Shown: piece by piece, positions 1 to 58,712 of the stretch | Numbering within the stretch: the stretch's first letter is position 1 | How the letters are laid out: the number at the start of each line of letters is the position of its first letter | Assembly (NCBI RefSeq): GCF_016888135.1 | Contig: NZ_JACSWB010000146.1 | Span: 1 to 58,712 of the forward strand | DNA length: 58,712 nucleotides | Reading direction: 5' to 3' | Source: Leptolyngbya sp. CCY15150 | GTDB taxonomy: Bacteria > Cyanobacteriota > Cyanobacteriia > RECH01 | Translations under genes and position numbers: made by a program | Notes under the pieces: model-generated | The model's input: only the letters and a program-made list of their open reading frames with translations | Told to the model about the DNA's origin: nothing | The model's database searches: none

Positions 1-164
1 AATACGGCCTCTGTCAATGCGATGTTGAGTTTGCGTTGTGCCTACCTCAATGGGCAGCTTGCCTGTTGACTATTTTGTCGAAAGTGGGATGCTCCCAGCG
101 GAAGGGTAGCGTCTGATGGATGAAACTCCTGCAGTCCTGATGCCTGGTTGCTTGACAAACCTTG

Positions 165-290
165 AAGACCCTCACCCCAAACCCCTCTGGGCGGTAGAGG
201 GGCTTTAAACGCACCTGAAACCTTCTTGCTCCTCTTCTCCCCTTGTGGGACGAGGGGCTGGGAGATGAGGGGAACCAATTTGTCAGCCAA
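165..290. repeat. Dispersed GC-rich hairpin repeat
   Basis: The stretch contains tandem imperfect palindromes. One hairpin has CCCCTCT (182-188) facing AGAGGGG (196-202). A second has CCCCTTGT (239-246) facing ACGAGGGG (250-257). C-rich and G-rich arms of this style are common intergenic repeats in cyanobacteria (family knowledge, not searched). A minus-strand open frame crosses this area but consists of repeat sequence and is not credible as a gene. Confidence 0.5.
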
Positions 291-801
291 CCCAGTCCTG
301 ATGCTCTCGCAGGCTGGTTTAGCGTCAGCCTCAGCTAAGCAAATCTAAGCTGGTGCTGGGTTTCCCGTGGCTCAGCCCAGGCTTCGCAAAAAGATGTTGC
401 ACGTAACTAGGGGTGGCGCTCTAGGGATAAATATAGTACAATTGTATTTAATAATATTCCTTCGCTGACTAGCTTAGGGTTCCGTCGATGGGAGAGTCGT
501 CCTAGATTATGGCGGACACAAGGAAGCCAGCGGCTGGGTAGAGGATGCTCTGGATATTCCGGCATTCATCTCGACCACGTCATCTTTCTAAGCGTCGTTC
601 TCTAAAAAGTTAGTTAAATTTACAGTGTTGTCTGCTCTCGCGAACACCCTACGCTATGGGCTACACCGATCGGCAAATAGTGCTCAGCGATCGCCCTAGG
701 CTTGGTGCTGAGTCTTGGATGGAGGAGAATAGATTGTCTCTCTGCATCAAAAAAATTTTCTAGTATTCTTCTGAAGTAAAGCAACCCGAAACGAGGCGCT
801 C
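291..801 (+). other. Gene-free stretch upstream of recA
   Basis: No credible gene lies here. The stretch probably holds the recA promoter and 5' leader: an AT-rich patch at 430-460 carries a LexA-like palindrome and a possible -10 element, and another AT-rich patch at 745-775 directly precedes the gene. GAGG at 793-796 is a reasonable ribosome binding site 5 nt before the recA ATG. Confidence 0.4.
435..448. promoter_or_regulatory. Candidate LexA (SOS) box for recA
   Basis: AGTACAATTGTATT contains the perfect 10-bp palindrome TACAATTGTA. It matches the cyanobacterial LexA-box form RGTACNNNDGTWCB at all but one position (T instead of C at position 13). It lies about 365 bp upstream of recA in an AT-rich patch. 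Control of recA by LexA differs between cyanobacteria, so the link is inference. Confidence 0.3.
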
Positions 802-1935
802 ATGGCCAAAACTCCTGACGAAAGCTCCGAAAGACTCAAAGCTTTGAACATTACGCTAACCCAAATCGAGCGCAGCTTTGGTAAGGGCGCGATCATGCGG
901 TTGGGTGATGCTGCCCGGATGAAGGTGGAAACCATTCCCAGTGGAGCGTTAACCCTAGACTTAGCCCTAGGAGGCGGTATTCCCAAGGGGCGGGTCGTTG
1001 AGATTTATGGCCCAGAAAGCTCCGGTAAGACGACGGTAGCGCTGCATGTGTTGGCTGAAGTGCAAAAACAGGGCGGCATTGCTGCCTTTGTGGATGCAGA
1101 GCACGCCCTGGATCCCATCTATGCCTCAAATTTAGGCGTCGATATTGATAACCTTCTCGTTGCCCAACCCGATACCGGGGAAGCTGGACTAGAAATTGTC
1201 GATCAGCTTGTGCGCTCCAATGCGGTTGATCTAGTGGTGGTGGATTCCGTGGCTGCTCTAGTGCCCCGGGCTGAAATTGAAGGGGAAATGGGAGATACCC
1301 ATGTGGGTCTCCAGGCTCGGTTGATGAGTCAGGCGCTGCGTAAAATTACGGGCAGTATTGGTAAGACGGGCTGCACGGTAATTTTTCTCAACCAGTTGCG
1401 CCAAAAAATTGGTATCTCCTACGGTAATCCTGAGGTGACCACAGGGGGGAACGCGCTGAAGTTTTACGCTTCCGTGCGCATGGATATTCGCCGCATCCAA
1501 ACCTTGAAGAAGGGCACCGAAGAGTATGGCATCCGTGCCAAGGTGAAGATTGCTAAGAATAAAGTGGCTCCGCCTTTCCGAATTGCGGAGTTTGACATTA
1601 TTTTCGGTCAGGGAATTTCGGCCCTAGGCTGCTTGGTGGATCTAGCGGAGGAGAACAATATCCTGACGCGGCGCGGTGCTTGGTATAGCTACAACGGCGA
1701 CAATATCAGCCAAGGCCGAGACAATGCGATCAAGTATTTGGAAGACAATCCCGACTTCGCCAAGAGCTTGGATCTGCAACTGCGTCAGCACCTAGAAATT
1801 AATCAAGCAGACAAAAAGCCGTCTACGGAGCCGGTTGTTGCCGTAGTGGAAGACTCGGATCAGCCAGAATTGCCCGAGGAAGTTGGGGTGGCGGAAAATG
1901 GTAAGGCGGCTAGCCGTTCTTCTAAGAAGAAGTAG
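802..1935 (+). CDS. recA: Recombinase RecA
   Basis: RecA is the cytoplasmic DNA-dependent ATPase that forms filaments on single-stranded DNA, catalyses strand exchange and stimulates LexA self-cleavage where that pathway exists. The 377-residue product has the Walker A motif GPESSGKT at residues 70-77, a Walker B strand (LVVVDS, near 143-148), the conserved NQLRQKIG loop region and the RecA C-terminal domain. It ends in a variable acidic stretch followed by a basic SRSSKKK tail. The length is slightly above the usual 350, all of it in the tail. The ATG at 802 is preceded by GAGG. The gene is probably monocistronic; the next gene, rsmH, is convergent. Confidence 0.98.
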
Positions 1936-2003
1936 TCCCTCGTGAGCTGGGCGACGTGATGGATCCAGTAACTCCCCGTGGGCTTTGACCAATACCGCTC
2001 GGG

Positions 2004-2046
2004 CTGAGCTGGTCGAAGCCCATCCCTGATCCTTCGCCTAGCTCAG
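2004..2046. terminator. Hairpin between convergent recA and rsmH; copy of a dispersed repeat
   Basis: CTGAGCTGGTCGAAG (2004-2018) and CTTCGCCTAGCTCAG (2032-2046) form a 15-bp stem with one G-T wobble and one mismatch around a 13-nt loop. The sequence is of the widespread GAGCTGGTCGAAGGATG repeat type; a half copy occurs at 9957-9973. Sited between converging genes it could act as a bidirectional terminator, but no U-tract follows. Confidence 0.45.
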
Positions 2047-2079
2047 GGTGAGCGCAGAGACGGATGATCTCGATCGAAC

Positions 2080-2973
2080 TTACGTGGTCAATTGCTTTTG
2101 GGCAAGACGCAGCTTGGCAGACCGCGATCGCACGTTCACGTCCACTTCATCTTCCTGGGGAATGATCGGTTTTTTGGTGAGCACTTTCAGGCTCTCGGTG
2201 TTGCGCAGGGTATGTTTCACCAGCCGATCTTCTAGGCTGTGGAAGCTGATGATGCCGATGCGACCGCCGGGTTTGAGCCAGTGGGGAGCGATCGCCAGCA
2301 AGGTCTCCAAGGACTCCAGTTCTCGGTTCACCACAATCCGCAGGGCCTGAAAGGTGCGGGTGGCAGGATGGATGCGACCGTAGCGATAGGCTTTGGGGAC
2401 GGAGTAGGCGATCGCTTCGGCTAGTGCTGTGGTGGTTTCAAAGGGGCGGCGCTCGACAATTCGGCGGGCAATTTGGCGCGATCGCCGTTCTTCTCCATAG
2501 AGATAGATGGCATTGGCCAGCGGCTTTTCATCCCATGTGTTGATAACCTCGGCCGCCGTTAGGGACTGCCGTTGATCCATGCGCATATCCAAGGGGGCTT
2601 CATGGCGAAAGCTAAAGCCGCGCTCAGGAATATCAAACTGGGCGGAGCTCACCCCAAGGTCGGCAATAATGCCATCAAACTGCAGGGTTCCAGGATCAAA
2701 CTGAGCAAAGTTGCCATGCCACGTCTGAAAGCGATCGCCATACTCGGCTAATCGTTCCTGGGCAGCCGCGATCGCTTGGGCGTCTTGATCAATGCCGGTC
2801 ACTCGGGTTTCGGGTACCGCAAGGATGAGTTGACTATGACCACCGCCGCCCACCGTCGCATCTAAATAATGCCCGCCTGCCTGCACGCCGATCCCCTCGA
2901 TCAGTTCTCGGCTTAACACGGGAATATGCACAAAATCAGGAGTTTCAGCTCCTAGGTCATTCATCGCGTCCAT
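2080..2973 (-). CDS. rsmH: 16S rRNA (cytosine1402-N4)-methyltransferase RsmH (MraW)
   Basis: RsmH uses S-adenosylmethionine to methylate N4 of C1402 in the 16S rRNA decoding centre. The 297-residue product has the glycine-rich SAM site [10 protein letters not shown] at residues 38-47, the family signature [12 protein letters not shown] near residue 200, and the C-terminal SFHSLEDR motif. The length is typical. In many bacteria the gene sits in the dcw cell-division cluster; here it stands alone, as is usual in cyanobacteria. It converges on recA. Its promoter must lie in 2974-3054, since a minus-strand terminator occurs just upstream. Confidence 0.95.
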
Positions 2974-3054
2974 GTTCGTTGGCGTCCCTGCCCTTCAACG
3001 TGCTGCGATCGCTACTCTAGCGGAGCAGAGACCATTTGGCTATTTTGTCCCAAT

Positions 3055-3080
3055 AAAAAACCCGGCGAAATCACCGGGTT
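3055..3080 (-). terminator. Rho-independent terminator (minus strand)
   Basis: AACCCGG (3059-3065) and CCGGGTT (3074-3080) pair around an 8-nt loop. Read on the minus strand the stem is followed by a run of six T (3060-3055). It would end minus-strand transcripts entering from the small gene at 3240-3389, so it supports that gene being transcribed and separates it from rsmH. Confidence 0.75.
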
Positions 3081-3239
3081 CTTCTGTGAGATCTGTAGCC
3101 CCCAAAGATCTCAAGCTTCATTACGTCTATTATCGTTTCAGAATCGATGAAGTTCTTCGGCCAGATCTCGGAAGTTATCCCTTCCGAAGTGCGTAATTTG
3201 TCGTAACAGGCGAATACTTTTCTTGTCTTGTATCGCAAA

Positions 3240-3389
3240 CTACTCCGGTGTATGCTCCGGCTCGGTATTAACGGATACTACAATCTGCCCATCAGGATAG
3301 ACCAAGCACACCATACCTGGTTGTAGCGTCAGGATGGGCGCAGGCGCTGGCAGATTGGGGGCTGGAGACTGGATGGATCCTTGCAACAT
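3240..3389 (-). CDS. Small hypothetical protein (49 aa) with a coding-like extension past an in-frame TAG
   Basis: The frame encodes 49 residues, starting MLQGSIQSP and ending TEPEHTPE. The N-terminal third is rich in Pro and Ala, followed by a likely beta segment (MVCLVYPDGQIVVSV). A GAGGG ribosome binding site lies about 10 nt upstream of the ATG. After the TAG at 3242-3240 the same frame continues for 33 codons to a TGA at 3140-3138; this extension contains RLLRQITHFGRDNF and LAEELHRF, which looks like real protein. A minus-strand terminator follows 58 nt later. The gene may therefore be an 83-codon gene broken by a nonsense mutation or sequencing error, or be read through. Family not recognised. 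Confidence 0.5.
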   Translation of the reverse strand: MLQGSIQSPAPNLPAPAPILTLQPGMVCLVYPDGQIVVSVNTEPEHTPE

Positions 3390-3591
3390 GACTCGTTCCC
3401 TCATTCAGACATTTAGACTGTACTGCTGCACTATTCTGGCGAGTCGTACATTTTCCGCTATGTCTCCGTGAAGATACGGTAAGTTCTCGATGAAGCTAGA
3501 GTCAACATTTCAAAGCTTTCGGCTAATTGCTGTATTCAGAAATTCTTAAGCGATCGCCCCAAAGTCGCCCAGTAAGCCACCCTTCTGCAAA

Positions 3592-3597
3592 TATAAT
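3592..3597 (+). promoter_or_regulatory. ndhH: Candidate -10 element for ndhH
   Basis: A perfect TATAAT lies in the gene-free stretch 3390-3829, about 230 nt before the ndhH start. No good -35 hexamer is seen at the usual spacing. The rest of the stretch shows no other feature. Confidence 0.35.
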
Positions 3598-3829
3598 AGA
3601 AGCAGCGCAACAAAACTCAAAGCTATACGACCTACGCGGCAAGGCCTCATCGTGAGGGGACGGTGGCGATATAGTCCTGCATGATTGTGCCGGGGTTGAT
3701 GAGGAAAGCCGCTATCCTAGGGGTTGCGTTCGAGAAGGATATCGGTTGCCCCATAGTCCACAACGGCAAACCGCATAAGGCAAATTGGCAAACTCGTTTG
3801 CAGCGTTGTAATCAGGAGATTGCTTGCAC

Positions 3830-5014
3830 ATGGCAATGATCGAAACAAAAACCGAACCCATGGTGATCAACATGGGGCCCCACCATCCGTCTATGCACGG
3901 GGTGTTGCGCCTCATTGTCACCCTGGACGGTGAAGACGTGGTGGACTGCGAACCCGTGATTGGGTACCTGCACCGAGGCATGGAAAAAATCGCGGAAAAC
4001 CGCACCAACGTCATGTTTGTGCCCTACGTCAGTCGTTGGGACTACGCGGCGGGGATGTTCAATGAAGCCATTACGGTGAATGCGCCGGAGCGCTTGGCCG
4101 ATATTGAAGTACCTAAACGAGCCAGCTACATCCGGGTGATCATGCTGGAGCTGAACCGGATTGCTAACCACCTGCTCTGGCTTGGCCCATTTCTAGCCGA
4201 CGTGGGTGCTCAGACGCCCTTTTTCTATATCTTCCGTGAGCGGGAGATGATCTACGACCTGTGGGAAGCTGCTACCGGAATGCGGTTGATTAACAACAAC
4301 TATTTCCGTATTGGTGGCGTAGCGGCAGACTTGCCCTACGGCTGGGTTGATAAGTGTGAAGACTTTTGTGACTACTTCCTGCCCAAGGTAGACGAGTACG
4401 AACGTTTGATTACCAACAACCCGATTTTCCGTCGCCGGATTGAAGGTATTGGTACGATCACGCGGGATGAAGCGATCGCTTGGGGTCTATCCGGGCCGAT
4501 GCTGCGCGGATCGGGCGTGAAGTGGGATCTGCGTAAGGTAGATCACTACGAATGCTACGACGATTTTGATTGGGACGTGCAGTGGGAAACCGCTGGAGAC
4601 TGCTTTGCCCGCTACATCATCCGCGTGCGGGAAATGCGAGAATCCGTGAAGATCATTCGCCAAGCTCTTAAGGGTTTGCCGGGTGGCCCTTATGAAAACC
4701 TAGAAGCCAAGCGGATTGCTGAAGGTCCTAAGTCTGAATGGAACGGATTTGACTATCAATTTATTGGTAAGAAAATTCCCCCCACCTTCAAGATTCCTGC
4801 CGGGGAACATTACGTTCGCATGGAAAGCGGCAAGGGCGAGCTGGGGATCTATATCATCGGAGAGGACAATGTCTTTCCCTGGCGCTGGAAGATCCGGGCG
4901 GCGGACTTCAATAACCTACAAATCTTGCCCCATCTGCTCAAGGGCGTGAAGGTGGCAGATATTATGGCCATCCTGGGCAGCATCGACGTGATCATGGGAT
5001 CGGTCGATCGCTAG
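3830..5014 (+). CDS. ndhH: NAD(P)H-quinone oxidoreductase subunit H (NDH-1)
   Basis: NdhH is the peripheral-arm subunit of the thylakoid NDH-1 complex that helps form the quinone site. It is homologous to NuoD and to the 49-kDa NDUFS2 subunit, and serves respiration, cyclic electron flow and CO2 uptake. The 394-residue product begins [10 protein letters not shown] and carries the conserved [15 protein letters not shown] (residues 14-28), YLHRGMEK (47-53 region) and the C-terminal DVIMGSVDR. The ATG at 3830 is preferred over an upstream TTG because AGGAG lies at 3814-3818 and the length matches the family. A strong terminator follows. A methyltransferase gene of the type that modifies this subunit in mitochondria lies directly downstream. 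Confidence 0.97.
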
Positions 5015-5062
5015 GGATCGCTAGGTTATGGCAAGACACAGTTGTACGACTGTGATCGGATG

Positions 5063-5088
5063 AGCAGGTCGTCTTGACCTGCTTTTTT
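5063..5088 (+). terminator. Rho-independent terminator after ndhH
   Basis: AGCAGGTC (5063-5070) and GACCTGCT (5076-5083) form a perfect 8-bp stem with a 5-nt loop, followed by six T (5083-5088). It closes the ndhH transcript before the methyltransferase gene. Confidence 0.9.
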
Positions 5089-5143
5089 GGGCCCTGGCTG
5101 TTTCCTGAGATGGCTGTCGTTTTACACCTGCCTGTTCAGCACT

Positions 5144-6361
5144 ATGTCTGCTTCACCCCAACCCTATCTCTCCTCCAATCCCCACTTGGTGCAACTGCTT
5201 GCAGACCATATTCTGGCGAGTCCTCAGCAGCGGATCACCTTTGCTGACTATATGGACTGGGTACTCTACCATCCCCAGCATGGCTACTACAGCCGTTATG
5301 CCGAAAAAATTGGTGCCCAGGGCGATTTTGTCACCTCTCCCCACATGGGTCGTGATTTTGGCGAACTCTTGGCGGTGCAGGTGGTGCAACTGTGGCACCA
5401 TCTCGATCGCCCTCAGCCGTTTCACCTTGTAGAAATGGGTGCGGGTCAGGGTTTACTGGCCCATGATGTTTTACGGTATCTGGCCGATCACCATCCAGAT
5501 TGCTTCCAGGTATTGGAGTATGGAATTGTGGAAAAATCGCCGGCGCTGATTGCCGAACAGCGGCAGCGGCTAGGGGCGATCGCCTCCTCCGGTACCGTGC
5601 GCTGGTATACCTGGGATGAGATTCCTCCCCAGTCTCTCGTCGGCTGCTGTTTGTCCAATGAACTGGTCGATGCCTTTCCGGTACATCTGGTGGAAACCCA
5701 GCAGCAGCAGCTACGGGAAGTCTACGTGGCCTTGGGTTCATCGACCGATGACCTGCCCCAGTTTGTGGAACAGCTCGGTGACCTATCCAGCGATCGCCTC
5801 CGTACCTACTTCGAGACCTTGGGGATCGACATCACCCACCCACCCTATCCTGATGGGTATCGCACCGAGGTGAACCTAGCCGCCCAAGATTGGCTGCATA
5901 CCGTGGCTCAACGTTTACAGCGCGGCTATTTGCTGACGATTGACTATGGCTACACCGCCCAGCGCTACTATGCTCCCACCCGCAGCGGCGGCACCTTGCA
6001 ATGCTACTACCACCACGCCCACCATTCCGATCCCTATCGCTATATTGGACAGCAGGATCTCACCGCCCATGTTAACTTTACGGATCTAGAGCGCCATGGT
6101 GCAACGGTTGGTCTGGAAACATTGGGATTCACGCAGCAAGGTTTACTATTGATGGCCCTGGGATTGGGCGATCGCCTTGCCCTCCTCTCAAATCCAGCCA
6201 CCGTGCCTGACGTGCAGACCCTATTTCAGCGTCGCGAGTCCCTCCATGCCTTGATGAATCCTATGGGGCTGGGCAACTTTGGTGTTTTGATCCAAAGTAA
6301 GGGATTGACCGATGTTGAGCGCCAAAAGCCCCTGCAAGGGCTGCACCATCCACCGCTCTAG
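5144..6361 (+). CDS. Class I SAM-dependent methyltransferase, MidA/NDUFAF7 (DUF185) family
   Basis: The 405-residue product matches the MidA/NDUFAF7 family (COG1565). It has the N-terminal DYMDWVLYHPQHGYYS motif at residues 35-50, GDFVTSPHMGRDFGELLA at 60-77, the SAM-binding EMGAGQG at 97-103 and the LSNELVDAFPVH block. In mitochondria NDUFAF7 dimethylates an arginine of NDUFS2 during complex I assembly (established). The NDUFS2 homologue NdhH is encoded immediately upstream, so NdhH is the obvious candidate substrate (inference). The ATG at 5144 was chosen because translation further upstream would overlap the ndhH terminator. The next gene starts 40 nt downstream on the same strand. Confidence 0.88.
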   Translation: MSASPQPYLSSNPHLVQLLADHILASPQQRITFADYMDWVLYHPQHGYYSRYAEKIGAQGDFVTSPHMGRDFGELLAVQVVQLWHHLDRPQPFHLVEMGAGQGLLAHDVLRYLADHHPDCFQVLEYGIVEKSPALIAEQRQRLGAIASSGTVRWYTWDEIPPQSLVGCCLSNELVDAFPVHLVETQQQQLREVYVALGSSTDDLPQFVEQLGDLSSDRLRTYFETLGIDITHPPYPDGYRTEVNLAAQDWLHTVAQRLQRGYLLTIDYGYTAQRYYAPTRSGGTLQCYYHHAHHSDPYRYIGQQDLTAHVNFTDLERHGATVGLETLGFTQQGLLLMALGLGDRLALLSNPATVPDVQTLFQRRESLHALMNPMGLGNFGVLIQSKGLTDVERQKPLQGLHHPPL

Positions 6362-6400
6362 CGCTGCTGTTTGCCCCGAAGCCCTATCTGAGCCATCTCC

Positions 6401-7312
6401 GTGCGATACAAAATTACCCATCTCACCACCTACACCTACGATCGCCCCGTGCGGCTCGATGCCCATGTGGTTCGACTACGCCCCCGCACGGATGCGGCCC
6501 AAAGTCTCACCCAGTTTTCCCTGGAAATCACGCCTCGCCCCATCGGTCTTTCTGACAATAGTGACCTCGATGGACATTCCAGCCTCAAGGCTTGGTTTTC
6601 AGATCAGCCTATCCATCGCTTAGAGCTACAGACCCTATCGGTGGTGGAAACCTATCGCGATAATCCCTTCAACTTCATTCTCGAACCCTGGGCAGCATCC
6701 TTGCCCATTAACTATCCCAGCCGCTTGTCTAGCCAGCTTCAGCCCTACTGGGTCGGGCATTTCATTCCCACACCCGGCATCCTCGATCCCATGGCAACGG
6801 AGCTAGGCCAGTCCATGTGGGAGATGACCCAAGGCAATACCATCAACTTTTTGACCGAGCTGAATCAGCGTATCTATCACCACAGCAGCTATATTCTGCG
6901 GGAAACGGGGGATCCCTATCCTCCTAGCGTCACCTGGCAGAAAAAGCTGGGCTCTTGCCGAGATCTGACGGTGCTATTTATGGCGGTTTGTCGGTCGGTG
7001 GGGTTGGCGGCGCGGTTTGTCAGTGGCTATCACGAAGGCGATCCCGAGAATCCCGATGCCCATCTGCACGCTTGGGCGGAGGTGTATTTACCGGGAGCGG
7101 GCTGGCGGGGCTATGATCCAACCTATGGGCTGGCCGTGGGCGATCGCTACATTGCCTTAGCAGCCGCCCCTTTTCCCCAGGAAGCTGCACCCGTGGCAGG
7201 CGCTCTCCAACCTGGTTTTCAGGCTCAGGTAGACATGAGCTATGACCTGACGATCCAGGCTCTAGAGCCGGCTGAGTCGATGCTCTCGCCTGTCCAGCTT
7301 CAGTCGCTCTAA
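6401..7312 (+). CDS. Transglutaminase-like cysteine protease family protein
   Basis: The 303-residue product has an N-terminal bacterial transglutaminase-like beta domain (YKITHLTTYTYDRPV, residues 3-17) and a transglutaminase core. The likely catalytic triad is Cys186 in KLGSCRDLT, His223 in DAHLHAWAEVY and Asp239 in GYDPTYG. Such proteins are probably peptidases or amidases; the substrate is unknown. No signal peptide is visible. The start is GTG at 6401, 39 nt after the methyltransferase stop, so the two may be co-transcribed. The gene converges on the PhzF-like gene. Confidence 0.85.
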   Translation: MRYKITHLTTYTYDRPVRLDAHVVRLRPRTDAAQSLTQFSLEITPRPIGLSDNSDLDGHSSLKAWFSDQPIHRLELQTLSVVETYRDNPFNFILEPWAASLPINYPSRLSSQLQPYWVGHFIPTPGILDPMATELGQSMWEMTQGNTINFLTELNQRIYHHSSYILRETGDPYPPSVTWQKKLGSCRDLTVLFMAVCRSVGLAARFVSGYHEGDPENPDAHLHAWAEVYLPGAGWRGYDPTYGLAVGDRYIALAAAPFPQEAAPVAGALQPGFQAQVDMSYDLTIQALEPAESMLSPVQLQSL

Positions 7313-7336
7313 ACAGCTCACGTAACTTTAGGTGCT

Positions 7337-8140
7337 CTAAATAGACCACTCGCCGCGCAGGACGGTGACGGCCTGACCTAGCAACTGCACGCGATCACCG
7401 CCGTCGTAGTGAACTTTGACGATGCCCCCGCGCGCTGAAGCTTGATAGGCCAAGAGGGTGTCTTTTTGGAGGCGATCGCGCCAGTAGGGGGCTAGGCAGC
7501 AGTGGGCCGAACCGGTGACCGGATCTTCATCAATGCCCAACCCTGGCGCAAAGTAGCGAGAGACAATATCAAAGCCGGAGTCGGGATCGGCTTGGCTGGT
7601 GACAATCACGTCGGAAATGCTGGCCTGCAGCAGATGGCTGGCGCTTGGGTGGAGCTGACGCACCGCCGCCTCTGAGGCAACCTCCACGAGATAGCCTCCC
7701 GAGGTATTTTTCATGACCGTATGGACGGCGGCCCCCAGAGCGTCTTCTAAACCGGCTGGAATACGGATCAGGGGTTTTAATGGATTGGCTGGAAAGTTGA
7801 GTTCAATCCAGTTGTCTAGCTTACGGGCGGTCAAGGTGCCGCTTTGGGTGTAAAACTCCGCCGATAAGGATGGATCGAGATATCCCTCCGACCAAAGGAC
7901 ATGGGCACTGGCTAGGGTGGCATGACCACAGAGCGGTACTTCCATGGTGGGCGTGAACCAGCGCAAATGGAAGCCGCTGTCTTGGGGGATCAGAAACGCT
8001 GTTTCTGAGAGGTTCATTTCCTTGGCAATCCCCTGCATCCACTGATCGTCTTGAGGTGCAGACAAAATGCAGACTGCCGCTGGATTGCCTTGAAAAGGGG
8101 TATCGGTAAATGCATCAACCTGAATTACAGACTGTCCCAT
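7337..8140 (-). CDS. PhzF family isomerase/epimerase
   Basis: The 267-residue product has the PhzF fold signatures: QVDAFTDTPFQGNPAAVC at the N-terminus, MNLSETAF with the catalytic glutamate near residue 47, GHATLASAHVL, and DEDPVTGSAHC in the second half-domain. PhzF relatives isomerise small molecules, for instance a phenazine precursor in Pseudomonas, but most members have unknown substrates, as here. Length is typical. It is followed on the same strand by unrelated enzymes with separate spacing, so no operon is obvious. Confidence 0.88.
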   Translation of the reverse strand: MGQSVIQVDAFTDTPFQGNPAAVCILSAPQDDQWMQGIAKEMNLSETAFLIPQDSGFHLRWFTPTMEVPLCGHATLASAHVLWSEGYLDPSLSAEFYTQSGTLTARKLDNWIELNFPANPLKPLIRIPAGLEDALGAAVHTVMKNTSGGYLVEVASEAAVRQLHPSASHLLQASISDVIVTSQADPDSGFDIVSRYFAPGLGIDEDPVTGSAHCCLAPYWRDRLQKDTLLAYQASARGGIVKVHYDGGDRVQLLGQAVTVLRGEWSI

Positions 8141-8324
8141 AGGGTTATACCTGAAGCATGAGTATGAAATGAGGCGTCATCTTATCGTCATCCTAGTTTG
8201 GATTTCTGAGTTTGAGATGCAGGGTGGTTTGACCGTGGGGATAAGGTGACGTTCCTTCTATCATCTGTGATTCAGCCTGAATCTAGATCTGCCTAAAAGA
8301 CTAGTACCAAAAGACGAGTTGAGG

Positions 8325-8825
8325 TTAGTAGATCCAAGGCAGCAGTTTTTTAACCCGCTGTTGATAGGCCGGGTAGTCAGGATATTTGTCAGTCAACCAG
8401 GCTTCTTCCTTGCGAGCCTTGAGGTCAAAAAAGAAGAAGAGCACGAGGGTGGCCGCTAGATGGGACAAGCTACCCTGCCACAGGGTAAAGGCGATCGCCA
8501 GCAGCACAATGCCGCTATACAAGCAATGGCGCACGATGCCATACATGCCGGTTTGAATCAGTTGACCATCCTCGCGGGGATAGGGCAGGGGGGTGAGGCT
8601 TTGCCCCAAGTCCACGAGCCCTTTTCCCAAGAGTACCAAGGCGAACAGAGCAAGCCCGAGGGCGATCGCTTTGAGGCCAACACTTAGGGCGGGGGGAAGG
8701 GTTGGCCCATAGACAGGCACGAGAACAAAGCCCACCATCAGCAGCCCCTGCATCAGCACCCAATATTCACCCCGCCTTCCTCGCCAGCTCTCTGCTGTGA
8801 AGCCCCAGTCTGTGAAGAATTTCAT
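8325..8825 (-). CDS. Membrane isoprenylcysteine carboxyl methyltransferase-like protein
   Basis: The 166-residue product has about four hydrophobic segments (residues 24-42, 50-68, 104-122, 124-138) and a C-terminal end of the ICMT/phospholipid methyltransferase type: a GMYGIVRHCLYSG motif near 92-104, then EEAWLTDKYPDYPAYQQR. In this fold RHP/RHC and the following EE region bind S-adenosylmethionine. The substrate is unknown in bacteria. It lies between PhzF-like and aldo/keto reductase genes on the same strand. Confidence 0.75.
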   Translation of the reverse strand: MKFFTDWGFTAESWRGRRGEYWVLMQGLLMVGFVLVPVYGPTLPPALSVGLKAIALGLALFALVLLGKGLVDLGQSLTPLPYPREDGQLIQTGMYGIVRHCLYSGIVLLAIAFTLWQGSLSHLAATLVLFFFFDLKARKEEAWLTDKYPDYPAYQQRVKKLLPWIY

Positions 8826-8916
8826 GAATGGCCTCCTGGGGCGATCGCCCCTCTGTGAATCAAGTGAGATCGATCGATCGTTGGAAACAGGGTGAGAGAG
8901 CTGTAGATCCTGGGGA

Positions 8917-9864
8917 TCATGCCCAATCCTGAGTCACTTCGGCTAGACGTTGGCGATCGCTTTCGTTGAGCTGCCAACCCAGGGCTCCGGCATTTTGCTG
9001 GGCCTGCTGAGCATTTTTGGCTCCGGGAATCGGCACCACATTCCCCTGGGCGACGAGCCAATTGAGGGCGACTTGGGCCGGGGTGCGATCGTTGCTTTGG
9101 GCAATGTCTCTCAACGCAGCCACGACCGGATCGAGTTTGGCTAAACCCTTGGGGCTAAAGCGCGGATCGATGCGACGTGCGCCTAGGGGTTTGGTGTCGG
9201 TATCCGTGGCGTACTTGCCGGTGAGCAGCCCCTGGGCTAGGGGACTGTAGGCCAGGATAGTGATCCCGAGATCCCGAGCTGTGGACATGACGCCATTCTG
9301 CTCAATTTGTCGAGCCAGGAGGGAATACTGCACCTGGTTCACAGCTAGGGGCACGTCCCGTTTGGCCAATAGTTCCTGGGCCTGCTTCAGTTGCTCGGCA
9401 GAATAGTTGCTCACGCCTACGGCCTTAACGCGTCCCTGCTGCACCTCATCCGCTAGGGCATCCATGAGCGTGGGTTGTCCCATGAAAAAGTCGAAGGGCC
9501 AGTGAACTTGATAGAGATCCACCGTGGGCAACTGCAAACGCTTGAGGCTGGCGGTGAGGGCATCGGCGACAAAGCCTGCATTGAAGCGCCAGGGCAGGGG
9601 AAAGTATTTGGTGGCAATATAAACTGGCTGGTCGATCTCTTGGAGAAATTGCCCCAGTAGCCGTTCCGATTCACCAAAGCCATAGATTTCAGCGGTGTCA
9701 AAAAAATTGATGCCCGCCTGCACGGCCGCCTTGAAGGCGTCTCGTAGCTGACCGTCGTCGTAGTCGTTGCCGTAGGACCAAAAAAAGCGATCGCCCCAGG
9801 CCCAGGTACCAATGCCTAGAGCCGGCACGGTGATCGGGGTGGAACCAAGTGTTAGGGTCTGCAT
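8917..9864 (-). CDS. Aldo/keto reductase
   Basis: The 315-residue product is an NAD(P)H-dependent TIM-barrel oxidoreductase. It has the N-terminal LGIGTWAWGD strand, the catalytic Asp and Tyr in FDTAEIYGFGESE, the catalytic Lys in ATKYFP, and His in QVHWPF. The C-terminal cofactor motif includes VPIPGAKNAQQAQQN. The physiological substrate cannot be told from sequence. Length is normal. The neighbouring genes on the same strand are unrelated enzymes. Confidence 0.92.
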   Translation of the reverse strand: MQTLTLGSTPITVPALGIGTWAWGDRFFWSYGNDYDDGQLRDAFKAAVQAGINFFDTAEIYGFGESERLLGQFLQEIDQPVYIATKYFPLPWRFNAGFVADALTASLKRLQLPTVDLYQVHWPFDFFMGQPTLMDALADEVQQGRVKAVGVSNYSAEQLKQAQELLAKRDVPLAVNQVQYSLLARQIEQNGVMSTARDLGITILAYSPLAQGLLTGKYATDTDTKPLGARRIDPRFSPKGLAKLDPVVAALRDIAQSNDRTPAQVALNWLVAQGNVVPIPGAKNAQQAQQNAGALGWQLNESDRQRLAEVTQDWA

Positions 9865-10173
9865 GATGCTCCTTGCTTCATATATCTACATCTTAGAGCC
9901 CTACTCACCCTAGGGAAGATGGGAGTTCAACGGCGATCATCAACCTCTGCGTTCATCCTGAGCTGGTCGAAGGATGGGAGATGGGCTCAGCCAGGCCCAG
10001 ATCGAACGGTATTTGGTCAGATGGCAGGAGTTTCTGGAGTCCTACCGTTATCGAACGCACGTTAAAGGGAATGCCCTGATACCCAAGGGCGATCGCTCTC
10101 GGCGAGGACAAGAAAAAATGGTTACAATGATCACCATAACTATGTGTAGATTTGTAACAATTGGTGGATATTT
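9865..10173 (+). other. Intergenic stretch with half copy of a dispersed repeat
   Basis: CCTGAGCTGGTCGAAGG at 9957-9973 repeats one arm of the hairpin found at 2004-2046. A 67-codon open frame covers 9974-10177 but overlaps this repeat and has no family resemblance, so it is not called. The AT-rich end (10115-10170) is a likely promoter area for the HEAT-repeat gene. Confidence 0.35.
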
Positions 10174-10881
10174 ATGAGTCAGCTTAGCCTAGAGCAAATT
10201 TCTGAGCATTTAGATAGTGATAATGCCCGCGATCGCATGGTGGCCTTGGCCAACTTGCGGACGGTGGATGCGGAGTTGGCGGTACCTTTGATCAAAAAAG
10301 TATTAGCCGATCAAAATTTACAAATTCGTTCCATGGCCGTGTTTGCTTTGGGCATTAAGCAAACCGATGAATGTTTCCCCATTTTGGTGCGAATGTTGGA
10401 AACTGATCCCGACTACAGCATTCGGGCAGCGGCGGCGGGGGCCCTGGGCTATCTGGAAGATCCCCGAGCGTTTGAACCGCTGATGCGCACCTTTTATGAA
10501 GACACTGATTGGCTAGTGCGGTTTAGTACGGCGGTGTCCTTAGGGAATCTCAAGGATCCTCGGGCCCATGACGTTTTGATGCAGGCGCTGTCGAGCCACG
10601 AAATTGTCTTACAACAGGCGGCGATCGCTGCCCTGGGTGAGATTCGCGATCTGAGCGCGGTGGATCGGCTGCTGGACTTTGTGCAGTCGGAAGACTGGCT
10701 GGTGCGTCAACGGTTGGCGGAAGCGCTGGGGAATCTGCCGACGCCCAAGAGTGTCTCGGCGTTGCAATATCTGGAGCGAGATACCCATACCAATGTGGCC
10801 ACGGCGGCCATGATTGCCCTGCGGCGCTGGCGAGACAGTGGTGAATTGGATCAACTGATCACGACATCTGCCGACGATTAG
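10174..10881 (+). CDS. HEAT-repeat protein (CpcE/NblB-like)
   Basis: The 235-residue product is built almost entirely of about six HEAT/PBS-lyase-type helical repeats. Each is roughly 31 residues with the pattern ..VR..AA.ALG.L.D..A...L, for example IRAAAAGALGYLEDPRA, VRFSTAVSLGNLKDPRA and VLQQAAIAALGEIRD. In cyanobacteria such proteins include phycobilin lyase subunits (CpcE) and the phycobilisome degradation protein NblB, so a phycobilisome role is possible, but the fold is generic. Start is ATG at 10174. The stop overlaps the convergent LD-carboxypeptidase stop by 4 nt. Confidence 0.85.
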   Translation: MSQLSLEQISEHLDSDNARDRMVALANLRTVDAELAVPLIKKVLADQNLQIRSMAVFALGIKQTDECFPILVRMLETDPDYSIRAAAAGALGYLEDPRAFEPLMRTFYEDTDWLVRFSTAVSLGNLKDPRAHDVLMQALSSHEIVLQQAAIAALGEIRDLSAVDRLLDFVQSEDWLVRQRLAEALGNLPTPKSVSALQYLERDTHTNVATAAMIALRRWRDSGELDQLITTSADD

Positions 10882-11783
10882 CTTCGGTCGCTAAGCATGT
10901 CTAACCGGCCGCGATCGCCATCCAGATGACAGGGGAGCCCCACGGGCAGGGCCGCATTCTCGCCATCGTGGCCAAAGGGCAGGTCGGAAACGATGGGAAT
11001 GCCTAGGTCACCGAGGCGATCGCGTAGCACTTCAGCAACGGTGAAGCTAGGGATGGCTGGCGGGGGATCACATTGGCTGAAGCGACCTAGGGCAATGCCC
11101 TTGACCTGGGATAGCAAACCCATCATCCGCCACTGGGTCAACATGCGATCGATGCGGTAGGGCGCTTCTGATACGTCCTCCAGCGCTAGGATGACGCCGG
11201 ATAGATCGAGTTGCACGGCGGTTCCCAGCAGGTGGGTGGCCACGGTGAGGTTGGCGGGCAGCAATAATCCCTGAGCCGTTCCACCGCCCCAGCCTTGTCC
11301 GTGAATAGGCCGTAGGCTACCTCCCCGTACCCAGTCGAAGAGGCGATCGACTGACCAAGCCGGCTCCGATCCTAGGGTGGTCAACAATGGCCCATGGACG
11401 CCAGAAATCTGCTGCTGGGCCAGGCTCCAGAGCAGGGCGGTGATGTCGGAAAAGCCAATCAACCATTTGGGCGTTAGCTGGCTGGGCCATTGCCAGGCCT
11501 CCAACAGCCGCGCTCCCCCATAGCCACCCCGCGCACAGAGAATCCCTCGGCAGTCTGGATCATCGAGGGCCTGCCATAGCTGTTGTCGCCGTTGGGCATC
11601 GGTGCCGGCCAGGTAGCCCCAGCGAGCATCGTAGCCTGGTACCGGCTCCACGCGATAGCCTTGGGATCGCCAGAGGTCAAGTCCGGCATGGAAGGCAGCG
11701 GTTTCTCGTAGGGCTCCGCTGGGAGATACGACACAGAGCTTATCGCCTGGTTGCAGCGGCGGTGGCGGGGTGCAGGGTTTCAT
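10878..11783 (-). CDS. LD-carboxypeptidase (peptidase S66 family)
   Basis: S66 peptidases remove the terminal D-alanine from murein tetrapeptides during cell-wall recycling. The 301-residue product has the N-terminal GDKLCVVSPSG strand, the nucleophile region CARGGYGGARLLE near residues 78-90, the IGFSDITALLW motif, and the C-terminal LPFGHDGENAALPVG that carries the histidine. The length fits the LdcA family. The gene converges with the HEAT-repeat gene and follows a glycosyltransferase gene on the same strand. Confidence 0.9.
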   Translation of the reverse strand: MKPCTPPPPLQPGDKLCVVSPSGALRETAAFHAGLDLWRSQGYRVEPVPGYDARWGYLAGTDAQRRQQLWQALDDPDCRGILCARGGYGGARLLEAWQWPSQLTPKWLIGFSDITALLWSLAQQQISGVHGPLLTTLGSEPAWSVDRLFDWVRGGSLRPIHGQGWGGGTAQGLLLPANLTVATHLLGTAVQLDLSGVILALEDVSEAPYRIDRMLTQWRMMGLLSQVKGIALGRFSQCDPPPAIPSFTVAEVLRDRLGDLGIPIVSDLPFGHDGENAALPVGLPCHLDGDRGRLDMLSDRS

Positions 11784-11870
11784 CTGGATTCGACTCGATG
11801 CTTTAACGCTGGATGATGGTAACGGTGGATGATAGTGGCGCTGGCAGAGGATGGTGACGATCCGCCGTCG

Positions 11871-12950
11871 TTATCCTTCAAGAATAGTTTGCAGCCAGTC
11901 TTCCACCCGTGCGCCTAGGGCCGCGAGGGAATAATGCTCTTCAGCAGCCTGACGGCAGCGGTGGCGATCCAACTCCGGCAGACGGGCGATCGCTTCCACT
12001 AAAGCCTCTACGGAATCTGGTTCCACTACCCATCCCGTTTGCCCATGGCTAACAATTTCTGCTGGGCCACCCCGCCGATAGGCAATCACCGGCACGCCAC
12101 AGGCCAGCGCTTCGATCACCACATTGCCAAAGGCTTCCACCCAGCGCGGCGTCACCAATAGACCTCGACATTGCCCCAGTTGGGCCTGTAACTCGGCTGT
12201 AGATAAAAATCCCTGGTAACTAACATCAGCATTGGGATAGGTGCGACAGACCTGCTGCCAATAGTCAGGATCGGGCATGGCTCCCCAGACCTTCAGGGAG
12301 AGATGGCTCTGATCCGCAGCAGCGATCGCATCTTCAATACCCTTCTCGGGAGCAATGCGTCCGACCCAGCCTAGGTAAGTGTCCGGTTCTGCCACAAAGC
12401 GATAGTGGGATAAATCGAGGCCATTGCCCAAACAGCGGCAGCGATCGCCAAAGCTAAAGGTTTCTGCCTGGGCCAAGCTATGGACGGCAACGGTGTGGGG
12501 ATAGTGGGCCACGACCTGGGCGATCGCGTCATCCATGGCGTCGGTGAGGGAGGCCATGCTCACCAAGTGGGCAATGGGGCGATCAAACCAGGGGGTGAGG
12601 TAAAAGGGCAGCCAATCGTAGGCAAAATTCACCAGCACATCATACTGAGGTGCCAAGAGCTTGGCTTGCTGCCACATGGCACCGAGCACGGACTTGGCGG
12701 GTAGGGTAATGGCTGCATCCCGTTCCTGGTTTTGGGCCAGGGGCTGCAGCTTGCCCGCAACCGGTATGACCTCGAAGTCTCCCAGGCTAGAGCCCGTGGG
12801 AGCCAGGATGGTGATCTGATGGCCGCGCTGGGTGAGGGCCTGGGCGATATTCTGTAGGGTGAGTTCGACGCCACCGCCCAGCCCGGAGCCCAGTGGCCCA
12901 ACCGGCGTGGAGACCAATAAAAGATGAAGCGATCGGCAAGGATTTACCAT
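11871..12950 (-). CDS. Glycosyltransferase family 4 protein
   Basis: The 359-residue product shows the GT-B fold of GT4 enzymes: an N-terminal Rossmann domain beginning LHLLLVSTPVGPLGSGLGGG with a glycine-rich loop, and the C-terminal donor-binding motif EAFGNVVIEALACGVPVIAY with GGPAEIV. This is a retaining glycosyltransferase using a nucleotide sugar; the acceptor is unknown. The upstream neighbour on the same strand is a lytic transglycosylase gene and the downstream one an LD-carboxypeptidase, which gives an envelope-related setting. Confidence 0.88.
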   Translation of the reverse strand: MVNPCRSLHLLLVSTPVGPLGSGLGGGVELTLQNIAQALTQRGHQITILAPTGSSLGDFEVIPVAGKLQPLAQNQERDAAITLPAKSVLGAMWQQAKLLAPQYDVLVNFAYDWLPFYLTPWFDRPIAHLVSMASLTDAMDDAIAQVVAHYPHTVAVHSLAQAETFSFGDRCRCLGNGLDLSHYRFVAEPDTYLGWVGRIAPEKGIEDAIAAADQSHLSLKVWGAMPDPDYWQQVCRTYPNADVSYQGFLSTAELQAQLGQCRGLLVTPRWVEAFGNVVIEALACGVPVIAYRRGGPAEIVSHGQTGWVVEPDSVEALVEAIARLPELDRHRCRQAAEEHYSLAALGARVEDWLQTILEG

Positions 12951-13036
12951 TCAACGGTATGCATCTGTAATCTAGATCGTGACCTATGGCTTTAGGAGGC
13001 GGACTCTATGAATGGAGCTGACCGGATTTCGACGAC

Positions 13037-13065
13037 GCTCAACCCTCGTCTCATCAGGGTTGAGC
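13037..13065. terminator. Perfect 10-bp hairpin downstream of the lytic transglycosylase gene
   Basis: GCTCAACCCT (13037-13046) and AGGGTTGAGC (13056-13065) pair perfectly around a 9-nt loop. The site lies between the transglycosylase stop and the glycosyltransferase start, both on the minus strand. No T-run follows on that strand, so termination or processing is inferred from position only. Confidence 0.4.
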
Positions 13066-13154
13066 ATTGAGCGAGATCGAACGACATCTTGCACCATTCA
13101 TGACGTTCTCCTACGCACCTTTGGGCTGCACGTTAGGTTGGTTGGGGCTGTGGA

Positions 13155-15392
13155 CTAAGGATCGAGCATGGCGGCTTGTTCGTCGGAATAGCTCGCTAAG
13201 CGACGCGCCAAGTCAGGATTATAAACCCGCAGGTAGTTCCAATAGTTGCCAAAAACAGATTCGACATAGCCCTTGGTTTCTGGGAAGGGAATTTGCTCCA
13301 CAAACAGATCGGGGTCACTGAAGCCAAAGCGATCGAGCCAGTCGGCCACGCTGCCCGGCCCGGCGTTGTAGCTGGCGATCGCTAATAGAGAATTGTTGCC
13401 ATATTCTCGATGGGTATAGTCCAAATACCAGGTGCCCAATTTGATATTGTCATTGGGGTCGGTCATGGTGAACTCGCCGATGTCGTCGGACTGGGTGGCG
13501 ATCCAATCGGCTGTTTCCGGCAGCACCTGCATCAGACCCAGGGCCCCAGCGACTGATTCAATCTTGGATTCAAAGCGGGATTCTTGGCGAATCAGCGAGA
13601 CTACAAGGAGAGGATTCAACTGGCGATCGCTCGACCATTCCTGAATCAGATCATCGTATAGAAACGGATAGCGGGCTTGCCAATAGGCAGACTGTTGGCG
13701 CAGGGCTCGGTATTGCTGCTGCTCTTCTGGATCCTCGCGCCAGGCCAAGCTTTCCACCATGAAGATGCCTTCTAGGTTGTCGCCCACCCCCAAGCGCATG
13801 ACGCCATCGGTAAACTGTTGGGCCACCGTCGGCTCCATGCGATCGCGATATTCCACTTGCCAGCGAGCCCAGGCGTCCTCATCCTGCCCCAGCCAGTAGA
13901 GTTCCTGCAAGACCTCGGAGCCATCCAGGGGCGTTTGGTGGCGGGGCGGAATTTGAATGGGCACCATTTTCTGCCGGGTGCTGGTGAAGTCGCCCACATC
14001 CCACCCGAGGGCGATCGCGGCCCGCCAGGCATAGTAGGAGTCGGGATAGTTTCTGAGAATGGTCTCGTAGGCGGCTTGGGCCGCTTGGCTATTGCCAGAT
14101 TCTTGACTGAGGCGGCCGATCCAGAAGGCTGATTCGGCGGCATACTCACTGTTGGGGTTTTCCTCCAGCAGTTGTTTAGCCCAGGCCTGGGCTGTCTCGC
14201 GATCATTTGCCTGGAGGGTTCGCTGCACCTGTTGCCAACGCAGGGTGGCCGCTGCTTCTGATGAGCTGTGCTGGGTGAGCACCGATTGGCGGGCCTGCTG
14301 GGCAGACTCGGCGCTTTGCAGCTCGTCGAGGCGATTGGCGCGCTCTACAAGGGCATCAGCGGCGCGATCAGGGAAGGTTTCCCGCACGATATCCAGATAG
14401 GCGATCGCTTGTCGGGGTGATGATGTCAGCGATGCTAGGTGAATCAAGCCTTGGGCTGTATCGGGTTCATCGGGGAAGGTGTCATACAGTCGCTGATAGG
14501 CCTGAATGGCATCCTGGGTGCGATCGCCCAACTGCGCGCCCCGTCCCGCTCGATAAAGGTTGCGAGGGGTGGCGGTGGCGCGGGCATAGGCAAGGCCAGC
14601 CTGACCATAAATTTGTTTTTCCCAATAGCCAAAGCCGATGGCTTCCCAGTCTTCTGGCGTCAACGCTGTACCATGGTCTTCAACTAACTCATTGAGCACC
14701 GCGCCGCTGTTGAGCAGGTGCAGGCCGTAGCGGGCCAAAATCATCAGCAGATCCACCTGACCAGGATTGCTGGTGAGCCGAGCTTGGGCAATATCGAGGG
14801 TGCGGGGATGGGAGGGAAAGTCGGCGATCGCCCGATCCCAATATTGGGTATCGCTGCTGGTGGTGCCGATGGCATAGAGCGCTTCTACGGAGACCGGATC
14901 GTCGGGATAATCATTGGCCAACTGCTGCCAGGTTTCCAACGCTTCGGCTCGCTGATCTAACGCTTCGTGGGCTAGGGCCCTTTGGTACAGCACATAGGGC
15001 GCAAAGGGCGTATACTCTGCCTCCAGGCCTTGGAGCCACCGGAGGGCCTCTTGGGGTTGCCGTTGGTTGAGCAGGTCGGTGGCCAGGAGATAGCGGGCTC
15101 GGCTTCGTTCTAGGGAAGCTTCGGGTTGGTTGGCGATCGCTTCTAGATCAGCCTGGCGGGCCTCGGTGGGTAGGGATACCAGAGCCAGCACCGCCGACTC
15201 GCGGTTGGCATCAAGGTTTTGGTCGGCAAACAGATCGTCTGAGATCTCGTTAGATTGGCCGACGATGGGCAGCCGGTTGAGCAGCCCTGGATAGCGAAAT
15301 GCGGTAATTGCGCCGCCCAACGCTAGGATGATCGCTCCTGCTCCAAGGGCTAGGGCGATTTTACCTGGTGTTTCTTGGAGTGGCTTCACCAT
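13155..15392 (-). CDS. TPR-containing lytic murein transglycosylase (Slt70-like)
   Basis: The 745-residue product has an N-terminal membrane anchor (KIALALGAGAIILALGGAIT, residues 11-30). A long array of TPR-like helical repeats follows (about 50-560). The C-terminal SLT domain carries the catalytic glutamate in LIRQESRFESK (about 608-618), then GALGLMQVLPETA and IASYNAGPGSVADW. It would cleave peptidoglycan glycan strands in the periplasm to 1,6-anhydromuropeptides. Cyanobacterial members often have this anchor-TPR-SLT layout. It is larger than E. coli Slt (645 residues). Confidence 0.92.
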   Translation of the reverse strand: MVKPLQETPGKIALALGAGAIILALGGAITAFRYPGLLNRLPIVGQSNEISDDLFADQNLDANRESAVLALVSLPTEARQADLEAIANQPEASLERSRARYLLATDLLNQRQPQEALRWLQGLEAEYTPFAPYVLYQRALAHEALDQRAEALETWQQLANDYPDDPVSVEALYAIGTTSSDTQYWDRAIADFPSHPRTLDIAQARLTSNPGQVDLLMILARYGLHLLNSGAVLNELVEDHGTALTPEDWEAIGFGYWEKQIYGQAGLAYARATATPRNLYRAGRGAQLGDRTQDAIQAYQRLYDTFPDEPDTAQGLIHLASLTSSPRQAIAYLDIVRETFPDRAADALVERANRLDELQSAESAQQARQSVLTQHSSSEAAATLRWQQVQRTLQANDRETAQAWAKQLLEENPNSEYAAESAFWIGRLSQESGNSQAAQAAYETILRNYPDSYYAWRAAIALGWDVGDFTSTRQKMVPIQIPPRHQTPLDGSEVLQELYWLGQDEDAWARWQVEYRDRMEPTVAQQFTDGVMRLGVGDNLEGIFMVESLAWREDPEEQQQYRALRQQSAYWQARYPFLYDDLIQEWSSDRQLNPLLVVSLIRQESRFESKIESVAGALGLMQVLPETADWIATQSDDIGEFTMTDPNDNIKLGTWYLDYTHREYGNNSLLAIASYNAGPGSVADWLDRFGFSDPDLFVEQIPFPETKGYVESVFGNYWNYLRVYNPDLARRLASYSDEQAAMLDP

Positions 15393-15491
15393 GAATTGAC
15401 GTTATATAGGTCGCTGAGCAATACATCAATATCTCGATGACCAGACCAAGCTGCTGCCTGGCTCATCTGCCCCCAGATTCTAGCACTCCCA

Positions 15492-16337
15492 TCAATGACG
15501 CGATCGCCATCCCATGACAGCGGCGATCAGACCCAAACAGCCAATCCCCATCAGCCCCGCCAAGGGGTTTTGATCAATACCCGTGACCCACTCGGGAACG
15601 CGATCGCCATAGTCAATCCATTCGCCCACATGCAGCACATAGGATCCCCACACCAATCCCGCATGGAGACCAATGGGCAGCCCCAACTGGCCGCGTCGGG
15701 TGAGCCCTCGCCAAGTAGCGGTGGATCGCTTGGCCCACACGAGCGTCAACCCCAGCAGCACCAAGCCGGGGAAGCCGGGGAGGGTGCGCAGGATCTCGGT
15801 AGGCGGCTTCAGGTAATGCAATATGGCGAAGATCAGGCTACTGCTCCACAGGGCGACGGCGGGGCGATAGTCTCGCTCTAGCTCATCCAATAGCCAGCCT
15901 CGAAACACCAGTTCTTCCCCCACGCCGACCCCCACACCGACCAGCAACCCCTCTAGGGCGATGGGCAGCAACGACCAAGAGGGCGATCGCCACGTCACCC
16001 AGCCCAGCAGGCTTGCTAGACCATAGAGTGCCATCAGACTTAGCAGACCCACCAGCAAGCCCGCCAGCAACTGCAGGCGATTGCTGACCGAACCACTCAA
16101 ACCATAGTGCTGCAAGGGGCGTGGATAGCCATGCACCGACCAACCCCAGAGACGTACCAGGGTCACAAACTCAACGCCTAAAATCACCATCACCACAATG
16201 GTGCGGGTGTTGGCATCGGGAATCACCCAATACCCTAAGGCGGCAAAGGGCAGCCAAGCGATCGCCAGCCAGATCAAAAATGTGATCAGGCGACGGGGGG
16301 CAGACTGATGGCGCGTGAGCGTAGGGGTACCCTTCAA
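15492..16337 (-). CDS. CPBP family intramembrane glutamic endopeptidase
   Basis: The 281-residue product is hydrophobic with about seven to eight membrane segments. It carries the CPBP (Abi) motifs: EELVFRGWLLDEL with the catalytic Glu-Glu pair and Arg, SSLIFAILHYL with a conserved His, and GLHAGLVWG. Relatives are Rce1-like proteases and bacteriocin self-immunity proteins. The substrate is unknown. The clpS gene lies just upstream on the same strand with a 36-nt gap, so co-transcription is possible. Confidence 0.88.
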   Translation of the reverse strand: MKGTPTLTRHQSAPRRLITFLIWLAIAWLPFAALGYWVIPDANTRTIVVMVILGVEFVTLVRLWGWSVHGYPRPLQHYGLSGSVSNRLQLLAGLLVGLLSLMALYGLASLLGWVTWRSPSWSLLPIALEGLLVGVGVGVGEELVFRGWLLDELERDYRPAVALWSSSLIFAILHYLKPPTEILRTLPGFPGLVLLGLTLVWAKRSTATWRGLTRRGQLGLPIGLHAGLVWGSYVLHVGEWIDYGDRVPEWVTGIDQNPLAGLMGIGCLGLIAAVMGWRSRH

Positions 16338-16373
16338 CAGAACCCTATCCTCAAAAAACAGCAGGTATTCAAG

Positions 16374-16655
16374 CTATTCGTCGGGTTCCATGGTGCTGAT
16401 CAATCCATGATTTTTCAGCGTTTCACAATAAAACTCTGCATGTTCTTGGGCACAGGTAATCACCAAGGCCAAGCCGTTGGTATGGGCCTCCATCATGATA
16501 TCGACCGCTTGCGGCTGGGTTAAACTGGCCACGGTCTGCATGAGGGTCTGCACGACATACTCCATGGAGTTGTAATCATCATTGTGGAGAAGAACCCGGT
16601 AGCGGGGCGCAGGCTTCCGTACCGTTGAACTCCGTTCAAGGGTTTCGACTGACAC
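16374..16655 (-). CDS. clpS: ATP-dependent Clp protease adaptor ClpS
   Basis: ClpS delivers N-degron substrates to the ClpC/ClpP protease. The 93-residue product has the core RVLLHNDDYNSMEYVVQTL (residues 19-37), which includes the N-degron binding pocket residues of the DD(Y/F)NSMEYVV type, and AHTNGLALVITCAQEHAE with the second conserved block. The start is probably GTG at 16655. Cyanobacteria have two ClpS types; this resembles the canonical ClpS1. A CPBP protease gene follows. Confidence 0.93.
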   Translation of the reverse strand: MSVETLERSSTVRKPAPRYRVLLHNDDYNSMEYVVQTLMQTVASLTQPQAVDIMMEAHTNGLALVITCAQEHAEFYCETLKNHGLISTMEPDE

Positions 16656-17108
16656 AGAGCTAAACCTCTCGTTCTACTTCCAAGTGGGACAATCGGACGC
16701 CGTTGATCATCCTTCTACCGTTTGGCAAATGAGCAGGATGATTCGACCTGGCATCAGAATGGATGTCAATGCAAGGGCCCGAGCATCGATCCAGTGCGTG
16801 AGGATTGGTCTGCGATCGCGCCACGGGTTGTAGTTGCATTGCTTAATATTTCTAACATCATTTATACCATTCCTGCTTCGGATTCTGCTGGGGGTGGGCG
16901 GAAGTGCAATGACACCCTGCCGCACCATCGACGGCACCCAATCACCGAGGTGATCGGGGTCTAATCGTTCGGTCATGGGCGACGACGAGATCTGCATGTC
17001 TTGGTTGAGTTCTCCAAGTCTCCCGCAGCGATCGCCTCTCCTTGAGGCAAGATGCTTGCTTCATAATTTGTAATACTAGAACTAGATCCATCGCCTTTTG
17101 CCGCACCC
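16656..17108. other. Gene-free stretch between divergent clpS and hydrolase genes
   Basis: Overlapping open frames of 80-96 codons exist on both strands (16707-16997) but have no protein-like pattern or ribosome binding site, so none is called. A likely -10 (TAATACT, about 17070) precedes the hydrolase gene. Promoters for both divergent genes are expected here; nothing else is seen. Confidence 0.3.
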
Positions 17109-18023
17109 ATGACTACTTTTCCTCCCGCCTCTGCTCCACCCACGATTCAAACTTGGACATGGCGCACCTATCCCATTACCTATGCTCAAGAAGGGAGCCA
17201 GGGGCCTGCCATTGTTCTGGTTCACGGCTTTGGAGCATCCTGGGGGCACTGGCGCAAACTCATGCCCCTGTTGGCAGAGCACTACCAGGTCTATGCCTTG
17301 GATCTCCTAGGATTTGGAGCCTCTGCTAAGCCTACGCCTGGGGCAGCGATCGCCTACACCTTTGAGACCTGGGGAGCCCTAGTGGGCGACTTTTGCCGGG
17401 AGGTGGTGCAGGCTCCGGTGACGGTGGTAGGCAATTCCATTGGCTGTGTGGTGGCTATGCAAACGGCGGTCGATTATCCCGACTGGGTGCAGGGCGTGGC
17501 GTTGATCAACTGTTCTCTGCGGCTCTTGCACGATCGCTATCGCAGCACGCTGCCTTGGTTCCGGCGCACGGGGGCGGGCATGATGCAGAGCATGTTGGGT
17601 GTCCAATGGCTAGGACGGCAGTTTTTCCAAGCGATCGCCAAGCCCAAGACGGTTCGCCGGATTTTGCTGCAGGCCTATGCCCAACCGGCAGCCGTCACCG
17701 ATGACCTGGTGACCATGCTGATGACCCCAGCGGCCGATGTGGGAGCTGCGGATGTGTTTCTGGCGTTCACCCGCTATTCCCAGGGGCCGTTGCCGGAGGA
17801 TCTCTTAGCGATCTTGCCCTGTCCAGCCCTGATCCTCTGGGGCGTTGAAGATCCCTGGGAGCCGATTGATCTAGGACGGCGGCTGGCTGAGTTTGACTGT
17901 GTGGATGCCTTCATTCCCCTAGAGCGGGCAGGGCACTGCCCCCAGGATGAAGTGCCGGAGGTGATTGCTCCCTTGCTGCAGGATTGGATGAACCAGAAAG
18001 GGGCGATCGCTCCCTCTCTGTAA
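17109..18023 (+). CDS. Alpha/beta hydrolase
   Basis: The 304-residue product has the alpha/beta hydrolase fold: the oxyanion motif LVHGFGASWGHWRKLMP (residues 35-51), the nucleophile elbow VVGNSIGCVVAMQTA with Ser near 115, an acid residue in WGVEDPWEPID, and the catalytic His in RAGHCPQDEVPE. The sequence style is that of the chloroplast/cyanobacterial hydrolase group that includes pheophytinase-like proteins, but the substrate is unknown. The start is ATG at 17109. Confidence 0.9.
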   Translation: MTTFPPASAPPTIQTWTWRTYPITYAQEGSQGPAIVLVHGFGASWGHWRKLMPLLAEHYQVYALDLLGFGASAKPTPGAAIAYTFETWGALVGDFCREVVQAPVTVVGNSIGCVVAMQTAVDYPDWVQGVALINCSLRLLHDRYRSTLPWFRRTGAGMMQSMLGVQWLGRQFFQAIAKPKTVRRILLQAYAQPAAVTDDLVTMLMTPAADVGAADVFLAFTRYSQGPLPEDLLAILPCPALILWGVEDPWEPIDLGRRLAEFDCVDAFIPLERAGHCPQDEVPEVIAPLLQDWMNQKGAIAPSL

Positions 18024-18228
18024 CAACGTCTTGATGCTTGGCCTGCCCATGCCTGCAGTAATGTTCTGAAGGGTGACAAATTATAGGGATTTATGACAGG
18101 TATGAGAGCTGCTAAAGCCCTCAAAGTGGCTCGGCAAGGGGCGTCTAACTCTTTTTAAAAAATGTGTTTCGGATGATCTTTGGGAAACTGGCGCGTATAC
18201 TGGCACGCATACCGCGTCTACAAGGCCC

Positions 18229-18450
18229 ATGTCAAGTCTCCAAATGCGCCTAATTGAGTTCCTACAGCAAGAGCTCCGCATTCCTCACAACTCCATCGCC
18301 ACCGCTCTCCGCCATCCGGAAGGGCAAACGCCGCATTTGCTGCCCATGGTGCTTTGGCAATATGGGTTGGTGACCTTGGAGCAGCTCGACCGCATTTTTA
18401 ATTGGTTAGAAACGGCTCCGGGGCGTGACGATTGCCCTAGCTGTTCTTGA
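18229..18450 (+). CDS. DUF2949 family protein
   Basis: The 73-residue product matches the small cyanobacterial DUF2949 family: MRLIEFLQQELRIP, then the middle LPMVLWQYGLVTLEQLDRIFNWLE segment. It is predicted helical and soluble, of unknown function. Length is complete for the family. The C-terminus contains two Cys (DDCPSCS). The start is ATG at 18229. Confidence 0.8.
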   Translation: MSSLQMRLIEFLQQELRIPHNSIATALRHPEGQTPHLLPMVLWQYGLVTLEQLDRIFNWLETAPGRDDCPSCS

Positions 18451-18559
18451 TCGTTTAGGGAGTGATCCAATCCAGAGCAAGGGTGGATTCAACCCGATCG
18501 AGGGAAGTGCGATAATAATCAAGATTGAGTCACTGCTGACAGAATCACACCGTAGACTT

Positions 18560-18845
18560 ATGTCAGTGTAGGTGGAAGTTTTTCCGCGATCGCCAGATGT
18601 CTGGGCAAAGGAGTTTGCGTCTGATATGGGGGCTGCTAGGTATGGGAAACGGCTGAACCATAGAAGCTAAACCATGGAAACAGTTGCGTAACCCGTTGCA
18701 TCCAGATCACCGAGGTACAGGTCTAGGGACATGAACACCGCTGGCGGCATGGGGTAACCTGTTGACCTAAGCGGTGTGGATGACCTAGCAAGAACAGACC
18801 GGCTGTTGAGAATCCCCGCCCCTTGCGTTCGGGGACGCGATCAAC
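18560..18845 (+). ncRNA. Candidate structured RNA, HEARO/omega-RNA-like, ending in an IS605-type hairpin
   Basis: No gene is found here, but pairing is strong. CTAGG (18723-18727) pairs with CCTAG (18784-18788). ACACCGCT (18735-18742) pairs with AGCGGTGT (18770-18777). The two helices are separated by a near-symmetric internal loop with ATGA on both sides. GCAAA-GGAG-TTTGC forms a small hairpin near 18604-18617. The 3' part reads GAGAATCC, then TCCCCG (18813-18818) pairs with CGGGGA (18830-18835), then ATCAA. This is the usual look of IS200/IS605 right ends and of the HEARO RNAs that guide IscB. No iscB frame is present. The identity is tentative. Confidence 0.4.
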
Positions 18846-18849
18846 TGCG

Positions 18850-19005
18850 CAAGTCAGCCGTAGGACAAACGGTCAAGATGCCTGTGGACGTACCCTTTCT
18901 GGGAATGGCAACATTCCAGGAGGACGGATGAAGCAGGAAACTCTCAGGAGCGATCTTGAGAATCCAGCACCGTACCCCTGAGGGGCGCTGTCTGGACGAT
19001 GTCAC
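18850..19005 (+). mobile_element. Probable remnant of a TnpB (IS200/IS605 group) 3' end
   Basis: The plus frame at 18862-18930 reads AVGQTVKMPVDV and then stops, resembling the C-terminal end of cyanobacterial TnpB proteins. It is followed by a GATGAAGCAGGAAAC motif, the pair TCTCA/TGAGA (18942-18946, 18957-18961), the hairpin CCCC-TGA-GGGG (18975-18985) enclosed by TCCAG/CTGGA, and GATGTCA. This order is typical of TnpB 3' ends that encode reRNA. No complete tnpB or tnpA is present, so it would be a decayed fragment next to gltA. Recognition is from memory of such ends, not from a search. Confidence 0.4.
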
Positions 19006-19033
19006 ATTGTTTACTTTGGCGAGTAATAAAGTC

Positions 19034-20215
19034 ATGACGGTTTGCGAATACAAGCCAGGTTTAGAAGGAATTCCTGCGAAGCAGTCCAGCATTAGCTTTG
19101 TGGATGGGCACCAGGGCATCTTAGAGTACCGTGGCATTCAGATTGAAGAGTTGGCCAAGCATGGTAGTTTTTTGGAAACGGCCTACCTGCTCATCTGGGG
19201 AACCCTACCCAGCCAAGAAGAACTGACGGATTTTGAACGGGAAATTCGCTACCATCGTCGCCTCAAGTACCGTATCCGCGACATGATGAAGTGCTTTCCC
19301 GAAAGCGGCCATCCCATGGATGCGCTGCAGGCCTGTGCGGCGGCTTTAGGACTGTTCTATTCCCGCCGCGCCCTTGACGACCCTGCCTATATCCGCGCGG
19401 CAGTGGTGCGCCTGCTGGCGAAATTGCCCACCATGGTGGCAGCGTTCCAGCTCATGCGTAAGGGAAATGACCCGGTGCAGCCTCGGGATGATCTGGACTA
19501 TGCTGCCAACTTTCTCTACATGCTCAATGAACGAGAGCCGGATCCTCTAGCAGCCCGTGTGTTTGATGTTTGTCTAACGCTCCATGCGGAGCACACGATC
19601 AATGCATCCACCTTCTCTGCCATGGTGACGGCTTCTACCCTCACCGACCCCTATGCGGTGGTGGCATCGGCAGTGGGCACCCTGGCTGGCCCTCTCCATG
19701 GTGGAGCTAATGAGGAGGTGATCACCATGCTGGAGGAAATTGGCTCGGTGGATAATGTGGTGCCCTATCTCGATGGCTGCATTGCCCAGAAAACGAAGAT
19801 CATGGGCTTTGGTCACCGGGTGTATAAGGTGAAGGATCCAAGGGCCACCATTTTGCAGAGCTTGGCGGAGCAGTTGTTTGAAAAGTTTGGAGCCGATGAA
19901 TACTACGATGTAGCGCTTGAACTGGAGCGGGTGGTATCCGATCGCCTCGGGCATAAGGGAATTTACCCAAATGTAGACTTCTACTCTGGGCTGGTCTACC
20001 GAAAGCTAGGCATTCCTACGGATCTTTTCACGCCTATTTTTGCGATCGCCCGTGTGGCTGGCTGGTTAGCGCACTGGAAAGAGCAACTCAGTGAAAACCG
20101 CATCTTCCGCCCCACTCAGATCTATACCGGCACCCATGGTGAACCGTATATTCCCATAGGTGAACGGCAAAATGCCGACGATCAAGACCAGTTAACAGGG
20201 TTGATCACTGAGTAA
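19034..20215 (+). CDS. gltA: Citrate synthase
   Basis: Citrate synthase condenses acetyl-CoA and oxaloacetate at the entry of the TCA cycle. The 393-residue product has the substrate loops with catalytic His in HAEHTINAST and in LAGPLHGGANEEV, and Asp in GFGHRVYKVKDPRA. Start ATG at 19034 (MTVCEYKPGLEG) fits the family N-terminus. The frame stays open further upstream but that part reads like transposon-end sequence. No strong ribosome binding site is seen. A terminator-like hairpin follows at 20315. Confidence 0.96.
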   Translation: MTVCEYKPGLEGIPAKQSSISFVDGHQGILEYRGIQIEELAKHGSFLETAYLLIWGTLPSQEELTDFEREIRYHRRLKYRIRDMMKCFPESGHPMDALQACAAALGLFYSRRALDDPAYIRAAVVRLLAKLPTMVAAFQLMRKGNDPVQPRDDLDYAANFLYMLNEREPDPLAARVFDVCLTLHAEHTINASTFSAMVTASTLTDPYAVVASAVGTLAGPLHGGANEEVITMLEEIGSVDNVVPYLDGCIAQKTKIMGFGHRVYKVKDPRATILQSLAEQLFEKFGADEYYDVALELERVVSDRLGHKGIYPNVDFYSGLVYRKLGIPTDLFTPIFAIARVAGWLAHWKEQLSENRIFRPTQIYTGTHGEPYIPIGERQNADDQDQLTGLITE

Positions 20216-20314
20216 GTGCAGGCGTAATTTTTGCAAATGATGGGTGAGACCCCTCTTGTAACATTTGCAGCGATCGCTATCATTGAATGCAGTGACGATT
20301 TTCAGGAACTCCAG

Positions 20315-20345
20315 CTCCCGGTCCAGTAGGCTCGGGGGTTTTTAT
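20315..20345 (+). terminator. Probable terminator after gltA
   Basis: CTCCCG (20315-20320) can pair with CGGGGG (20333-20338), followed by five T. It lies about 100 nt after the gltA stop. The remaining intergenic sequence to 20537 shows no gene. Confidence 0.5.
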
Positions 20346-20537
20346 TTGGGGATGTTTTGGGCGTCTGTACGGATTACCAAAGGTTTCAGCCGGCACTGTG
20401 GCTTGAAGGACGTAGCGATCGCCCCTGAAGTTCCTTATGAATTATTCCTACTATTTCCTGTCAGCCAGTAGGATTGAGATACTAGGACAGGATAATTGTC
20501 TTGAATAGATGACCATGTGCTGCATGAGATCTGAGTC

Positions 20538-21170
20538 ATGATCAGTAACCGAACCATCGTGATGCTGCTGTGCTTTGCTGGAGCCGGATTTTTGATGGCA
20601 TCCCAGGGGCAAAATGAAGCTCGATCTAGCCCGGTTGTGACTGATGACGCCACGGTCGCCGCCTCCCCTTCTCTGATTGAGGCCGGTCAAGACGCTTGGC
20701 GCTCCATGGTGCAGCCTCCCCTCGCTGCTCCAGCTCAGGTGAGTCCATCAGACGAAATGGTCGCTATGGCGGCTCGTCACCTGCCGAAGTTTTTGGTGGT
20801 GAGCCTCAGCGATCGCCAGGTGCGCTTGCAAATGGGGGATGAGGTGCTAGCCACCTACCCGGTGGCCATTGGCAAAGATGGCTGGGAGACGCCCTCCGGT
20901 GAGTTTTACGTGACCCACATGATGGAAAATCCTGCATGGCGGCATCCGGTTACCAGAGAGTTGATTGATCCAGGCCCAGACAGCCCCATTGGCACCCGCT
21001 GGATCGAATTTTGGCGCGAGGACAAAAATGCCTTTGGATTCCATGGCACCAATGAAGCTGACTTGATTGGTGAAGCCGTCTCCCACGGTTGCTTGCGGAT
21101 GCACAATGAGGACGTGGAAGCTCTTTATGCCAGCGTATATCCAGGAATGCCGGTGATGGTGGTGCCCTGA
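20538..21170 (+). CDS. L,D-transpeptidase (YkuD domain), exported
   Basis: L,D-transpeptidases make 3-3 crosslinks in peptidoglycan or attach proteins to it. The 210-residue product has an N-terminal hydrophobic signal segment (RTIVMLLCFAGAGFLMAS, residues 5-22) and a YkuD domain from about residue 80. The catalytic motif includes His in GFHGTNEADLIG and Cys in VSHGCLRMHNEDVEALY. Length and layout are typical of short periplasmic members. It converges with the amidohydrolase gene. Confidence 0.92.
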   Translation: MISNRTIVMLLCFAGAGFLMASQGQNEARSSPVVTDDATVAASPSLIEAGQDAWRSMVQPPLAAPAQVSPSDEMVAMAARHLPKFLVVSLSDRQVRLQMGDEVLATYPVAIGKDGWETPSGEFYVTHMMENPAWRHPVTRELIDPGPDSPIGTRWIEFWREDKNAFGFHGTNEADLIGEAVSHGCLRMHNEDVEALYASVYPGMPVMVVP

Positions 21171-21239
21171 TCGGCCTCAGTCGTGCTCAGCGATCGCTTA
21201 GGCATGAAATATGCCATGGAATATGTCTCAACGTGAGTT

Positions 21240-21270
21240 GTCGCAGGGTGTTCCATGCCCACCCTGCGAC
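21240..21270. terminator. Bidirectional hairpin between convergent genes
   Basis: GTCGCAGGGTG (21240-21250) and CACCCTGCGAC (21260-21270) form a perfect 11-bp stem with a 9-nt loop. It lies in the 124-bp gap between the L,D-transpeptidase and amidohydrolase stops. There is no long T-run. Confidence 0.65.
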
Positions 21271-21294
21271 TGCTGAGCAGTCCGTGTCGGTCGT

Positions 21295-22707
21295 TTACAG
21301 ATCCATCACAGCTCGGTAGCGAATTTCAAACTCGCTGGCCAGGCTTGAGGTACGGTTCGTCGTCCATTCACTGTGGTCGAACAGGTCTTGCCGTAGAGTT
21401 TTGACGTTGACCTGGGTGGGTTGCCCATCCGCCACCACCTGCCGTCCATTTACCCAGACGCTATCCACGGCTTGGGTGGGTCGCCCTAAAATCAATAGCC
21501 CTGCCGGGTCGGTGCGGGGCAGTAGGGACAGGCTGGTGAGGTCATAGAGCACGAAGTCGGCTTGCTTGCCCACCTCTAGGGAGCCGATCTGGTTCTGCAG
21601 GGCTAGACCGGTTGCGCCGCCGAGGGAGGCCATGGCGATCGCTTCCCTGGGGGTGATCCAATGTCGATAGTCTAAATCGGTAGGGTTGTGCAGGATGGTG
21701 CCGATTTTGATGGCTTCGAGGAGATCTTGAGAGTCATTGCTGGCAGAGCCATCGCAGCCGAAGGTGACATTGATGCCGGCTTGGCGATACTTCAACACTG
21801 GGGCAATACCACTGCCCAAACGTAGGTTGCTGAGAGGGTTATGAACGACGGTGGATCGAGTGGTGGCAAGATACGGAATGTCCTCATCCTCAAGCCATAC
21901 ACAGTGGGCCAGGGAGGTGCGATCGCCCAAGAAACCCAGATCGTGCAGATGCTTGACGGCGCTGCAGCCATATTTTTCATGGGCCAGCATGTTTTGGGCG
22001 CGGGTTTCTAGCAGGTGGGTGTGGCGACAAAGCTGGTAGCGATCGCTGAGGTCTACGCATCCTTCAAACAGCGTATCGGAGCATAGCTGTGGCCCGGTGG
22101 GGGCAGTCATGATGTGGATCCCTTCCTCGGGGCGATGGTAGTCTCGCACCAGTTCTTCCATCAATTGCAGCAGCTCAGGTGTGCCGTGGTAGTGCGGTGC
22201 AAGGTCTACCGACGTGCCGCCTGTGGGCAAGCTCGCTCCTAGGGCCTCATCTTGGATCAGAGGGCCGACGAAGGCGCGAATGCCGGCCTCTCGATAGCCT
22301 TGAATGGCAGCCTTAACGGATTCTTTCTCCAGCCCTGGAATAATCACCAAGTGATCGACCACGGTGGTGCCGCCGGAGAGCAGGGTTTCGACGGCGGTGC
22401 CGAGGGCGCTCAGGTAGATTTGGTGTGGCTTGAGGGGCGTAAATTCATAGAGTTCCGCGATCCACAGTTCTAGGGGGTAGGGCGGGATAATACCCCGCTG
22501 CCACATTTCCGAGGAATGGGTGTGGGCGTTGACGAAGCCAGGCAACAACAGCTTGTGTCGGCCATCAATAAGCGTGCCCATGGGCGCAAGGTTGGGAGCG
22601 ATCGCCACGATAGAAGATGCGCCCTCGTCAGATACGGCGATCTGAACATCAACCGTTTGATAACCTGGGCCATCAAGGATGAGAACATTCTGAATCGTAA
22701 AGTTCAC
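21295..22707 (-). CDS. Amidohydrolase of the TrzA/guanine deaminase-like group
   Basis: The 470-residue product is a metal-dependent hydrolase. Metal ligands are visible in GFVNAHTHSSEMWQRG, HTHLLETRAQN and the LAHCVWLEDEDI segment, with Asp in FGCDGSASNDSQDLLEA. It belongs to the amidohydrolase subgroup that deaminates purines, cytosine, S-adenosylhomocysteine or triazines; the exact substrate cannot be assigned. The length is typical. No operon partner is evident; a peroxiredoxin gene lies divergently upstream. Confidence 0.85.
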   Translation of the reverse strand: MNFTIQNVLILDGPGYQTVDVQIAVSDEGASSIVAIAPNLAPMGTLIDGRHKLLLPGFVNAHTHSSEMWQRGIIPPYPLELWIAELYEFTPLKPHQIYLSALGTAVETLLSGGTTVVDHLVIIPGLEKESVKAAIQGYREAGIRAFVGPLIQDEALGASLPTGGTSVDLAPHYHGTPELLQLMEELVRDYHRPEEGIHIMTAPTGPQLCSDTLFEGCVDLSDRYQLCRHTHLLETRAQNMLAHEKYGCSAVKHLHDLGFLGDRTSLAHCVWLEDEDIPYLATTRSTVVHNPLSNLRLGSGIAPVLKYRQAGINVTFGCDGSASNDSQDLLEAIKIGTILHNPTDLDYRHWITPREAIAMASLGGATGLALQNQIGSLEVGKQADFVLYDLTSLSLLPRTDPAGLLILGRPTQAVDSVWVNGRQVVADGQPTQVNVKTLRQDLFDHSEWTTNRTSSLASEFEIRYRAVMDL

Positions 22708-23038
22708 AGGCTTCTAGATGCGGGTATATGGATACAAGATACAACGCTAGCAAACGCTTGAGTCTTTGGCCTAATCCGTTTCACGTCAGGGTTTCCTGCT
22801 ATGACATCCCTGAAGCTATAGCTGAAGGATCCCTTGGATCGAGCGCGTCCAGACTTTACTCAAAATCGTTATGACTATGATATATTTGTAACGGTTCGTA
22901 ACGTTTGCGTCGTGGTCTACCGGGGCGATCGCCAAGGTTCTGGGGAGCCGTCTCAGTGTTGGGATTGCTAGGATGAAAGCACTGGCAGTCCTGTTTAGCA
23001 AGCGATGATGCACGTTCAGATTCAAGGAGATTAACGAT
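22708..23038. other. Divergent promoter region of amidohydrolase and peroxiredoxin genes
   Basis: No gene is seen. AT-rich sequence near 22865-22890 (TATGATATATTTG) followed by a GTAACG duplication could carry promoter elements. A clear AAGGAG ribosome binding site precedes the peroxiredoxin start. Confidence 0.3.
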
Positions 23039-23635
23039 ATGACGGAAGGATGCCTTCGAGTTGGTCAGCCGGCACCGGACTTCACCGCAACAGCCGTAAT
23101 CGATCAAGAGTTTAAGACCATTAAGCTTTCTGATTACAAGGGGAAATACGTTGTTTTGTTTTTCTATCCCCTAGACTTTACCTTTGTCTGTCCGACTGAA
23201 ATCACTGCATTCAGCGATCGCTACGATGAGTTCAAGACACTCAACACGGAAATTCTTGGCGTCTCGGTGGATAGCGAATTTGCTCACCTCGCCTGGATTC
23301 AGAGCGATCGCAAAGCCGGGGGCGTAGGCGACCTCAACTATCCGCTGGTTTCTGATATCAAAAAGGAAATTAGCCTAGCCTACAACGTCCTCGAACCGGA
23401 TGCTGGTGTGGCCCTGCGAGGTCTGTTCCTCATCGATAAAGACGGTGTGATTCAGCATTCCACCATCAACAACCTGTCCTTTGGTCGCAGCGTAGACGAA
23501 ACCCTACGGACGCTGCAAGCCATTCAATATGTGCAAAGCCATCCCGATGAAGTCTGCCCTGCAGGCTGGCAGCCGGGCGAAAAAACCATGACGCCGGATC
23601 CGGTGAAATCGAAGGAATTCTTCGCCGCTGTTTAG
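23039..23635 (+). CDS. Typical 2-Cys peroxiredoxin
   Basis: This thiol peroxidase reduces hydrogen peroxide and alkyl hydroperoxides using thioredoxin. The 198-residue product has the peroxidatic Cys in [16 protein letters not shown] (residues 47-62) and the resolving Cys in [14 protein letters not shown] near the C-terminus, so it is the dimeric typical 2-Cys class found in cyanobacteria and chloroplasts. The ATG at 23039 has AAGGAG 10 nt upstream. A second thioredoxin-fold peroxidase gene lies 138 nt downstream on the same strand. Confidence 0.95.
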
Positions 23636-23773
23636 TCTAGTCCTCAGGGTTGGACGCTGTTTGACAGTGTAGACATGCCTTCTTCCTCTGCCTTTCCCAG
23701 TTGCTGCTTCTGCCCTAGGGTATGCAAGGTGCGCTAGGGTGAGGGAGAGGATATTTTTTGGGTAGGCATCCCT

Positions 23774-24358
23774 ATGGCGCTGCTGACGTCTACAGACTTT
23801 CGTGGGTTAGTCAACCGTCGATTTTTCAACAACCTGCTGCCGTTTCCCGCATCCAACCGCATCCAGGTTGGCAGTTTGGTGCCGCCGTTTGAATTGCCTG
23901 AAGCGGGCAGCGATCGCACCCTGCGTTTGTCCGACTATACCCACCAGGCCCCTGCCGATGCTGCCCACCGCCTGACGCTGCTCTACTTCACGCGCATTTT
24001 TACCGAAAAGCAATACTGTCCTCTCTGCTTTCCCCATATCGTGGCGGTGAACCAGATGGCCGAAGCCTGGGCCCGCCAAGGGGTGGCCCTGTTGATGATC
24101 ACCAGCACCGATCCACAGCAAAGCCAACAGGTACAGCAAGACTTGGGGCTAACCATACCCTTGTTGAGTGATCCAGCCTGCCGTGTTTTTCGGGCCTACC
24201 ATGTGGGGCAAGCGCTAGGCGCTCCCCTGCCCGCCCAGTTTTTGATCGATCGCCAAGGGCGGCTGCTCTTTCGCCATTTGTTTTCCTTCCTAGAACCCAA
24301 TGCCAGTATCGAGCGTCTCCAGCAGGCGATCGCCCTTAGACTGGACAAACCTGATTGA
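23774..24358 (+). CDS. Peroxiredoxin-like thioredoxin-fold protein (AhpC/TSA)
   Basis: The 194-residue product has an AhpC/TSA redoxin domain from about residue 32 (VGSLVPPFELPEAG). The usual TxxC motif is replaced by YCPLCFPHIVAVNQM near residue 80, giving a CxxC pair. It continues with PLLSDPACRVFRAYHVG and FLIDRQGRLLFRH. The substrate and reductant are unknown. The gene follows the 2-Cys peroxiredoxin. Its 3' end overlaps the convergent Nudix gene by 23 bp. Confidence 0.82.
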   Translation: MALLTSTDFRGLVNRRFFNNLLPFPASNRIQVGSLVPPFELPEAGSDRTLRLSDYTHQAPADAAHRLTLLYFTRIFTEKQYCPLCFPHIVAVNQMAEAWARQGVALLMITSTDPQQSQQVQQDLGLTIPLLSDPACRVFRAYHVGQALGAPLPAQFLIDRQGRLLFRHLFSFLEPNASIERLQQAIALRLDKPD

Positions 24359-24893
24359 GATAGGCCCCCACGGCTTGGCGAATGGAGGAAAACGCTATCT
24401 TGTCCATCACCAATTCATCACGATGGATCCAAACCACCTGGGCCACGTCATCAGCGGCTTCTAGGTAGGGGCGATCGCTCAAGGCCAGGGTGTAAATCAA
24501 ATCGGTGGTTTGATACACAATCCCCCGATAGGGATAGATATTGGGAAAAGATGCAAAATATTGAGGCTGAACGCCGGTGAGTCCTAGTTCCTCCTGGAGT
24601 TCCCGCGCTAGGGCCTGCTCCGCTGTTTCCTGAGGATCGACAAAGCCACCGGGGAGATCCAGCATGCCTTGGCCCGGTGCGGCCCCGCGCACCGCCATCA
24701 GCAGGTGGCGATCGCACTCGACAATTACGGCAACCGCTGCCGATGGATTTAAAAAGAGGACAAATTCACAGCTAGAGCAGTGATAGGACTTGGGCGAATT
24801 AGATGCAAAGGTCGGCTGTCCGCAGGCGGGACAATATCGTATCAAGAGAGACGGTGTTGAAGATTCTGTAGCTTCCATCCATGGCTTGCCCAA
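24336..24893 (-). CDS. Nudix hydrolase with N-terminal zinc ribbon
   Basis: The 185-residue product starts with a zinc ribbon (CPACGQPTFASN, then YHCSSC, residues 20-41). A Nudix domain follows, with LDLPGGFVDPQETAEQAL and ARELQEELGLTG forming the Nudix box. Zinc ribbon-Nudix proteins of this layout hydrolyse NADH/NAD-type or other nucleoside diphosphates; the substrate is not known here. It converges with the peroxiredoxin-like gene and overlaps it by 23 bp. Confidence 0.88.
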   Translation of the reverse strand: MGKPWMEATESSTPSLLIRYCPACGQPTFASNSPKSYHCSSCEFVLFLNPSAAVAVIVECDRHLLMAVRGAAPGQGMLDLPGGFVDPQETAEQALARELQEELGLTGVQPQYFASFPNIYPYRGIVYQTTDLIYTLALSDRPYLEAADDVAQVVWIHRDELVMDKIAFSSIRQAVGAYLNQVCPV

Positions 24894-24959
24894 CCTATAT
24901 CACGAGCATCTTATCTCAAACCCCCAATCATCGCCGTAGTCCTTGTGGCGGGTTGTACC

Positions 24960-25062
24960 TTGGGGAGATCTACCCTAGATAGATCCACTCCCCCAGGGTT
25001 TAGATTGGGGAGATCTACCCTAGATAGACTAACTCCCTCGTCCCAGATCTGGGACGAGGGAG
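24960..25062. repeat. 24-bp direct repeat pair and a 30-bp perfect palindrome
   Basis: TTGGGGAGATCTACCCTAGA plus four more bases occurs at 24960-24983 and again at 25005-25028, 45 bp apart. A perfect palindrome follows at 25033-25062, whose half reads CTCCCTCGTCCCAGA. A minus-strand open frame across it only reflects the 45-bp period and is not a credible gene. The palindrome may act as terminator for the Nudix leader region or be a mobile repeat. Confidence 0.7.
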
Positions 25063-25337
25063 CCGGGAAGAGGGCTGCTTCCTGTGAACGGGCAAGTCTC
25101 TCATGGAATTTGGGGTACATGCGCGTTGTGTCGCACATAGGCGTAGGGCTAGGGCAATCGTTCGGGGGGCGATCGCCATGCCAGGGATGACTCGTTCCTT
25201 TAGGGTGCGCGCTTCAGATACCTAGGAATGGTGATCAAAAATGCTGTAGTTAATGGCTGGATAGTTGTTTCAACAGGATGAACTTAAGGGACTGCAGGAC
25301 TCATGATACGGTCGTCGAATAGCAGGCTAGAAAGGTT

Positions 25338-25532
25338 TTAGCAGGCTTCAACGAGGTCGGTCGGCAGTGGCAGTGAGGTGGAAACAGACATGATCTCAAC
25401 GGAGTGGTGATAGCCCATGACAACGGAGGTGAGGTTGGGCATTTCTTGGCGGCAGTGTGGGCAAAACCAGTAGACACCACCTCGGCGGGCATGGCGGAGA
25501 AGCGGTTCAGAGCAGCAGGGACAAGTATTCAT
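25338..25532 (-). CDS. Small zinc-ribbon-like hypothetical protein (64 aa)
   Basis: The frame from ATG at 25532 encodes MNTCPCCSEPLLRHARRGGV followed by YWFCPHCRQEMP. Two CxxC pairs (CPCC near residues 4-7, CPHC near 24-27) predict a zinc ribbon. The rest (TSVVMGYHHSVEIMS) is unremarkable. The start at the Met before the first CxxC is preferred to one 16 codons upstream because family-like sequence begins there. The function is unknown; the protein style resembles small proteins common in cyanobacteria. Confidence 0.6.
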   Translation of the reverse strand: MNTCPCCSEPLLRHARRGGVYWFCPHCRQEMPNLTSVVMGYHHSVEIMSVSTSLPLPTDLVEAC

Positions 25533-26169
25533 AAACGTATTTAACCTTTCTGAGTGCGTGTAAATGATCGTGACAGCCACTAAAGCTTGTGTTTAAGGCG
25601 GGCATGGTCTAAATCGGGTTTGATGTTCGTAAAGTATCTAGCTTTAATCCTGTCAGAACTTAGGGTGCTCCACAATTCGGTAAGCTACCTAATTTCTGGG
25701 TAGTTCTCCCTTCTCTTTTCATCAAGGTATGTAAAGATGTGAGATTAATTTTCGATTAAGGCTTTATGGGAGTAGAAGAACTCTAAAAAAACGAAGAAAC
25801 GAAATTATCATTTTTCTAGATGATTCTCTATCTTTTGCGATCTCTACTACCTACAGTGTAGACAAAATATGAGAGACTTACACCCTCAGTTTGAAGAGGC
25901 GAAAACTGGGATCAGGCTATTCCTGGCTAGATTTGAGCGGATCAGGCAAGGTTTATAGAATTAAAAATTTACGATCGCATATTTTCGATATGTAACAAAG
26001 TAGATCGGTTATGAGCATTACAACGGGTATCAATTTTCAGCAATGTATAAAAGACACGCTCATAAAAGTCCTAGAAAATGAAATATTCGCTACCGTTTAT
26101 GGGTGTAAAAAAAGATGAAGGCGATCGCATAATGTACTCCTGAATACCTTAAAGAAGTCACGCCATAAA
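25533..26169. other. AT-rich gene-free stretch
   Basis: No open frame over 60 codons is credible here. The sequence is noticeably AT-rich compared with nearby genes and has few HIP1 sites. It may hold a small RNA or regulatory region; I see no terminator or clear promoter that would define one. Confidence 0.3.
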
Positions 26170-26334
26170 ATGGCAGGTGCTCAGGATTTGCTAACGATTA
26201 ATGAAGCAAGACTTGATGAGAATTTGATCCGTTGCTTTGATGTCTTTAAAAAAGTTGATGGGACAGCTAGTACCGCAAGGCAGAAGAACGAAAAGGAATC
26301 CAGGACACATGAGATTTTCCGCCTCAGCAAATAG
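26170..26334 (+). CDS. Possible small protein (54 aa)
   Basis: The frame from ATG at 26170 encodes MAGAQDLLTINEARLDENLI, continues RCFDVFKKVDGTAS, and ends EIFRLSK. The residue mix is protein-like, charged and helical, with a weak AAAGAAG site about 13 nt upstream. No family is recognised. A second overlapping frame (26258-26362) is less convincing. The gene could be real or chance; it is the only plausible coding frame in a gene-poor 1.3-kb stretch. Confidence 0.35.
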   Translation: MAGAQDLLTINEARLDENLIRCFDVFKKVDGTASTARQKNEKESRTHEIFRLSK

Positions 26335-26828
26335 GCGAGTTACTTACGCCTTAGAGCATTAGGTTGAGCCATGTCAAACCCAGTACCAGCTTAGGTTCCG
26401 TTGGTTTACGCTGACGCTAATCCAATCTACGAGAGGATCCAGATTGCAGGAGTTTTGTCCGTCAATCAGGACTGATGCATCTTGCCCTGGGAGAGCCTCC
26501 CATCGTCGGTCGGCGCACGTTGGTTTGGGATACGTTGTGAAAATCTCTGCTCTCTTTTTTGCCCTTAGACCAGCGATAACTCTCCTGCAATGGCTGAAAC
26601 CACTGATAATACTCACGTTTTTGAATCCCGACTTAAATAGTCGGCTTTGTTTGACGGTGGTTTTGCCCCGTGATACTATCGGGTCTAGTTTGGTGAAAGT
26701 AGCTTGCTGAATCGCCCATCTCATCTGAGGTAGAGCGATCGCTCCTAGAGGTAATCCACCTCGGCGAGCCCCGGATGTGAGCGCTGAACCATCCAATGCT
26801 TAGACCCTAGTACCCAACGAGACGTTTC
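26335..26828. other. Leader region of thrC without recognised gene
   Basis: Open frames on both strands (26374-26796 minus, 26444-26710 plus) overlap each other, and neither resembles a family. A short hairpin GGGAG-AGC-CTCCC lies at 26489-26501. Nothing else is supported. Confidence 0.3.
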
Positions 26829-28130
26829 ATGACTCAGGCACCACCCCGTTCTACCCGCTCCACGGCCATCAAGGCGCTTCGCTGTAAAGAATGCGGCACA
26901 GAATATGACCTCAAGGCGCTGCACGTTTGCGAAGATGTTTGTTTTGGCCCTCTAGAAGTCACCTACGACTACGAATTTCTCCGCCGCACCGTTACGCGGG
27001 AGACGATTCAAGCCGGCCCCAACTCCATCTGGCGCTACCGCGACTTCTTGCCGGTCACCTCAGACAATCCCATTGATGTGGGCACGGGGATGACGCCGCT
27101 GCTACAGGCTAATCGCTTGGCGCGTCGCTTGGGTCTCAAGCGTCTCTATATTAAGAACGATGCGGTCAACATGCCGACCCTGAGCTTCAAGGATCGGGTG
27201 GTTTCCGTGGCGCTGACCCGGGCCCGGGAGCTAGGATTCTCCACCGTATCCTGTGCTAGCACCGGCAACTTGGCCAACTCCACGGCGGCGATCGCTGCCC
27301 ATGCAGGCTTAGACTGCTGTGTGTTTATTCCCTCGGATCTAGAAGCCGGCAAAGTGCTGGGCACCCTAATCTACAACCCCACGGTCATGGCGGTGAAGGG
27401 CAACTACGACCAAGTGAATCGCCTCTGTTCGGAAGTGGCCAACACCCAAGGTTGGGGCTTTGTGAACATCAACCTACGTCCTTACTATTCCGAGGGTTCC
27501 AAGACCTTGGGCTATGAAGTCGCAGAACAACTCGGCTGGCAGTTGCCGGATCACATCGTTGCGCCGCTGGCATCGGGCTCCTTGTTCACCAAGATCTACA
27601 AGGGTTTCCAAGAGTTCATTAATGTGGGCCTAGTAGACGACAAAGCGGTGCGGTTTAGCGGTGCTCAAGCCGTGGGCTGCTCTCCCATTGCCCAAGCCTT
27701 TGAAGAAGGGCGGGACTTCATTAATCCTGTAAAACCCAGCACCATCGCTAAGTCCATCGCCATTGGTAATCCTGCGGACGGTGTCTATGCTCTGGAAGTG
27801 GCGCGGAAGACCAACGGCAACATTGAGTCGGTCACCGATGAAGAAATCATCGACGGTATCCGCCTGCTGGCAGAAACCGAAGGTGTATTCACGGAAACCG
27901 CTGGCGGCACCACCATTGCTGTGTTGAAGAAGCTGGTGGAAGCTGGCAAGATTGACCCTGAAGAAACCACCGTTGTCTACATCACCGGCAATGGTCTCAA
28001 GACCCAGGAAGCTGTCCAGGGCTGCGTGGGCGAACCCTTCACCATCGAACCGAAGCTAGAAAGCTTTGAGCGTGCCCTAGAGCGATCGCGCACCCTGGAT
28101 CGCTTGGAGTGGCAGCAGGTTTTGGTCTAG
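26829..28130 (+). CDS. thrC: Threonine synthase
   Basis: ThrC is a PLP enzyme that converts O-phosphohomoserine to threonine. The 433-residue product has an N-terminal zinc-ribbon-like segment (LRCKECGTEYDLKALHVC) and the PLP lysine in TLSFKDRVVSVAL near residue 121. The cofactor-phosphate and active-site motifs are SCASTGNLANSTAAIAAHAG and ETAGGTTIAVLKK. This is the SAM-type long form usual in plants and cyanobacteria. The MoaD/ThiS-like gene follows by 75 nt, and a terminator closes the pair. Confidence 0.95.
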   Translation: MTQAPPRSTRSTAIKALRCKECGTEYDLKALHVCEDVCFGPLEVTYDYEFLRRTVTRETIQAGPNSIWRYRDFLPVTSDNPIDVGTGMTPLLQANRLARRLGLKRLYIKNDAVNMPTLSFKDRVVSVALTRARELGFSTVSCASTGNLANSTAAIAAHAGLDCCVFIPSDLEAGKVLGTLIYNPTVMAVKGNYDQVNRLCSEVANTQGWGFVNINLRPYYSEGSKTLGYEVAEQLGWQLPDHIVAPLASGSLFTKIYKGFQEFINVGLVDDKAVRFSGAQAVGCSPIAQAFEEGRDFINPVKPSTIAKSIAIGNPADGVYALEVARKTNGNIESVTDEEIIDGIRLLAETEGVFTETAGGTTIAVLKKLVEAGKIDPEETTVVYITGNGLKTQEAVQGCVGEPFTIEPKLESFERALERSRTLDRLEWQQVLV

Positions 28131-28204
28131 ACCAGTCGTAGACTAGGTTAGTCCGACGTTTCATATCCAGGCAATTCACAGGAACGATTCACATTCACGA
28201 AACT

Positions 28205-28480
28205 ATGGCTGTTAAGGTACTGATTCCAACTCCGCTCCAAAAATTTACCCGCGATCAAGCCACCATTGAATGCAATGGCGGCACGATTACCGAATTGCTT
28301 GATGCTCTGGAGCAAGCCTATCCTGGCATTCGGGCGCGGCTCTGTGATGACCAAGGCCAATTGCGGCGCTTCATCAATTTCTACGTCAATAGCGAAGATA
28401 TTCGCTTCCTAGATGGGGCCGGTACGGTTCTGCAGGATGGCGATGAAGTCAGCATTGTGCCAGCGGTGGCGGGCGGCTGA
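28205..28480 (+). CDS. MoaD/ThiS-type ubiquitin-like sulfur-carrier protein
   Basis: The 91-residue product begins [18 protein letters not shown] and ends with VPAVAGG, the diglycine tail that is adenylated and thiocarboxylated in MoaD, ThiS and related beta-grasp proteins. The core [19 protein letters not shown] and [13 protein letters not shown] fit that fold. The specific pathway is unknown. It lies in one transcription unit with thrC and is closed by a terminator, suggesting a role near threonine or sulfur amino-acid metabolism (inference). Confidence 0.85.
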
Positions 28481-28512
28481 TCGAGCCTCCCCAAACGTTC
28501 TCGTGTACTAGG

Positions 28513-28547
28513 AGCGTCGCTGTCAACAGACAGGGACGCTTTTTTTA
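28513..28547 (+). terminator. Rho-independent terminator after thrC-sulfur carrier unit
   Basis: AGCGTC (28513-28518) pairs with GACGCT (28535-28540), with inner pairing CTGTC/GACAG around an AACA loop, followed by seven to eight T (28540-28547). A strong terminator. Confidence 0.9.
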
Positions 28548-28734
28548 TGCTCCGAGTCCATGCGTTGCCCTGGTGTGATCGGCGGTTTACACTGCAAGGG
28601 GCAAGGTTTTGCAGTGATTTTGCGGTGGTTTTGCGGTGAGCGTGATCGGAGGGAGAGACGGTCACCGCTTGACCTCAGCAACTCGCTTGCGTAACGTAGC
28701 TCTTGAGACATGGTTGTTGTGTTGAGGAAATCTG

Positions 28735-29499
28735 GTGTCTCCCTTTTTGTTCATCACAGATCTAGATGGAACTCTGGTCGGTGATTCTGTGGCCTTGGCT
28801 CATTTGAACCATTGCCTGGCTCAGCATCGCGATCGCTACGGTACTATCCTGGTCTATTCCACGGGGCGATCGCCCACCCTGTATGACCAACTCACCCGTG
28901 AGGTGGCGTTGCTGGAGCCGGATGTGCGGGTGTTGGCGGTGGGCACTGAGATTTATATCGGCAAGAGTTCCACCCCGGATCCGGTTTGGGTTGAGCATCT
29001 TAACCAAGGTTGGGATCGACATCAGGTGGCAGCGATCGCCGCCCGTTATCCTGAATTAACACCCCAGCCCGCGTCGGAACAATTGCCCCACAAGCTGAGC
29101 TACTATGTTGAGCCTGGAATGGGCGATCGCCTGCTGCCGGTTCTCCAAGCTGCTTTTCAGCAGGCTGGGCTGGCGGTGCAGGTGGTCTACAGCAGTGGCG
29201 TGGATCTAGATCTGCTGCCGCGCCACGGCAATAAAGGGGCGGCGGTGCAGTTTTTGCAGCGGATGTTCCAGATGCCACCGGAGCGCACGGTGGTCTGTGG
29301 TGATTCGGGGAATGACCGGGCCATGTATGACCATGCCAAGGCGAAGGGCATTATTGTTGGCAATGCGAAGCCAGAGTTAATCACCTGGCATCATCACCAT
29401 CCATCCAGCGATCGCTTTCTCGCCGATCGCCCCTGTGCCGGTGGTATTCTGCAAGGACTCCACCATTTTGGCTTTTTAGATCCCAATCTGAATGATTAG
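28735..29499 (+). CDS. spp: Sucrose-6-phosphate phosphatase-like HAD hydrolase
   Basis: The 254-residue product is a HAD-superfamily phosphatase of the SPP group. Motif I is ITDLDGTLVG (nucleophile Asp at about residue 9), motif II is in VYSTGRSP, Lys is in RHGNKGAAVQFL, and motif IV is CGDSGNDRAM. Sucrose-phosphate phosphatase completes sucrose synthesis, a compatible solute and storage sugar in cyanobacteria. The start is GTG at 28735. No sucrose-phosphate synthase gene is in the window. The stop overlaps the ruvA start by 8 nt. Confidence 0.85.
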   Translation: MSPFLFITDLDGTLVGDSVALAHLNHCLAQHRDRYGTILVYSTGRSPTLYDQLTREVALLEPDVRVLAVGTEIYIGKSSTPDPVWVEHLNQGWDRHQVAAIAARYPELTPQPASEQLPHKLSYYVEPGMGDRLLPVLQAAFQQAGLAVQVVYSSGVDLDLLPRHGNKGAAVQFLQRMFQMPPERTVVCGDSGNDRAMYDHAKAKGIIVGNAKPELITWHHHHPSSDRFLADRPCAGGILQGLHHFGFLDPNLND

Positions 29500-30121
29500 C
29501 TACCTCACAGGCACCGTTGCTGCCCTGCAAGCCCTGCCCAATAACCGCTGGCTGCTGATTTTGGAGGTGAACCACATTGGCTATGAGCTGCAAATTCTGC
29601 CGCGTAGCCTCAGCACCTTCACCATCGGCGTATCGACGCAGGTGTTCACCCATCTGCACTGGCGCGATGATCAACAGAGCTTTTTTGGCTTTCTCTCGCC
29701 GGCAGAGCGCGATTTATTTCGCCAACTGATTGCCGTGAGCGGCATTGGCCCCCAGCTTGCCCTGGCGCTGCTGGATACCCTAGGCATTCAAGATCTGGTG
29801 CAGGCGATCGTGTCTAGCAATATTCGAATGCTGTCCCGCACCCCCGGCGTGGGGGCAAAAACAGCGGAGCGGATTTCCTTGGAATTGCGCAGTAAATTAG
29901 CCGAGTGGCGACATCAATCGGGGCTGATGACCAGTGCTCCCGATGCAGCGCCTGTGCCTGCCGTGCAGGAAGATGTGGAAATTACCCTGATGGCCCTGGG
30001 CTACAGTACCCAAGAAATTATGGAAGCTCTGCGAACCGTGGGGCAATATTCCACGCTGTCGAAAAGTACCGATGTGGAACTGTGGATTCGGGAAGCGATC
30101 GCCTGGCTGAGTCGAGACTAG
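29492..30121 (+). CDS. ruvA: Holliday junction branch migration protein RuvA
   Basis: RuvA binds Holliday junctions and loads the RuvB motor. The 209-residue product has the N-terminal OB-fold (MISYLTGTVAAL) and two helix-hairpin-helix motifs (IAVSGIGPQLALALLDTLG, then TPGVGAKTAERISLELR). The C-terminal domain III (ITLMALGYSTQEIMEALRTV) binds RuvB. Length is normal. The start overlaps the end of spp, so the two are translationally coupled. rpsO follows by about 100 nt. Confidence 0.95.
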   Translation: MISYLTGTVAALQALPNNRWLLILEVNHIGYELQILPRSLSTFTIGVSTQVFTHLHWRDDQQSFFGFLSPAERDLFRQLIAVSGIGPQLALALLDTLGIQDLVQAIVSSNIRMLSRTPGVGAKTAERISLELRSKLAEWRHQSGLMTSAPDAAPVPAVQEDVEITLMALGYSTQEIMEALRTVGQYSTLSKSTDVELWIREAIAWLSRD

Positions 30122-30219
30122 CTAGGTCTGAGTCATGCCGCTGCGGTACCCTTCCGACAGCATGACCCGCTATGATATGATGAGTAGCTTCGACTGCGTT
30201 GATAGAGAACAGACGACCC

Positions 30220-30489
30220 ATGGCTTTGTTGCAAGAGCAAAAACAAAAGATTATCACCGACTTCCAAGTCCACGAAACCGATACCGGATCGGCTGATGTA
30301 CAGGTGGCCATGCTCACCGAGCGCATTAACCAGCTCAGTGCCCACCTTAAAGTCAACAAGAAGGATCACTCCTCCCGGCGTGGCTTGCTGAAAATTATTG
30401 GTCAGCGGAAACGGCTCCTCGCCTACATTCTCAAGCACGATCAAGAACGCTACCGCGCCCTGATTACGCGTCTTGGCATTCGCGGTTAA
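30220..30489 (+). CDS. rpsO: 30S ribosomal protein S15
   Basis: S15 binds 16S rRNA early in 30S assembly and contacts helix H22. The 89-residue product has the conserved [19 protein letters not shown] (residues 18-36) and [19 protein letters not shown] segments. The start is ATG at 30220 ([10 protein letters not shown]); the usual length is 88-89. The PAM68-like gene follows with a 5-nt gap, an arrangement typical of cyanobacteria. Confidence 0.97.
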
Positions 30490-30494
30490 GCGCC

Positions 30495-30968
30495 ATGGGG
30501 TCTAAGTCAAACGACAAATCGACCGACGCCGATCGCCTTCCGTTTGAGCCGTCTAGCAACCGCAAAAAGACGGAGAAAAAGCCTGCCCCGGCTGCGACTA
30601 GCCGCCCTGCCTCGTCTTCATCGGCTGCGAAGCGATCGCCCAGCGCCAACTCGGCCATCCCTGAGGTGGTCAGCCGCCGCATGATTCGACGCATGGCGCT
30701 GTTCTGCGGCGTGCCGACGGTGCTGGGGATTTCCACGTTTATTGTCAGCTATGTTGTCGTGACCCAGGAACTCTTTAAGCTACCTCCAACAGCGGTGCTG
30801 CTGGTCAGTTTAGGTTTTTTCGGTCTAGGCGTTGTGGGACTGAGCTATGGGGTGCTGTCGGCATCCTGGGATGAAGACTCGGCAGGCAGTCGCTTGGGCT
30901 GGGGTGAGTTTCGCCTCAACTTTGGGCGCATGACCGAGGCCTGGCGCAGTTCCAAAAAGTCTTCCTAA
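30495..30968 (+). CDS. PAM68-type photosystem II assembly protein
   Basis: The 157-residue product has a long charged, Ser/Pro/Lys-rich N-terminus (1-60). Two transmembrane segments follow (about 78-96 and 103-123), with the motif VVSRRMIRRMALFCGVPT just before the first. This is the layout of PAM68/DUF3464 proteins, which assist photosystem II assembly with D1 in thylakoids. It directly follows rpsO in one operon. The C-terminus WGEFRLNFGRMTEAWR matches the family. Both position and sequence support the call. Confidence 0.88.
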   Translation: MGSKSNDKSTDADRLPFEPSSNRKKTEKKPAPAATSRPASSSSAAKRSPSANSAIPEVVSRRMIRRMALFCGVPTVLGISTFIVSYVVVTQELFKLPPTAVLLVSLGFFGLGVVGLSYGVLSASWDEDSAGSRLGWGEFRLNFGRMTEAWRSSKKSS

Positions 30969-31095
30969 CGATTCGGCAATGAGCCTGCATGAGATCCCTG
31001 AGAATGCTTGCATCTCTTGTCCCGGTGTCTTTGTCATCATTTTCATGAATCTGTTCTCAGCACCGGATGGGTTGGGGACAGGTTTTGCTATGAAC

Positions 31096-31920
31096 TTATA
31101 GGCTAGGCTGGCAGGTGGGGCAAGCGTAATATCGACGTCCTCCAGCTATGTCTTTCGCAATCGTGGTGCCGCAGGTGTAGCAGGGCTTGCCGCTGCGGGA
31201 AAAGACGTAGTGACGATAGTCGCGGCGGGGATGGCCTTGCTGCTTGAGATGCTGGGCGCGCTCTAGGTCGTTGGTGATGCCGCCCGTTTCGTAGGAGCGG
31301 CGGGAGAGGGCGATCGCTGCCTCTGCTAGCCGATACAGGGCATCCTCGGGGCAGTCCATGGGGCGATGGCTGGGATGCAGTCCCGCTACAAATAGCACTT
31401 CGCTTCTCAGGTAGTTGCCTAGACCGCAAAGAAAATGCTGGTCGAGCAGGAGAGAGCCCAAGCGCCGTCGCCGAAATTTGGCATCAAGGAGGCGATCGCT
31501 CACCTGTTCGATGGTGGTGTTGGCATCCAGCACATCGGGCCCTAGCTTACTGAGGAAGGGATGGTGATCGATCTCATGGTCGGTGAGCACCTCAATGTCT
31601 GAGGCGCTGTAGAGCAGGGCGGATGTTTTTGCGGTATGAATGGCTAGGCGAAGCTGGCGCTTCGTGTCGGGAAAGGCATAGGCGCGTCGAATCATCCACA
31701 CCCCATACAACTGGTTGTGGCTATAAATTGAGAGCCGATGATCGAACCGGAGAAGAATCGCCTTGCCCTTGGTCTGCACGGCGGTAATCTGCTGGCGGGC
31801 CAGGGATTCGGCGTAGGGCTTGAGGCGATCGAAGGCAAAAAATAGGTCTTGAATCGGTTGGTTGACCACAGCAGCAGCGATCGCATCCGCTGCCCGGCGA
31901 ATTTCTGGCCCTTCTGGCAT
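31096..31920 (-). CDS. nei: DNA glycosylase/AP lyase, endonuclease VIII-like (Fpg/Nei family)
   Basis: The 274-residue product begins MPEGPEIRRAADAI, where Pro2 is the catalytic nucleophile and Glu3 the acid of Fpg/Nei enzymes. It has the helix-two-turn-helix region and a C-terminal zinc finger (CYTCGTTIAKDIAGGRRYYA then CPTC). The early RRAAD pattern favours Nei (endonuclease VIII) over Fpg. It removes oxidised pyrimidines during base-excision repair. The gene starts 12 nt after the hisB stop on the same strand and probably shares its transcript. Confidence 0.9.
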   Translation of the reverse strand: MPEGPEIRRAADAIAAAVVNQPIQDLFFAFDRLKPYAESLARQQITAVQTKGKAILLRFDHRLSIYSHNQLYGVWMIRRAYAFPDTKRQLRLAIHTAKTSALLYSASDIEVLTDHEIDHHPFLSKLGPDVLDANTTIEQVSDRLLDAKFRRRRLGSLLLDQHFLCGLGNYLRSEVLFVAGLHPSHRPMDCPEDALYRLAEAAIALSRRSYETGGITNDLERAQHLKQQGHPRRDYRHYVFSRSGKPCYTCGTTIAKDIAGGRRYYACPTCQPSL

Positions 31921-31931
31921 ACGCGCTGACC

Positions 31932-32573
31932 CTACAGAACACCCTTAGAGCTGGGAATTAAATGTGCCCGGCGGGGATCGATCTCCAGGGCCATGCGCAT
32001 GGCGCGGGCGAAGGCTTTGAAGGTGGCTTCGATGATGTGATGGGAGTTGATGCCATCCAGTTGGCGAATATGTAGCGTCATTTGGCTGTGGTTGACCACG
32101 GCCACGAAGAACTCTCGCACGAGCTGGGTGTCGTAGCTGCCGACGCGCTGGGTGGGAATCTCTAGACCATAGCTGAGGTGGGGGCGTCCAGAAAAATCAA
32201 GGCTCACCTGCACTAGGGCCTCATCGAGGGGGGCGATGAAATGACCAAACCGGACAATGCCCTTGCGATCGCCTAAGGCCTGGTGCAGCGCCTGCCCGAA
32301 GGTAATGCCCACATCTTCATTGGTGTGGTGATCGTCAATTTCAATGTCGCCCTGGGCTTGGATATCCAGATCCAGCAGTCCATGGGAGGAGATCTGATGC
32401 AGCATATGGTCAAGGAAGGGAATGCCCGTATCCACGTTGGCTATCCCTTGCCCATCGACATTGACGCTGACGTGAACCTGGGTTTCCTGCGTTGCCCGAC
32501 TTACCGACGCGGTGCGCAAGGGAAACTCTAGCCCCCCAGATTCTTCCAACTGTTGGCGATCGCGTGTTTGCAT
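31932..32573 (-). CDS. hisB: Imidazoleglycerol-phosphate dehydratase
   Basis: HisB catalyses the dehydration of imidazoleglycerol phosphate in histidine synthesis. The 213-residue product has the metal-binding HHTNEDVGI and [14 protein letters not shown] motifs, with [14 protein letters not shown] near residue 53. It is the monofunctional plant/cyanobacterial type. It sits between fabI (upstream, gap 44 nt) and nei (downstream) on the minus strand. Confidence 0.96.
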
Positions 32574-32617
32574 ATCCCTACCCCTGTGTAACGACTAAAC
32601 CGAGCTGCTGCCCCTAC

Positions 32618-33394
32618 CTACATGCCCATAATTTCGTAGCCCGCATCCACGTAGAGCACTTGCCCTGTCATGCCGCTGGATAGGTCACTACAGAGAAATG
32701 CAGCCGTGTTGCCTACTTCGGTTTGGGTGACGGTGCGTCGTAGTGGCGCGACTTCTTCCACGTGGTGGATCATGTCGAGGATGCCGCCGATCGCTGACGA
32801 AGCCAGGGTGCGAATGGGGCCGGCTGAAATAGCATTCACCCGAATATTTTGAGGGCCCAGCTCTGCTGCCAGGTAGCGTACGCTCATCTCTAGGGCCGCC
32901 TTGGCTACCCCCATTACATTATAGTTGGGTATCACCTTGACGCCCCCGAGGTAGGTGAGGGTGACGATGCTACCCCCCTCGCTCATCAGCGCCGCTGCCC
33001 CTTGGCTAAGCTTGACCAAGGAGTAGGTGCTAATATCCAGCGCCGTGGTGAACCCTGGGCGGGAGGTTTGGCTAAAGTTGCCGGTGAGGTCATCGCGTCG
33101 GGCAAACGCCAGGCAGTGGATCAAAATGTCGATCTTGCCCCATTGCTCTTGCACCGTTTGAAACAGCGTCTCGATTTGTTCGTCATCTTGGACGTTACAG
33201 GGCAGGAATAAGCTGGGTTGTAGGGGTTCAACTAACTCAGCCACCTTGGTTTCCATCCGACCCTTATCGTCTGGGAGGTAGGTGATGCCGAGGTTTGCAC
33301 CCGCTTGATGCAGTTGCTGAGCGATGCCCCAGGCAATGGAACGATTGTTGGCAATGCCGGTTACGAGGGCATTTTTTCCGGTCAGGTTCAGCAT
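32618..33394 (-). CDS. fabI: Enoyl-[acyl-carrier-protein] reductase FabI
   Basis: FabI completes each round of fatty acid elongation with NADH. The 258-residue product is a short-chain dehydrogenase-fold protein with the NADH site GIANNRSIAWGIAQQLHQAG and the catalytic Tyr and Lys in PNYNVMGVAKAALE. The sequence NAISAGPIRTLASSAIGG fits the substrate loop. It heads the fabI-hisB-nei gene group on the minus strand. Confidence 0.96.
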   Translation of the reverse strand: MLNLTGKNALVTGIANNRSIAWGIAQQLHQAGANLGITYLPDDKGRMETKVAELVEPLQPSLFLPCNVQDDEQIETLFQTVQEQWGKIDILIHCLAFARRDDLTGNFSQTSRPGFTTALDISTYSLVKLSQGAAALMSEGGSIVTLTYLGGVKVIPNYNVMGVAKAALEMSVRYLAAELGPQNIRVNAISAGPIRTLASSAIGGILDMIHHVEEVAPLRRTVTQTEVGNTAAFLCSDLSSGMTGQVLYVDAGYEIMGM

Positions 33395-33942
33395 GACAGT
33401 TGATTCACAGCGTTAAAGATTCCAGGTGGCGATCGCAGGTATGGGAGAGGCAGCCAAGGATTTCGCAATGCTGCTCCCAAGTCACCGGATAACGTTAGTT
33501 TGCTTGGCCCAAACTGAGGAACGGGCTGGATGCGATCGCCATTAGGAGAATACTGAAAAATGGGGACACAAAGATAGAGGACAACCTCAAGAATTGCTTG
33601 GTGAAGGGTTAACAACCTTGGGGTAGAGACAACAGGATACCGGTGTGGTGTGAAGATATCTACAAGCGCTATGGGTGGTGTATAAGCTAATACCTAGGGG
33701 GTGCTAAGCCTCGCCATTCCTAGCGATCGCCCGTGCTCATTTGCTAAACTCAACATCTTCTTTATCAAAGACTCAAAAAATATGTAGCATGGAGCACAAA
33801 AAAGCACCCATAAGTTAAGTTTTAGTGATGTAACGTCAGAGTTTAGTTGCAAAATCTGGTTTAGCCGATTCGCACATGTGCTGAGGCGACTTGCTCGAAC
33901 AGTGAACAAGAACTCTTTAAGGGATTGGGTAGGGCGAGGGCT
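33395..33942. other. Divergent promoter region of fabI and ntcA
   Basis: No credible gene is present; open frames here run against or across the ntcA start. The stretch carries an exact NtcA site at 33680-33693 and AT-rich sequence around 33770-33850. Confidence 0.4.
33680..33693. promoter_or_regulatory. NtcA binding site
   Basis: GTATAAGCTAATAC is an exact match to GTAN8TAC, the palindromic NtcA site, about 250 bp upstream of ntcA. NtcA autoregulation is well known in other cyanobacteria. A -10 at the canonical distance (near 33716) is not clear, so its role as activator or repressor site is uncertain. Confidence 0.55.
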
Positions 33943-34614
33943 ATGGTAGTAACGCAAGACAAGCCGTTGGCAAATGTATTCCGCCAGATCAGCGGAGGTG
34001 CATTTCCACCGATGGTCGAGACCTTTGAACGTGGTAAAACAATCTTTTTTCCAGGAGATCCGGCGGAGCGCGTCTACTTCTTGCTCAGTGGAGCGGTGAA
34101 GCTCTCCCGAGTCTATGAAGCGGGCGAAGAAATCACCGTGGCCTTGCTTCGGGAAAACAGTGTATTTGGGGTACTGTCGCTGATTACGGGACATCGTTCC
34201 GATCGCTTCTACCATGCTGTGGCCTTCACGCCGGTGGAATTGCTGTCGCTGCCGATTGACCAGGTTGAAAAAGCCTTTCACGAAAATCCTGAACTCTCGA
34301 TGATTATGCTGCGGGGGTTATCGTCTCGGATTTTGCAAACCGAGATGATGATCGAGACCCTAGCTCATCGGGATATGGGATCGCGGTTGGTGAGCTTTTT
34401 GCTGATTCTCTGCCGTGACTTTGGCGTTCCTAGTCAAGAAGGCATCACCATTGACCTAAAGCTATCTCACCAAGCGATCGCTGAGGCCATTGGCTCAACC
34501 AGGGTGACTGTGACCCGCCTGCTGGGGGATCTGCGCCAAGAAGGCATGATCTCCATTCACAAAAAGCGGATTACGGTGCATAATCCCGTGGCCCTCAGTC
34601 AGCAGTTTACTTAA
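33943..34614 (+). CDS. ntcA: Global nitrogen regulator NtcA
   Basis: NtcA is the CRP-family factor that senses 2-oxoglutarate and controls nitrogen assimilation genes. The 223-residue product has the effector domain ([19 protein letters not shown], residues 29-47) and the C-terminal helix-turn-helix [20 protein letters not shown]. The ATG at 33943 gives exactly the family length; an upstream alternative would add six residues. The gene is monocistronic in appearance, with an inverted repeat after its stop. Confidence 0.97.
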
Positions 34615-34641
34615 GCCTAGGATTAGTCCTGGCATGGGTTT

Positions 34642-34700
34642 GCGCAAATCTCCGGTGCCGAACCCCAGGGCTGCCTCAGGCAGACACCGGGAATTTGCGC
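34642..34700. repeat. Branched inverted repeat downstream of ntcA
   Basis: GCGCAAATCTCCGGTG (34642-34657) and CACCGGGAATTTGCGC (34685-34700) pair at 14 of 16 positions, enclosing an inner CTGCC-TCA-GGCAG hairpin. It starts 28 nt after the ntcA stop. It may act as terminator or transcript stabiliser, although no U-tract follows. Confidence 0.55.
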
Positions 34701-34817
34701 CTTCCGAGGATCTGAACTCGGAATTTATCCATGGGCCTATTATGGCGTTGTGCTCAAAACCTAGGGGTAACCTTTGAGACAATACGCTACATTTAGCGTT
34801 AATTTCCAATCATTGCC

Positions 34818-34823
34818 TATAAT
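34818..34823 (+). promoter_or_regulatory. smc: Candidate -10 element for smc
   Basis: A perfect TATAAT lies about 150 nt before the smc GTG start. The -35 region is weak. The rest of the intergenic stretch 34701-34971 holds no other recognised feature. Confidence 0.35.
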
Positions 34824-34971
34824 GCGACTACGTCACCCATGGGTGTTGCGGCAATCCTAGGTGGATATCAAGCCAGTGCATTAGGATTGAGGCACGGTTG
34901 TTGATCCCTCCGTGGGCGACACCTCCATGGATGTAGTATATTCGTACTGAAGCGCATCGCGGCAATCCCTA

Positions 34972-37900
34972 GTGTTCATTAAGCGGGTTGAACTCTCTCA
35001 CTTCAAGTCCTTTGGCGGGACAACGGCAGTCCCGTTGCTGCCTGGGTTCACCGTTGTTTCTGGCCCCAATGGGTCGGGAAAATCCAATATTTTGGATGCG
35101 CTGCTGTTTGCCCTAGGTTTGTCTGGCTCCAAGGGAATGCGGGCGGAGCGGTTGCCCGATTTGGTTAACCAAAATCATTCGAGCCGCAGTCGCTCTACGG
35201 TGGAAGCTAGTGTCACCGTGACGTTTCAGATGGAGCCGGAGGATGCTGTGGGTTCGAGGGCGATCGCTGCCCCGCCAGAATCCCCGCCAGAATCCCCCGA
35301 TGAAGTGCCTGATGCATCTACAGGGGAGGCACCTGATGCATCTACACCTGATGAGTCTACGGGGGAGGCACCGGAAGCCCAGGGGCTTGATCCAGATCTC
35401 AATGGGTCAGAGCTTAATGGATCGGATCCCAATGGGGTAGATCTCAATGAGGCAGATCTCAATGAGACAGGTCTCAATGGGGTAAACCTCAATGGGGTAG
35501 ATCTTAATGGACATGGGTCGCCCGAGACGCCTCCCGCTCCTGAACCGGATCGCTATGCCTTTGAGGACGAGCCCGATCCGCTGCTGCAGGAAATTTTGGC
35601 GACGGGGGAATGGAAGGTGACCCGGAAGCTGCGGGTGACGCCCCAGGGCACCTACACCTCTAACTACTACATCAACGATCAGCCCTGTACCCTCACCCAG
35701 CTTCACGACCACCTGCACCGCTTCCACGTGTATCCCGAAGGCTACAACGTTGTTCTGCAGGGGGACGTCACCAGCATTATTTCCATGAACCCTCGGGAAC
35801 GCCGCGAGATTATTGACGAGCTGGCGGGGGTGGCTGCGTTCGATCGCAAAATTATTCAAGCGACGGGCAAGCTGGACGCGGTGAAGGAGCGGGAGGAGCA
35901 GTTTCGCATCGTGGAACGGGAGTTGATTGCCCAGCGCGATCGCCTGGCCCAAGATCGAATTAAGGCGGAGAAGTACCAGGCCCTACGCGCGGAATTTCAG
36001 GATAAAAGTCAGTGGGAGGCGGTGCTCCATTGGCGCGATCGCCAACGGCAGGCGGAGCAGCTCCAACAGCAGCTTGAAGCCAGCCATCAAGCCCTAGCTG
36101 ACTACAGCACCCAGCTCCAGGCTCTGGCGGTGGATATTGCCCAAGCGACGGAGTCCTTGGAGGAGTTGAACCGGCGGGTGAAAGCTCTTGGGGAAGATGA
36201 GCAGTTAGGACTACAGGCGACTCTCGCGACGCGGCAGGCAGAACTGCGGCAGCTTCAGCGGCAAGAGCAAGCGTTAATCACGGCTAGCCAAGAGACGGCC
36301 ACGCAACTGGGCCGCACCCAGCGGGAACTGCATGACCATCGCCAAGCGCTGGAGGCTCTGCAGGCGGATCAGCAAGTTCTCGATACGCAAGAGTTGGTAC
36401 AGCTACGGCAAGCGCGGGATGCTGCCCAGAAAACCCTAGAGGCGAGTCGTGAGTCGGCCCAGGCGATCGCCTCTGCGTCGGCCGCCTGGATTCAACAGCA
36501 AACGGAGTTGCGGCACCGGATTGAATCGCGGCTGCAGGAACTAGAGCCAGGGCGGCGCGAGCAGGCGACGCTACAGGAACGGGTGCATCAACTCCAGCAA
36601 AAAAATCAAGAGCATCGGCAAACTCTAGAAGCGATCGCTGGCGATCTGGCCGAGCACCAGCAGCAGCAGGCCAGTCTACAAACCGAGCACCAACAGCAGC
36701 GCCAGCAGGTGCAGCAGCGGGCCCAGGCTTTGAGCGCTACCGAGGCCCAACTGAAGCTGCAACAGGAGACTAGCGATCGCCTGCTGCGAGAACAGCGGGA
36801 TAAACAACGCCAGCTCGATCGCCTAGAAGCCCAGGTGCAGGCGATGCAGGATGCCCATGGAACGGGAGCCACGCGCCTGCTCACCCAAGCTAACTTGCCG
36901 GGTATCTGCGGGCTGGTGGCCCAGTTGGGTCGGGTGGAAGCGGAGTATCAACTGGCGCTGGAAATTGCTGCTGGTGGCCGCTTGGGGCATCTGGTGGTGG
37001 AAGATGATGGAATAGCCGCAGCGGGGATTGAACTGCTCAAGCAAAAGCGGGCTGGGCGGGCGACGTTTTTGCCGTTGAACAAAATCCGTGCGCCGCGCCT
37101 GTCGCCGATCAACCCTGCCCAACAGCCTCGCGGCTTTATTGACTATGCCAGTCGGCTGATTGACTGTGACGATCGCTATCGGGTGGTGTTTGCCCATGTG
37201 TTTGGCAATACCGTGGTCTTCTCGAACCTCCAGGATGCCCGCCCCCACATTGGTCGGTACCGCATCGTCACCCTAGATGGAGAATTGCTCGATGCTAGTG
37301 GTGCCATGACCGGGGGCAGTACGTCCAGCCGCCAAGGATCCCTGCATTTTGGGGTAGGGGAAACGGGAGAATCGGCGGAGGTGACGGGCCTACGCGATCG
37401 CCTCCAGGAAATTGACCACATTCTCGATCGCTGTCAGAAAGAGATTCACCAAGCTAGCGCTAGCCTCAAGTCCCAGTCTCAAGCCTTGATGGATGCTCGA
37501 CAACTGGAGCGCGAAACCCATCTCAAGGCGGAGCAATTGCAGCAACAGCTTGCCCATCTGGTCGCGCAAGAGGGGCAGGTGCGGGCCCAGTTGTCGCAGC
37601 ATACGCAAGAACTGAGCCAGGCCCAAACCCGGCTCAAGACCCTGGAGAAGGCATTGCCGCAGCAGGAAGCCGAGGTGGCCCGCGATCGCCAGCAGTTGAC
37701 GGAGTTGGAACAATCCCAAGCCCATAGCGAATGGCAGCAGGCCCAGACCCTAATTCAGCAGCAGGAAGCAACCCTCAGCGATCGCCAACTGGCCCTGCGC
37801 GCCGCCGAACAGCGATGTAGCGAGATGGGCATGCAGCGCCAGCGGCTTCAGGAAAAGATTGAACAGGCTCAGCAGCGGGTGCAGGAGTACCGGCAGCAGC

Positions 37901-38868
37901 AGACTAGCCAGCTCAGCCAGCGTACCTCCGGCAGCAGCCAGCAGGATGCCCTCAACCGCGAGATTGCGGAGATTCAAACCGCCTTGTCTACCCTAGAACA
38001 CACCCTATCGGCGGAGAAGCAAGAGCGCGATCGGGTGGAACGGCAATTACGCGATCGCCAAACCCTGCATCAGCAAACGGAGCTGAAACGTCAACATACC
38101 CTCGAAACCCAGCAGGCTCGTCAGCAAGACTTGGTGGCCCTGCAGGAGCAACTGGTGGCCCAGCAGGCCGAATTGCCCGATCCTCTGCCGGAGATTCCCG
38201 ACGAGCTAGGGCTAGAGCAGCTTCAGCAACAGGTGCGATCGCTGCAGCGGCGGATGCAGGCCATGGAGCCGGTAAATATGCTGGCCCTAGAAGAGCACGA
38301 TCGCACCCAGGGGCGTCTGGATGAACTCAGCCAAAAGCTGTCCACCTTGGCGGAAGAGCGCAGCGAACTGCTGTTGCGCATCGAAAACTTCACCACCCTG
38401 CGCCAGCGGGCCTTCAAAGAAGCCTTTGACGCAGTGAATGGCAACTTTCAAACCATTTTTGCTGAACTCTCCGACGGTGATGGCTACCTGCAGCTTGATG
38501 ATCCCCATGATCCCTTTTCCAGCGGGCTCAATCTAGTCGCCCATCCTAAGGGCAAGCCCGTCCGCCGCCTAGCCTCCATGTCTGGGGGAGAAAAGTCCCT
38601 CACTGCCCTCAGCTTCATCTTTGCCCTGCAGCGCTACCGTCCCTCGCCCTTCTACGCCTTTGACGAGGTGGATATGTTCCTCGACGGGGCAAATGTAGAA
38701 CGATTAGCTAGAATGATTAAACATCAGACTCAACAGGCGCAGTTCATTGTCGTGAGCCTGCGGCGTCCGATGATTGAAGCGGCCCAGCGCACCATTGGGG
38801 TGACCCAAGCCCGAGGAGCCTACACGCAGGTTCTGGGTATTGACCTCCAGGGACGAATTTCTGGGTAG
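34972..38868 (+). CDS. smc: Chromosome segregation protein SMC with an unusual head insertion
   Basis: SMC is the coiled-coil ATPase of bacterial condensin. The 1298-residue product has Walker A GPNGSGKS at 31-38, long coiled coils at about 285-610 and 770-1090, a hinge at about 625-740 (LPGICGLVAQLGRVEAEY), and the C-terminal signature LASMSGGEKSLTALSFIFAL with Walker B FYAFDEVDMFLDG. Residues about 90-195 are an acidic, low-complexity insertion inside the N-terminal head. It includes Pro/Glu-rich repeats and eight tandem five-residue units of the type DLNGV (142-181). The start is GTG at 34972. It is longer than the usual 1180-1200. Confidence 0.96.
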   Translation: MFIKRVELSHFKSFGGTTAVPLLPGFTVVSGPNGSGKSNILDALLFALGLSGSKGMRAERLPDLVNQNHSSRSRSTVEASVTVTFQMEPEDAVGSRAIAAPPESPPESPDEVPDASTGEAPDASTPDESTGEAPEAQGLDPDLNGSELNGSDPNGVDLNEADLNETGLNGVNLNGVDLNGHGSPETPPAPEPDRYAFEDEPDPLLQEILATGEWKVTRKLRVTPQGTYTSNYYINDQPCTLTQLHDHLHRFHVYPEGYNVVLQGDVTSIISMNPRERREIIDELAGVAAFDRKIIQATGKLDAVKEREEQFRIVERELIAQRDRLAQDRIKAEKYQALRAEFQDKSQWEAVLHWRDRQRQAEQLQQQLEASHQALADYSTQLQALAVDIAQATESLEELNRRVKALGEDEQLGLQATLATRQAELRQLQRQEQALITASQETATQLGRTQRELHDHRQALEALQADQQVLDTQELVQLRQARDAAQKTLEASRESAQAIASASAAWIQQQTELRHRIESRLQELEPGRREQATLQERVHQLQQKNQEHRQTLEAIAGDLAEHQQQQASLQTEHQQQRQQVQQRAQALSATEAQLKLQQETSDRLLREQRDKQRQLDRLEAQVQAMQDAHGTGATRLLTQANLPGICGLVAQLGRVEAEYQLALEIAAGGRLGHLVVEDDGIAAAGIELLKQKRAGRATFLPLNKIRAPRLSPINPAQQPRGFIDYASRLIDCDDRYRVVFAHVFGNTVVFSNLQDARPHIGRYRIVTLDGELLDASGAMTGGSTSSRQGSLHFGVGETGESAEVTGLRDRLQEIDHILDRCQKEIHQASASLKSQSQALMDARQLERETHLKAEQLQQQLAHLVAQEGQVRAQLSQHTQELSQAQTRLKTLEKALPQQEAEVARDRQQLTELEQSQAHSEWQQAQTLIQQQEATLSDRQLALRAAEQRCSEMGMQRQRLQEKIEQAQQRVQEYRQQQTSQLSQRTSGSSQQDALNREIAEIQTALSTLEHTLSAEKQERDRVERQLRDRQTLHQQTELKRQHTLETQQARQQDLVALQEQLVAQQAELPDPLPEIPDELGLEQLQQQVRSLQRRMQAMEPVNMLALEEHDRTQGRLDELSQKLSTLAEERSELLLRIENFTTLRQRAFKEAFDAVNGNFQTIFAELSDGDGYLQLDDPHDPFSSGLNLVAHPKGKPVRRLASMSGGEKSLTALSFIFALQRYRPSPFYAFDEVDMFLDGANVERLARMIKHQTQQAQFIVVSLRRPMIEAAQRTIGVTQARGAYTQVLGIDLQGRISG

Positions 38869-39159
38869 CGATCGCCCCTGAGAAGCACCCTGACTCTGTT
38901 GGAGCAATCTACTACAATCTGCCAGCCCCCAGCTCAACCCTCCCTAGTCTGCTCGATTCTCTGACCCTACACCTGACGCCGCTGCTCCAGCAGCCATTGA
39001 TCACCTAGGGGTTGACTAGATTTCCTGGGGCACCGTTGGAACTTTCCCCATCCGGTTTATGATTTGTTCTAGCCGTCGTTAGCGTTACGATTGACGAATC
39101 GCTGACACCATTGCTGCCAATTTCGCTCTCTCGACCATTTTCGAGACAAAAATCCACCC

Positions 39160-40152
39160 ATGACTTTTGAACAGTACTGCCAACGAGCCGACCTCCTAGG
39201 AACTCAAATTATCACCCGAGACACTGGCAAGCGACTCGGCGTCGTCAGTCAGATCTGGGTAGACATCGATCGTCGTGAAGTTGTGGCCTTTGGCTTACGG
39301 GAAAGTGTGTTGTCTGGGGTCTTGTCGAGCACGCAAGAGACCATGCTGTTGAGCAACATCCGCCAAATTGGTGATGTGATTTTGGTCGATGACGACAACG
39401 CGGTTGAAGATGCGTTTGATACCGATCCCTACAGCATTCTCATCAATAGCGAAGTGATCACCGAAACCGGCGAACTGCTGGGTAAAGTGCGAGGGTTTAA
39501 GTTCAACGTTAATGATGGCAAGGTTGAATCCTTGGTGATTGCGTCCCTAGGCATCCCGCTGATTCCCGATCAAGTGATTAGCACCTATGAACTGTCTATT
39601 GAAGAAGTGGTCAGCAGCGGCCCCGATCGCCTGATTGTCTTTGAGGGGGCAGAGGAGAAGATGGTGCAGATGACGGTGGGAGTGCTGGAACGCCTGGGTA
39701 TTGGTCGTCCCCCTTGGGATCGGGATGTGGATGATTACTACGTGATGCCCACCTCGACCTCCAATCAACTAGGAACGGGTATGCCGGTTGCCCAACCGCT
39801 GCAGACGGTGATGCCTACGGCCCGAGAAACCTGGGACGAGGACAACTGGAACGAGCCCCAAGAACGCGTTATGCCTGAACCTCTGCGCCAGGCCGAACCC
39901 GAGCCGGTTTACTATCAAGAAGCCAACTGGGGTAATGAGACCTATGAGCAGCAGGTGGCCTATGTGGATGAAGATTATGATGCACCTCCAGGAGCAGCCC
40001 CTGCACCCTATCCTGAGGCTCAGTATGAGGACGTAGAGGTGACCGGGGATGCTTGGGCGGATGAAGACAAGCCCAAGCCCTACACGCCGCCCAAGCTCAA
40101 CCTGCCCGATCGGCAGAAAGTGGCGGAGTATGAAGAGGAAATCGATTACTAG
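39160..40152 (+). CDS. PRC-barrel domain protein
   Basis: The 330-residue product has two PRC-barrel-like domains in its first half: LGTQIITRDTGKRLGVVSQI (residues 12-31), then NSEVITETGELLGKVRGFKF (about 105-124). The second half is acidic, Pro/Glu/Tyr-rich and low-complexity (YDAPPGAAPAPYPEAQYED). PRC barrels bind RNA or protein partners and occur in RimM and photosynthetic reaction centres. The exact role is unknown; such proteins are common in cyanobacteria. No operon partner is seen; a 60-bp palindrome follows the stop. Confidence 0.85.
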   Translation: MTFEQYCQRADLLGTQIITRDTGKRLGVVSQIWVDIDRREVVAFGLRESVLSGVLSSTQETMLLSNIRQIGDVILVDDDNAVEDAFDTDPYSILINSEVITETGELLGKVRGFKFNVNDGKVESLVIASLGIPLIPDQVISTYELSIEEVVSSGPDRLIVFEGAEEKMVQMTVGVLERLGIGRPPWDRDVDDYYVMPTSTSNQLGTGMPVAQPLQTVMPTARETWDEDNWNEPQERVMPEPLRQAEPEPVYYQEANWGNETYEQQVAYVDEDYDAPPGAAPAPYPEAQYEDVEVTGDAWADEDKPKPYTPPKLNLPDRQKVAEYEEEIDY

Positions 40153-40164
40153 ACTTACACATCT

Positions 40165-40224
40165 ATAACTACCCATGCAGCGCTAGAGGAGCGATCGCTT
40201 CTCTAGCGCTGCATGGGTAGTTAT
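40165..40224. repeat. 60-bp near-perfect palindrome containing a HIP1 core
   Basis: The left arm 40165-40188 begins ATAACTACCCATGCAGCGCT, and the right arm 40201-40224 is its exact reverse complement. The centre AGCGATCGCT (40190-40199) is itself palindromic, so the only non-Watson-Crick pair in the 60 bp is a G-T at 40189/40200. It starts 13 nt after the PRC-barrel stop. It could be a terminator, RNA-stabilising hairpin or mobile palindrome. Confidence 0.9.
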
Positions 40225-40417
40225 GGGGAGATGGGAGCGCTGGCGTGATCGTGAGGACATCCTCATCGAAATTTCTTGATGGAACTCCTAGGAATAGTTC
40301 ATATTTGTCCTGATACTCCGTATATTCCCTAGAAGTAACCCATTGATGCTCTTGACGTAAGGGGTTGGCTAGATGGGTGTTGGAGTAGAGGACGATGTTG
40401 GGATTGAAGGCCGCCAT
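40169..40417 (-). CDS. Possible small protein (82 aa), weak
   Basis: A minus-strand frame encodes MAAFNPNIVLYSNTHLANPL, with YTEYQDKYELFLGVPSRNFD and then a tail encoded by the palindrome. The first two thirds look protein-like, but no family is recognised and no ribosome binding site is clear. Dependence of the C-terminus on the palindrome makes a remnant or chance frame as likely. Confidence 0.25.
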   Translation of the reverse strand: MAAFNPNIVLYSNTHLANPLRQEHQWVTSREYTEYQDKYELFLGVPSRNFDEDVLTITPALPSPHNYPCSAREAIAPLALHG

Positions 40418-40597
40418 AGGTTGTGGTAACGCATGGGCTCTACCTAACGATAGAAGCTCATGCTAGGAAGAACGTTTGATGTAAATGGAACCTTGGGATA
40501 TTCCCCTACGTCACGTAGCTAGGTTTAAGCCAAAAATAAGTCTTCTGCATTTTCAGGGTGATCCGGGTGTTATTTGCCAATTGAGTCTGCATATTGA

Positions 40598-41956
40598 ATG
40601 CAGCCAAATCCACGTAATATTTGGACTCTCATGTGGCATCACTATCATCATGACTTGGACGCTCGTATTCGTCTGCTTATTATTACGCAGTTTTATCCAC
40701 CCGACTACGCTGCAACGGGTCAACTCATTGAAGAACTAGCGATTAAACTGAGTCAAAAAGAGTTTAAGGTTCACGTCTTCACAGGGCAGCCAGGCTACGC
40801 ATTTTCTACCGCCTCGGCACCGAAGTATGAACAGATTCATCAGCTTTCGATTCAGCGATCGCAAATTTCTCGATTCTGGTCTCAACGGATTCGCGGTAAA
40901 GCCCTGAATGGGCTGTTATTCTGCCTGCGGGCTGTCTTGCATATGGTGCGAGCCGCCATGCACCACGACATTGCTGTGTTGACAACCGCACCGCCTTACT
41001 TACCCGTTTTGGGATACTTCGCCCGGCGTCTGTTAGGACTGCGTTATATCTGCCTTGTCTATGATCTATACCCGGACGTTGCGGTACGATTGGGCGTCCT
41101 GAAGCCGAATCATCGGCTTACCAACCTTTGGCGCTGGATTAACTGTAAAGTTTGGGGCCAAGCCGAGCAAATTATTGTTCTGAGTTCGACGATTCGAGAT
41201 CACATTGTTCAGAACTACGGAATTCCTGCCCATCGTATTTCTGTGATTCATAGCTGGTCTGATCCTAACCTGGTTGTACCTCGACCGAAATCAGATAATT
41301 GGTTCGCCCAGCGCCATGGCCTCGATCGCACCTTCACGGTTTTGTATTCTGGGAATATGGGACGCTGCCATGATCTGGAAACAGTTATGGCTACAGCAAA
41401 ACTGCTTCAGCATGAACAGGTACGGTTCGTCTTTGTGGGAGATGGGGCCAAGCGATCGCTCTGTATGCAACTAGCAGAAGACTATGGGCTGCAGAACTGT
41501 TTATTCCTGCCCTATCAAGATAAGCAAGATTTGCCCTATTCCCTGACCGCCTGCGATCTGTCGTTAGTGTCTCTCAGTCGCGGCATGGAGGGACTGTTGG
41601 CACCCAGTAAGCTCTATGGCTGCCTGGCCGCAGGGCGACCCGTGGCGGTGATTTGTGACGATCGCTCCTATCTCAAAGACTTGGTGACGGAGGCGGAGTG
41701 TGGTGAGGCTTTTCAGCAGGGCGATCGCGAAGGGCTAGCGGCGTTTATTCTGCATTTGATGGCCAATCCACAGCGGGTGGAGGCTATGGGGCAGGCGGGA
41801 CGCACCTACCTAGAGCATCACTTTACGCCAGATATTATTGCCGAGCACTATGCCCAGGTGATTTGCCGCAGTGCCGGGCGATCGCGCCGTCCTCAACTCC
41901 TGCCGTCTGCTGCACCACAGCGCCAAGCTGTGCCGGTGTCCGATCGCTTGGATTAG
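40598..41956 (+). CDS. Glycosyltransferase family 4 (WbuB/WcaI-like)
   Basis: The 452-residue product has the GT4 start region RLLIITQFYPPDYAATGQLI, the long linker LVYDLYPDVAVRLGVLKP typical of WbuB-type enzymes, and the C-terminal donor-binding part with SLSRGMEGLLAPSKLYGCLA. It likely transfers a sugar in exopolysaccharide or O-antigen synthesis. The exact start is uncertain: ATG at 40598 or at 40631, since the first residues (MQPNPRNIW) lie outside the conserved domain. It stands alone. Confidence 0.87.
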   Translation: MQPNPRNIWTLMWHHYHHDLDARIRLLIITQFYPPDYAATGQLIEELAIKLSQKEFKVHVFTGQPGYAFSTASAPKYEQIHQLSIQRSQISRFWSQRIRGKALNGLLFCLRAVLHMVRAAMHHDIAVLTTAPPYLPVLGYFARRLLGLRYICLVYDLYPDVAVRLGVLKPNHRLTNLWRWINCKVWGQAEQIIVLSSTIRDHIVQNYGIPAHRISVIHSWSDPNLVVPRPKSDNWFAQRHGLDRTFTVLYSGNMGRCHDLETVMATAKLLQHEQVRFVFVGDGAKRSLCMQLAEDYGLQNCLFLPYQDKQDLPYSLTACDLSLVSLSRGMEGLLAPSKLYGCLAAGRPVAVICDDRSYLKDLVTEAECGEAFQQGDREGLAAFILHLMANPQRVEAMGQAGRTYLEHHFTPDIIAEHYAQVICRSAGRSRRPQLLPSAAPQRQAVPVSDRLD

Positions 41957-42088
41957 ACCCTTGGAATGATGCTTGGAAGGACGCCTAGTACTCTGAAATG
42001 GAAGTAACCCGCCTATTTCCTGAGGCAGGAATCCTTGTGTATCCTGGACGTCCTTTTCGTTGTCCTGTCTTCGTTCTTCTATCTTGCA

Positions 42089-45000
42089 CTAGCTCGACTG
42101 TTGCTCGATCGCTCCTTCCGCTTGGTTGACAACGGCCCGCAGGCGATCGAGGGTTGCGGGGCTAGGGGATGACCAGAGACGGCGCTGGTGGGCTTCTAGC
42201 AACCGTTCGGCCATATCCCGCAGCGCCCAGGGGTTCGCGTCTTGCACCATCTGCTGCACGTCGTCGTCGAAGATATAGGCCTCGGCAACGCCTTGATACA
42301 TATAGTCCTCGACGCAGTGGGTGGTGGCGGAGTAGGCAAACAGGTAATCCACGGTGGCGGCCATTTCGAAGGCTCCCTTGTAGCCGTGACGCATGACGCC
42401 AGCAATCCATTTAGGATTGACCACCCGCGATCGATAGACCCGCGTCAGTTCTTCGGAGAGCGATCGCACCTTGGGGGTTTCGGGGCGAGAATGGTCGCCA
42501 AAGTAAAGTTTGGGGGACTGACCCCGCGATCGGGCGGCCACCGTCAGACCGCCCTGGAATTGATAATAATCATCGGAATCGAGCAGGTCATGCTCGCGAT
42601 TATCTTGGTTGTGCAGCACAATCTGTAGCTGGCTGAGGCGCTGCTCGAAGGCGGCGGGAGCGGAGAGCGCCTGGGGGGCGCGACCGTTGCGGCCGCCGGT
42701 GTAGGCGGTGCTGCTCCAGTTGATGTAGGCGCGGGCTAGGTCGTCATCGTCTGACCAATTCTGGGCTTCGATCAGACCCTGAAGACCAGCTCCGTAGGCT
42801 CCGGGTTTGGAGCCAAAGATACGATAGCTGGCCCGATCGCTAGCCTGGTCGGCAGTTAGCCCTTGGTCGATCCATGCTTGGGTTTCCTGCTGCACTTGGT
42901 CAGCCAGGGGGTTCCACTCTGGGGGTTCATCCAAGGCAGCGATCGCCTGCACGGCTTGGTCAAAGAGCTCGATTAAATTGGGAAAGGCATCGCGGAAAAA
43001 GCCGGAAATCCGTAGGGTGACGTCCACGCGCGATCGCCCCAGCACCTCCAAGGGCAAGATTTCAAAATCCACGACGCGCCGGGAGGGGCCGTCCCATACG
43101 GGTCGAACTCCAAGTAGAGCCAGGGCCTCCGCTAGGTCATCGCCGCCGGTGCGCATGGTGGAGGTGCTCCAGACGGAGAGGGCTAGGCTGCGGGGATAGT
43201 TGCCCTCTTCCTGGGTATAGCGTTCGATCAGGAGTTCGGCGGCGTTGCGACCCACGGCCCAGGCGCTTTCCGTGGGAATGCCGCGAATGTCTACGGAGTA
43301 GAAGTTACGGCCGGTCGGCAACACATCTGCCCGGCCGCGGGTGGGTGCACCGGAGGGGCCGCTGGGAATGTAGCCGCCGTCTAGACCGTGGAGCAGGGCG
43401 GTAAGTTCTTGGCGGGTATTTTGCAGGTTGGGCAGGAGGTCGGTTTGGATCCAGGTCAGTTCTGGGGCGATCGCTGCTTGGGTCATGGACGGAGGCTGAC
43501 CGGCTAGGATGGCGTCCACCTGCTGGGCAGCGGCCTGTTCGATCTGTTCAACCGCGTCGCCGACGGTGCGCAGATGGGGACAGTGCTGCTGGGCTAGGCG
43601 GCGGCGATCGCTTTCGGATAGTAAGGTTGCTGGATCGTCGGAAAGGGGATCGCAGTCCAGTTCCCAGGCCGTGGCGATCGCGCGGGTGAGGCCGAGACGG
43701 TGGCGATCGGGGGAACGGGCGATGGCGATGATCAGATCTCGCAGCAGCCGGCCGCTGGGGCATTGACCGAGAATATGCAGACCATCGCGGATTTGGGCTT
43801 CCTTGAGTTCACACAGGTAGCCATCGGTGCGGGTCAGCAGGTCGTTGAACTCCGCTGCTGGGGATCCTGGTAGAGTGGCTAGATCCTGGTTGAGATGGGT
43901 GGTCTGGATGAGCGTTTGGATGCGATCGCGAATCACCGGCAGGCGGCTGGGGTCGAGGCTATCGGCTTCGTAATATTCATCAATCAACCGTTCCAGTTGC
44001 TGCAGCGGCCCGTAGAGTTCCGCTCGGGTGAGGGGCGGGGTGAGATGGTCAATAATTACCGCCTGGGAGCGCCGCTTGGCCTGGGAGCCTTCCCCCGGAT
44101 CGTTGACAATAAAGGGATAGAGATGGGGCAGGGCACCGCTGGCCACTTCCGGGTAGCAAGTCTGGGATAGGGCCACACTTTTGCCTGGCAGCCATTCCAA
44201 GTTGCCATGCTTGCCCACATGGACGAGGGCCTGGGCCCCAAAGTCGTGACGCAGCCAGTGGTAGAAGGCTAGGTAGGCATGGGGAGGCTCTAGATCCGCA
44301 GCGTGGTAGTTCAAGGAGGGGTCGAGGTCATAGCCTCGGGGCGGCTGGATGCCGATAAACACCGATCCAATCTGTAGCCCTGGAATGGGAATCTCCGCCG
44401 GCAGGCTTTCTGGAGACGACCAGCGATCGCCCACGCCTTGTTGCACCTCAGGGGGCAGGGTCTGCCAATAGTCTAGGTACACCGACCGGGATAGGGACTG
44501 CCGCACCGGCCGTAGATCCCAACCATCGGGGTCATGGGTGACGCCCTGGGTGAGCCACTGCATCAGCTCCTGCCCTGAGGCGGGCAGGGGCTGGACATCA
44601 TACCCGGCATTGGCTAGAGCCTGGAGAATCTGCACCACGCTTTCCGGTGTATCCAAGCCCACGCCATTGGCCAGGCGACCATCACGGCTGGGATAGTTGG
44701 CCAAGATCAAGGCAAGGCGGCGATCGCCCCTAGGCGTATTCCGTAGCCGCACCCAGTTGTCCGCTAGATCCGCGACGAAGTCTAGGCGATCGGGCATGGG
44801 TTCATAGCGCACCACATCGGTTTCAAGTTGGGGATGGCGATCTTGCCGCGCCTTAAACGACACTGCTCGGGTAATAATCCGCCCATCCACCTCCGGCAGC
44901 GCCACATTCATCGCCACATCCCTGGGCAGTAGCCCCCGCCATTCGCTGTCCCATTGCTCCCGCGTGCCGCTGCTCAAGATCACCTGCAGCACCGGCACAT

Positions 45001-45832
45001 CAAGCGATCGCCATAGGTCTAAATCTATCTCCGCCGCCTCCAGTCGCGCCAGGGAAAAGCCCGTGGTATTCAGCACCAGATCCACAGGCTGCCGCTGCCA
45101 CTGCTGCCGGATGGCGGTCTGCACCTCCATGTCCCGGAGCGACGACACAAACATCGGCATCGGCTCCAACCCCCGGCGGGCGATCGCTTCACATAGCCCA
45201 TCGATCACCGCCATATTGCCCGATAGATAATGGGCCCGGTAAAACAGCAGACCCACCCGCGCCGTCGTTGAGGATGGCCCTGCCCAGGCATAGCAGGCCA
45301 CCTTGGGCACGGGCCGTGGCGGCAGGGGATGGTAGGGGCAATCCAGACCCACCTGGGCCAGGTACTGTAGCGCCTGCACCATATTGTCAATGCCGCCCTC
45401 GGTAAAATAGCGCCAAAGCTGGTTGGCGATCGCCAGCGGCACCGTGGACTGATGCATCAAGCCCAAATCTGGACGATCGTCCCCCGGCAACACCAGCAAC
45501 CGCGCCCCCGTTTGCTCCACCGTTTCCCGCACCACATCCAGACCGTAGGGCCAATAGGCCTGACCCCCCAGCAACCGCACCACAATCACCTGGGCATGGC
45601 GCAGCACCGTATCGGCATAAGTATCAATGCTCAACTGCTGCTGAAGATGCAGGAGATTGGCCACCCGCAGGTTGGGAAACTCGTCGGGAAGGTGGGCAAT
45701 GGCCTGGGCGATCGCTAGAATTTCGGTATCTGCCGCCGTCAGAATCACCATGGGAGCAGGGGTCTGCTCCACGAACATTACCCCCTCCATGCCAGGTGTC
45801 CATCCCCCCGGTGTGGCTGCAATTCGGTGCAT
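42089..45832 (-). CDS. cobN: Cobaltochelatase subunit CobN
   Basis: CobN is the large subunit of the ATP-dependent chelatase that inserts cobalt during aerobic cobalamin synthesis. It is a paralogue of ChlH. The 1247-residue product carries family motifs such as GKHGNLEWLPGKSVALS, VGRNAAELLIERY and AYGAGLQGLIEAQNW, and ends with a helical segment. Cyanobacteria usually lack dedicated CobST and pair CobN with the magnesium-chelatase ChlI/ChlD (family knowledge). No cobalamin riboswitch is recognised upstream. The start may lie a few residues later (MEGVMFVEQ). Confidence 0.94.
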   Translation of the reverse strand: MHRIAATPGGWTPGMEGVMFVEQTPAPMVILTAADTEILAIAQAIAHLPDEFPNLRVANLLHLQQQLSIDTYADTVLRHAQVIVVRLLGGQAYWPYGLDVVRETVEQTGARLLVLPGDDRPDLGLMHQSTVPLAIANQLWRYFTEGGIDNMVQALQYLAQVGLDCPYHPLPPRPVPKVACYAWAGPSSTTARVGLLFYRAHYLSGNMAVIDGLCEAIARRGLEPMPMFVSSLRDMEVQTAIRQQWQRQPVDLVLNTTGFSLARLEAAEIDLDLWRSLDVPVLQVILSSGTREQWDSEWRGLLPRDVAMNVALPEVDGRIITRAVSFKARQDRHPQLETDVVRYEPMPDRLDFVADLADNWVRLRNTPRGDRRLALILANYPSRDGRLANGVGLDTPESVVQILQALANAGYDVQPLPASGQELMQWLTQGVTHDPDGWDLRPVRQSLSRSVYLDYWQTLPPEVQQGVGDRWSSPESLPAEIPIPGLQIGSVFIGIQPPRGYDLDPSLNYHAADLEPPHAYLAFYHWLRHDFGAQALVHVGKHGNLEWLPGKSVALSQTCYPEVASGALPHLYPFIVNDPGEGSQAKRRSQAVIIDHLTPPLTRAELYGPLQQLERLIDEYYEADSLDPSRLPVIRDRIQTLIQTTHLNQDLATLPGSPAAEFNDLLTRTDGYLCELKEAQIRDGLHILGQCPSGRLLRDLIIAIARSPDRHRLGLTRAIATAWELDCDPLSDDPATLLSESDRRRLAQQHCPHLRTVGDAVEQIEQAAAQQVDAILAGQPPSMTQAAIAPELTWIQTDLLPNLQNTRQELTALLHGLDGGYIPSGPSGAPTRGRADVLPTGRNFYSVDIRGIPTESAWAVGRNAAELLIERYTQEEGNYPRSLALSVWSTSTMRTGGDDLAEALALLGVRPVWDGPSRRVVDFEILPLEVLGRSRVDVTLRISGFFRDAFPNLIELFDQAVQAIAALDEPPEWNPLADQVQQETQAWIDQGLTADQASDRASYRIFGSKPGAYGAGLQGLIEAQNWSDDDDLARAYINWSSTAYTGGRNGRAPQALSAPAAFEQRLSQLQIVLHNQDNREHDLLDSDDYYQFQGGLTVAARSRGQSPKLYFGDHSRPETPKVRSLSEELTRVYRSRVVNPKWIAGVMRHGYKGAFEMAATVDYLFAYSATTHCVEDYMYQGVAEAYIFDDDVQQMVQDANPWALRDMAERLLEAHQRRLWSSPSPATLDRLRAVVNQAEGAIEQQSS

Positions 45833-46022
45833 GTGGCGAACTCGTTCTTCGTGAACAACCTTCCTAGCCTAGCGCTAGATCTGGGCAGATGCGAGACGAG
45901 TATTGCACGGGTTCATCGGGGGTATGCGACAATCACCTTGAACTGCAGGGCCATGAGTACAGGAGATTTGCTGACACTGTGCTGCCCTTCTATAGCTATA
46001 TTCTCCTACCGTATCTCAGCCC

Positions 46023-47612
46023 ATGTATTTGTCATCGACGCAGACCGATTCCTTTCATCAACTTCAGTCAAAACTGCGCGATCGCTGGCAGTCGATTGAT
46101 CAGTTTGACCGCAACGACTGCGATATTCTCGTGATCCCCTCGGTCACGTTGGATCAACGGGAGCTGCGTAAAATTCGCGGCATTCACTACTACGAAGAAC
46201 GGCTGTTGTTTTCCCTGATCCGCCTGCGCAACCCCCGCACGCGCCTGATCTACATCACCTCCCAGCCCCTGCATCCCAGCATTGTGGACTATTACCTGCA
46301 ACTGCTGCCCGGCATTCCCTTCTCCCATGCCCGCAGCCGTCTGCTTTTGCTATCGGTGTATGATTCCTCCTGCCGATCGCTCACCGAGAAAATCTTGGAA
46401 CGCCCCCGCCTGATGGAACGCATCCGTCAATCCCTGCGCCTCGACCAAGCCTACATGACCTGCTACAACTCCACGGAGTTTGAGCGCGATCTATCGGTGA
46501 AGCTGGGCGTGCCCCTGCTGGCCCTCGATCCAGACTTGCTACAGTGGGGTACCAAGAGCGGCAGCCGCCAGATTTTTGCCGAATGTGGCATTCCCCATCC
46601 CGCTGGCAGTGACTTAACCTGGACGGTGGAAGACCTAGCGATCGCCACCGCCATCCTCTGGGAGCAGCAGCCCACCCTGCGCCGCATCGTCATCAAGCTC
46701 AATGAAGGGTTTTCGGGGGAAGGCAACGCCCTGCTAAATCTCCGAGATCTAGCTACCGTGCGCCCAGGAGATGCCAGCCATGCCCAGCGCGTCGCGGCGA
46801 TTATTCAGCAGTTTGTCCATCTCAGCTTCCAGTCTGACCAGGAAACCTGGGAGAACTTCAGCAGCCGTATTCCCGAACTGGGAGCGATCGCGGAAGCGTT
46901 TATTGAAGGTGACGAAAAGCGATCGCCCAGTGTGCAGGCCCGGATTGTTCCTGATGGTACGGTGGAAGTCTTATCTACCCATGACCAAATTCTAGGCGGC
47001 CCCGATGGTCAAATTTTCCTAGGCTGTCGCTTCCCCGCTGATGATGGCTATCGCCGCCAGCTCCAGACTTGGGGCATGAAGGTGGGGCAGGCGCTGGCAG
47101 ATAAGGGAGCCTTGGAGCGCTTTAGCCTAGACTTCGTGGCAGTCTACCAGCCCGATGCACCGGATGGTGAAGAATGGGCGCTCTATGCGATTGAAATTAA
47201 CCTACGCAAAGGCGGCACTACCCATCCCTTTATGGCCTTGGCCCTCCTCACCAATGGCACCTACTGCCTAGAGGATGGTCTGTTCTACAGTCGTCAGGGC
47301 ACACCCAAGTATTATGTTGCTTCAGATAATTTAGAGAGTCCCAAATATCGCGGATTAATGCCCAATGACCTGATGGACATCATTGCCTTCCACCGCCTGA
47401 ACTTCCGCAGTACGACAGAAACCGGCACGGTGTTCCATCTGATGGGCTGTCTGTCGGAGTTTGGCAAGTTGGGGCTGACCAGCATTGGCAATTCACCGGA
47501 GGAAGCTGAAGAACTGTATCAACAGGTGGTGCAAGCTCTAGATGAGGAAACCGCCCGCGATGTCCCTGCCCCTGCCTCAATCCCAGTTCCCTTTATCGGC
47601 TGGAGTACGTGA
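46023..47612 (+). CDS. PGM1-like peptide ligase / ATP-grasp protein
   Basis: The 529-residue product resembles the PGM1-related ATP-grasp ligases: a short N-terminal domain (DILVIPSVTLDQRELRKIRG) and an ATP-grasp core with RRIVIKLNEGFSGEGNALL and LYAIEINLRKGGTTHPFMAL. The last segment would hold the metal-binding Glu and Asn. PGM1 makes amide bonds in pheganomycin synthesis (established for the family). The substrate here is unknown. The gene is divergent from cobN. Confidence 0.85.
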   Translation: MYLSSTQTDSFHQLQSKLRDRWQSIDQFDRNDCDILVIPSVTLDQRELRKIRGIHYYEERLLFSLIRLRNPRTRLIYITSQPLHPSIVDYYLQLLPGIPFSHARSRLLLLSVYDSSCRSLTEKILERPRLMERIRQSLRLDQAYMTCYNSTEFERDLSVKLGVPLLALDPDLLQWGTKSGSRQIFAECGIPHPAGSDLTWTVEDLAIATAILWEQQPTLRRIVIKLNEGFSGEGNALLNLRDLATVRPGDASHAQRVAAIIQQFVHLSFQSDQETWENFSSRIPELGAIAEAFIEGDEKRSPSVQARIVPDGTVEVLSTHDQILGGPDGQIFLGCRFPADDGYRRQLQTWGMKVGQALADKGALERFSLDFVAVYQPDAPDGEEWALYAIEINLRKGGTTHPFMALALLTNGTYCLEDGLFYSRQGTPKYYVASDNLESPKYRGLMPNDLMDIIAFHRLNFRSTTETGTVFHLMGCLSEFGKLGLTSIGNSPEEAEELYQQVVQALDEETARDVPAPASIPVPFIGWST

Positions 47613-47851
47613 TGGCGTTTGTGCATGATGAGGACTAACGGCTAAGCCGAGCAGCGGCAAGCTACCTTAGCACCTCAATAAGGGGATTTGCCCTGTCTGT
47701 TCCAGCGTGTTGTTATGCAGCCTAACCCACTTGAGACATAGCTTCATTGTGACTGAACATAATTATCAGGCTTAAACCCCTTCCAGACGGGCTGTTCAGT
47801 TGTTCATCGATCTGCTAGCCTGACTTTTTGGTGTAAAAAGCCGTAAAATTG
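47613..47851. other. Gene-free left boundary of the AT-rich cassette
   Basis: No gene, tRNA or direct-repeat attachment site is recognised. Base composition shifts towards AT from about 47740 onward, which marks the left edge of the cassette. Confidence 0.35.
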
Positions 47852-47880
47852 TTGACAATGTCAGAATTGTGGATTAGCCT
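47852..47880 (+). promoter_or_regulatory. Candidate promoter and operator of the QueC-like cassette
   Basis: A perfect TTGACA -35 (47852-47857) lies 17 bp before TAGCCT, a weak -10. The inverted repeat TGACAATGTCA (47853-47863) overlaps the -35 and is a plausible operator for the cassette's own XRE-family regulator. Its role is inference from position. Confidence 0.4.
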
Positions 47881-47916
47881 TGAGATATCAAAGAACTCCG
47901 ACGGGCGGGGGGTGCC

Positions 47917-48549
47917 ATGCCAGATGGGGATATTGTTCACAGCAGATTGCGACGGCTTTATCAAAAACCGTACAAGTGGCTTTGCGAAGGTACTGCAACC
48001 AGTGATGAATGTGCGCGAGCTCTGCTAGAGAAACTCAAGCAAGACATTAAAGCTAAAGGTGATCTCCCCGTTGCTCTCTCTCAAGCAATGGCAGATAGCG
48101 TTGCACATATGAGTAGCCATCTTGAAGAAGCTAGAGAAGGTGACTTTGCCAAACTCAGCGTAGAATTCGAAGCTCTAGCTCAGAAAGCAGATGGACGTCT
48201 GGATTTGAAAGAACTGACTTTACGGGCAGGCAAAAGTTTGCTCAACGATCTCAGAAATGGGCGAGAAGTAGATATCACTCACATTTCTGAAGCTATTTTT
48301 GGGCGGTATATTCATGAGGTTTATGAATCAGAATTTAAAGAACGAATTCCATTGACATTAGAACATCATGCAGGTATTACTCAAGAAACTCTCGAAAAAC
48401 GAATTGAAGACATGCAATCAAGTATAGGTTCTGGGATTCAAAAATTTGCTCAAAATGCTATCAGGAATCAAAGTGTAGCCAAACTATCTCTGCCCCGACG
48501 CCCTTCTCAAAAAGCAATTGATTTAAACGAAGACCTTCTGGCAGTTTAA
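47917..48549 (+). CDS. Hypothetical helical protein, first gene of the QueC-like cassette
   Basis: The 210-residue product has no recognised family. It is rich in charged helical segments (EECARALLEKLKQDIK-like patterns; VALSQAMADSVAHMSSHLEE; LTLRAGKSLLNDLRNG; TQETLEKRIEDMQSSI), with a basic Ser/Pro C-terminus (SLPRRPSQKA). No signal peptide or membrane segment is seen. It starts the four-gene operon; the QueC-like gene follows after 5 nt. By analogy with Qat, where QatB is the partner of QatC, it could be the partner or substrate of the QueC-like protein, but sequence similarity to QatB was not tested. Confidence 0.75.
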   Translation: MPDGDIVHSRLRRLYQKPYKWLCEGTATSDECARALLEKLKQDIKAKGDLPVALSQAMADSVAHMSSHLEEAREGDFAKLSVEFEALAQKADGRLDLKELTLRAGKSLLNDLRNGREVDITHISEAIFGRYIHEVYESEFKERIPLTLEHHAGITQETLEKRIEDMQSSIGSGIQKFAQNAIRNQSVAKLSLPRRPSQKAIDLNEDLLAV

Positions 48550-48554
48550 GCAAA

Positions 48555-49985
48555 ATGAAAAGACGAAATAAACAAGATTCTGGATTTACTTTGCTTTTCG
48601 AGCCTGTAATAAGCGGTGGTGGAACTGTCCGCCTACTTGATCACTCCAGAAACCGAGAAAGCAATGTAAAAGTTGCTGTGGATGATAGCGCATTTAGTTA
48701 TCGAGTACAAAAAGAATTTCCTTCTATAATTGCTGATCTCATTGATCTGGCTATTGCTATTCATGCAGCTGATCGCTTGACCTTTCAAAGTCTAAGACAG
48801 CATCAAACTCGGATTCATGTTGTTCTGCCAGCACGTCATCCAGAAATTCTAAATCAAAACTCTTTCCAAGATAAGCTCTCTGATCTTCTAGAATGGGCGA
48901 CCGGGAGCAGATGGGTATTTGAATTTTCAAAAAGAGTCGATTCGGGACGTGCTGTTGAGCAACAGCCTCTACTTGCGTCTGCTGATCCCTATGTAGGTGA
49001 GGTAGCACTTTGGAGTGGTGGACTTGATGCTCTAGCTGGACTTTACATTCGTCTTAAGAAAACCCCCGAAATATCTTTTATGCTATTTGGGACAGGAAGT
49101 AATGATAACGCTTATGCACGTCAAGAGCAGGTCTTTCAAGCGCTTCAAACGTCTTTTCCTAATCGGCTAAATCTGTGTAGAGTACCAATCCGTTTTTCTG
49201 AAAGTAGTTTGCATACAAAGAATAAAATTTCTCGTGCGAGGGGTATTGTATTCACGTTACTTGGTTCAGCTTGTGCATATCTGATGGGACAGCGGGTTTT
49301 ACACTTATACGAAAATGGCATTGGTGCAATCAATCTCCCCTATCGGAAATCCGCTGTTGGCCTGGATCATTCCCGTTCAGTTCATCCCTTAACCCTTCTT
49401 AGAGTTAGCAATCTGGTATCAGAGTTGGTAGAAGAGGAGTTTAGAGTCCGGAATCCCTTCCTTTTCTGGACAAAAGCTGAGATGTGCCAGCAACTGGCAG
49501 AAGATGCAAAGCGTGAATTACCTTCTTTGACTATTTCATGTGATAGCCCACATCGTAAGCAGCCTATCCAGTGTGGCTACTGCTCATCTTGTATATTAAG
49601 AAAACAAGCACTTGCGGCTTCACGAGTAAAAGACCAAACTCATTACATCGTGCCTCATGCTACTCGTCCAGTGGGTGATATCAGGTTGTGTTTTCAGCAT
49701 ATGCTGGCGCAAGTTTCTACACTTAAGGGATTGCTGAAATATTCAGAAAATACTGCTACCCAATGGGAGTCTTTGACTAAGAGATTTCCTGAGCTTGACG
49801 ACATCGTAGATAGGAATCATGAAGTAGAAGGCTTAACATCTCTTGAAATGAGAAAATGTTTAATTCGGCTCTATCAAACCTATGTTTCTGAATGGGATGC
49901 TGTAGAACCTCAAATTTCAGGAGATTTCTTGAATCAGGTGAGTGTTCAGCAAGTATCTCAAGATTTCCAGCTTGCTATCCAGTAA
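48555..49985 (+). CDS. QueC-like protein (PP-loop ATP pyrophosphatase, QatC/Cap9-like)
   Basis: The 476-residue product is about twice the size of housekeeping QueC (7-cyano-7-deazaguanine synthase). Residues 1-145 form an unassigned N-terminal region. A PP-loop motif LWSGGLDALAGLY (152-164) has Ala in place of the last Ser of SGGxDS. A zinc-site pattern has Cys329, Cys340, Cys343 and Cys346 (CGYCSSC), as in QueC. Long QueC-like proteins occur in the Qat defence system (QatC) and in type IV CBASS (Cap9), so a defence role is plausible. Substrate and product are unknown. The gene lies 5 nt after gene 1 and 18 nt before the XRE-ImmA-like gene. Confidence 0.8.
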   Translation: MKRRNKQDSGFTLLFEPVISGGGTVRLLDHSRNRESNVKVAVDDSAFSYRVQKEFPSIIADLIDLAIAIHAADRLTFQSLRQHQTRIHVVLPARHPEILNQNSFQDKLSDLLEWATGSRWVFEFSKRVDSGRAVEQQPLLASADPYVGEVALWSGGLDALAGLYIRLKKTPEISFMLFGTGSNDNAYARQEQVFQALQTSFPNRLNLCRVPIRFSESSLHTKNKISRARGIVFTLLGSACAYLMGQRVLHLYENGIGAINLPYRKSAVGLDHSRSVHPLTLLRVSNLVSELVEEEFRVRNPFLFWTKAEMCQQLAEDAKRELPSLTISCDSPHRKQPIQCGYCSSCILRKQALAASRVKDQTHYIVPHATRPVGDIRLCFQHMLAQVSTLKGLLKYSENTATQWESLTKRFPELDDIVDRNHEVEGLTSLEMRKCLIRLYQTYVSEWDAVEPQISGDFLNQVSVQQVSQDFQLAIQ

Positions 49986-50003
49986 GGGTAAAAGGGAAAT
50001 GAT

Positions 50004-51197
50004 ATGGCTACTAACATTCTTGACAATATTGACTTACGAAAATTGGGAGAGCTTCTGCAACAAGCGCGGAAGAAGAGTGGGATGACCCAAGCAGATGCTG
50101 CCAAGGTCATCGACGCTGCACGCACTACCATTGTTGCCATTGAAAAGGGAGAGCGGCGTCTCAAGCCGAATGAGTTAATCAAATTAGCTCGTGCTTACGG
50201 ACGAGCTATCAGCGATTTCGTTCGCTCTACTCCTGTTACTGAGCCATTTGAAGTTCAGTTTCGCGCTGCTTATCAACGAAATAAACAAGAAGAAGAACAA
50301 ATAGGCCCAGTTATCCAGCGCTTTGAGGAACTGTGCCACAACTACTTGGAGCTTGAGAAGATCATGGATGCTCCAATTGCTCGTAACTATCCTCAGGAAT
50401 ATAGCGTGAACAATATGCCGATAGAAGCGGCGGCGGAAAGTATTGCTATCGCAGAGCGTCAACGGCTTGGACTAGGAGATGGCCCAATCCCAATGCTGCG
50501 AGACATCTTGGAGCAAAGTGTAGGGATTAAGGTGTTCTACCTAAACATGCCAGCAAAATATTCAGAAATTTACAGCTATGATGAACAACTCGGTGGCTGT
50601 ATAGCAATAAATCTGAGTCACTACGAGGAACGACGGCGTTGGTCGATGGCTCATGGCTATCTCCATTTTCTTGCGCATAGACGAAAGCCTGTTGTTGATT
50701 TTGAAGGACAATACAAAAAAAATCCAGAGAGTGAACGATTAGCCGAAGCTTTTCCAAAGTATTTTCTAATGCCCACAAGTGGCTTGCTGAGTCGATTTAA
50801 TGATATGTATCGAACTCATGGTAAGTTTACTCCAACAAATTTGTTTACTCTTGCCCATTATTATGGGGTGTCTATAGAAGCCCTTGTTTATCGGTTAGAA
50901 GATATGGAACTTCTTCCGTCAGGAACTTGGGATCGTTTGCGTGATCGAGGATTAAAGGTTAGAAAAGTACAGCAAGAACTAGGTTTAGAAGAGATCGAGC
51001 ATCGGGCTGACATACTCCCTATTCACTATCAACACCTTGCTATTGAAGCTTTGGAGCAAGGACTTATCACTGAAGGACGCTTTGCAGATTTCCTTGGTGT
51101 TGATCGGTTAGAAGCTCGACGCATAGCAGAAGCATTACGTGAACATTCTAGCGGGATGCTTGAAGAATCTGCTTATCTAGATTTGCGTCAGGCGTAG
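50004..51197 (+). CDS. XRE-family HTH protein fused to a degenerate ImmA/IrrE peptidase domain
   Basis: The 397-residue product has an N-terminal XRE helix-turn-helix (LRKLGELLQQARKKSGMTQA, residues 11-30, with recognition helix near 40-50). A linker follows, then an ImmA/IrrE-like domain from about 150. In active relatives the zinc protease motif is HExxH; here residues 217-221 read HGYLH, so the catalytic Glu is Gly while both His remain. A possible third ligand, Glu244, lies in SERLAEAF. It probably regulates the cassette and may sense a signal rather than cleave. ImmA/IrrE proteins often pair with XRE repressors. It lies 18 nt from each neighbour, as part of the operon. Confidence 0.85.
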   Translation: MATNILDNIDLRKLGELLQQARKKSGMTQADAAKVIDAARTTIVAIEKGERRLKPNELIKLARAYGRAISDFVRSTPVTEPFEVQFRAAYQRNKQEEEQIGPVIQRFEELCHNYLELEKIMDAPIARNYPQEYSVNNMPIEAAAESIAIAERQRLGLGDGPIPMLRDILEQSVGIKVFYLNMPAKYSEIYSYDEQLGGCIAINLSHYEERRRWSMAHGYLHFLAHRRKPVVDFEGQYKKNPESERLAEAFPKYFLMPTSGLLSRFNDMYRTHGKFTPTNLFTLAHYYGVSIEALVYRLEDMELLPSGTWDRLRDRGLKVRKVQQELGLEEIEHRADILPIHYQHLAIEALEQGLITEGRFADFLGVDRLEARRIAEALREHSSGMLEESAYLDLRQA

Positions 51198-51215
51198 GAC
51201 ACTGGGAGACAAATT

Positions 51216-51767
51216 ATGGAAATCAAACACTCCCATATAGTTCTTGATGCCTGTTGTGTCTTGAACTTCTGTGCTTCTGGGCATTTGATCGAGATCATAC
51301 AGTCCCTGCCAGCTCAAGTCGTAGTCACTGAAGTTGTTAGAGAAAGAGAATTGCTGACTCTCCAACGCTTAGTAGACGAGAGTAATGAGGATACAAATCA
51401 GTTTGAAGCAGCTATGGAAAAGGGGCTACTTGCAGTTACAGATTTTAACTCTGAGAGCGAGGAAGAAACTTTTGTAAACTATGTTTTTGAACTGGGAGAT
51501 GATGGTGAATCAGCAAGCTGCGCAATTGCGGTTCACCGAGAGTGGGCGATCGCTACCGATGATAAGAAAGCAATTTCCTTTTTTCAACGGGAAGCACCCA
51601 ATCTGCAAATCCTATCAACTTTAGCAATAGTCAAGCATTGGTCAGAGGTAGCGAATGTTTCTTCTGCTACTTTACAATCTGTGCTTACTGCTATACGAAT
51701 CAGAGGACGCTACGTACCACACCGTCACCATCCTTTACTAGTTTGGTGGGAAAAGATGATGCGATGA
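51216..51767 (+). CDS. PIN-domain protein, last gene of the cassette
   Basis: The 183-residue product has the PIN nuclease pattern: first acid in IVLDACCVLNFC (Asp11), a second acid in VVVTEVVRERE (Glu39), and the final cluster GDDGESASCAIAVHREWAIA then TDDKKA (Asp95/96, Glu98, Asp115/116). PIN domains are metal-dependent ribonucleases. Following an XRE-ImmA-type protein, it is a likely toxin or effector of the cassette. The first HIP1 octamer of the cassette lies inside this gene (51546-51553). A strong hairpin follows. Confidence 0.8.
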   Translation: MEIKHSHIVLDACCVLNFCASGHLIEIIQSLPAQVVVTEVVRERELLTLQRLVDESNEDTNQFEAAMEKGLLAVTDFNSESEEETFVNYVFELGDDGESASCAIAVHREWAIATDDKKAISFFQREAPNLQILSTLAIVKHWSEVANVSSATLQSVLTAIRIRGRYVPHRHHPLLVWWEKMMR

Positions 51768-51845
51768 TCTCGAAACCACAAGTAAGTTCATCTGGTTATC
51801 TGTCATTAGCTTGCGTGGCTGTATAACAACTTATTAGATCGATCC

Positions 51846-51885
51846 AATCTGCCTATATGCCTCCTAATAGGTGAATAGGCAGATT
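51846..51885 (+). terminator. Hairpin terminator at the cassette end
   Basis: AATCTGCCTAT (51846-51856) pairs perfectly with ATAGGCAGATT (51875-51885), and the TTATTTGCTGCCTATTT that follows is T-rich. It lies 79 nt after the PIN stop. The rest of the gap to 52254 shows no gene or attachment-site repeat. Confidence 0.7.
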
Positions 51886-52254
51886 ATTTGCTGCCTATTT
51901 ATCCTCTGGGGTTAGATAGGCTGCGAGTAATCTACACAATAGCCCTTTCTGGGATAGATAGACAGCAAAGATCCGTATATCTTCCATTTTGTTGTTAAGA
52001 GTACATACGTCTTGTTGATGTTGTATTTGATGCCTGTCTGTAGAGTTGTTATGGAGCATCGTCGCCCTTAGCCGATTGAACTAAGCGTTGCAACGCCAGC
52101 TCATGGACTATGTCCTGCTGCTCTGTGTTGAAGAGGGACTATCGGGGTTCGTCATGATGTGACCCGTGTTTCAGCGATCGCTCCTCTATCCACCCAACTA
52201 TCTAATCCCCAAGGGGGGGGCGGTTTTAGACGACGTGGACTTAAAATTCTAGGA

Positions 52255-53232
52255 ATGAATATCGTCCTGATTGTCAATCCTACCTCTGGCCCCGACAACA
52301 ATGCTCAGCTCTTGCCGAGTCTGATTGCCGCTTTAAAAAAGCAGGGCATTGACGCCGAGATCTGCATCACCAACCCCGAGGAAGACGGTCAGGGGCTGGC
52401 TGCCGCTGCGGCCAAGGCCGGGGCCGACTTGGTGATTGTTGCCGGGGGCGATGGCACGATTGAAGCCGTGGCGCGGGGGTTGGTGCATACTCAGACAGCC
52501 CTAGGCATCATCCCCCAAGGTACCCGCAACAACATTGCCGCCAGCCTCAACATTCCCACCGACCTCGATCAGGCGGTGCAGGTGTTGAAAGCGGGCGATC
52601 GCCGATTGTTTGATATGGGAAAAGCCAACCATCACTACTTTATGGAAGTGGTCGGCATCGGCCTAGAGGCGACCCTGTTTCCCCATGGAGACAGCGTTAA
52701 AGAGGGCATGAAAAGCAACCTCTGGACGGCGATCAAAAGCTTCTGCTTAGCGATCAAAACCTTCTTTCAATTCAAACACCACGGCCTTGTGTTGCGCTTT
52801 GACGGACGCAAGATCTATCTCCGTACCCTGCAGGTCAACGTTTGCAACAGCTCCCGCTACGGAGTGGAATTTTCCTTAGCACCCCACGCCCAAATGGATG
52901 ATGGCAAGCTGGATTTGATCTACATGGATAAACCGTCCAAGTGGGAGCATCTGCGTCAGTTCTTTGCCGCCATGCGCGGGAAACATTTGCCCCATGCTCG
53001 GCTCAGACTATACCAGACCACGGCCGTTGAGGTCAGCAGCTACCGTCCCCTCGATGTCCACGCCGACGGCGAGTGCATTGGCACCACCCCAGTCATGGTG
53101 GAAATCGTGCCCCAAGCGATCGCCATCTGCGTCCCGCCTCCCACGTTGCTAGAGGCTTTTGCCCCAGAGATTGTCCTAGAGACCACGTCAGAGTCCGCTG
53201 ATGCGGGACAAGCCACTCAGGCAAGCCCCTAG
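52255..53232 (+). CDS. YegS/diacylglycerol kinase family lipid kinase
   Basis: The 325-residue product has the DAGK catalytic motifs: MNIVLIVNPTSGPDNNAQLL, IVAGGDGTIEAVARGL (GGDGT at residues 64-68) and QGTRNNIAASL, and ends with a long low-similarity tail. It would phosphorylate a lipid such as diacylglycerol or undecaprenol. The ATG at 52255 is preferred to an upstream start because the kinase fold begins there. It overlaps the convergent PAP2 phosphatase gene by 45 bp. Confidence 0.9.
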   Translation: MNIVLIVNPTSGPDNNAQLLPSLIAALKKQGIDAEICITNPEEDGQGLAAAAAKAGADLVIVAGGDGTIEAVARGLVHTQTALGIIPQGTRNNIAASLNIPTDLDQAVQVLKAGDRRLFDMGKANHHYFMEVVGIGLEATLFPHGDSVKEGMKSNLWTAIKSFCLAIKTFFQFKHHGLVLRFDGRKIYLRTLQVNVCNSSRYGVEFSLAPHAQMDDGKLDLIYMDKPSKWEHLRQFFAAMRGKHLPHARLRLYQTTAVEVSSYRPLDVHADGECIGTTPVMVEIVPQAIAICVPPPTLLEAFAPEIVLETTSESADAGQATQASP

Positions 53233-53898
53233 CCAGATGCCCCCGGCCAGCCAGCCACTAAGCACATCCGTGGGCCAGTGAACCCCGAGATAGAGACGGC
53301 TGAGACCCACCCCCACGGTAACCGCTGCTGCCACTGGAATCGTGACCCCCAGGGACAGGCCGAAGTAGGCGCTGAGATTGGCTGCCAACAGACCATAGAA
53401 TGAAATGGCGCTCATGGAGTGTCCACTGGGGAAGCTGTAGTCCACCGGGCGCTTAGCAGATTCCCACAGATTGGGCCGCTGCCGCTGAAAGAACGATTTA
53501 AAGACGCCGTTGAGTAGCCACGAACCGCATAGCCCCAAGGTTAGGATCAGCGCTGCGGCCGCCTCACCGCGATAGATCAGCACCCCGCCGATCCCCACTA
53601 GCAGGGGAATCGTCACTTCTCCTTGGGCTAAATAGGTAACGACGGTGACCAGGCGATCGCGGGCCGGGCTGGCCAGCTCGTTTAGGGTCAATAGGCATAG
53701 TTCTTCTATGGGGCGTAGCTGATCGACCAGCCAAACGCGGCCCAAAACGGCCCCTAGGGTCAACATGGTGGCCCCGGCCAATAGTCCAGCCAGGCAGTAG
53801 GGCAAGAATGCAATCAACGCCTGGCCCAGCCAGTACATGCGAGGGCTGAGCCCGTCTATAGAGAGTTCCGCCAGTAGCGCGGAGGGAGTAACTAACAT
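53188..53898 (-). CDS. PAP2-superfamily membrane phosphatase
   Basis: The 236-residue product is hydrophobic with about six membrane segments. It has the three PAP2 active-site motifs: KSFFQRQRP, PSGHSM and SRLYLGVHWPTDVL. Such enzymes remove phosphate from lipid phosphates such as phosphatidate or undecaprenyl pyrophosphate. Its 3' end overlaps the convergent lipid kinase by 45 bp, placing opposing lipid kinase and phosphatase genes tail to tail. Confidence 0.9.
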   Translation of the reverse strand: MLVTPSALLAELSIDGLSPRMYWLGQALIAFLPYCLAGLLAGATMLTLGAVLGRVWLVDQLRPIEELCLLTLNELASPARDRLVTVVTYLAQGEVTIPLLVGIGGVLIYRGEAAAALILTLGLCGSWLLNGVFKSFFQRQRPNLWESAKRPVDYSFPSGHSMSAISFYGLLAANLSAYFGLSLGVTIPVAAAVTVGVGLSRLYLGVHWPTDVLSGWLAGGIWLGACLSGLSRISGL

Positions 53899-54342
53899 TC
53901 AGAAAATTGATATGTGGAACATGAACACTCAGGATAGTCGTAGTCAGTCATCGACCTAAGCTCAGGACCAAAAGCTCGGCTTAGACATCATAAAATCTCC
54001 CGAAGAAAGCAGCACGTGCAGGTGCCTGTCTTAACTCAGTTATAAAACGACTGCCCCCGCCTTGAATCACCCCCCAGGCAGGCATAGGTCTCTTTCGGTA
54101 CAAACTTGTCGCCTCTGTATACTTTTCTTGGGCAAGCGGCTCTGTAAATGGACATACCTGAATGGATTACCTATTGACTGTAGCGCCACCCGTGACCCAG
54201 CTTAATGACGTAGATCTGCTGGCCGGTTGAGCGATCGCCCCCTAATCTGATGACAACTACGCAACCGAAACCGCAATGGTAAGCAAGCTCCCTCTCGTCT
54301 ACCTGCTCGGTGCAACGACGATCGCGGCAATGATGTGCAAAC
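53899..54342. other. Gene-free stretch carrying one copy of a dispersed HIP1 repeat
   Basis: No credible gene is present. A copy of the repeat family described at 54187-54285 occupies the right half. The left half (53899-54186) shows no recognised feature. Confidence 0.4.
54187..54285. repeat. Dispersed repeat, type A copy 1
   Basis: The unit reads GTAGATCTGCTGG, then GGTTGAGCGATCGCCCCCTA, then TGACAACTACGCAACCGAAA and GCAATGG. Related copies occur at 55165-55253, 57952-58010 and 58366-58486. All are intergenic and all contain HIP1. Confidence 0.75.
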
Positions 54343-54540
54343 TCAAACGGTTGGTTGCACGGTGTTGTTGGGCTGCCGGCGCTGACGAGGTTGTTTTAAT
54401 GGACTGGAAATGATTTGTCTACCACTTGCAGCTTGCTTTCGTCGTAAATCATCGCAAATTGCCTGCAAATCGTAGTTGAAAGCTTTGGCATGTTCTTCTC
54501 GAATGGTATGAATTTCTTCAAGGATTTCATCGCTCCACAT
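54343..54540 (-). CDS. Putative antitoxin partner of the PIN protein (65 aa)
   Basis: The 65-residue product begins MWSDEILEEIHTIREEHAKA and contains FNYDLQAICDDLRRKQ, a short charged helical protein of the kind found next to PIN toxins in cyanobacteria. The ATG at 54540 lies 2 nt beyond the PIN stop, with GGGAG inside the PIN 3' end as ribosome binding site. A GTG two codons upstream would overlap the PIN gene. The toxin gene comes first, the reverse of the usual vapBC order. Confidence 0.65.
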   Translation of the reverse strand: MWSDEILEEIHTIREEHAKAFNYDLQAICDDLRRKQAASGRQIISSPLKQPRQRRQPNNTVQPTV

Positions 54541-54542
54541 AG

Positions 54543-55016
54543 TCACTCTCCCATCAGTTCGTAGGGCGTGCAGATCGTTGGTAGTTCATATCCAGCATCA
54601 AGGCTAATCTGGAGCAACTTTTTCTGAATTTGAGCATTCGCGATATGCCTACAGTTCCAGGTTAACAGATAGTCCAATCCATAAACGGTTGCTGCTGCAA
54701 TGTGAAGAGCATCATCTGAGGCTTTGGGTGGGAGATTGCTGTTACTCAAAAACTGCACGGCCAAATCTTGAACAGCTTGATTGATTTCGAGCAAGGGGAA
54801 GTCACGGAGGATTTTGAGGCGGCGACTGGCCATCTCGCCATCTCCTCGTGCTACCTCATCTAAAACCACTTGAGAAATATAGAGCATAAACTGAGAGCGA
54901 CGACCATCCCACCATTGCCGAGTCGTCTCCATGTTAGCCATCAAAATCAGGTTATTACTGGATCTAGCAGTCAGATAACCGATGATACTCGTCTCAACAT
55001 AGATGGTTTCGCTCAT
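54543..55016 (-). CDS. PIN-domain toxin (VapC-like)
   Basis: The 157-residue product has a PIN pattern: IYVETSIIGYLTAR with the first acid (Glu8), QVVLDEVARGD (Glu54), and KASDDALHIAAATVYGLDYL with Asp101/102. The following LLTWNCRHI is typical of PIN proteins. It would be a metal-dependent RNase toxin. The start MSETIYVETS at 55016 fits the family better than an upstream frame. It lies directly upstream of its presumed antitoxin. Confidence 0.8.
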   Translation of the reverse strand: MSETIYVETSIIGYLTARSSNNLILMANMETTRQWWDGRRSQFMLYISQVVLDEVARGDGEMASRRLKILRDFPLLEINQAVQDLAVQFLSNSNLPPKASDDALHIAAATVYGLDYLLTWNCRHIANAQIQKKLLQISLDAGYELPTICTPYELMGE

Positions 55017-55164
55017 GTGGGATTCAAAAATCGGGCGTTGCTGAATAGTAGTACAATCCTGCAAAATTTTGCATGGAATTTCAAGTCTTTCAGCTAGAGG
55101 CTTGTCTCCTGATTCAGCAATGCTGTTGGTCTTGGTTCACGATCAAAAACACCCGAGGGTCTGG

Positions 55165-55253
55165 ATATAGCGATCGCCCCCCAACGTCACCCCCACCAGT
55201 TGAAGTAGATCTGCTGGTCGGGTGAGCGATCGCCCCCCATCACAACCGACAAA
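55165..55253. repeat. Dispersed repeat, type A copy 2
   Basis: The unit contains CCACCAGTTGAAGTAGATCT, then GCTGGTCGGGTGAGCGATCG and an ACAACCGACAAACG tail. It is a diverged copy of the 54187 repeat, in the gap between the toxin gene and pyrC. Confidence 0.65.
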
Positions 55254-55315
55254 CGTTCGACAGTGGGTGTGCATGAACGTCGTTAGCGTATGTCTTGCGA
55301 AAGCCCTTGTAGTTT

Positions 55316-55321
55316 TATAAT
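55316..55321 (+). promoter_or_regulatory. pyrC: Candidate -10 element very close to the pyrC start
   Basis: TATAAT at 55316-55321 ends only 6 nt before the pyrC ATG at 55328, so a start site at the normal distance would fall at the ATG and make a leaderless mRNA. A possible -35 TTGCGA lies 15 nt upstream. No ribosome binding site is seen. Confidence 0.35.
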
Positions 55322-55327
55322 TGAAGC

Positions 55328-56356
55328 ATGCAAAAGCTCACGATCACCCGACCTGATGACTGGCATCTCCATCTACGCGACGGCGCGGCATTGAAAGCAG
55401 TTCTGCCGCATACGGTGCGTCAGTTTGCTCGCGCCATTATCATGCCAAATTTAAAGCCTCCCGTACGCTCGGTCGCTGATGCAGCAGCCTACCGCGATCG
55501 CATCCTTGCAGCCGTTCCAGAGGGGCAACAGTTTGAGCCCCTGATGACCCTTTACCTCACCGACAACACCAGCCCCGAAGACATCATCGCGGCGAAAGCC
55601 TCTCAGTTCGTCAAAGCAGTCAAGTACTATCCAGCCGGGGCAACGACCAATTCAGACCTAGGGGTGACGGACATTCGCAAGTGCGATCGCGTCTTTGAAG
55701 CGATGCAGCAGGTAGACCTGCCCTTACTCCTGCACGGCGAAGTGACCGATCACGGCGTAGATATGTTCGATCGCGAGAAGGTATTTATCGAGCGACATTT
55801 GATCCCGCTCAAGCAACGATTTCCCAACCTGCGCATCGTTTTTGAACACATTACCACCTCCGATGCGGTGCAGTATGTCTTATCTGCCAACAATATTGCT
55901 GCAACCATTACGCCCCAACATCTGTTATTCAACCGCAATAGCCTGTTTCAGGGTGGTATTTCCCCCCATTTTTATTGCCTGCCCATTTTAAAGCGAGAGG
56001 AGCATCGATCCGCTCTCTTGCAAGCAGCAACCTCCGGTAATCCTAAGTTTTTCCTGGGCACCGACAGCGCCCCCCATACTCGGGATAGTAAAGAAAGTTC
56101 CTGCGGCTGTGCAGGTTGTTATTCAGCTCTCCATGCAATGGAGTTGTATACAGAAGCATTTGAGAGTGTTGATGCCCTTGATAAACTTGAAGCGTTCGCT
56201 AGCTTTTATGGGCCAGATTTTTATCAACTTCCACGCAATACTGAACAGATTACGTTGACCAAAACGACTTGGCGTGTCCCCAATGAAGTGCCATTTACGG
56301 AATCTGCCCTTGTACCCTTGCGGGCAGGTCAAGATATGACGTGGCAACTGGCTTGA
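55328..56356 (+). CDS. pyrC: Dihydroorotase (class II)
   Basis: PyrC interconverts carbamoyl aspartate and dihydroorotate in pyrimidine synthesis. The 342-residue product begins [19 protein letters not shown] with the HxH zinc ligands, has the carboxylated Lys in [17 protein letters not shown], and further ligands in [18 protein letters not shown] and FLGTDSAPH. Length fits the E. coli-type enzyme. The gene stands alone among small toxin-antitoxin-like genes and repeats. Confidence 0.95.
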
Positions 56357-56477
56357 TCCCAGCAGCATCGCAAAACGAACTGTTTTAGCGCAGGCTAACG
56401 ATGACGTTATGCGGCGGCAAACAAGCTCGAACTCCCATGTGCTGTCACCATGAAACTGTCAGAGGAGCTATCGCCTT

Positions 56478-56512
56478 TGGGAATGTGCTGAAGTATTGTA
56501 GCGATCGCCCTC
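56478..56512. repeat. Dispersed repeat, type B copy 1
   Basis: TTGGGAATGTGCTGAAGTAT then TGTAGCGATCGCCCT. Copies of type B also lie at 57343-57390, 57916-57960 and 58510-58547; they are often joined to type A units. Confidence 0.6.
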
Positions 56513-56519
56513 ACTGCTT

Positions 56520-57098
56520 TTAGGCATCAATATCAATGTTTTCATAGAGATCCATGATTTGGATTTGAGCTTCAAATACAGGTAAAGATAATATAGTAGC
56601 TGGATCATCGTATTCTGATAGCAACCATTGATGGGCAGCCGTTTTAACGTAGTGTTCTACGTGGATCTTGTACTGATCAATCAGAAGATATTCACGGAAG
56701 CTTTCAACGGTACGGTAAGCAGAAAACTTCTCGCCGTGATCGTAATCTTGGGTTGATTTGGATAGCACTTCGGCAATGAAGCAGGGATTTGTCACGGTAT
56801 CGGTACGCCCAGGCTGAAGCTGTAAGGGTTTTTCGACTACCACGACATCTGGGTAGGTATAAAGATTGCTATCGGGAATCCACAGCCGTTGATCAGCTCC
56901 GAAGATCCGGTAGGGCTTGCCTCGTAATGCAGATTTGAGTAGGGCGGCGAGATTAATGGCTAATTCGTTGTGGTCAGGGGTGCCGCCGGTCATGAGTCGA
57001 ATTTCTCCGTTCACATATTCATGACGTCCTTCCGAAGCAACTTCAAGTTCTAGGTATTCGTCACGGGTGTACGTTCGTTGTTCAAGAGCCGGTGTCAT
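56520..57098 (-). CDS. Uma2 family endonuclease-like protein (DUF820)
   Basis: The 192-residue product matches the Uma2 family, abundant in cyanobacteria: YTRDEYLELEVASEGRHEYV with the first acidic residues, PDVVVVEKPLQ, and FIAEVLSKSTQDYDHGEKF (Asp/Glu and Lys of the PD-(D/E)XK nuclease fold), then YLLIDQYK. Function is unproven for most members. It stands alone between repeats. Confidence 0.88.
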   Translation of the reverse strand: MTPALEQRTYTRDEYLELEVASEGRHEYVNGEIRLMTGGTPDHNELAINLAALLKSALRGKPYRIFGADQRLWIPDSNLYTYPDVVVVEKPLQLQPGRTDTVTNPCFIAEVLSKSTQDYDHGEKFSAYRTVESFREYLLIDQYKIHVEHYVKTAAHQWLLSEYDDPATILSLPVFEAQIQIMDLYENIDIDA

Positions 57099-57503
57099 AG
57101 CATTGAATCTCTCGGGTGCTTAACAGTACTAGCGCTGACTAAGGCAAGGCGATCGCTTGCGGATAATGTGACAGCTTCTTCCTTTACGTCTTGCTGTAAC
57201 ATAGACACCTCTTAGAGTCGGATCGTTTTGGTTCTATTAGAAATAATTATAGCCTTGGCGATTAGGGTGATGGTGGAGTCTAAGAAAACCTGAGTGTGGG
57301 TTTGGCTAGAGCTGGATGTAGAGAGTGGTGAAGGTATGGGAGAGGCGATCGCTCCTGGGAATTTGCTGACGTGTTGGGGGCGATCGCTTCTAGGGATTTA
57401 CTGCCAGTATGGCACACAGACGCTTGGTGGGCGTAGATGTTGCTTTCTACACGCTATCGAGGGGTGGGGAAGAAGGGCGGTCAAGGGCTTGTGTAGCGAC
57501 TAG
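57099..57503. other. Gene-free stretch with dispersed repeat
   Basis: A type B repeat copy lies at 57343-57390, followed by a second HIP1-containing partial copy. A short open frame (57294-57503) mostly translates repeat sequence and is not called. Confidence 0.4.
57343..57390. repeat. Dispersed repeat, type B copy 2
   Basis: GGCGATCGCTCCTGGGAATT then TGCTGACGTGTTGGGGGCGA. Close match to the copy at 58510-58547. Confidence 0.6.
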
Positions 57504-57812
57504 CTAGACCTTTGCAACCCGACTGTTTAGCCACCGCTGAAGCGATGTTTGGCTTTCTCCTGATGGTTGACCAAGGATCAGGTTTTTGATGCTAATGTCT
57601 TCGTCAAGCTGATTCCAGTGGATTCCGTTGCCGCCAGCAATGAGGCGATAGTCATTACGTTCCTCGATTGCACCATGCAAGAGGCGAGGATACCATGCTA
57701 GCGGGACAGATATGGTACGTCCATCAGATAAATCTACAGAAAGGGTGTCATCTGTAATCGTAACGTGCTGAATTGTTGGCATCTCAGACAGTTCAATCGT
57801 TAAAGAAGTCAT
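57504..57812 (-). CDS. DUF2442 family protein
   Basis: The 102-residue product fits DUF2442: VDLSDGRTISVPLAWYPRLL and IHWNQLDEDISIKNLILG near the middle, with GQPSGESQTSLQRWL at the end. DUF2442 genes commonly follow DUF4160 genes in toxin-antitoxin-like pairs. Here the start (MTSLTIELSEM) overlaps the end of a DUF4160 remnant by 20 nt, the arrangement expected for an intact pair. Confidence 0.85.
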   Translation of the reverse strand: MTSLTIELSEMPTIQHVTITDDTLSVDLSDGRTISVPLAWYPRLLHGAIEERNDYRLIAGGNGIHWNQLDEDISIKNLILGQPSGESQTSLQRWLNSRVAKV

Positions 57813-57909
57813 TCCAGCCTACTAGCAATTGCTCTTGATGTTCTTCAACCAGGTTTTGAATGCGCTTGATTTCTGTGCGACTAAACTCTCTCGCTCTAGG
57901 AAAAAAGCA
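57793..57909 (-). pseudogene. C-terminal remnant of a DUF4160 gene
   Basis: In frame on the minus strand, the sequence reads PRAREFSRTEIKRIQNLVEE and then HQEQLLVGWNDFFND before the TGA, which is the C-terminal half of DUF4160. The N-terminal half (about 45 residues) is missing; the sequence upstream is a dispersed HIP1 repeat. The DUF2442 gene remains intact. Confidence 0.65.
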
Positions 57910-57915
57910 AGGTGC

Positions 57916-58010
57916 TGTAGCGATCGCTCTCGGGAATGTGTTGAAGTATTGTAGCGATCGCCCTACCTAACCTAACGACAACTACGCAACCGAAAAGGCA
58001 ATGACAAACA
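57916..58010. repeat. Dispersed repeat, joined type B and type A units
   Basis: GTAGCGATCGCTCTCGGGAA, TGTGTTGAAGTATT, then GTAGCGATCGCCCTACC and GACAACTACGCAACCGAAAA. It abuts the break in the DUF4160 remnant. Confidence 0.7.
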
Positions 58011-58043
58011 TGTAATCTGAGAGATTTTCATCCAAGAGTAGTT

Positions 58044-58268
58044 TCACAGCGACGCCACAAACAACTTTTTATCGCGATCGGCTGCAAAAGCAAGGCAAGC
58101 TTTAATATCTTCTGAGGTAAGTTCTGAGAAATCCTCCAGAATTTCTGCCTCAGTCATTCCACCTGCCAGATATTCTAAAATGTCGTAGACGGTAATCCGC
58201 ATTCCTCGAATACAGGGCTTGCCACTGCGTTTTCCAGGCTCAATCGTAATGATGTCTTGATAGTCCAT
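58044..58268 (-). CDS. DUF433 family protein (antitoxin-like)
   Basis: The 74-residue product matches DUF433: IITIEPGKRSGKPCIRGMRI, TVYDILEYLAGGMTEAEILE and LTSEDIKACLAFAADRD. DUF433 proteins are usually antitoxins paired with PIN-like (DUF5615) toxins, whose gene normally follows. No such toxin gene is seen downstream, so this copy seems solitary. Confidence 0.88.
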   Translation of the reverse strand: MDYQDIITIEPGKRSGKPCIRGMRITVYDILEYLAGGMTEAEILEDFSELTSEDIKACLAFAADRDKKLFVASL

Positions 58269-58365
58269 AATATGACAACGGATAGAAATCTTCGACTCGC
58301 ACCAATTATATCGTTAATAATCAGGAGGGTGTTGAAATCTACCGATGACCCAATTGATCTCCTGA

Positions 58366-58600
58366 GCGATCGCCCGCCCAATACCACTCCCACTACTCCC
58401 ACTAGTTGAAGTAGATGTGTTGCTTGGTTGAGCGATCGCCCTCCCCAAACTAATGACAACTACGCAAACAAAAAAGCAATGGCAAGTCTTGAGAAATGGG
58501 TGAGGTGTGGTAGCGATCGCTCCTGGGAATTTGCTGACGTGTTGAAGCAATTGCCCCATCCAAACTGACGATAACTACACCGAAAATGGATGGGACGCAA
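58366..58600. repeat. Dispersed repeat, type A copy then type B/A copy
   Basis: Type A: ACTAGTTGAAGTAGATGTGT, then GGTTGAGCGATCGCCCTCCC and TGACAACTACGCAAACAAAA. Type B: GTAGCGATCGCTCCTGGGAA at 58510, followed by CTGACGATAACTACACCGAA. No gene was called in this stretch. Confidence 0.7.
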
Positions 58601-58712
58601 GTACTCTCTCTTTCACCCAGCAATTCTCAGTATGAACATCTTGCATGAGCTTATTGAGAACAGTGTCAATAGATTGGTTGAAAAAGCTCATTCTTTCGTT
58701 CAGGATTCGACA
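58575..58712 (-). other. Possible partial gene at the window edge
   Basis: A minus-strand frame open from the window end encodes NERMSFFNQSIDTVLNKLM and QDVHTENCWVKERVLASHPF, stopping at TAG 58577-58575. It looks protein-like but its last codons lie in the repeat. A plus-strand start at 58632 (MNILHELIENSVNRLVEK) is an alternative. Neither can be assigned without the next sequence. Confidence 0.25.

Follow-up and report, generated by a model that had tools for sequence, protein, structure and literature searches.

Introduction

The closest described relatives of the locus studied here belong to type IV CBASS and to the qatABCD anti-phage defence system. In type IV CBASS, the QueC-fold enzyme Cap9 is paired with a protein that carries a conserved N-terminal tip, and the CD-NTases of these systems have the tip MGGS; Cap9 is without extensions and keeps the QueC active site. 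The qatABCD operon encodes a KAP-family ATPase (QatA), a TatD-family nuclease (QatD), the enzyme QatC, a presumed chemical modifier of the tip of its partner protein, and, upstream of it, QatB, which is helical, has a disordered but conserved N-terminus and carries the tip MGTS. Defence requires the N- and C-terminal extensions of QatC, of which the C-terminal one contributes to the interface with QatB, and two Thr residues of its STRTTHP loop replace the Tyr/Asp that hold deazaguanine in QueC and Cap9 (PMC13279940). The QatC double mutant S156A/S161A is inactive, the single S161A mutant not being reported, and the reaction catalysed by QatC is still to be settled (PMC13279940). The motifs RxRxxxF, ExG, HP and P(x)4TK have been listed for this enzyme, together with its zinc cysteines (PMC13329287). 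A different set of relatives is found among regulators: fused XRE-COG2856 proteins share operons with toxins of the PIN or RelE type (Makarova 2009, PMC2701414), and COG2856 toxin–antitoxin loci lying by bacterial multiubiquitin genes combine a protein-conjugation-type cassette with an XRE/COG2856 module (PMC4963859).

Our study concerns a four-gene operon of Leptolyngbya sp. CCY15150, located in a window of 58,712 nucleotides, by which we mean the whole stretch of DNA that was analysed. Its features are as follows.

47852..47863 (+): candidate promoter or operator element TTGACAATGTCA, 64 bp before gene 1, with the palindrome TGACA-N-TGTCA
47917..48549 (+): gene 1, encoding an all-helical protein of 210 aa that is proposed as the QatB-like target (adjacency, AF2 model)
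47917..47931 (+): MPDGD, the motif of the gene-1 N-terminal tail, near-invariant in the alignment
48555..49985 (+): QatC-like enzyme (QatC'), 476 aa; QatC kinship by profile, sequence, predicted fold and tree
49014..49031 (+): PP-loop SGGLDA of QatC' (residues 154-159), the same in every cyanobacterial copy examined, SGGLDS in the Chloroflexota copy
49371..49388 (+): substrate loop SRSVHP of QatC' (residues 273-278), aligned with QatC STRTTHP
49539..49592 (+): zinc cysteines C329, C340, C343 and C346 of QatC', all four invariant in the enzyme alignment
50004..51197 (+): fusion of an XRE helix-turn-helix with an M78 (ImmA/IrrE) domain, suggested to act as antitoxin and as repressor of its own operon (Pfam HTH_3 2.7e-14, Peptidase_M78 9e-25)
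50652..50666 (+): HGYLH in place of HExxH, with the Zn ligands kept and the catalytic Glu absent (motif alignment)
51216..51767 (+): 183-aa PIN-like protein, a nuclease proposed to be the toxin (spaced acidic residues)

QatC' has the same QueC core as QatC, matching N- and C-terminal extensions, the four zinc cysteines, the RxRxxxF, ExG, HP and P(x)4TK motifs and Thr/Ser in place of the nucleobase-binding Tyr/Asp, and gene 1, like qatB, lies upstream of the enzyme gene and encodes a helical protein whose disordered N-terminus is conserved. However, the two enzymes differ in both loops (SGGxDS and STRTTHP in QatC, SGGLDA and SRSVHP in QatC'), their putative partners differ in the tail (MGTS in QatB, DGD in gene 1), no KAP-family ATPase is encoded among the four genes, and XRE/M78 and PIN-like genes are found here instead of a TatD-family nuclease. 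The pairing of a QueC-fold enzyme with a protein of conserved N-terminal tip also recalls Cap9, although QatC' differs from Cap9 in its extensions and its active site. Among the operon genes, Pfam and PADLOC searches revealed neither a CD-NTase nor a Cap10-like gene, and a complete Qat or CBASS system was rejected by gene content. The XRE-M78 fusion beside a PIN-like gene matches the arrangement of the fused XRE-COG2856 regulators (PMC2701414), whereas the loss of the HExxH Glu from most copies and the added QatC-like pair set this operon apart. It likewise resembles the multiubiquitin-linked COG2856 loci (PMC4963859), with a QatC-like part where those loci have a ubiquitin-like conjugation part. 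In the portion of the literature that was covered, no description was found of a QatC-like enzyme together with XRE/M78 and PIN-like genes, and we regard this mobile cyanobacterial operon of four genes as new.

Identity of the enzyme

An earlier note on this DNA had read the second gene as an oversized QueC-like protein akin to QatC, and our searches bear out that kinship. QatC' matched the PADLOC QatC profile with E=3e-43 and QatC in the PDB with 9e-21 (single sequence) or 3e-28 (profile), while its score against the NCBIfam QatC model (NF041925) was 155 bits, under the curated cut-off of 280. The comparison of a predicted structure with QueC, QatC and Cap9, which the note had proposed as a check, placed QatC ahead of the other two: Foldseek aligned the AlphaFold2 model (pLDDT 81) to QatC 9y01_B over 431 columns (E=1e-17, TM 0.62/0.68), and the QueC and Cap9 matches ranked after it at approximately 200 columns. 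As the 9y01_B match covers the QatC N- and C-terminal extensions in addition to the QueC core, the 'extra' residues of QatC' correspond to these extensions; 153 residues precede the PP-loop motif, in line with the previous estimate of about 145 additional N-terminal residues relative to QueC. In the phylogenetic tree, the operon copies formed one fully supported clade on a long branch away from seven QatC proteins, and QatC' is therefore a distinct sister family of QatC. Ordinary QatC proteins (SGGLDS, STRTTHP) were seen in two other genomes of the phylum (L030 and L016), so both families occur in it.

QatC' is not the housekeeping enzyme of this organism, as the source genome has a QueD-type PTPS gene and, on a different contig, a canonical QueC (C147, 244 bits). 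QatC' itself scored 18.6 bits against TIGR00364 (QueC), for which the cut-off is 150, and the housekeeping reading was ruled out by score, size, context and the separate QueC gene. The earlier note had also found QueD and QueE genes missing from the vicinity; none was seen among the window proteins examined, and placement of QatC' as housekeeping QueC is excluded. When co-occurrence with QueE was considered as a sign of CDG dependence, matches to QueE were weak in the source genome and in a Chloroflexota metagenome-assembled genome (MAG) that carries the operon. The G+C content dips to 0.42-0.44 around the QatC' gene, against approximately 0.55.

The SGGLDA motif and the four intact zinc-type cysteines recorded previously were both recovered on the translated ORF. 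Ala159 was present in all 21 cyanobacterial QatC' copies examined, encoded by GCT (15 copies), GCC (4) or GCA (2). Invariance of this residue with varying Ala codons indicates purifying selection on a fixed change, and rules out decay or sequencing error as the source of SGGxDA. The strict SGGxDS form was thus absent from the cyanobacterial copies, whereas the Chloroflexota relative (L059, one copy) has SGGLDS. Residues S154, G155, G156 and D158 were invariant in the QatC' alignment, as were RxR, ExG, HP and P(x)4TK, and the full RxRxxxF motif was kept alongside the zinc cysteines. The substrate loop read [S/T/A]RSVHP in nearly all copies, with Thr sometimes at the first position and SRAAHP in L050; the invariant T278/T280 of the QatC loop were not kept. 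By analogy with the QatC double mutant, the lost motif Ser could lower ATP turnover by QatC', and carboxylate activation, which the earlier note had proposed, is a reaction that we infer for QatC' from knowledge of QueC.

Gene 1 and its N-terminal tail

The proposal that gene 1 is a QatB-like partner was upheld in part. Fixed adjacency, a helical fold and a conserved disordered N-terminus speak for it: gene 1 precedes the QatC-like gene in every operon, and its AF2 model (pLDDT 85) is a bundle with seven main helices in which residues 1-8 and the C-terminal tail are disordered. On the other side, MGTS is absent and homology to QatB was undetectable. Comparison with QatB by hhalign gave a probability of 0.3%, the fold had no match in the PDB, and no family for gene 1 was found in Pfam, NCBIfam or PADLOC. 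With the profile, PDB sequence and fold searches all negative, gene 1 was rejected as a QatB homolog. An alternative upstream start was also dismissed, as none lies in frame before the stop at 47881.

The tail of gene 1 parallels the tips of QatB and of the type IV CBASS CD-NTases in position. D3 and D5 were found in 21 of 21 sequences and G4 in 20, one homolog having DAD instead of DGD, and six of the ten invariant positions besides Met1 fall within the first 25 of the 210 residues, so that the N-terminus is where gene 1 is under the strongest constraint. Residue 2 is Pro, Ala or Thr, or is absent (MDGD) in four loci (L024, L025, L026 and L029). Pro, Ala and Thr at this position permit removal of the initiator methionine, whereas Met-Asp-Gly-Asp should retain it, so that in either case one residue would stand before DGD in the mature protein. 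This mature N-terminal residue is variable and is not Gly. The sole exception to the register, MLDGD in L046, occurs where the adjoining enzyme gene is frameshifted. An enzyme that modifies the mature tip would be expected to require such a constant register.

Regulator, PIN-like protein and operator

The XRE/M78 gene was the most conserved of the operon. Across 22 copies, the M78 motif began with HG in 15, HE in six and HD in one; the zinc-binding His residues were kept, but the catalytic Glu was lost in 16 of the 22. As HExxH is found in just six of the 22, peptidase activity is unlikely to be generally required. Copies with HE and with HG were scattered over the tree, which suggests repeated change of the motif.

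The product of the fourth gene has invariant acidic residues (D11, E82, D95/D96, E98 and D115) spaced as in PIN nucleases. An hhalign comparison with DUF3368 PIN proteins was colinear, although not significant (P=0.0085, probability 2%). No significant family match was obtained in Pfam, NCBIfam or PDB sequences, and assignment to a known PIN family was rejected on these grounds. A separate PIN-domain protein, unrelated to the cassette, is encoded at 54543-55064 (-) (Pfam PIN E=5e-6) and is probably a VapC-type toxin.

In 20 of 22 operons, that of Chloroflexota (L059) among them, the element TTGACAATGTCA occurred with no more than one mismatch at position -61 to -68 of gene 1. It was also found before the XRE gene in several operons without genes 1 and 2. 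TTGACA within this element could serve as a -35 box.

Conservation and mobility of the operon

Our scan of 84,980 species genomes yielded 22 loci, and in 21 of these the order gene 1, QatC', XRE/M78, PIN-like was fixed, the remaining locus having a deletion. The earlier note had treated the first two genes as a pair; the pairing held, but the XRE/ImmA and PIN-like genes, absent from that reading, are constant members of the operon as well. Among the four-gene loci was that of the Chloroflexota MAG (L059), with 43% identity. A frameshift affected one gene in three of the 21, namely QatC' in L046 and L049 and the PIN-like gene in L050. Furthermore, a full-length enzyme in the same gene order was found in 10 of 386 separately sampled cyanobacterial genomes, a set that shares some genomes with the larger scan.

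Ten flanking genes taken from ten loci were mostly unrelated housekeeping genes, and with one Uma2 gene among those tested a defence-island context was rejected. In a congeneric genome (G386), DNA identity of 96% ends at window position 47619 and the cassette is missing; the XRE gene is absent from this genome and from two other close relatives. The absence of the cassette from a congeneric genome and its unrelated flanks indicate a mobile, self-contained unit. Homology to G386 resumes at 54272 with a 74-base match, and the missing interval (47620-54271) may include, besides the cassette, a diacylglycerol-kinase-like gene and an adjacent 236-aa ORF. A search of IMG/VR found no relative and phage records gave two distant matches only, on which basis viral carriage was rejected.

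The XRE gene occurred in 24 of the 386 cyanobacterial genomes, 13 of which were without gene 1 or QatC'. Relics of the front genes were found directly upstream of XRE, as pieces of gene 1 in L086 and L092 and as the last 17-20 residues of QatC' in L089, L093 and L095. These relics beside a retained XRE gene indicate repeated deletion of the front pair, with XRE and usually also the PIN-like gene left in place. All 20 intact PIN-like genes adjoined XRE, and four genomes had XRE without an intact PIN-like gene. A PIN-like gene that is never seen without XRE, in a pair retained after loss of the front genes, points to toxin–antitoxin behaviour, although the counts are small. It also suggests that restraint of the PIN-like toxin would be independent of gene 1 and QatC'.

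Discussion

Our preferred reading, to which we assign a probability of approximately 0.58, is that QatC' is a dedicated modifier of the gene-1 tail, coupled to an autoregulated XRE-PIN toxin–antitoxin pair in a mobile unit whose role is most likely anti-phage defence or stress-induced growth arrest. The PP-loop of QatC' would bind ATP, and the two extensions of QatC type, at either end of the enzyme, would hold the helical gene-1 protein, such that the disordered tail (mature X-Asp-Gly-Asp, where X is Pro, Ala, Thr or Met) could enter the active site and be modified. The XRE/M78 protein would repress the operon at TTGACAATGTCA and neutralise the PIN-like nuclease, a probable RNA-cutting toxin, and growth arrest would follow once infection or stress changes either gene 1 or the repressor in its state. 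This reading is supported by the QatC kinship and fold, the fixed gene order, the constrained gene-1 tail, the palindrome at its near-constant distance and the loss pattern. Against it stand the absence of detectable QatB homology in gene 1, the varying non-Gly residue at its mature tip and the one DAD homolog, the lack of a significant PIN family match for gene 4, flanks made up mostly of housekeeping genes, the motif Ser that is lost and the small counts behind the toxin–antitoxin asymmetry. A further proposal, in which a toxin–antitoxin-coupled immune system uses a modification other than deazaguanylation (for example at the Asp carboxylates or the non-glycine N-terminus of the DGD tail) and the modified target signals to XRE/PIN, is unlikely.

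Other explanations have to be weighed against a dedicated tail modifier. Replacement of the SGGxDS Ser by Ala throughout the cyanobacterial clade, next to an M78 domain that is likewise mostly without its catalytic Glu, would also fit a weak or dead QatC' acting as an ATP-dependent scaffold or sensor that releases gene 1 on infection. We regard this as unlikely, given that the other PP-loop residues, RxR, ExG, HP and P(x)4TK are invariant, beyond the needs of a scaffold, and that the Ser is kept in the Chloroflexota member. It is quite improbable that QatC' instead makes or salvages a small molecule, be it 7-deazaguanine or another amidated product, with gene 1 serving as its scaffold or regulator. 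QatC' lacks the Tyr/Asp pair that recognises the nucleobase and has a replacement as in QatC (PMC13279940), none of the operon genes is for a transporter, a transferase or another biosynthetic function, the N-terminus of gene 1 is under strong constraint, and the Chloroflexota MAG, which may be incomplete, gave no canonical QueC match. This has to be set against the activation of small carboxylates by all characterised QueC-fold relatives, Cap9 using CDG, and against a precursor that is probably available, as the genome encodes QueC and a QueD-type protein.

The persistence of XRE-PIN without the front genes, and the position of the unit amid unrelated housekeeping genes with its absence from two congeneric genomes, might be explained by a plain XRE-PIN toxin–antitoxin element carrying two passenger genes and having no defence role. 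However, many families and a second phylum share the two front genes, which stay together in the same order, and the motifs of the enzyme are retained where neutral passengers would decay faster. This makes the explanation very improbable.

QatC' differs from QatC in the target tail, the phosphate loop and the substrate loop, and comparison of the two families can therefore separate residues for chemistry from residues for target choice. If our reading is confirmed, the QatC' family would join type IV CBASS and Qat as the third setting where an enzyme of the QueC fold is apparently devoted to a partner protein, and would link such an enzyme with a toxin–antitoxin pair.

A minor observation concerns the shortened operons. 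In L088, L090, L091 and L096, where genes 1 and 2 are lost, two CTGACATT elements approximately 30-35 bp apart, identified by eye, precede the XRE gene, and this pairing suggests a re-formed operator of the shortened operon.
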